From: a virus
Virus record (IMG/VR): IMGVR_UViG_3300035698_016708
Location: 1 to 21,179 of that record
DNA length: 21,179 nucleotides
Direction: 5' to 3' (one strand)
Below, in pieces: positions 1 through 21,179 of the stretch; within the stretch, counting starts at the first letter, position 1, and the number at the start of each line of letters is the position of its first letter. The position numbers were made by a program, and so were the translations under genes. The notes below the pieces were generated by a model. The model was not told the origin of the DNA. It was given only the letters and a program-made list of their open reading frames with translations, and did not search any database.

Positions 1-104
1 ATTAGGTAATCTTTATTAAATTGTTTTGGATATATTAAATATTCCATAAAATTTAATTTCTCATTTATTCTATTGTTTTTGTTTTTAATTTTTATATTTA
101 ACAT
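1..104 (-). CDS. 5' end of an unknown minus-strand gene (runs off the window)
   Basis: Partial gene whose start lies at 104 and whose 3' end is beyond the left edge; 34 codons are visible. An ATG is preceded by a clear Shine-Dalgarno (AAGGAG, spacing about 7), which is the main support. The visible N-terminus is rich in Asn, Lys and Ile (MLNIKIKNKNNRINEKL), and I recognise no family. It lies downstream, on the same strand, of the small RHH gene ending at 400. The repeat block at 172-336 lies directly upstream, so those repeats are probably its promoter/operator region. Confidence 0.6.
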   Translation of the reverse strand, partial: MLNIKIKNKNNRINEKLNFMEYLIYPKQFNKDYL

Positions 105-171
105 TATTTTTCTCCTTAAAGAATTTTTCTTATATTTTCTTTTTTAATTATTAAATGAAATAAAATCCCTT

Positions 172-210
172 ATAGTAAATTTTATAGTTTTAATATAGTA
201 AATTTTATAG
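172..210. repeat. Two 16-bp AT-rich direct repeats
   Basis: ATAGTAAATTTTATAG occurs exactly twice, at 172-187 and 195-210, with starts 23 bp apart. It is followed by a palindrome-like run built from TACTATA units (about 212-235). Together these lie upstream of the minus-strand gene starting at 104 and look like tandem regulator-binding sites. The function is inferred; only the repetition is seen. Confidence 0.6.
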
Positions 211-237
211 TAATTACTATAGTACTATATAGTAGTT

Positions 238-336
238 CTTACAGTGCCTCTTACACTTTGGGGGGGGTTGTCTTACACTCCCTCTTACACTATTGGGTTT
301 TTGAGTCGTGAGGCTGCTTACAGTGCCTCTTACACT
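238..336. repeat. Three 20-bp iteron-like direct repeats
   Basis: CTTACAGTGCCTCTTACACT occurs at 238-257 and 317-336, and a two-base variant (CTTACACTCCCTCTTACACT) at 272-291. Each unit contains two half-sites of the form CTTACA(G/C)T, 12 bp apart in the same orientation. A run of eight G (260-267) separates the first two copies and is striking in such AT-rich DNA. The block is non-coding and sits between two minus-strand genes. It could be an operator for a ribbon-helix-helix protein such as the one encoded just upstream, or iterons of a replication or partition site. Confidence 0.75.
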
Positions 337-399
337 ACTATTTATAGATTGTTTTTGTTCATTCATAATTATGTATTATATTTATTTCCAAAACATCCT

Positions 400-561
400 T
401 TATTTCCTTATTTGCTTATTTTGGCTTAGATAGTTTTTTATAAAATTCCTGATTAAACCACTTTTATTTATGGCATTTTCATTAGTATATTTACAAAATT
501 CTTCCAGTAATTCTTTGTCGATACATATCCCGAACTGTTTATTTTTGCTCTCATTTTTCAT
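400..561 (-). CDS. Small ribbon-helix-helix (CopG/Arc-like) DNA-binding protein
   Basis: A 53-residue protein with ATG at 561 and a good ribosome binding site (AAAAGGAG, spacing about 7). The pattern is that of the RHH fold: a short strand (QFGICIDKELLEEF, residues 9-22), then a helix with Tyr/Thr/Asn, then a second helix starting NKSGLIRNFIKNYL (residues 32-45). RHH proteins bind DNA as dimers, often cooperatively on tandem repeats, and act as repressors or antitoxin/partition components. No partner toxin is visible. The directly repeated block at 238-336, immediately downstream, is a plausible binding target. The family call comes from the sequence pattern; the role is inferred. Confidence 0.75.
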   Translation of the reverse strand: MKNESKNKQFGICIDKELLEEFCKYTNENAINKSGLIRNFIKNYLSQNKQIRK

Positions 562-661
562 AATTTTTCTCCTTTTAATTAAATTACTATTTATATATTC
601 TATAGGCTTTTTTAATATCCTCTTTTTTTATTTATATTTTTTATTAAAAAAAGAGTTATAC

Positions 662-868
662 CTATTCCCCAAAAAAACAGGCATAACTCCAAAAAAAATA
701 TAAGAAGAACCTCCGAGGTTCTTGGAGAAATATATTATTATTATTATTGCTTTTTGGGAGCAATAATTTGTCCATTATTACAACTCCATTTTTAACATTT
801 CTGCTATTAGTTTCAAATTCCTCTATTATTACATCGGCTATTATACTTATTTCACTTTCACTTTTCAA
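662..868 (-). CDS. Doubtful small reading frame
   Basis: A 68-codon frame that would start at TTG (868) with no ribosome binding site. An internal ATG at residue 32 has GGAG eight bases upstream. The first half (SEISIIADVIIEEFETNS) looks protein-like. The second half is an Asn run followed by residues encoded by the terminator-like hairpin at 691-723, which argues against it. It could be the remnant of a gene that once ended before that hairpin. Confidence 0.2.
   Translation of the reverse strand: MKSESEISIIADVIIEEFETNSRNVKNGVVIMDKLLLPKSNNNNNIFLQEPRRFFLYFFWSYACFFGE
691..723 (-). terminator. Rho-independent terminator, minus strand
   Basis: AAGAACCT(C) pairs with its complement at 705-723, a GC-containing stem around a very short loop. 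Read on the minus strand it is followed by TTATATTTTTTTT (A run at 691-698 on the plus strand). It has the classic stem plus U-tract form. No confident gene ends into it, so it may insulate the minus-strand RHH gene from upstream transcription. Confidence 0.55.
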
Positions 869-971
869 CTATATTTTAATATTTTTTATTATTTTCGGAA
901 AATAAAAAGAGGTATTTTCGATTAGTTAGTTAATTATATGATAGTTAATTATTAAATAAGGAGAATTAAAT

Positions 972-1133
972 ATGAAGACACAATTTCCAGTAGTCATTGA
1001 TGTTGAGTTGCTAGAGAAATTAAATAAGAAGATTGAGCAATATAAATCAACAAATATTAGTAGAAGTCAATATATATGTTGTTTAATCCAAAAAGATTTA
1101 GAGTTATATAAAACAAGTATAAAAGGAGAATAA
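972..1133 (+). CDS. Small ribbon-helix-helix-like protein
   Basis: A 53-residue protein, too short for usual gene finders, starting at ATG 972 after AAGGAG (spacing 7). It has the RHH layout: strand with hydrophobic alternation (TQFPVVIDVELLEKLNKK, residues 3-20), then helix, then S-R-S-Q-Y-I (residues 30-35) opening the second helix. It is the first gene of the plus-strand early run; the next gene begins three bases after its stop and its RBS lies inside this gene's end, so the two are co-transcribed. It may be a repressor of this operon. The protein shares length and fold with the minus-strand RHH protein at 400-561 but little sequence. Confidence 0.7.
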   Translation: MKTQFPVVIDVELLEKLNKKIEQYKSTNISRSQYICCLIQKDLELYKTSIKGE

Positions 1134-1136
1134 ATT

Positions 1137-1694
1137 ATGAGTTTATGGTCAGAATTAGGAAGTGAAAATAATGTAAAGTATAACAAGGAAGAATTTCTAA
1201 ATGTAAAACCTGGTTGTAATTTAAGAGTAAGACTGATTGAAACACCTATTAAATATCACAAGATATTTAGTGATGAAAGAAAGTGTGTAGTATTAGAAAA
1301 TGAGGAGGTTGGAGAACAGTTGCATAAAGATTATCCAGATCGTGTTGGAAAAGTTGTTACACGTTTTGCAAGCTGGTGTATATATCGTGCTGATGGCAGT
1401 TTAAGGATTTTAGATTTTCCCATTTCCGTTGCTCAAAAGATCGGAAATCGAGCAGAAATATGTAAAATTGATATAGCTGGAACACTGAACGGAGGAGATT
1501 ATTATATAAAAGGAATAGGATCTGGCCTAAATACTAAATACGAAACTGGTTATATATGTGATACTCCATTAACAGATGAAGAGAGAAAAATGATAGAAGA
1601 AAGAAAAAATAATACAGATATTAGTTTTGATTTGTTAGAGATATATAAATCAATAGGATATGAAGAAGCAAAAGAAAAATTATTTGGGGAATAA
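1137..1694 (+). CDS. Probable phage single-stranded DNA-binding protein
   Basis: 185 residues, ATG at 1137 behind AAAAGGAG. The layout resembles phage gp32-like/OB-fold ssDNA-binding proteins: a short N-terminal segment (MSLWSELG), a core opening with a basic beta strand (VKPGCNLRVRLIETPIKY, residues 23-40), an aromatic/basic segment (VVTRFASWCIYRADGSLRIL, residues 73-92), a G-x-D-Y-x-I-K-G strand near 119-126, and a C-terminal acidic, helical tail with D-T-P-L-T-D-E-E around residue 142. Such proteins coat ssDNA during phage replication and recombination. No zinc-binding cluster is evident. The gene is tightly linked to the RHH gene upstream and a small gene downstream. The family call rests on general pattern, not an alignment. 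Confidence 0.5.
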   Translation: MSLWSELGSENNVKYNKEEFLNVKPGCNLRVRLIETPIKYHKIFSDERKCVVLENEEVGEQLHKDYPDRVGKVVTRFASWCIYRADGSLRILDFPISVAQKIGNRAEICKIDIAGTLNGGDYYIKGIGSGLNTKYETGYICDTPLTDEERKMIEERKNNTDISFDLLEIYKSIGYEEAKEKLFGE

Positions 1695-1725
1695 AAATAA
1701 CAAAAATTACACAGGAGAGAAAGAA

Positions 1726-2016
1726 ATGAATGAACAAGCAAGAAAACGTATAAAAAATGTTTATGTAGTAAAGTATATATATATTGAAAATAGTGTTAAA
1801 AAAGAAATTATAGCAGGAGTATATACGAATAATAAAAAAGCAAAAAAAGTAAAAAATAAAAGAAAAACATCATATATTGAAAGTTATACTTTAAATGAAG
1901 AAATTAAAATACCCAATGCAGAAACAAGAAAAGCAATAGAAGATGCAAGAAAAGGAATTGGAGTGCACACTGTTGCAAATGTCGATGAACTTTTTAAGGA
2001 ATTGAGGGAAGATTAA
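1726..2016 (+). CDS. Small protein with RelB/DinJ-antitoxin-like C-terminal tail
   Basis: 96 residues. The start is ATG 1726, preceded by AGGAGAG; an upstream in-frame ATG at 1660 lies inside the preceding gene and has no RBS. Residues 1-60 are basic and beta-rich (VYVVKYIYIENSVKKEIIAG, then a lysine-rich helix and YIESYTLNE), resembling small phage proteins of unknown function. Residues 61-96 (PNAETRKAIEDARKGIG, then VDELFKELRED) match the toxin-wrapping tail of RelB/DinJ-type antitoxins, in which 'N-x-E-T-x-x-A-I-E-x-A-R-x-G' and 'D-E-L-F-x-x-L' are the conserved pieces. The N-terminal RHH domain usual in that family is absent, and no RelE/YafQ-like toxin gene is visible nearby. It could be a stand-alone decoy antitoxin or a chance resemblance. 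Confidence 0.6.
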   Translation: MNEQARKRIKNVYVVKYIYIENSVKKEIIAGVYTNNKKAKKVKNKRKTSYIESYTLNEEIKIPNAETRKAIEDARKGIGVHTVANVDELFKELRED

Positions 2017-2031
2017 ATAATAACTAAATTA

Positions 2032-2050
2032 TTTTCCCAAAAAGGGAAAA
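2032..2050 (+). promoter_or_regulatory. Hairpin abutting a ribosome binding site
   Basis: TTTTCCC-AAAAA-GGGAAAA forms a 7-bp hairpin whose 3' arm runs straight into the AAAAGGAG ribosome binding site of the 37-codon gene at 2063. It may modulate translation of that gene or end some transcripts; there is no U-tract, so termination is less likely. Confidence 0.35.
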
Positions 2051-2062
2051 GGAGTGAAAATT

Positions 2063-2176
2063 ATGATCGGATACATATTACTAGGTTTATGTTTATTTTG
2101 CACTATAATCACAGCCTATATTTATAGTGATCGGTTTGGACTGTATAACAAAAGAAAATTTGAGAGAGGAGAATAA
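2063..2176 (+). CDS. Tiny single-pass membrane protein
   Basis: 37 residues, ATG 2063 after AAAAGGAGTG (spacing about 8). Residues 2-20 are a hydrophobic transmembrane helix (IGYILLGLCLFCTIITAYI), followed by a short basic tail (NKRKFERGE) that would stay in the cytoplasm. The next gene starts three bases after the stop and its RBS (GAGAGGAG) is within the last codons, so they are translationally linked. No function can be assigned; small membrane proteins in phage early operons are often host-directed or superinfection-related. Confidence 0.65.
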   Translation: MIGYILLGLCLFCTIITAYIYSDRFGLYNKRKFERGE

Positions 2177-2179
2177 AAA

Positions 2180-2287
2180 ATGAAAGAATTATTATATGAA
2201 ATTAAAAAACTTTTAAAAGAGTGTATGAAAGAAGCAATTAAAGAACTTTTGGCAGAAGCAGCAAAAGATATTAAAGAAGAAAAATAA
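2180..2287 (+). CDS. Tiny amphipathic helical protein
   Basis: 35 residues, ATG 2180 behind GAGGAG (spacing about 8). It is composed almost entirely of Lys, Glu, Leu, Ile and Ala in heptad-like spacing (MKELLYEIKKLLKECMKEAI), predicting one long amphipathic helix or coiled coil, without a hydrophobic membrane span. The good RBS and tight spacing to the preceding membrane-protein gene support it being real. Function unknown. Confidence 0.6.
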   Translation: MKELLYEIKKLLKECMKEAIKELLAEAAKDIKEEK

Positions 2288-2307
2288 AAATTACAATAAC
2301 AAATGTT

Positions 2308-2529
2308 ATGTCAGTTGCAACAGGACTAGTTTTATTAGGTCTAAAGCTAAGTATGGGTTTATGTTGTGGCAATTTTTTATTATTAGGTCTTAGTTTTTAT
2401 TCCGCAGAAAGATGTTGGGATAATAAAAACAATGCAGAAGAATTAAATAAAGATGAAAATAAAAGAGAAATAGGATGGTTTGAGAGAAAAATAGTAAAAT
2501 ATGTTTTATTTCATGTAGTAGTCGTGTAG
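2308..2529 (+). CDS. Possible small membrane protein
   Basis: 73 residues. Residues 3-30 are hydrophobic (TGLVLLGLKLSMGLCCGNFL and onward) and would form one or two membrane spans; the rest is a charged Asn/Glu/Lys-rich tail. There is no clear Shine-Dalgarno before ATG 2308, and the last 24 bases overlap the 3' end of the convergent integrase gene, so the C-terminal VVV may be accidental. It continues the plus-strand run of small genes. Function unknown. Confidence 0.4.
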   Translation: MSVATGLVLLGLKLSMGLCCGNFLLLGLSFYSAERCWDNKNNAEELNKDENKREIGWFERKIVKYVLFHVVVV

Positions 2530-3816
2530 TTTGTCGGCCACTATAACCATTTTACGGGCTTGGACATCGACATATTTCATTCTTTGTCCTTTTATAGTGT
2601 GGCCGATGAGACATAAAATTAAATCTGGATTGACTTCTCCCCATATTCCTGAAGTTGCACTATCTCTTAAGTGCTTGAAAGTAATTTTTGTTGTTTCTTC
2701 TACAAGTTCTAGATCAGGCTCATTATTTTGTAGTTCTTTTTCTCTTATTACTGCTAATATTTTATCCTTGAAATGGTCCTGAACTAATTTACTTTTTAAT
2801 TGCCCACCGTGCTTATTAAGAAAAATATATTCAGATGTATCTGGACTAGTTATTAATAGTTTATCTAATGCTTCTTTTGTTTCTTGCCATAAAATGGCTA
2901 CTCTAGGTTTGCCATTTTTTTCTCTGTTGAAATTACTATAAAAGTGCCCGTTATCTTTGCCTATCATATTTTTTTTGAACCCTTCAACGTCTTTTCCATA
3001 AAATGCTAAATTCATAGCACAATGTAATATAGCATTCCATTTTACATCATTTTTTACTACTGCTAGTATTCTTTTATATAGTTTAGGTGTAAGTGCTTTT
3101 GCCTTTTCTAGGTTATCATCTTTGTTGTATCCTTTTAATATATTGCAGTATTCAAGAATTTTAATTATATCATCTTTATTCTTTTTGCTATTATCTCTAT
3201 GGCACTTAAAAACTGTTTTTACCCTTTGAAATTTACCTACAATCCAGGTATTACTCCATCCATTTTTTTCATATTCATTTACTACTACTATTTTATATTT
3301 CTCAATATCATCATCTGTAATTTGTCTTAAAGTTGTTTTTCCTATTACCTTACAAAAATATTTCCAGTTATTTACAACTCTGCTTTTTTCTTCTTTGTCA
3401 TTCTTTTTACTCATTTCCAGATAAAAATTTATCAACTGTTCTAAGGGTATATCACTGTCTGGTGTTTTTATATTATGAAGGTGGGCTAGTTCAGGAATGC
3501 CACACAATTGAGCACATTCTATAGGATTTTCAGCCATCATATTAACAAATTGGATAGCTATCCATTCTTTATCAACTTGATCAATTTGTGAAGTAGCAGT
3601 AGTGATAGGTTGTCTCTCACTATCCCATTTTCTGAATTTAACAACTGCTCTATTAAATTCAGTTCCAAAAGATGTGGGTGTTTTCATATTATACTGTCTC
3701 CAGTGGGATGGGTAATAAATCCCATCCCCTCTCACAGAAAGTCCTTCTATGGGTTTTCCATTTATATCTTCGCAATATATGGGTGGTCTGCCTCTAGTTC
3801 TTCTTTTTTTATTCAT
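2506..3816 (-). CDS. Tyrosine recombinase/integrase 2 (box I arginine apparently missing)
   Basis: 436 residues from ATG 3816, chosen because GGAG lies nine bases upstream; an upstream in-frame TTG (3831) has no such site and overlaps the preceding gene. The N-terminal region has the G-I-Y-Y-P-S-H and F-R-K-W elements shared with its neighbour, a SAM-like/core-binding domain follows (about residues 120-215), and the catalytic domain is C-terminal. Box II reads KHLRDS (Arg about 384), with GH at 405-406 and the likely nucleophile Tyr at about 415 (MKYVDV). Where the first catalytic Arg is expected, the sequence is AFYGKDV (272-278), with Lys or Gly instead. It follows integrase 1 by four bases in the same operon. 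Either a diverged active enzyme or a regulatory/partner subunit. Confidence 0.85.
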   Translation of the reverse strand: MNKKRRTRGRPPIYCEDINGKPIEGLSVRGDGIYYPSHWRQYNMKTPTSFGTEFNRAVVKFRKWDSERQPITTATSQIDQVDKEWIAIQFVNMMAENPIECAQLCGIPELAHLHNIKTPDSDIPLEQLINFYLEMSKKNDKEEKSRVVNNWKYFCKVIGKTTLRQITDDDIEKYKIVVVNEYEKNGWSNTWIVGKFQRVKTVFKCHRDNSKKNKDDIIKILEYCNILKGYNKDDNLEKAKALTPKLYKRILAVVKNDVKWNAILHCAMNLAFYGKDVEGFKKNMIGKDNGHFYSNFNREKNGKPRVAILWQETKEALDKLLITSPDTSEYIFLNKHGGQLKSKLVQDHFKDKILAVIREKELQNNEPDLELVEETTKITFKHLRDSATSGIWGEVNPDLILCLIGHTIKGQRMKYVDVQARKMVIVADKLHDYYMK

Positions 3817-3820
3817 TTTA

Positions 3821-5317
3821 TTATTCTCCAAAAATTATTTCTTCTAATAATTTGCAAGCTTTTAGTGTTGCTTTTGGGGAACGGGCAAAATAATTATTAT
3901 CAAGACCTTTTATATCGTGCCCCAAAATTATATTTACAGGAATTTGTAATTCAGGTTGTTCTTCAAGAATTAAAGTTTCTGTAGTATCCCTCAAATTCTC
4001 AAAATTATAATTTATATTTTCTTCTGATTTTACTTTTTGCCACCAGTTATATATGGGTCTTCTTTTTAATTGCTTGCCTTTATAATCACAAAATAAGAAT
4101 TCTGATTTTATACCTATTTCGGTTCTTTCATTTAGCATTGCTTCAAGTGCTTCAACCGTCCGATCCCAAAGAACACAAGCTCTTATAGTTCCACCATTTT
4201 TTTGTTTTGTTTTGTGTCTGATTTTTTGTAGTGTTTTATTTTTAAAATCTATTTCATCTAATTTAGTATCAAGTAGGCAAGTATGCCTGAACCCCCCATT
4301 TAAAGACAATAAAAATACTGCTTTCATAGTTTTATTATCAGTGTTTTTAAGTATATTTTTTATTACACGAGGTGGTATTTTTACAGGTTTTGGTTTTGGT
4401 TTTTTAACAAATTCAAAATCTAAACACCATTTAGCCACTTCAAGCAATGCTTTTATATCATTTTTATCTTTTAATTGTTTTGGCTTATTTGTAAAAAGTT
4501 TTTTAACTACAGAAAACCGACTATTTACATAGGCATAACTTCTATTGCCTTTTTTAGCATTTCTTTTTACATAGTCATTGTAGTTATGTATATGTTCTAT
4601 TTTTACTGCTCCAAGTGTTTTTATTTTTGAATAATTACAAAATTCATTCCAGTAAGATTTTAAATCGGCTATATATTGTTTCCCAAAATCATTATTTTTT
4701 ATATGCCAAGTTAAAAGGTCTTCCAATTTTATTTTAGAGTTATGATCTGGAGCATCTTGTATTGTGATGTTTAAATTTAAACATTTTCTTGCATTTACAA
4801 TATCATCTAAAATAAGCTTTCTTGCTTTTGCCCATATATACGCTTCAGGAATTAAAGTTTCTAATTTAATTTGAACATTTGGATTATTTATAAAATGATC
4901 TACTGAAGCAGGATCGGTATTAAATTTTATAGAATCAGGATGGTCTTCATCAAGTCCTATATCTTCATAGAATTGCTTGAAGAATGCTTTATCTGCATCA
5001 GTTAATTTTTGTGTTATATGTGCTTTTTTAGGTAAGTCATCAGGTTCTATTTTTAGAGCTACTTTTGTTTTTGCATTCTCCCATTGCCTAAAAAGAAATA
5101 TAGCCTGTTCATAATCTTTACCAAAGTTTATACGTTTTCCCCCCTGCTTGTATTCTTCTGTTTCTTTATATTTCGTAGGATAGTAATAGCCGTTCCCACT
5201 ATCCCACGATAGACCTACAATAGGATTATGTTTTTGATCATTCACATAATGTATCTTCCCTACTCTGGTTCTGCTGAACGGAGGTTTAACGTTTTTTCTT
5301 TTGTAGATTTTAGTCAT
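3821..5317 (-). CDS. Tyrosine recombinase/integrase 1
   Basis: 498 residues, ATG 5317 after AAGGAG (spacing 7). An N-terminal segment contains a basic start (KRKNVKPPFSRTRVGKIHYV), GNGYYYPTKY (41-50) and FLFRQWENA (74-82), probably the arm-binding part. A core-binding domain follows at about 190-290. The catalytic domain shows box I NGGFRHT (Arg344), a beta-hairpin Lys near 369-371, ENLRDT (Arg443; the usual His of HxLR is Glu), LGHD (His467) and the nucleophile Tyr476 (NNYFA). It would integrate the phage at the tRNA-derived core at 5446-5470. The gene starts next to attP, so it is probably controlled from sequences overlapping the P arm and may be autoregulated. The fold and motifs are clear; the core-site match is inferred. 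Confidence 0.92.
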   Translation of the reverse strand: MTKIYKRKNVKPPFSRTRVGKIHYVNDQKHNPIVGLSWDSGNGYYYPTKYKETEEYKQGGKRINFGKDYEQAIFLFRQWENAKTKVALKIEPDDLPKKAHITQKLTDADKAFFKQFYEDIGLDEDHPDSIKFNTDPASVDHFINNPNVQIKLETLIPEAYIWAKARKLILDDIVNARKCLNLNITIQDAPDHNSKIKLEDLLTWHIKNNDFGKQYIADLKSYWNEFCNYSKIKTLGAVKIEHIHNYNDYVKRNAKKGNRSYAYVNSRFSVVKKLFTNKPKQLKDKNDIKALLEVAKWCLDFEFVKKPKPKPVKIPPRVIKNILKNTDNKTMKAVFLLSLNGGFRHTCLLDTKLDEIDFKNKTLQKIRHKTKQKNGGTIRACVLWDRTVEALEAMLNERTEIGIKSEFLFCDYKGKQLKRRPIYNWWQKVKSEENINYNFENLRDTTETLILEEQPELQIPVNIILGHDIKGLDNNYFARSPKATLKACKLLEEIIFGE

Positions 5318-5345
5318 TTTTTTACTCCTTATTTGAGTAGTTATA

Positions 5346-5386
5346 TTCTACAAAAGGAGCAAACCAAGTTCTACCAGAAATTCTAC
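5346..5386 (+). repeat. attP P-arm: three TTCTAC motifs
   Basis: TTCTAC occurs at 5346-5351, 5369-5374 and 5381-5386, all in the same orientation, the last two exactly 12 bp apart; two read ATTCTACAAAA. These lie between integrase 1 and the tRNA-like core and look like integrase arm-type sites. A possible minus-strand -10 (TATAAT, 5402-5407) for the integrase operon lies just outside this arm on the core side. Confidence 0.65.
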
Positions 5387-5445
5387 AAAAAATAGGGTAA
5401 AATTATAAGTGCTTTATATGAAGTGGGTTATAAGAGAAAAAATAA

Positions 5446-5470
5446 TGGGCGATACTGGACTTGAACCAGT
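5446..5470 (-). other. attP: attP core: 3' end of a tRNA gene (T-arm plus acceptor strand)
   Basis: Read on the minus strand, these 25 bases give a perfect T-arm (ACTGG, loop TTCAAGT, CCAGT) followed by a 7-nt acceptor strand ATCGCCC and discriminator A. The rest of a tRNA is not present upstream. A tRNA 3' end beside an integrase is the standard core of a temperate phage attachment site. The expected 5' acceptor strand, GGGCGAT, is common in bacterial tRNA-Val genes, so that is my best guess for the host target. Phage-like TTCTAC arms on both sides indicate attP, not attL or attR. Confidence 0.8.
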
Positions 5471-5475
5471 TCTAC

Positions 5476-5505
5476 CCCCATTCATAGGCTTATAATGGGG
5501 TTTTT
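5476..5505 (+). terminator. Rho-independent terminator inside attP
   Basis: CCCCATT (5476-5482) pairs with AATGGGG (5494-5500) around an 11-nt loop and is followed by TTTTT (5501-5505). The stem plus T-run reads as a plus-strand terminator. After integration it would block transcription entering the accessory module from the attachment-site side. The stem begins one base after a TTCTAC motif, so it could also affect recombination-complex geometry. Confidence 0.6.
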
Positions 5506-5515
5506 ATAGGGCAAG

Positions 5516-5533
5516 TTCTACAGGATGTTCTAC
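5516..5533 (+). repeat. attP P'-arm: paired TTCTAC motifs
   Basis: TTCTACA at 5516-5522 and again at 5528-5534, starts exactly 12 bp apart, matching the 12-bp spacing of the pair at 5369/5381 on the other side of the core. A sixth copy (5470-5475) overlaps the core edge. The symmetry around the core supports integrase arm sites. Confidence 0.65.
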
Positions 5534-5616
5534 AGTAATATTTGTATATGTATGTTAATACATACATCTTACATACTCATCAAAATTACCATAAAATATT
5601 TTATTATTTTTTTTAT

Positions 5617-5645
5617 TTGACAGTAATTTAATTTCTTGATATTAT
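5617..5645 (+). promoter_or_regulatory. Sigma70-type promoter
   Basis: A perfect -35 TTGACA (5617-5622), a 17-bp spacer, and -10 TATTAT (5640-5645), in an A/T-rich context with a T-rich upstream stretch. It points to the methyltransferase gene starting at 5718 and lies after the terminator in attP. That suggests the accessory module is transcribed on its own, possibly also from the prophage. Confidence 0.75.
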
Positions 5646-5717
5646 ACCTATTGTTCTTTATTGTGAGGGAAGATATGCAAACGGCAAGTGCTTGCCATTT
5701 TCATATATAGAGGTTAT

Positions 5718-6886
5718 ATGAGTATGAAGAAAGACGATAGAGAACTTATACGGTCTATTAAAGAACTCCATAAACAAATTATTTCTGACTATAAACAATC
5801 TCTAAATCGGTGTATTCAACTAGGGAATATTTTAGATAAGCAAAAAATTAGAGTAGGACGGGGTAATTTTATGGAATGGGTGAAATCCTATTTACCATTT
5901 TCTGAATGATCTTCGAGAAATTATATGGCTTTGTTCCATCATAAAGCTGAGTTAAAAGCAGCAGAAATAGAAAATATAAAAGATGCGTATGCTTATATAT
6001 CTAATTTTAATGCCCACATTCGAGATGCTCACAGAACAAAAACTAAAGCATACAGAAAAGAAGAAGCAAATAAAGATACAAAATTTACTAACCCTAGAAC
6101 TTACATCAATAAAATTATTTGTGGGGATAATATAAACATTATGAATAAAATGTTACAGACTATGAAAGGTAGATATAGTGCTGTAATTTGCTCTCCAAAT
6201 TATAATACAGGATTTAATTATGGAGATATATTTGATGATAATAAAGATTATGATATTTATTTAAATGACCTATTAAAGCCATTTGAGTATTATAAAAAGT
6301 TATTAAGGGTAGGTGGTAGAGTTATTTATATTTTGGGGAATAATACAGGTGAAGATAATACAGGTGATAGGTATGAACTTGTAGCAGAACTATTAAATAG
6401 AGTTAAAATAGAACATCCTGAATTCAAGGTTTATAATATGATAATATGGGACAAAGGTAAGAAGGGGATGAACCCGTTGAATACTAAATTTGGTTCTTTT
6501 TGTTCTCCAATAGAACCATCAATGAGATTGAAACATGAGTATATTATTATATGGAGTTTAGAACAATATAAATTACCTAATATAAATAATGTAGTTTCAG
6601 ACATCTCCAAAAAAGAATTCAAAGAATGGACGTGGAGCACTTGGGAAATATCACCTTATGTCTTTCCAAAAAATATACATCCCTGCTCCTATCCTCCTAA
6701 ACTAATTGAAAGAATTTTGAAAATATATACTTACCCACAAGACCTAATTCTTGATCCTTATAGTGGGGCGGGCATCACAGGGTTAATGTGTAAAAAAATA
6801 AACGACAATATACGATGATAGATTTGAACCCTAATTTTTGTTCTTATGCAAAAAAGATAATAGATAAAGCAAGTAAGAATAAGTAG
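5718..6886 (+). pseudogene. DUF3102-like/beta-class DNA methyltransferase, interrupted by UGA and a frameshift
   Basis: Start at ATG 5718 (AGAGG four bases upstream; ATG 5724 is an alternative). The N-terminal 85 residues have a DUF3102-like pattern (RGNFMEWVKSYLPFSE, then SSRNYMALF), but an in-frame TGA at 5907-5909 separates these two pieces, where the family usually has Arg or a similar residue. The same frame resumes with a beta-class amino-methyltransferase: motif IV CSPNYNTGFNYG, then a G-S-F-C-S-P-x-x-P-S-M-R-L-K segment, then the AdoMet-binding DPYSGAGITG. Near 6808 one base appears lost: frame 1 ends ...KKINDN, and the next frame supplies the expected tail YTMIDLNPNFCSYAKKII to a stop at 6884-6886. 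It would methylate C-N4 or A-N6. A restart at ATG 5925 could make a protein without the N-terminal domain, ending out of frame at 6818. Confidence 0.75.
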
Positions 6887-7023
6887 TTATGTAAATTATA
6901 AAAAATAATATATTTTCCGGCTGGGCACGGCTATTGATATAGTTCATAATAGTTAAAGTAATTAGGTGATGTGTAATAAGTTGTATTTTTTGCCAAAGTA
7001 GTAATATTTTAAGGAGAGTAGTT

Positions 7024-7380
7024 ATGAGAAATATAATTATAAGTAATTGGAATATAAGATTTAAGAATAATGATGATGATATAATTCTTATAGATGTTAT
7101 TTTTAGGTTTGGAAATATTTCAATAATAGAGAACTTAGACATAGATATAGGAAATTCCAAAGAGGCTAATATTAAAATATGTGATATTATAAAAATAGAA
7201 AGACTTACAGTAAATGATGATGATTTTAACTTTATACTGGAAGAAGAAACTATTACGGGAAAACCAGCTGCTGTATATGGTGAAATATTTATATGGGGAA
7301 TAAATAACTATAATAAAATAAATCATATACCTATTCCTTTAAGCGATATAAATGAAATGGAATTAATAACGAGTCTGTAA
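7024..7380 (+). CDS. Unknown protein of the accessory module
   Basis: 118 residues, ATG 7024 after TAAGGAGAG (spacing about 6). Acidic and rich in Ile, Asn and Asp (NNDDDIILIDVIFRFG near the start), it is predicted to be mostly beta strands, with no membrane span or signal peptide. I recognise no family. It lies between two methyltransferase genes and ends eight bases before the next one, so it is probably co-transcribed with them. The 137-base gap upstream contains a short GC-rich patch (about 6916-6931) and no clear promoter. Confidence 0.7.
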   Translation: MRNIIISNWNIRFKNNDDDIILIDVIFRFGNISIIENLDIDIGNSKEANIKICDIIKIERLTVNDDDFNFILEEETITGKPAAVYGEIFIWGINNYNKINHIPIPLSDINEMELITSL

Positions 7381-7388
7381 AATAAATA

Positions 7389-8462
7389 ATGCCACCAGCA
7401 CTATCAACAACAAAAAATCCTTTTTGGAATAATAAAAAGAATAGCACTATATATACTCCTACATACATATCAGAGTTTATATATGAAATTATATCTCCTG
7501 TGCTGAAACCTAAAGTAATTCTTGATCCTGCTATTGGTAAAGGTTCTTTAATTCTCCCCTGGAAAAAAAGTAAAATAATAGGAGTTGATATAGATGTTAA
7601 AAGTAAAAAGTATTGTGATTATTTTCACAAGGGAAAATTTGAGAATATAGAGAATTGGAAATTTCCTGTTCCTGATTTAATAGTTTGTAATCCACCATGA
7701 AATTCTGCTGAAGGAAAAAAACTATATCCAGAAGTATTTATAAAACAAATGGTAAATTTATTTGGTTCTAAAATACCTATATTATTATTTACTCCTATGG
7801 GTTTTAGACTAAATCAGAAAAAAACTAGTAAAAGGTATCAATGGTTAATTTATAGTGAAATAGAAATATCAACTATTATTAGTTTGCCTTTAGATGCTTT
7901 TGGTTTTACTACTACACAAAGTGAAATTTTACTATTTAATATACCTGAATTAAAACCACACTACTGGATATATAATAAAGAAGAACTTGTAAAACAAAAA
8001 CTAATTACAAAGACGCAACAAAAAGGAAAAAACAAAATGGCTAAACAAAAAAACGAAATTACTATTGATGGAGAAACTTATATTCTCAAAAGTTCTGTTG
8101 CAGGAATAGATGTAGCAGCACTGAAAAAGAAATTTACTGCATACTGGAACACTTGCGAAAAGGCAGAAACACTACTTGCAGAAATAAATAATATTATTTC
8201 TGGGGAAAAATCAGAAACAACAAAAACAACAGACAAAGAAAAAAAAGATTATCCAACAAAAAAAAATAGAAATGGGATGGTTGTGATGATAATACTAAAA
8301 TCAGCAAAAAAACCAATGACAAAAAATGAAGTAGAATTTGAACTAAAAAAGAATAAAACTATAAATGCTAATTCGGCGAAACAACAACTTGATCATTTCA
8401 ATTGTTTTGTAATTACAAAAGAAGGAAATAAAAACTTATATTCATATAAGAAAGTAGAATAA
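7389..8462 (+). pseudogene. Gamma-class N6-adenine methyltransferase with UGA at the catalytic Trp
   Basis: One reading frame interrupted only by TGA at 7698-7700. The first part has S-T-I-Y-T-P-T-Y-I-S (residues 19-28), typical of Eco57I/type I-like methyltransferases before motif I, then the AdoMet-binding ILDPAIGKGSL and VDID. Motif IV reads DLIVCNPP-TGA-NSAEGKK, where the family has NPPW/F/Y; TGA falls exactly at the aromatic residue that stacks on the target adenine. The frame continues with plausible methyltransferase sequence (LPLDAFGFTTTQSEILLFN). Order motif I then IV marks the gamma class. No RBS is obvious before ATG 7389. At the 3' end the frame runs without a stop into a separate-looking domain starting at 8037. 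It is either a dead gene or one needing UGA read-through as Trp. Confidence 0.75.
8037..8462 (+). CDS. Possible separately translated winged-helix-like protein
   Basis: In frame with the methyltransferase upstream, but an ATG at 8037 preceded by AAAAGG about 10 bases earlier suggests its own start (141 residues, MAKQKNEITIDGETYILKSS). Residues 1-55 contain a helical segment (ALKKKFTAYWNTCEKAETLL), then a Lys/Thr-rich linker, then residues 80-141 with a winged-helix-like pattern (MVVMIILKSAKKPMTKNEVE, then YSYKKVE). A methyltransferase stop may have been lost: CAA at 8018-8020, just before this RBS, is one base from TAA. It could be the specificity/DNA-binding partner of the methyltransferase or a regulator. 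Function not established. Confidence 0.5.
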   Translation: MAKQKNEITIDGETYILKSSVAGIDVAALKKKFTAYWNTCEKAETLLAEINNIISGEKSETTKTTDKEKKDYPTKKNRNGMVVMIILKSAKKPMTKNEVEFELKKNKTINANSAKQQLDHFNCFVITKEGNKNLYSYKKVE

Positions 8463-8486
8463 AACATAATATATATTTAACTACTC

Positions 8487-8518
8487 TGCCCCTGTCATTT
8501 TATTAAGTGATGGGGGCA
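8487..8518 (+). terminator. Possible terminator after the methyltransferase gene
   Basis: TGCCCCTGTCA (8487-8497) pairs with TGATGGGGGCA (8508-8518) as an 11-bp RNA stem with two G-U wobbles and a 10-nt loop. It is only weakly T-rich afterwards (ATTTT at 8522-8526). It lies between the methyltransferase stop and the zinc-ribbon gene, so it may attenuate or separate their expression. Confidence 0.45.
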
Positions 8519-8542
8519 CAACATTTTAAAAAGGATAATAAA

Positions 8543-8854
8543 ATGATCTATTTTAATTGCTATACTTGTAATGAAGGCATGGAAGCACCTGAAAGTTTAG
8601 CAGATAGTTCTATAGAATGTCCTAACTGTAAAGGTCTTCAACATATTCCTTCTCCCCCCAAAAAGAAAAATAGAAAACCTAAAAGAATAATACTTAATCC
8701 GGTTAAAAATACTATATCACCTCCCCCACAAAAAATAATTATAAAACAAAGTTCAGGTTGTATAGGTTGTCTTTTAATAATTATTATATTACTTTTAATT
8801 TTAGGTCCGCTTACTGCTGGTGGTTGTTGTATATTACCATTTTTAGCAATTTAA
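8543..8854 (+). CDS. Zinc-ribbon single-pass membrane protein
   Basis: 103 residues. ATG 8543 is chosen because AAAGGATAA lies upstream; an in-frame ATG at 8507 is inside the preceding hairpin. Residues 1-35 form a zinc ribbon with two Cys pairs (CYTC at 6-9 and CPNC about 20 residues later) and the sequence EAPESLADSSIECPNC, a pattern I associate with short zinc-ribbon domains common in Planctomycetes and related bacteria. A Pro/Lys-rich linker (about 38-75) follows, then a Cys-containing hydrophobic segment (SGCIGCLLIIIILLLILGPL) and a second hydrophobic stretch. The zinc ribbon would face the cytoplasm. Role unknown; its place at the end of the accessory module suggests cargo, not virion structure. 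Confidence 0.75.
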   Translation: MIYFNCYTCNEGMEAPESLADSSIECPNCKGLQHIPSPPKKKNRKPKRIILNPVKNTISPPPQKIIIKQSSGCIGCLLIIIILLLILGPLTAGGCCILPFLAI

Positions 8855-8944
8855 TATATTATAACGTAGTTTTATTTGCTCTCACAACTCACACAAGGCC
8901 CCAGGATCAATTAAAATATTTTCCAAGGGCAAAACTACCCTATA

Positions 8945-8976
8945 TAATACAAAAGAGATAGGGCCTAAGCCCTATC
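8945..8976 (-). terminator. Terminator of the late operon
   Basis: GATAGGGC (8957-8964), loop CTAA, GCCCTATC (8969-8976): a perfect 8-bp GC-containing stem. On the minus strand it is followed by TCTTTTGTATTATA, a short U-rich tract. It lies about 130 bases past the last late gene and is the best candidate for the end of late transcription. Confidence 0.6.
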
Positions 8977-8993
8977 CCTCACAGGAGATGTTG

Positions 8994-9020
8994 GTATATG
9001 GTAACAAAAAAACCATATAC
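8994..9020. repeat. Perfect 9-bp inverted repeat
   Basis: GTATATGGT (8994-9002) and ACCATATAC (9012-9020) flank an A-rich 9-nt loop. There is no T-run after either arm. It sits between the late operon terminator and the last late gene, in the 250-base convergent intergenic stretch that otherwise contains nothing I can call. It may be an RNA-processing or 3'-stabilising hairpin. Confidence 0.45.
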
Positions 9021-9105
9021 TTCATTCTCAATTTCTGCAACTAATTACACCCAAACTACTTCATTCTATTTTCTATTCTAATTAAATGCTTTAATACACT
9101 TCTTT

Positions 9106-9207
9106 CTATTCTGCACTTTTTTTTAATTTTACCAAAAGTATTTTTAATATTGGATAAAAAATAAAACCACTCCCAACACCAACTACAAATCCTATTATAA
9201 ATTCCAT
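9106..9207 (-). CDS. Tiny membrane protein, last gene of the late operon
   Basis: 33 residues, ATG 9207 preceded by AAGGAG (spacing about 7); the stop is TAG at 9106-9108. Residues 2-26 are a hydrophobic helix with small-residue spacing (FIIGFVVGVGSGFIFYPILK), followed by a basic tail (KLKKSAE). It begins 11 bases after the FN3-like gene, so it belongs to the late transcript. Position at the end of the structural genes would suit a lysis component (holin-like), but a single 33-residue span is weak evidence and no endolysin is visible here. Confidence 0.55.
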   Translation of the reverse strand: MEFIIGFVVGVGSGFIFYPILKILLVKLKKSAE

Positions 9208-9218
9208 ACTCTTTCTCC

Positions 9219-9806
9219 TTATAATTCTGTGATTGTTAAATCACCTGTTGTTATTTGCGGCCCTGTTCCATCCACTATTCCCACAACATTAATTGAAGGC
9301 TCCCCTTCTATACCAGCCAAAGTTTGAACTACAACTAAATCATACTCTCCATCTTGTAGTCCTGTTATATCTGCAAAATTTTTATTTAGTCTATTGTTTG
9401 CATAGGCAACTTGTCCCCAGTATATCCATTCATTTATACTTGGATTATCAGAAGTATAAACAGGTTCAGAACTGACATTATCTTTTTGATAGTAGATAGA
9501 AAAATGACTAGGTGTAATCCCCCCTTTATCATAATTCCAAAACAACCTGACTTTTCCTGCTATCATAGTTTTAGCAATTAAGTTTGAAATTGTTCCATTT
9601 GGTGCTCTATAAATATCACTATTTTTGAACTCTATTTGTAAAACTGGTGAAGGTTCTCCAACTATTCCACTTTCACCCACACCATATATTCTATATTCAT
9701 AAACACCATCAGCAGGAGCATCTTGCTCTAATAGTGCTTGACTACTACCATCATCAGGTATATACCAGGCGTGTATGTCATTTACTGTAATTTCTAATTG
9801 TGCCAT
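9219..9806 (-). CDS. FN3/Ig-like tail or fibre-associated protein
   Basis: 195 residues. Its ATG at 9806 overlaps the stop of the upstream spike gene (TAATG), indicating translational coupling. Two beta-sandwich-like segments can be seen: residues 15-65 with GVYEYRIYGVGESGIVGEPSP, and residues 70-175 with KVRLFWNYDKGGITPSHFSI and GEYDLVVVQTLAGIEGEPSI. The 'Y-x-Y-R/V-V-V-x-x-x-x-G-x-x-G-E-P-S' ending of each is the F-G strand pattern of fibronectin type III repeats, which are common as adhesion/spacer domains in phage tail proteins. It probably accompanies the beta-helix spike. No catalytic signature. Confidence 0.65.
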   Translation of the reverse strand: MAQLEITVNDIHAWYIPDDGSSQALLEQDAPADGVYEYRIYGVGESGIVGEPSPVLQIEFKNSDIYRAPNGTISNLIAKTMIAGKVRLFWNYDKGGITPSHFSIYYQKDNVSSEPVYTSDNPSINEWIYWGQVAYANNRLNKNFADITGLQDGEYDLVVVQTLAGIEGEPSINVVGIVDGTGPQITTGDLTITEL

Positions 9807-11161
9807 TATATTTTTTCCCGAGTAATTAAATAGTAAGGTGAAGGTAGATTAGAGATACAGCCTATGTAAGTATATCTTCCTTTAACATCTGTTAATCCAC
9901 CTCTCGTTATTTTTGGTTCGCTAGGAGTATAATCTAGTCCTCTACTAGGATTATCTTCTAAATACAATGGATTTTCATTTAACATTTCTAAAGCATATAC
10001 ATCATCATCACTACCACCATTCCAAGAATTTGAGTAATAAGCAAAGACAGAACTTGTATCATTGTCTAAATTTATAGTTGTGTTATTACTAACTATAGAA
10101 TTTCTTATGAAACAATTACTAGTATCATCAGTAAATACTCCTATTTCTGAATTATCAATTGTGCTATTTACAATATAAGAACTAGCAGTTGCAAGAGTAT
10201 TTATTCCTTTTACCCCATTATCATAAATCAAACAATGGTCAATAATCATACTCCCATAATTAGATTTTATAGCATCAAGTCCATTGTGGTTTCTCACAAT
10301 TGTATTTATAATAAAAGTTCTTCCAGAACCACTAACAGCGGTTGAAATTCCTAAACTCGCATTTTTATATATTTCACAATTTATAATATAGTTGTCCCTG
10401 GTTGTATTATTAACTAGTATGCCGTGTCTGTTATCATAGGATTTACAATTGATTAAAAATATTTGATGAGTGCCGTCTATTAAAAATCCACAATATGCAC
10501 CTGCTGCCTGGTTTGCATTATAACAAGTAATATTTTTAATTATTAAATTAGTAATACTATCAATCCCAATAATTGCTTTTGTTAAGTTGTTCCCATCTAA
10601 AGAAACCATTCCATTATCGCCAGGCATAGTAGTATAACCGACTATCTCTCCATAGGTTCCTGCTGAAAGTGAGCCACCAAAACTATCTATATCCCAAAGT
10701 GATGTTGATTGTTGATGCTGATCAAGGTTATTAAAAATGTATCCATCATTTGCTTTTATATATATGATTGAATTATCTGGAGCAGTATCAACAGATTTTT
10801 GTAATGTAGCAAAAGGGCCATATTCTTCTTCTGCACTGGGATTATCAGTTAAAACAGACTCGCTTAAACCATTGTATTCTCCAAATGCAATATCTATATT
10901 TGTTTCTCCCAAATCTCCTACATTGCTATCAAGAGCTATCCAACCGACGGCTGCTGAAATCAGTTGATATATACCAATTGTTGCACTCGCTCCTGTTCCG
11001 GTTGAAGTCACCCAACAGTAATCACCCGTGGTGATGCTGTCAAAAGTTCCATCTGGGGCTTCAAGAATTGCTTTATTTGCAGCAGATATATTCACTACAG
11101 CCGATTGTCTCACAATTGGTATTCCAGCAGTTTTTGAATTATCAACATAGTAAGTTGTCAT
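9806..11161 (-). CDS. Right-handed beta-helix tail spike / receptor-binding protein
   Basis: 451 residues from ATG 11161, preceded by GGAGG and overlapping the upstream stop (TAATG); an in-frame extension to 11200 lies inside the previous gene and is rejected. Residues 1-100 form an N-terminal part likely to attach to the tail. Residues about 105-390 are a series of short Asn/Ile-rich coils (LIIKNITCYNANQAAGAYCG, FLINCKSYDNRHGILVNNTT, IINTIVRNHNGLDAIKSNYG), the pattern of pectate-lyase-like parallel beta-helices. The C-terminus (NENPLYLEDNPSRGLDYTPS, YTYIG) is also typical of such proteins, with a final cap. The role would be binding or degrading host surface polysaccharide; catalytic residues cannot be identified. 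Gene position, after tail tip genes and at the end of the late operon, fits. Confidence 0.75.
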   Translation of the reverse strand: MTTYYVDNSKTAGIPIVRQSAVVNISAANKAILEAPDGTFDSITTGDYCWVTSTGTGASATIGIYQLISAAVGWIALDSNVGDLGETNIDIAFGEYNGLSESVLTDNPSAEEEYGPFATLQKSVDTAPDNSIIYIKANDGYIFNNLDQHQQSTSLWDIDSFGGSLSAGTYGEIVGYTTMPGDNGMVSLDGNNLTKAIIGIDSITNLIIKNITCYNANQAAGAYCGFLIDGTHQIFLINCKSYDNRHGILVNNTTRDNYIINCEIYKNASLGISTAVSGSGRTFIINTIVRNHNGLDAIKSNYGSMIIDHCLIYDNGVKGINTLATASSYIVNSTIDNSEIGVFTDDTSNCFIRNSIVSNNTTINLDNDTSSVFAYYSNSWNGGSDDDVYALEMLNENPLYLEDNPSRGLDYTPSEPKITRGGLTDVKGRYTYIGCISNLPSPYYLITREKI

Positions 11162-11448
11162 TATAGAACCTCCATATTTTTTGGTTCTAGTTGTTGCCAA
11201 TTTTTATTTAACCATTCAACTTGTTTTTCACTCAATTTTTTATTTATATCATTTTTCATTTCTTCATCTTCTTCTTTTTGAAGAATAATTAATAATAATT
11301 TTTTCATTTTATTTGTTTTTATATCATCTATATTTGCATTTATGAGTTTCTTTATTTCTTTTGTGTTCATTTTATCTATATCTTTTTTTTTCTTCTTATT
11401 ATTTTTGGCAAAATTATAAAGTTGTAGAAATAGTGGATTGTTTTTCAT
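11161..11448 (-). CDS. Small charged protein of unknown function
   Basis: 95 residues, ATG 11448 after AGGAG (spacing about 6). Highly charged and helical: lysine-rich near residues 15-25 (NNKKKKKDIDKMNTKEIKKL), acidic in the middle (QKEEDEEMKNDINKK), ending QVEWLNKNWQQLEPKNMEVL. No membrane span or recognisable domain. Its stop overlaps the start of the beta-helix spike (TAATG), so the two are coupled; it could be a spike chaperone or adaptor, but that is only a positional guess. Confidence 0.7.
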   Translation of the reverse strand: MKNNPLFLQLYNFAKNNKKKKKDIDKMNTKEIKKLINANIDDIKTNKMKKLLLIILQKEEDEEMKNDINKKLSEKQVEWLNKNWQQLEPKNMEVL

Positions 11449-11456
11449 ATTCTCTC

Positions 11457-11879
11457 CTATGTTAAATTAAGTGTTAGGATACCAATTCCAGAACTTGGAT
11501 TTACATCATAACTTTCATAAGTCATTGCAGATTGTTGAGCTGGAGTAAGTGAAACTATTGGTGCTTCTACTTCTAAATCTGAATTATTATTTATATCATT
11601 TTCTGTATTTCCCAAGTAGTCATATATTATAAATCCAAATTTATGTAGTTCTTCATTTTTTAATGTATAATGAGCAGATGTAGTTGCTAGTGTATCAGAA
11701 TATATATCAGATGGATCATCAATGTCAGTATGAAGAAATATAAGTTTCTTTGATACAGTAGTAGTGTAGTCTATATCTACTCCTACTCCCGCAAACATTT
11801 TAGCATAAATAGAATTTAATTCATAACCTTCATAGTCAATTCTACAATCTATTTGTAATCCTTGATTGATATATTTCAT
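11457..11879 (-). CDS. Unknown late/tail protein
   Basis: 140 residues. ATG 11879 overlaps the TGA of the upstream gene (ATGA), a clear coupling signal and proof that UGA acts as a stop here. The protein is acidic and beta-rich with many Asp, Tyr and Thr (YAKMFAGVGVDIDYTTTVSK; DLEVEAPIVSLTPAQQSAMT). No family recognised. It lies between the Cys/Ser-rich protein cluster and the beta-helix spike, so it is probably a minor tail-tip or baseplate component. Confidence 0.7.
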   Translation of the reverse strand: MKYINQGLQIDCRIDYEGYELNSIYAKMFAGVGVDIDYTTTVSKKLIFLHTDIDDPSDIYSDTLATTSAHYTLKNEELHKFGFIIYDYLGNTENDINNNSDLEVEAPIVSLTPAQQSAMTYESYDVNPSSGIGILTLNLT

Positions 11880-12121
11880 TTTTTATTTCTTTTCCTTTTT
11901 CTTCCACAACCTGAACAACCTTTTTTCTTCTTTATAATTTCTTTTTCTTTTACTCTCAATCCTTCTTTTTTAGGAGTATCATTTACCTCTAACTCATATT
12001 CTTTAATTATTTTCCCATCAGTTTTTAATTTATTTATATACCATTTCAAACCTTCTGGAGTAGATGGTATTACTCTTACTTCACCTGTTTTTTCTTTATA
12101 TCTAATAACTTTAATTTTCAT
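11876..12121 (-). CDS. Small basic protein with CxxC tail motif
   Basis: 81 residues. ATG 12121 directly follows the stop of the Ser-rich gene; the nearest SD-like GGGAG is about 13 bases away, so translation may depend on coupling. The N-terminal half has alternating strands (MKIKVIRYKEKTGEVRVIPS, EYELEVND); the C-terminal 25 residues are extremely basic with C-S-G-C-G (KKKKGCSGCGRKRKRNKK). That tail could bind nucleic acid or metal. It ends in an ATGA overlap with the next gene. Unknown function. Confidence 0.65.
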   Translation of the reverse strand: MKIKVIRYKEKTGEVRVIPSTPEGLKWYINKLKTDGKIIKEYELEVNDTPKKEGLRVKEKEIIKKKKGCSGCGRKRKRNKK

Positions 12122-13720
12122 TTATGGACAACAACTCCCATCATAAGTAGTCCAAGTTAATGTAGTCAATCCGTTAAAGGTAAGGTCTATTAGGACACCT
12201 GGAAATTCAATCGGGCATGAGAGAGTTTCACCTCCGGGATTAAAAATCCAACCGTCCCAGCACAAACCATTTATCAATTCCATTTCAGCATTTTCTCCAA
12301 TTATCAAATATACATAGCCGTGTTCACCACAATTTTCTACTCCTCTGTATGTGCAATCGCTTATTTTTTCCATCACTACATTGCCACAATCTTCATCTCC
12401 CTCAATAGTTACATTCATACAAAACGTGTCAGGGAAAAGACAACAACAATTTGCACAAGTATCTGAACTACTTGAACTAGAACTTAAACTAGAACTTGAA
12501 CTACTTAAACTACTACTTATACTACTTGAACTTGAACTACTTACACTACTTGAACTTGAACTTATACTACTACTTGAACTACTTAGACTACTACTACTTG
12601 AACTACTTATAGAACTTGAACTTGAACTTAAACTACTACTTGAACTATCACTACTTGAACTACTCATACTTGAACTTGAACTACTTAATTTACTTGAAGC
12701 AGATGAAGTGCTTGAAGTGCTTGAAGTGCTTGAAGTGCTTGAAGTGCTTGAGCTACTAACTGAACTGCTTGAACTACTCAAACTTGAACTTATACTACTT
12801 GAACTTGAACTACTTATACTAGAGCTTGAACTACTTAAACTGCTACTACTTGAACTTAAACTGCTTGAGCTTGAACTACTTAAACTGCTACTGCTTGAAC
12901 TTATACTACTTGAACTTGAACTAACACTACTTGAACTACTACTAATAGAACTGCTTGAACTACTACTGATAGAACTACTTGAAGAACTAACACTACTTGA
13001 ACTGCTTGAACTTAAACTACTTGAACTACTTGAACTTATACTACTTGAACTTATACTACTTGAACTACTTGAACTTATACTACTTGAACTTGAACTGTCA
13101 GGAATATCATCCCAATGCTTATCAACAAGTACACTCGGATTTACATCTACATACGGAACATCAGGGATTGGATTACAACTTACAATTGCGTCAGGAACTT
13201 CAATACTTGGATTTTCTATTAAATTACAACCTATATTACTGTGATACGCCCAATTGGTGCAGGGTGGACAACCTCCATTATAGTCAGAAGAACTCCATAA
13301 CATTGCGAAACTTTTGGTCCCTGCTTCTAAATACCACGCATCAAAATTTCCATTCCCATCTTCTGCACAATAAATATAAAAATATTGTGCTTCACAAAAA
13401 GGTTCGCAAAAGTCCCAATTCGGGATAAAATGAGCTACCCAAACGCAACTTTCTCCAGTATCTGGCTTCCATATATCACGTCGCAATTCAAAATTCCCAC
13501 CTCTCTCAAATTCGTCAGGAGGAGGAAGATAACCTCCAAGAACCCAACAATCACCCATCCATCCTTCAGGTTCAAAACTAACCCAAAGGGAGTTCTGACA
13601 TTTGCCGCAATTAGTACAAATTTCACAACAACAATCATTATCCATTGCTATTACTTTTCCTAGTGAGGGATTTGTATTAGTGAATAATATTTTACCATTA
13701 TAGAATTGGATATTGCCCAT
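12122..13720 (-). CDS. Cys-rich protein with about 210-residue serine-repeat linker
   Basis: 532 residues. Residues 1-208 are a Cys- and Trp-rich domain (CCCEICTNCGKC at 30-41, further Cys pairs at 104-108 and 151-154). Residues 209-419 are almost pure Ser with periodic Ile, Leu or Val every 6-8 residues and a short (SST)n section. Residues 420-532 are a second Cys-rich domain (DTCANCCCLF ... TYDGSCCP). The layout is two folded ends joined by a long flexible linker, as in surface appendages; it probably sits at the tail tip or fibre. The start is uncertain: the Shine-Dalgarno AGGAG lies about 14 bases from ATG 13720, and the frame is continuous with the preceding gene except for one TGA (13724-13726). 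It may be produced partly by read-through. Confidence 0.75.
   Translation of the reverse strand: MGNIQFYNGKILFTNTNPSLGKVIAMDNDCCCEICTNCGKCQNSLWVSFEPEGWMGDCWVLGGYLPPPDEFERGGNFELRRDIWKPDTGESCVWVAHFIPNWDFCEPFCEAQYFYIYCAEDGNGNFDAWYLEAGTKSFAMLWSSSDYNGGCPPCTNWAYHSNIGCNLIENPSIEVPDAIVSCNPIPDVPYVDVNPSVLVDKHWDDIPDSSSSSSISSSSSSSISSSSISSSSSSSLSSSSSSSVSSSSSSISSSSSSSISSSSSSVSSSSSSISSSSSSLSSSSSSSLSSSSSSLSSSSSSISSSSSSSISSSLSSSSSSVSSSSTSSTSSTSSTSSTSSASSKLSSSSSSMSSSSSDSSSSSLSSSSSSISSSSSSSLSSSSSSISSSSSSVSSSSSSSISSSLSSSSSSLSSSSSSSDTCANCCCLFPDTFCMNVTIEGDEDCGNVVMEKISDCTYRGVENCGEHGYVYLIIGENAEMELINGLCWDGWIFNPGGETLSCPIEFPGVLIDLTFNGLTTLTWTTYDGSCCP
12464..13096 (-). repeat. Serine-codon low-complexity repeat tract
   Basis: About 630 bases built from degenerate TCA/AGT/TCT/AGC serine codons, in units like TTCAAGTAGTTCAAGT, with Ile, Leu or Val codons interspersed. 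Near 12704-12750 there is an exact tandem of GAAGTGCTT (plus-strand reading), about five copies. Such DNA can change length by slippage or recombination, and it closely resembles the tract at 20797-21179. Confidence 0.85.
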
Positions 13721-13723
13721 AGA

Positions 13724-14299
13724 TCAACAATTATCTCCTGTATGAACAGTACTCCAATCACTCTCATCAGCAGTTCCCATAACCTCAATTTCTATAGTTT
13801 TCTTCTCTAATCTGCTGTTAGCAGTATCAACTCTATAATTAGTTTGAACAGTAATTTTAGTTACTGGAACTGGAGTCCAATTTATGAACCATTCGCCATT
13901 AATTCGTACTATTGAAATATAATCACCTTCTTTTATTTTCGGTCTATAATTACCCATATCAAAAGAAGTACTTTCGCCCCAGTTTGTTATAACATCAAAT
14001 GGTTCTCCTACGCTTGGATTTTTATCCGCATCGACTTGTACAACTTGTAAAAGACCATCTGTAGTTCCATCCTCTAATGCCATTGCTCTTTTTATTTGTT
14101 GAAAATTACCGCCAGAATGAACAGTTGTTTTTTCCCCTCTTTTAATTATTAAATGACGGCCTGATAGTGTATTCTTAACAGCCACATCTCCAGTGAATTT
14201 TGATTTTAATAACCAGTTAATTTTATCAACCAATTCATTATAACTTTTTTTTGTGATTATATTAGTCGTTCTTAATTTTTTAATTGGAAAATTATTCAA
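13724..14299 (-). CDS. Tail-tip-region protein of unknown function
   Basis: 191 residues. I place the start at TTG 14299: GTGGAG lies seven bases upstream and the start overlaps the preceding stop (TTGAATAA); the frame also extends to a TTG at 14347 without a better signal. The N-terminus is basic and helical (LRTTNIITKKSYNELVDKIN), then a beta-rich body (KNTLSGRHLIIKRGEKTTVH; INGEWFINWTPVPVTKITVQ). Ends ...DWSTVHTGDNC at TGA. In planctomycete-type phage modules such proteins lie between tape measure and fibres, but I know no function. It is in frame with the Ser-rich gene that follows, separated only by TGA TCT. Confidence 0.7.
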   Translation of the reverse strand: MNNFPIKKLRTTNIITKKSYNELVDKINWLLKSKFTGDVAVKNTLSGRHLIIKRGEKTTVHSGGNFQQIKRAMALEDGTTDGLLQVVQVDADKNPSVGEPFDVITNWGESTSFDMGNYRPKIKEGDYISIVRINGEWFINWTPVPVTKITVQTNYRVDTANSRLEKKTIEIEVMGTADESDWSTVHTGDNC

Positions 14300-15305
14300 G
14301 CATCCACTCCACTTTTTCGCCTGCTGTTTTTTGGTCCATACCTTCAAACAAATCTCTGAAACTAACTGAACTATAATAATCTATATCTATAAATCTATCA
14401 TCACCTACTCCAGCAGGATTAACAACTTCGATGTTCCAATCGGAAACTATATCTGATATGCCATGATCAGGTTTGTGAGTAAGATAAAATTCGTATTGAA
14501 AAACACTAGGCTTTATTTCTGAATAATCACAATCGACTAAAAGCCATTGCCCTATATCGTCTGCTGCTGTTTCTGTGAAATCTAAATCAGGTGCATTTTG
14601 TGCTCTATCTTTTTCGATCCGAGCCAGCTTGATTTTTTGCCAAAACCAGAATAAAAAGTTATCACTATTGACTTTACCTAAATTAAGTCTTATTCTATCA
14701 ATTAAAAGTTGAGAACTATATGTAGTTATAATTGCTGCAAAGTTTGATGTATGTAAATTTAATGGACGAATTTCAATTGACTCCCACACTTCTAAAGCAA
14801 GTTTGTAATCGCTGTTATCTACTCCTACATTACCATTATCATCTGCTGTAGAATAAGTAGCAGGATCAGGATATGTTCCACCATTTTTAGTTCTATAGAT
14901 GGTAGTCCAGTTGTTAAGAGTTCCTGTTGTAATATCTCTCCATTCATTCACTTCAAAAGTATCGTCTTCTGATAGAAATTTTATTTTCCAGCTACTTGCT
15001 TTATCTACTTCTTCGTCCGGGAAGAGTCTATCAGTTTCTGAGCTATAAAAAGCATTAACTTGATACATCCATATTTTTTCAGTTCCTTCAAAAGCATTTA
15101 TTCGGTCAACAGCCACACTAGTACAGAACATATCATTTCTAAAAATACTTGGTTCTCCTGTTTCTGGTAAAAAAACATAATTATTATTATTATCTAATCC
15201 CCCCCAGGCTACTAAATCATCATAATTACATTTCCACATTCGTTCCATCGTGGAGCCTCTAGCAGTTTTTTTATATTTCCAACTTAGAAAATCTTCTGAA
15301 ATCAC
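14292..15305 (-). CDS. Large tail-tip/baseplate candidate, unknown family
   Basis: 337 residues from GTG 15305, preceded by GGAG (spacing about 10). Rich in Trp, Asp and Asn, no membrane span; segments such as MERMWKCNYDDLVAWGGL (20-37), NAFYSSETDRLFPDEEVD and NFLFWFWQKIKLARIEKDRA suggest a mixed alpha/beta structural protein. It directly follows the tape measure gene, the position of the distal tail/tail-tip proteins in siphoviruses, and overlaps the next gene's start by eight bases. No Dit/Tal signature was recognisable, so the call is positional. Confidence 0.7.
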   Translation of the reverse strand: MISEDFLSWKYKKTARGSTMERMWKCNYDDLVAWGGLDNNNNYVFLPETGEPSIFRNDMFCTSVAVDRINAFEGTEKIWMYQVNAFYSSETDRLFPDEEVDKASSWKIKFLSEDDTFEVNEWRDITTGTLNNWTTIYRTKNGGTYPDPATYSTADDNGNVGVDNSDYKLALEVWESIEIRPLNLHTSNFAAIITTYSSQLLIDRIRLNLGKVNSDNFLFWFWQKIKLARIEKDRAQNAPDLDFTETAADDIGQWLLVDCDYSEIKPSVFQYEFYLTHKPDHGISDIVSDWNIEVVNPAGVGDDRFIDIDYYSSVSFRDLFEGMDQKTAGEKVEWMLE

Positions 15306-15330
15306 TTTTTTATTTCTCCAAAATTAAAAA

Positions 15331-16578
15331 TTACGAACCTCCAGGTTCTCCAATCTTAGGTTTTAGTTTATCCATTATATCTCTTATTTCAATTAGAGTT
15401 TTATTTTGATCTAATAATTGCATATACGTTTTTTCATCTTTATTTCTTAATCTTGATTTTTCCTGTTGAAATTTAATCATATCTCCAGTTTGAAGATATG
15501 GACCTTCTAAATTGGCATTGAATTTTTTAGGAGCCATACCTTGTTCTGTGAGAAAATCAAATTCTTTTTCAAAAAGCTTAGGGCTTATATCTCCTCTTAC
15601 TTTTTCGACTCCTAGTTTTCCACCATACTGGCCAAGTGCTCTAGTCCCTGCATTCTCATCTTCTCCCATCCCCATTTCTTTTGCTATATTCATTAAAATA
15701 TTAAATATTTTTGCAAGCCAATTAGAAACCTGAACAAAAACTTTTGTTATTTTATCTGTATTATTTTCCATCCAAGTTGTCAATTTTTCTATCATCGGCA
15801 GTAATGTAGGTAGTAAATTTTCTCCAACCTTCTCCCAAACATCACCTCTTCTATTTGCCATTTGTTGTTTTTTTCCAAAATCAGTTTTTGCAAATTCAAA
15901 CGCCTGGCCGCCATATATTCTTTCAATTTCTTTTAGAATTATTTTTTGAGCACCCATCAAATCTCCATTTTTTTGCAGTGTTTTTGCTGCCTCTTTTTGT
16001 TCTTTTGTAAAAGTAAGACCTGATCTAGCTAAAGCACTCATTTGAGTTGCAGGGTCTTCTAGTGCTTTTCCTAGAGATAGCATTTGGGAATTTAAATCTT
16101 TTTCTAATGCTTGTGATAAATCTAAAACTGCTATTGTTGCTCTTTTGAAATTATCACCTTGTATTTGTGTAAATGATGCTAATTTACTCATCATCCTGAT
16201 TGTATCTTCATCTCCAAAAACAGTTTTAGTTTGTAAATCAGCGGCAAATTCTTTTAACTCTTTAAAACCTAAATCGCCAGTTGCTCTATTTTTAAGAACT
16301 GTTTTCAACATTACCTCTGCTTTTTTTTGCACTTCTGCTAGGTTAATTGCTTTCTTTGCAGCAGCCATATATGCTGCTCCAAATGCTACCCCTGCGGCTA
16401 TTCCTGCTACTGCTGCTTTTTTAGCTACATTAAATGCACCTCCTAAAGAAGATTTTATAGAGCTAGATATTCTGCTCATTTTAGAGTTTATAGTATTTTG
16501 AGTTTTACTTAAATCTACTGACAACTTTTTAGTATCAGCTCTTATACTCATATATATTTCTGAAAGTTCTAATGCCAT
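15331..16578 (-). CDS. Tail length tape measure protein (short)
   Basis: 415 residues, ATG 16578 immediately after the preceding stop (TAAATG). The N-terminus is a typical tape-measure opening (LSEIYMSIRADTKKLSVDLS) followed by an Ala/Gly-rich hydrophobic helix (VAKKAAVAGIAAGVAFGAAY, about 51-70). The middle is helical, with the common motif VFGDEDTIRMMSKLASFT and ALEDPATQMSALARSGLTF (tape measure/prophage tail region), and there is a second helical stretch near 275-295. The C-terminus is a charged helix ending GEPGGS. It acts as scaffold and ruler for the tail tube and may be injected. At about 0.15 nm per residue it predicts a tail of roughly 60 nm, short for a siphovirus. Its position after the tail chaperone pair is canonical. 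Confidence 0.85.
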   Translation of the reverse strand: MALELSEIYMSIRADTKKLSVDLSKTQNTINSKMSRISSSIKSSLGGAFNVAKKAAVAGIAAGVAFGAAYMAAAKKAINLAEVQKKAEVMLKTVLKNRATGDLGFKELKEFAADLQTKTVFGDEDTIRMMSKLASFTQIQGDNFKRATIAVLDLSQALEKDLNSQMLSLGKALEDPATQMSALARSGLTFTKEQKEAAKTLQKNGDLMGAQKIILKEIERIYGGQAFEFAKTDFGKKQQMANRRGDVWEKVGENLLPTLLPMIEKLTTWMENNTDKITKVFVQVSNWLAKIFNILMNIAKEMGMGEDENAGTRALGQYGGKLGVEKVRGDISPKLFEKEFDFLTEQGMAPKKFNANLEGPYLQTGDMIKFQQEKSRLRNKDEKTYMQLLDQNKTLIEIRDIMDKLKPKIGEPGGS

Positions 16579-16884
16579 TTACTTAATACCTAATTTATCT
16601 TTGTAGCTATTCCACTCTTTAATTTTATCTTGTTCTTTTTTTGGCAGCATTGTTTGAATAGCAAATAATGCTGCTTTACCTTCTAAAGGTTTTGAACTTT
16701 TAATTGGTCCTGATATATTTTTATTTTCGGGAGAAATATCAACTTTCTTTCCTGCTTCTATTCTCATAATATTTTGTGCTTCTTCAAAATAAAGAGTAAA
16801 TTCAGAAGGTGTTAAATCACGAACTTGATATTTATCCCATTTAAAATATTTGAATAATAATACAACGGCTAATGATAATCTCAC
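16579..16884 (-). CDS. Tail assembly chaperone, frameshift extension (gpT-like)
   Basis: 101 codons from an unconvincing GTG (16884). The frame stays open upstream to the A7 slippery run at 16908-16914, adding IIKAIGDP, so the real product is probably a fusion with the preceding gene, as in lambda gpG-gpT. The protein begins with a hydrophobic helix (RLSLAVVLLFKYFKWDKYQV), continues with LTPSEFTLYFEEAQNIMRIE, a disordered Lys/Ser/Pro part and a Lys-rich end. It ends directly before the tape measure start. It would bind the tape measure protein during tail assembly. Confidence 0.75.
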   Translation of the reverse strand: MRLSLAVVLLFKYFKWDKYQVRDLTPSEFTLYFEEAQNIMRIEAGKKVDISPENKNISGPIKSSKPLEGKAALFAIQTMLPKKEQDKIKEWNSYKDKLGIK

Positions 16885-16904
16885 AGGATCACCAATAGCC
16901 TTTA

Positions 16905-17297
16905 TTATTTTTTTGAGTCTTCCTCATTTTCCAAACCAATAATATTTTGAATTAAAATTGTATCTTTAACATCAACTATATTTTTAACTTCTTCAAAAGA
17001 AATATTATTATGTATTTTTAACACACTCCATAGTAAAAACAACACACCATTTATAGAATTTATTATTTCCTCTCTTTCTTCTATAGTTGTCTTTATTTTT
17101 GCATAAGTATATATATCTTCATTACTTAATTCTTTTACTTGTTTAGCTGCTAAAATGATATTATTTCTTTTATTCTCATCACACCATAATTCAAAATCTG
17201 CCATAGTTCCCATAGTTATTTTACCAACAGTAAATATTCTACCGCTTATTTCTACCTCTCTAGTTCCACCTAAAATATCACTCACTCTTTCACTCAT
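16905..17297 (-). CDS. Tail assembly chaperone (gpG-like)
   Basis: 130 residues, ATG 17297 preceded by AGGAG (spacing about 7). The N-terminus VSDILGGTREVEISGRIFTV then LWCDENKRNNIILAAKQVKE is the pattern of gpG/tail-chaperone families (short beta strands followed by helices). It ends at EEDSKK-stop on an A AAA AAA run, permitting -1 frameshifting into the downstream frame to make a gpGT-like protein of about 239 residues. Location between tail tube and tape measure genes is the conserved position. Family assignment is from context, pattern and the slippery site. Confidence 0.8.
   Translation of the reverse strand: MSERVSDILGGTREVEISGRIFTVGKITMGTMADFELWCDENKRNNIILAAKQVKELSNEDIYTYAKIKTTIEEREEIINSINGVLFLLWSVLKIHNNISFEEVKNIVDVKDTILIQNIIGLENEEDSKK
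16908..16914 (-). promoter_or_regulatory. Programmed -1 ribosomal frameshift site (A AAA AAA)
   Basis: A run of seven A on the minus strand gives the heptamer A-AAA-AAA in the zero frame, directly before the TAA of the gpG-like gene. After a -1 slip, codons AAA ATA ATA AAG GCT ... continue without a stop into the gpT-like frame to 16579. Frameshifting between tail chaperone genes is widely conserved in long-tailed phages. I did not identify a convincing downstream pseudoknot. Confidence 0.75.
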
Positions 17298-17317
17298 ATT
17301 TTTCTCCTGTAAAAAAT

Positions 17318-17341
17318 ATTATTATTATTATTATTATTATT
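17318..17341. repeat. (ATT)8 microsatellite
   Basis: Eight consecutive ATT units (AAT on the transcribed minus strand) between the third tail-tube gene and the tail chaperone RBS. Length changes here would alter only the leader spacing, not a coding frame. Confidence 0.8.
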
Positions 17342-17345
17342 GTTT

Positions 17346-17804
17346 TTATAAGGCTGGATCAGTTGTCGCCCATGCCAACGCTCCATTTCCTATCAAATTA
17401 TAAGTAACTGTAGGAATTCCGTTAATATCCTGATCAATATTAAAATTAGAGCAGACACAACTACCATATACAATTGCTACATTACCTGCCCCACCACTAT
17501 CGTCTAGGTAAAGTTCTGCTTTAATTTCTGTTTCTTCTCCAATCGCATCAACTCCCCATCCTGCCGCTAAAGTAATGTCTAAACCGGTCGTTTTGAGATA
17601 AGCTGTTGCGCTGCAATCCCAGTCCTGTAGTCCGCCTATGTATTCAGCCGCATCACTTGTAGAACTCATACTAGTAATGTCTTTAACTTCCTGCTTAATA
17701 TTTGCTGACCATTGTGTTAAATGTGCAATTGTCACATTAGTTCCAGCAGCATCCCAAATCAATTTACCATCCATACCTGTAAGGGTTGTATTTTGTGTTC
17801 CCAT
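17346..17804 (-). CDS. Tail tube protein paralogue 3
   Basis: 152 residues, ATG 17804 after AAAGGAT (spacing about 6). It shows the pattern shared by its two upstream neighbours: an opening with Gly-rich turns (MDGKLIWDAAGTNVTIAHLT), W-S-A-N-I-x-x-E-V-x-D-I-T-S-M, a central G-G-L-x-x-W-D-C-S-A-x-A-Y-L, and a terminal pair of strands ending G-N-G-A-L-A-W. This is a beta-sandwich layout of major tail proteins, which stack as hexamers to form the tail tube. It is the longest of the three, with an insertion around residues 70-110 (AELYLDDSGGAGNVAIVYGS). Confidence 0.75.
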   Translation of the reverse strand: MGTQNTTLTGMDGKLIWDAAGTNVTIAHLTQWSANIKQEVKDITSMSSTSDAAEYIGGLQDWDCSATAYLKTTGLDITLAAGWGVDAIGEETEIKAELYLDDSGGAGNVAIVYGSCVCSNFNIDQDINGIPTVTYNLIGNGALAWATTDPAL

Positions 17805-17818
17805 TTTTTATCCTTTAA

Positions 17819-18223
17819 TTAGGTTGTATATGCTTGTTCTGCGAGTGCCCCAGTCCCTGTAAAACTATAATTTACTCTTACTTCATCATCTTTTGAAACT
17901 GTGGGAGAAATAGAATTTACAATTGCAGTTCCTGTCCATTCTCTAAATGACTCGTCAACAGCACCAGCCCGTAAGTCTAAAGTTGCCCCAGCACTAGCTG
18001 CCAAATCGGTTGTGATATCTGGATCAAAAGTACCACTAAATAAACATTCGACCTCGGCATTCCACCTAGTTATTCCTGGTGCTTTATCTCTGTATGTATT
18101 TGTCATTATAGAGGAGTCCCTAACATCGCAAGTTTTTGTTAGTGTAAAACTAACTACATTTGCAATTGCTGTTCCTGCTCCTGCTCCAAATGAGGCTGAT
18201 CCATTTTTTCCTGTAATTGGCAT
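17819..18223 (-). CDS. Tail tube protein paralogue 2
   Basis: 134 residues, ATG 18223 after AAAGGAT. It matches the common scaffold: MPITGKNGSASFGAGAGTAI, V-V-S-F-T-L-T-x-T-C-D-V-x-D-S-S-I-M, T-Y-R-D-K-A-P-G-I-x-x-W-N-A-E-V-E-C-L-F, and the ending SPTVSKDDEVRVNYSFTGTG-A-L. Of the three it looks most like standard major tail proteins. Spacing to the neighbours is 14-22 bases, so all three are on one transcript. Which of the three is the main tube subunit cannot be decided from sequence alone. Confidence 0.75.
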   Translation of the reverse strand: MPITGKNGSASFGAGAGTAIANVVSFTLTKTCDVRDSSIMTNTYRDKAPGITRWNAEVECLFSGTFDPDITTDLAASAGATLDLRAGAVDESFREWTGTAIVNSISPTVSKDDEVRVNYSFTGTGALAEQAYTT

Positions 18224-18245
18224 ATTATTTATCCTTTATGTTATG

Positions 18246-18605
18246 TTATGTTTGTCCTAGTGTATTCGTTCCTTCAAATTGAACTGATGAAGTACTTATT
18301 CCTTCTAGCCCTTGAGTAACGGAAATTGAACTACATAGTGCCGACCCTGCATAAGTAATACCTCCACCTGTGTCAATTGTAAGTGTTTGCGTTGTTGATA
18401 CAGCATCAGTCCCTATCCCTGCTTTTGGGGTGAGCAACTCCGCTGATGCAGTCCAGTTTTTTAGGCCCGTTAGCCTAGTTCTATAAGTTGAACCTTGTGT
18501 TGTGCTATCCGTTACATCTGCATCACCACTAATGTTCCAAGATATAAGTTCTACCGTAATTCCTGAAAAAGTTAAACTTCCCCCGTGTCCTGAAAAAGTT
18601 GCCAT
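18246..18605 (-). CDS. Tail tube protein paralogue 1
   Basis: 119 residues, ATG 18605 preceded by GAGGAG. The same scaffold in its shortest form: FSGHGGSLTFSGITVELISW, N-I-S-G-D-A-D-V-T-D-S-T-T, T-Y-R-T-R-L-T-G-L-K-N-W-T-A-S-A-E-L, then VTQGLEGISTSSVQFEGTNT-L. It is the first of the triplet and directly follows the tail completion gene. It may be the initiating or terminating tube ring, a tube paralogue of different copy number, or a decorated subunit; this is inference. Confidence 0.75.
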   Translation of the reverse strand: MATFSGHGGSLTFSGITVELISWNISGDADVTDSTTQGSTYRTRLTGLKNWTASAELLTPKAGIGTDAVSTTQTLTIDTGGGITYAGSALCSSISVTQGLEGISTSSVQFEGTNTLGQT

Positions 18606-18681
18606 TCTTTTTTCTCCTCGTAAAATATAAACATAAATTATCTATTATTATTACTTCAAATATTACTTCCCCTACTTATAC

Positions 18682-19092
18682 TTATGCTGAAGGATTATCA
18701 CTTACCCCAGCAAATACCTGAAACTCCGACCTAATTTCTAAAATATCCTCTGTTGAACTAGGTATTCCTTTTATTCTGCAAAACATTTTTTCATTTTCAT
18801 AACCTATTATATCAATACTCTGCCTATGCAATCCATCATACATAGTTTCATTTATATCATATAATTTATCAAAACCATTTACAGAATAATCGAACAACTG
18901 TATCTGAACATCAACGTCATAATTATCACTACTCATAGAACTTACAGCAGGAGAACCATCAGCAATTATAGTATAAATTACTAGTGGTAATTCTTCATCC
19001 TTTTTAGCTTCTACAAAACTAACTCTATCTCCTACCTCTGAACCAATCACAGATATTAACTTGTCATAAACTGCTTTTGATAAATCTTTCAT
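18682..19092 (-). CDS. Tail completion protein (DUF3168-like)
   Basis: 136 residues. ATG 19092 overlaps the upstream TGA (ATGA). Sequence pattern of DUF3168/tail-terminator-like proteins: N-terminal helix (LSKAVYDKLISVIGSEVGDR), then V-I-Y-T-I-I-x-D-G, D-Y-D-V-D-V-Q-I-Q-L-F-D-Y-S, a helix L-Y-D-I-N-E-T-M-Y, and a final strand EIRSEFQVFAGV. Such proteins cap or connect the tail tube to the head. The gene lies exactly where expected, between the gp10-like protein and the tube protein. Confidence 0.8.
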   Translation of the reverse strand: MKDLSKAVYDKLISVIGSEVGDRVSFVEAKKDEELPLVIYTIIADGSPAVSSMSSDNYDVDVQIQLFDYSVNGFDKLYDINETMYDGLHRQSIDIIGYENEKMFCRIKGIPSSTEDILEIRSEFQVFAGVSDNPSA

Positions 19093-19520
19093 TTTGCTAA
19101 ATATCTCTTAAATTGTTTTATCATATTTGGTTTTGCTTTTTTAAGTGCAGGCCTAAAATAGGGCCTCGGCGAAAGTATTACTGACTTAGCCGTCCTGAAT
19201 TTCCCATCTACTACAAAGGCTAGTGCTTTTGCTTTTTTTGCAGATATAACTCCACCTAGTTCCTGAATGCGAGAATACTCTAAATTACTCCCTACTTTTA
19301 CCTCTAAATTATTTAAATTACTATCATCTGTCTGTATCGACCTTATTAAATTTCCTGTTTTTACGCCTGGACTTTGCCCCGGTTTTGAAGGACTAGGATT
19401 TGTGCTTAACTGTTGCTTAACTTCATTCTGTAAAGTTATAGATGCTGCCAGCAATCCCTTTTTTACACTCTCTTTAAACCTATGCTCAAACTCTGGATTT
19501 TTCTTTATTCTTACACTCAA
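19089..19520 (-). CDS. HK97 gp10-like neck/tail completion protein
   Basis: 143 residues, ATG 19520. The family's marks are clear: an N-terminal helix (NPEFEHRFKESVKKGLLAAS), P-S-K-P-G-Q-S-P-G-V-K-T-G-N-L-I-R-S-I (the P-x-x-T-G-x-L-x-x-S motif, about residues 44-62), V-G-S-N-L-E-Y-S-R-I-Q-E-L-G-G (77-91) and R-P-Y-F-R-P-A-L near the C-terminus. It takes part in head-tail joining. It shares an ATGA overlap with the following gene. Confidence 0.88.
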   Translation of the reverse strand: MSVRIKKNPEFEHRFKESVKKGLLAASITLQNEVKQQLSTNPSPSKPGQSPGVKTGNLIRSIQTDDSNLNNLEVKVGSNLEYSRIQELGGVISAKKAKALAFVVDGKFRTAKSVILSPRPYFRPALKKAKPNMIKQFKRYLAK

Positions 19521-19522
19521 AA

Positions 19523-19852
19523 TTAAATATTCCTTGTTTGTTTACAAATAAGTTTAGTATGCCCAAATATTGTATCTGAATAAGTTGATATAGAGTCAAT
19601 GTCGTAATATACTGCATTATATAAAATAACATCTTTTTCAGTTATGCTTACTGCATTATCTAAATATATTTTTATATATTTAATTGAACTCTGTCTTCCT
19701 CCTACTACACTTTCATCACTTTTAACGGGCTGGACATTTGCTTGAATATATGTTTGTGATGCTGCATAAGTAGTTTTCTTGCTCCCTATCTCATCTTTTT
19801 CATAAGTAGGAGAGTATATATCTATATTTTGTAGTGCTAAATATGGTTTCAT
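19523..19852 (-). CDS. Head closure / head-tail adaptor protein
   Basis: 109 residues, ATG 19852, three bases after the connector stop, with AGGAT just upstream. Pattern of SPP1 gp16/HK97 gp7-like head closure proteins: a strand-rich protein with T-Y-E-K-D-E-I-G-S-K-K-T-T-Y near residue 16, A-N-V-Q-P-V-K-S-D-E-S, I-K-Y-I-K-I-Y-L-D, and the closing Y-D-I-D-S-I-S-T-Y-S-D then H-T-K-L-I-C-K-Q. These close the DNA exit channel of the connector. Order connector, closure, gp10, completion is conserved in HK97-like phages. Confidence 0.8.
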   Translation of the reverse strand: MKPYLALQNIDIYSPTYEKDEIGSKKTTYAASQTYIQANVQPVKSDESVVGGRQSSIKYIKIYLDNAVSITEKDVILYNAVYYDIDSISTYSDTIFGHTKLICKQTRNI

Positions 19853-19855
19853 ATT

Positions 19856-20731
19856 TTATCCTGCTAGAGCAAATAGTCTATATCTTGCCAATATATTTTT
19901 TTGTTCTTCATTTATTTTGTTTAGAGTTAAGTTCGTCGAATATTCTAAATCCCCTTCTTTTATTTTTTGTAGGGAATTATCTCTTTTAGAAGAATTATAT
20001 AATACACTACAAAATTCTATACATAACCCCTGCAAATCATTAGGAATAATATTCATGCCTCCATTATAACTTATTTGATAGTTCTGATTTCCCTTTGTAA
20101 AAATAGAATTCATAAATATAGTTCCACTTTCAGAATAATAAATATAATAGTCAGAATTGATAGTAGTCCAACCATTCACAGCACTTCCACAACTAATTGA
20201 AGTAATACTGTTAATAGGAATTTGTTTGACAGTCAAATATTGTGTTGATGTTCCGTCTATGAATTCTTCATAATCATTTTCAAAAAAGTTTCTGTTGCAC
20301 CACTTTGAAATTCTATCAGTCATTATATCAATACAAAGAGATAACAACGCATCATTAGTAGTATCGCTTGGATTATCTGCTAAATGTAAAAATGCTTTTA
20401 AATCTGATAAAGAACATAATCTATTACCAGTCGCAGATAAAGTTGAACCTCCTTCAGTGAAAGTTGTGGTATTGATGGTAAAATGCTGGGGGACTGCATC
20501 AGTATGTGTAAATAAAAGTCCCAGTGTTTCAGCGTTTACTTCTTCCGCAGTCAAATCAATAGAATATTGACCATTCCCTTTATGAACAGCAGAATTAGTT
20601 AATGAGGCCTGTGTTCCATCATCTTTAGTAATGTGACAATTTACTGTTCCAGAAGTGATAGCACTACCAGTATTTTTATTTACAAGTGCAAATGTAAATC
20701 CATCAATCGCTAAATTTTTAGTATATGACAT
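19856..20731 (-). CDS. Head-tail connector (gp6-like) with N-terminal Ig/carbohydrate-binding-like domain
   Basis: 291 residues, ATG 20731 after AAGGA. Residues 105-285 are a gp6-like connector: LCSLSDLKAFLHLADNPSDT (phage QLRG/gp6 pattern), CIDIMTDRISKWCNRNF, then a beta section Y-L-T-V-K-Q-I-P-I-N-S-I-T-S-I and a final helix. Residues 1-95 are an extra beta-sandwich (GFTFALVNKNTGSAITSGTV, HKGNGQYSIDLTAEEVNAET, GLLFTHTDAVPQHFTINT) like the BppU/Ig-type domains found on phage surface proteins. gp6-type connectors are usually about 100-190 residues, so the fusion explains the size. The connector ring sits under the portal, and the extra domain could protrude outside the capsid neck. Confidence 0.82.
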   Translation of the reverse strand: MSYTKNLAIDGFTFALVNKNTGSAITSGTVNCHITKDDGTQASLTNSAVHKGNGQYSIDLTAEEVNAETLGLLFTHTDAVPQHFTINTTTFTEGGSTLSATGNRLCSLSDLKAFLHLADNPSDTTNDALLSLCIDIMTDRISKWCNRNFFENDYEEFIDGTSTQYLTVKQIPINSITSISCGSAVNGWTTINSDYYIYYSESGTIFMNSIFTKGNQNYQISYNGGMNIIPNDLQGLCIEFCSVLYNSSKRDNSLQKIKEGDLEYSTNLTLNKINEEQKNILARYRLFALAG

Positions 20732-20742
20732 TTTAATATTCC

Positions 20743-21179
20743 TTATTCGTAAAGATAATTTACTTTAACCCACCAAGGCTTGAATGCAGGTGCGTCGCTT
20801 GAACTACTACTGCTTATAGAACTTGAACTTGAACTAATAGAACTACTTGAACTTGAACTACTTATAGAACTTGAACTACTTGAAGAACTTAAGCTACTTG
20901 AACTCGAAGAGCTAACAGAACTTGAACTTGAACTTATTGAACTACTTGAACTTGAACTTATACTACTTGAACTAGAACTTATTGAACTGCTACTTGAAGA
21001 ACTTACAGAACTACTACTTGAAGAACTCACAGAACTACTACTTGAAGAACTTAAACTACTTGAACTACTACTCAAACTACTTGAACTAGAACTTATTGAA
21101 CTACTTGAACTACTACTTATTGAACTACTTGAACTCACAGAACTACTACTTGAAGAACTTAAACTACTTGAACTACTAC
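20743..21179 (-). CDS. C-terminal part of a serine-rich virion-associated protein (5' end outside window)
   Basis: 145 codons visible; the frame stays open to the right edge, so the true start is outside the window. Everything up to about position 20797 is Ser with single Ile, Leu or Val every 6-8 residues; the final 17 residues are DAPAFKPWWVKVNYLYE. The gene sits upstream of the connector, where capsid, decoration or capsid-fibre genes lie. The C-terminal Trp pair could dock the flexible chain on the head or neck. Composition strongly resembles the linker of the protein at 12122-13720. Confidence 0.7.
   Translation of the reverse strand, partial: SSSSSLSSSSSSSVSSSSSISSSSSSSISSSSSSLSSSSSSLSSSSSSSVSSSSSSSVSSSSSSSISSSSSSISSSSSSSISSSSSSVSSSSSSSLSSSSSSSSISSSSSSSSISSSSSSISSSSSSDAPAFKPWWVKVNYLYE
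20797..21179 (-). repeat. Serine-codon low-complexity repeat tract 2
   Basis: About 380 bases of the same degenerate serine-codon pattern as at 12464-13096 (units like TCAAGTAGTAGTTCT). It continues to the window edge. Two long, near-identical, same-strand tracts about 7.7 kb apart could recombine or misassemble. Confidence 0.8.

Follow-up and report, generated by a model that had tools for sequence, protein, structure and literature searches.

Insertion at the end of a tRNA gene of the bacterial host is a well-known strategy of temperate phages. Two described systems serve for comparison here. In mycobacteriophage Ms6, attP belongs to the T-loop class (class II sublocation) and its 26-bp core stops before the variable region of the tRNA, according to the excerpted text of that report (PMC1762012). 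In the phages of Cluster J (Omega, BAKA), a tRNA core is flanked on each side by paired direct repeats, putatively of the arm type, and arm-like sites also occur where int starts, according to an excerpt of PMC3706429. T-loop cores (Ms6) and two-sided paired arm sites (Cluster J) are each already known separately.

We found a site that resembles both in a virus record of 21,179 nucleotides (IMG/VR record IMGVR_UViG_3300035698_016708; "the window" refers to this whole 21-kb stretch). Positions 5346 to 5533 are very likely the attP of a temperate tailed phage that has been little studied, at which the integrase Int1 would bind arm and core sites and carry out strand exchange within the T-loop of a tRNA gene of the host. 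A first-pass annotation, made from the DNA letters, had also read the region as a complete attP, and the core, the motif cluster and the element ends of relatives support that reading. As in Ms6, the core in the window covers the T-loop at the 3' end of a tRNA without the variable region. The Ms6 target is tRNA-Ala in mycobacteria, and we liken the two by core layout, not by integrase sequence or arm sites (PMC1762012, in excerpt). As in Cluster J, paired repeats lie on both sides of the core and a further site lies at the start of int. In contrast, the Cluster J core is 44 bp long and reaches the anticodon loop of tRNA-Leu, attP is 3' of int, and the sites at the start of int are inverted (PMC3706429, in excerpt). 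The strongest support for the attP in the window is comparative, at the level of sequence: relatives have repeat pairs spaced by 12 bp upstream of int, with motifs of their own, and two of them have such pairs at both ends of their elements.

The core lies at 5446-5470 on the minus strand. Read from 5470 to 5446, its 25 bp consist of T-stem (ACTGG), T-loop (TTCAAGT), T-stem (CCAGT), acceptor strand (ATCGCCC) and discriminator base (A), with the structure assigned by eye. Exact copies of this 25-mer were present in at least 119 stretches of genome_contigs. Among the matches listed, 107 of 119 were inside genes called as tRNA-Val by ARAGORN (73 GAC, 28 CAC and 6 TAC), one was inside tRNA-Lys(CTT), and 11 were without a tRNA call. 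Three of those 11 were cut by the ends of their loci (L045, L075, L088); the other eight (L017, L040, L050, L056, L058, L118, L127, L128) resemble tRNA ends that belong to other elements and have been displaced. A 24-mer of the core was found in eight IMG/VR stretches, five of them inside tRNA-Val and three without a tRNA. The first-pass annotation had described a 25-bp T-arm and acceptor segment beside the integrase; the segment is indeed the 3' end of real bacterial tRNA genes, and the gene 128 bp away encodes a tyrosine recombinase. The three bases before the 25-mer are AGA in the window and GTC, GCC or ATC in all 119 matches listed, indicating that the identity with the tRNA begins at T-stem position 49. 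The core matches a tRNA 3' end exactly, with the T-loop inside it and the variable region outside, and by this layout the site is of the T-loop class of tRNA att sites. A search of the 21-kb window for tRNA genes revealed no whole tRNA gene. By comparison with the T-loop class (PMC1762012, in excerpt), the T-loop TTCAAGT (5459-5465, minus strand), which ACTGG and CCAGT enclose, is predicted to be the 7-bp crossover segment, and the two T-stem halves around it would be the core-type sites.

The target is most likely tRNA-Val. The prediction that it would be a tRNA-Val starting with GGGCGAT fits the commonest owner of the 25-mer, and one match departs from it: in G011 (Planctomycetes bacterium GWC2_45_44), which carries one of the two closest integrases, the 25-mer is the 3' end of tRNA-Lys(CTT). 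A target of tRNA-Lys(CTT), or of another isotype with the same 3' end, is nonetheless unlikely, as the 25-mer is in tRNA-Val in five of the six genomes of the planctomycete order of G011 that carry it, as well as in the large majority of the genome matches counted above. A separate 73.6-kb viral contig (IMGVR_UViG_3300036987_000420; L002 and L007) contains a whole tRNA-Val and a second copy, ~59 kb away, that starts near the anticodon loop. This is another element that uses tRNA-Val with the same 24-mer and has a longer core.

Around the core are six copies of TTCTAC, all on the plus strand as the first-pass annotation had reported, starting at 5346, 5369, 5381, 5470, 5516 and 5528 (spacings of 23, 12, 89, 46 and 12; span 5346-5533). 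On the int strand the motif reads GTAGAA, and the next base is C or T in every copy. Two pairs, 5369/5381 and 5516/5528, flank the core; the copies in each pair are 12 bp apart, and both pairs belong to one 23-nt direct repeat (83% identity). At the level of sequence, then, arm-type direct repeats are present on both sides of the core. The candidate int-proximal arm pair (5369-5386, minus strand) is 72 bp from the T-loop, and a 12-bp pair is likewise found upstream of int in related loci. The candidate far pair (5516-5533, minus strand) is 50 bp from the T-loop, a layout also seen at the far end of the G011 element and of an element in a second genome, G314. The layout proposed earlier, with 12-bp pairs on both sides, holds with one refinement: the motif at 5470-5475 (minus strand) overlaps the core by one base. 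We noticed no counterpart of this core-adjacent motif in the flanks of the G011 and G314 elements. The sixth motif (5346-5351, minus strand) lies a short way upstream of the start codon of int1 (5317) and, by analogy with Cluster J (PMC3706429, in excerpt), may be an extra arm site or serve int autoregulation. In terms of sequence, the six motifs comprise four clear candidates for paired arm sites, one motif next to the core and one by the start of int.

The motif is concentrated in this region. There are 20 matches on both strands of the whole window (13.2 expected), 14 of them outside the cluster. The 188 bp of the cluster contain six, compared to a maximum of three TTCTAC or GTAGAA per 188 bp in 300 dinucleotide shuffles of the window, so TTCTAC is not equally frequent across the phage. 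Other hexamers also cluster strongly; one reaches a count of 18, probably reflecting serine-repeat genes, and one reaches six in the first 12.3 kb. The count of TTCTAC alone is therefore no proof, and it is the arrangement around the tRNA end that singles out this cluster. Between the core and the far pair (5476-5500, plus strand) is a hairpin followed by a run of T's, which we considered as a possible terminator. This role is weakly indicated (fold of -9.8 kcal/mol, z -1.1), and a terminator scan did not pick up the hairpin. A promoter-like site on the plus strand (5617-5645; 11 of 12 positions, with an extended -10) is upstream of the methylase genes; overall, promoter-like matches in the window were no commoner than in shuffles.

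The copies of GTAGAA lie between this promoter-like site and the divergent int, with one copy near the int start, an arrangement that could also be expected if they were operators for int or for the methylase operon and the tRNA piece were a decayed phage tRNA gene. We regard this as extremely improbable. The tRNA piece is intact and begins exactly at the T-stem, and the relatives described below have real attL and attR sites with pairs at both ends, one of which is far from int.

The gene adjacent to the predicted attP encodes Int1 (3821-5317, minus strand; 498 amino acids), a tyrosine recombinase by its matches to Pfam Phage_integrase (PF00589, E 2.9e-13) and to a PHROG integrase (E 1.4e-12). 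Its start at 5317 is the point that is 128 bp from the core. A second, divergent tyrosine recombinase, Int2 (2506-3831, minus strand; there is an ATG start option at 3816), was recognized by BLASTP to Int1 (24% identity, E 6e-14) and by a PHROG integrase match (2.5e-07); its Pfam match was below the gathering score. The two genes are in tandem and overlap by 11 nt at the 3' end of int1. Arm-binding domains are a hallmark of mobile tyrosine recombinases according to the excerpted text of PMC8138268. An AlphaFold model of Int1 built from a two-row alignment (pLDDT 38) was of too low confidence to be used for the arm-binding fold.

By eye, in alignment with the RKHRH-Y active site, all residues but the first His can be recognized in Int1 (Arg I, Lys, Arg II, second His, Tyr); another residue is at the place of the first His. 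Among the members that we aligned and translated (Int1, Int2, L130, L140, L141, L148-L154 and L191-L193), only window Int1 and L193 retain Arg I; the others have Lys, Tyr, Leu or Thr there. An Arg two residues before the catalytic Lys is invariant in an 11-row alignment. Loss or shift of the first Arg has been described for the CTnDOT-type and IntDes recombinases (PMC8138268, in excerpt). The relatives divide into Int1-like (L148, L130) and Int2-like (L152, L153), and one integrase was seen at each relative locus. We can imagine that recombination is done by a mixed tandem pair, Int1 (with Arg I) and Int2 (with another residue there, like most of the family), possibly at different core or arm sites, and that a fixed 12-bp register of arm pairs is kept while only the letters of the motif evolve. 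This is speculative, and we think it improbable.

The 12-bp spacing of pairs is a property of the group of relatives. Among 10 loci of relatives found in the order of G011, four are directly 3' of a whole tRNA gene in the same orientation (Glu, Pro, Ser and Leu). At 10 loci, of which the window is one, we scanned a stretch of 250 bp upstream of int (151 bp at L153) for exact direct repeats at lags of 8-40. Summed over the 10 scanned loci, the longest exact runs came to 74 at lag 12 compared to no more than 48 at any other lag. Lag 12 had first been noticed by eye in the window and four of these loci; for this the shuffle control takes the best of all lags, and in 1000 sets of dinucleotide shuffles the best lag (8-40) averaged 46 and never exceeded 54. 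Lag 12 ranked first at six loci, second at three (including the window) and 17th at one (L153, for which only 151 bp was available). Three later full-length members, outside the first test and unseen before lag 12 was noticed, had lag 12 at ranks 1, 1 and 6, so that lag 12 ranked first or second at 11 of 13 loci. L192 was without a leading lag-12 pair. The count leaves out window Int2 as well as the locus L149/L134, whose integrase gene is interrupted so that the called start is downstream and the upstream stretch is not comparable; by eye, L134 has a repeat spaced by 13 bp. The letters of the paired motif vary from locus to locus (for example, ACTACAT, AGTTTTATTC and TAAACTT), and the spacing is constant. 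Judging by these repeat scans, the integrase family keeps a 12-bp arm-pair spacing while the motif changes. In a narrow literature search we found no published description of a constant 12-bp pair spacing in this planctomycete integrase group.

We also looked for attL and attR in relatives, and both ends were visible in G011 and G314 as repeats of a tRNA 3' end. These elements are like the window in having a homologous integrase, a T-arm core of 23-25 bp and 12-bp pairs at both ends. They differ in having another tRNA (tRNA-Glu in G011, tRNA-Ser in G314), another arm motif and one integrase at the locus, and in being integrated. In G011, the two ends of the element are on different contigs. 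The second contig has another copy of the tRNA-Glu end, and the direct repeat of 23 bp begins at the T-loop. Both ends contain the 19-bp pair ACTACATCTAATACTACAT, identical in sequence and orientation; at the far end it lies 52 bp before the T-loop, and at the end with int it follows the T-loop by 62 bp. In G314 there are three copies of the tRNA-Ser end in the same orientation: one is the whole gene, one is a 62-bp copy immediately preceding the integrase, and the third lies ~40.7 kb farther on. The same 43 bp follow the third copy and the whole gene, which we read as the return to host DNA. The element bounded by the second and third copies carries a direct repeat of 25 bp. Inside each of its ends is an ACTTA pair with 12-bp spacing, at 48 bp before the T-loop in one case and 46 bp after it in the other. 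The distance from the far pair to the T-loop is similar in the three cases (48 bp in G314, 50 bp in the window and 52 bp in G011). In addition, at L191 an inverted tRNA end is flanked by pairs on either side. At the tRNA-Pro locus of G543, we searched for a second copy of the tRNA end and found none. The paired motifs and their conserved layout agree with the integrase arm sites predicted by the first-pass annotation, and the pairs are putative sites of arm binding.

The interval in G314 from the whole tRNA-Ser gene to the second copy has its own 12-bp pairs at both ends, so two integrated elements seem to be in tandem at one tRNA-Ser (G314:C1:3872356-3938037; L159-L161). The second element apparently inserted into the remnant of the tRNA that the first had left behind and not into the whole gene. 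Such a junction can look like attP: the tRNA-Ser copy at 3,913,117 lies between the two elements and has 12-bp pairs on both sides. The window could by the same token be a junction of two tandem prophages and not a free phage genome. We consider this a long shot, since the window is a virus record in which tail and connector genes lie to one side of the site and int, with further genes, to the other, and a single free phage is the simpler account. The earlier proposal that the sequence is the non-integrated form stands as the simplest reading of one core with both arms, with the caveat that the tandem elements of G314 give a like arrangement in a chromosome.

The host is likely a planctomycete of the order of G011. 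Among 30 genomes that contain the core 25-mer, G011 was the one with a relative of Int1 (33% identity, nearly full length, E 4.5e-53). Relatives of Int1 were present in 9 of 161 genomes of that order and in 2 of 392 genomes drawn evenly from the phylum of G011. The bacteria with the nearest of these integrases are uncultured planctomycetes. There were none in 392 genomes of another phylum (centered on L017, Spirochaetales) or in 14 genomes of a third (centered on L050, Omnitrophota), and each of these empty results shows little alone. It is the presence of relatives in the order together with their absence from the two other phyla that makes a planctomycete of that order the likely host. At the thresholds applied, searches of IMG/VR and of the phage and plasmid collections detected no relatives of Int1; an alignment search of IMG/VR with Int1 and Int2 gave 600 pattern stretches, none of which was confirmed, and a search of IMG/VR for relatives via the head-tail adaptor also gave none. 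Other genes are less telling. The tape measure protein matches many unrelated phages and 2 of the 161 genomes of the order, and therefore does not fix the host; the methylase matches phages of many hosts; and one tail-region protein of unknown function had no phage match. We found no lysogen or close relative of the window phage, and a 30-mer across the core edge had no matches in genome_contigs.

We propose the following for the phage attP in the window. The N-terminal domain of Int1 would bind the GTAGAA pairs spaced by 12 bp on both sides, and its core-binding domain would bind the T-stem repeats. Int1 bound to the pairs would fold attP into an intasome, and strand exchange would occur in the T-loop of the host tRNA gene, most likely a tRNA-Val with a GGGCGAT acceptor. 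The phage core would restore the tRNA 3' end, leaving the tRNA intact at the int-proximal junction with int just behind it, and the 25-bp remnant would mark the far junction. The sixth motif, by the start of int, might have a part in regulating int, as has been proposed for the phages of Cluster J (PMC3706429, in excerpt).

The window provides a complete and testable predicted attP for a phage whose integrase is unmatched in the viral, phage and plasmid collections searched, and it indicates a planctomycete order as the likely host. The 12-bp spacing rule can also be used to find att sites and the ends of elements in metagenomic genomes.

Two methyltransferase-like genes (5688-6818 and 7389-8462) are each broken by an in-frame TGA (at 5907-5909 and 7698-7700, respectively), and the first also seems to be frame-shifted near its 3' end (~6790-6818). 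The TGA at 7698-7700 is within an NPP-TGA-N motif, where Trp is expected. We considered global recoding of TGA as tryptophan; several tail-region genes end in TGA, leaving this unsupported. Two further genes (12122-13720 and 20743-21138) contain long serine-rich repeats, in which runs of S are broken by I, V or L.

Follow-up and report, generated by a model that had tools for sequence, protein, structure and literature searches.

An in-frame TGA at motif IV of a phage adenine methyltransferase gene and its probable origin in gene decay

Phages commonly acquire orphan methyltransferases and lose them again, so a decayed accessory methyltransferase is an ordinary thing to encounter in a phage genome. 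The family that concerns us here consists of Lau218 gp04 (YP_009042135.1) from a podophage, a series of further IMG/VR loci (L003–L011) and a gene of Terasakiella pusilla (L012). In an enzyme of the NPPW type that has been studied, motif IV proved critical for activity (PMC10050889). In Escherichia coli, stop codons are misread at a level of about 0.4–2% – TGA most of all, and slightly more with A following – and both the Trp and the Cys tRNAs are near-cognate to UGA (PMC10959953).

The window analysed here is the entire IMG/VR virus record IMGVR_UViG_3300035698_016708, a single metagenome contig of 21,179 bases without replicates. An earlier note on this sequence had drawn attention to the frame at 7389–8462, in which a TGA replaces the catalytic aromatic residue of an adenine methyltransferase, and both its coordinates and its description hold on re-reading. 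The sole internal stop of the frame is a TGA at 7698–7700 (codon 104), which comes straight after AAT CCA CCA (NPP) and is followed by A; motif IV (7689–7700, plus strand) therefore reads NPP-stop, where the homologs found read NPPF. The TGA does fall on the aromatic position of the motif, occupied by F in the aligned homologs, and a Trp in its place would indeed complete the motif, NPPW being a valid version of it (PMC10050889). The observation is thus correct, and its explanation is most likely an ordinary one.

The interrupted gene, MTase2, occupies 7389–7979 on the plus strand, and its assignment as an N6-adenine-type DNA methyltransferase gene draws on a match to the phrog_799 DNA methyltransferase (E 1.3e-7), on homology to Lau218 gp04 (about 41% identity over residues 16–192), on the family alignment and on a structure model. 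The homology to the Lau218 gp04-like methyltransferases spans the whole catalytic domain, and the alignment places a motif I-like DPAIGKG, for AdoMet binding, at 7524–7544 (plus strand). The pieces before and after the TGA hit one and the same set of homologs, over adjoining residues and in a common register – with E values down to 8e-25 and 2e-35, respectively, against a small fetched set – and ten homologous loci, representing eight distinct sequences, are colinear across the TGA without loss of register. The 90 codons after the TGA are conserved at least as well as those before it, and codon usage remains as gene-like past the TGA (0.21 bits per codon) as ahead of it (0.19), with negative values for the other two frames of that strand. 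As both flanks match the same homologs, and as the probability of 93 random codons staying open at the local composition is about 5e-4, the open and homologous frame past the TGA represents more than chance.

That the frame stays methyltransferase-like beyond the stop is nonetheless true only up to a point: the homology runs out at about codon 194 (about 7970–7976), the homologs themselves ending soon after HY at codon 192, and the remainder looks like a separate protein. An open reading frame for 141 residues at 8037–8462 (plus strand), in the same frame as MTase2, comes with an ATG of its own and a ribosome site of the AAGGA type, is gene-like in its codons (0.33 bits per codon), has no counterpart among the MTase2 homologs and matches only weakly a PHROG of unknown function (phrog_5588). 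Judged from these features, it probably encodes a separate protein that happens to share the MTase2 frame.

A structure model of MTase2, built with W at the TGA position (pLDDT 76.6), is predicted to adopt the class I AdoMet methyltransferase fold. It superposes on M.TaqI (2adm_A; Z 10.7, rmsd 3.6 over 161 residues) and on M.BseCI (7qw8_B; Z 10.3, rmsd 3.8 over 163 residues), although rRNA adenine methyltransferases fit it equally well (1qan; Z 10.7, rmsd 3.3 over 152 residues); a PDB sequence search gave no match. Homology and predicted fold together make membership of the adenine amino-methyltransferase family well supported. The motif order, I then IV, fits the gamma class of N6-adenine methyltransferases named in the earlier note; the gamma class in its strict sense is not well supported, because no target-recognition domain is seen in this family of 190-residue proteins. 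Under the standard code, MTase2 lacks a complete motif IV ([DNS]PP[YFW]) – ending instead in NPP-stop – and it is, unless UGA is read through, a broken member of the Lau218 gp04-like N6-adenine-type methyltransferases.

All ten of the fetched homologous loci (again eight distinct sequences) have NPPF at the TGA position, with the codon TTC. Trp occurs there in no family member found, and Cys occurs in none of the homologs; the pattern used to collect the relatives would miss an NPPY variant. Nor does a TGA stand at motif IV in any of the relatives found, very close ones not being among them: scans of viral contigs with MTase2, with MTase1 and with the regions 14292–15305 and 13292–14347 returned no close relatives, a DNA-level search of phages with 5400–9000 had no match, and neither had a plasmid search. 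A search with the tape measure gene led to one distant phage, and MTase2 is absent from the examined stretch of it. A scan of viral contigs for NPP-TGR-N gave 11 matches, none of them in the MTase2 family. Since the relatives found carry F (TTC), a single-step change from TGG to TGA presupposes an ancestor that has not been observed, and the TGG ancestor proposed earlier is thus unsupported; from TTC or TTT, TGA is two changes away.

How UGA is read in this phage can be judged from its other genes. Nineteen trusted genes contain 77 TGG codons and no internal TGA (97 TGG when all genes are counted), even though comparable two-fold codon pairs are A-ending in 83% of cases – a proportion that would be expected here too if both codons meant Trp – which argues that UGA is not a Trp codon. 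Two genes terminate with TGA within ATGA overlaps, and the 21-kb record, which is a partial phage record, contains no tRNA genes and hence no tRNA-Trp with a UCA anticodon. The evidence says that UGA is a stop codon in this phage. Code 4 was rejected on the codon counts, and a selenocysteine codon or a stimulatory hairpin was likewise rejected: no fold 3′ of the UGA is better than shuffles (z 0.55), and the homologs lack Cys.

A further TGA, at 13724–13726 (minus strand), parts two structural open reading frames that share a frame, namely 13724–14347 and a poly-Ser one at 12122–13720. A third read-through gene was considered here and rejected, the ATG of the next frame lying two codons on and similar same-frame arrangements of a stop and then an ATG occurring at 19858, 16581 and 12124; this TGA is probably a genuine stop rather than the site of a readthrough fusion. 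No homolog that would decide the matter was found.

Just upstream of MTase2 lies a second methyltransferase gene, MTase1 (5718–6886, plus strand), with a DUF3102-like part and an N6_N4_Mtase domain (PF01555, E 8.9e-24; PF11300, E 0.0014, the latter under its cut-off). It carries an in-frame TGA at 5907–5909 (plus strand), inside the DUF3102-like part, at a position where 12 relatives have R (six), S (five) or Q (one), and never W. At 6816–6818 (plus strand) it is frameshifted, reading NDNIR and then TGA TAG where the relatives have YIGID or similar residues; IDLNPNFCSYAKKIIDKASKNK goes on in another frame from 6818, and IDLNPNFCSYAKKIIDK likewise runs on there. Its catalytic motif is SPNY, as against SPPY or DPPY in six viral homologs. 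By its sequence – the TGA, the frameshift and SPNY – MTase1 is a pseudogene. On another phage contig (L006:2247–3658, minus strand), the gene immediately after an intact MTase2 homolog encodes an N6_N4-type methyltransferase whose motif is an unusual DPPD; a neighbourhood of two methyltransferase genes is thus seen more than once.

Both genes stand beside a probable attP at 5345–5534, which contains a piece resembling the 3′ end of a tRNA (5446–5470, minus strand), with TTCTACA-type repeats to either side of that piece, and adjoins two tandem tyrosine recombinase genes (2506–5317). An attP with arm sites to its left and right would point to a molecule in phage form rather than to a cryptic prophage. 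Accessory genes next to attP are commonly gained and lost.

The tail genes lie on the other side of the two methyltransferase genes. Among the genes on the minus strand, three consecutive ones at 17346–18605 match the major tail protein phrog_1407, and two of the pairs share about 28–29% identity, so these genes may form a family of tail-protein genes. At the end of 16905–17297, an AAAAAAA joins that frame to the −1 frame of 16579–16884, upstream of the tape measure gene, and the whole (16579–17297) resembles the tail assembly chaperone genes of other phages with their programmed −1 frameshift. Two long poly-serine stretches, at 12122–13720 and 20743–21177 (both minus strand), are interrupted at intervals of six or seven residues by one I, L or V (SSSSSSISSSSSS).

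The earlier note had left a choice between a nonsense mutation, a base-call error and a UGA read as Trp. A simple nonsense mutation is the best explanation among these, minus the TGG ancestor and the UGA-as-Trp setting: with a probability of about 0.72, MTase2 is an ordinary accessory gene in decay, with a genuine nonsense codon in place of the one for its catalytic aromatic residue. On this account, a temperate tailed phage would have carried MTase2 as an orphan accessory N6-adenine-type DNA methyltransferase, which then gained the nonsense codon; with UGA acting as a stop, translation would mostly give a 103-residue product that retains motif I and NPP and is missing the rest of the fold, and such a fragment should be inactive. 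As UGA-A is leaky and near-cognate to tRNA-Trp, traces of intact NPPW enzyme may arise even so – of the order of 1%, if the host behaves as E. coli does. Decay is favoured by the broken state of the adjacent MTase1, and as MTase2 sits with it in an accessory block, selection for methylation appears to be relaxed in this phage. Because the gene is otherwise well preserved – it keeps 30 of the 35 family-invariant columns, and its four departures besides the TGA are all mild (G to S, L to I, R to K and S to T) – the lesion would be relatively recent. Two points count against decay: what has been kept past the TGA, in sequence as in codon usage, fits a gene still in use as well, so that either a recent lesion or continued use would account for it, and the F codon of the relatives lies two changes from TGA.

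An error of consensus or assembly, or a minority-strain variant, with the population genome carrying a sense codon at this place, is an unlikely explanation, yet it has several points in its favour: the record is one unreplicated contig, MTase2 looks otherwise intact, and the frameshift in the adjacent MTase1 is what error-prone sequence would also produce. Against it, the remaining tail and integrase genes keep open frames throughout, so that the errors would need to be concentrated in two accessory genes lying side by side, and MTase1 also has a substitution, SPNY, to be accounted for.

Functional readthrough, in which the stop would be kept and a near-cognate tRNA-Trp would restore NPPW at a low rate, limiting a methyltransferase needed in few copies, strikes us as improbable. 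Trp would give a valid motif here, an A after UGA makes for leaky termination, and the part after the TGA is well preserved; however, none of the relatives found has the TGA, the RNA offers no stimulatory structure, and the adjoining MTase1 is plainly decayed. We give little credence to the more specific idea that the UGA serves as a throttle, the tRNA-Trp regenerating NPPW in about one of 100 translations and so setting a trace, host-dependent level of methyltransferase. A selected role for UGA readthrough in MTase2 is possible but unsupported, and we found no literature on a UGA inside a phage methyltransferase motif. Only if the UGA proved to be conserved would the finding matter, as the catalytic residue would then come from the misreading of a stop codon.

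A setting in which UGA means Trp to the phage or its host, through code 4 or a suppressor tRNA, is very improbable indeed: several genes do run on in frame past a TGA, and under code 4 the apparent TGA stops in the window would yield at most a short extension or a fusion, but the normal use of TGG, the ATGA overlaps, the relatives without Trp at the MTase1 TGA position and – partial as the record is – the lack of a tRNA gene leave one escape alone, namely that the phage has moved to a code-4 host very recently. Our preferred reading of MTase2 as a decaying gene carries a general caution, namely that an in-frame TGA at a motif position should not be taken as evidence of recoding if the gene alongside is broken and TGG is used in the normal way.

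Set beside known systems, MTase2 most resembles the small methyltransferases of its own family, Lau218 gp04, L003–L011 and L012, with which it shares 36–44% identity over about 190 residues, motifs I and IV, and colinearity through the TGA; these relatives have NPPF in an open frame, whereas MTase2 has a TGA at the F position and a second protein in the same frame. With M.TaqI and M.BseCI, the comparison extends to the catalytic domain, on which the MTase2 model superposes, but not to a target-recognition domain, none being seen in MTase2. Its likeness to the leaky readthrough of UGA by tRNA-Trp in E. coli (PMC10959953) lies in the A that follows the UGA and in the expected Trp, which would restore the motif, whereas here nothing indicates that readthrough occurs, is conserved or is used.
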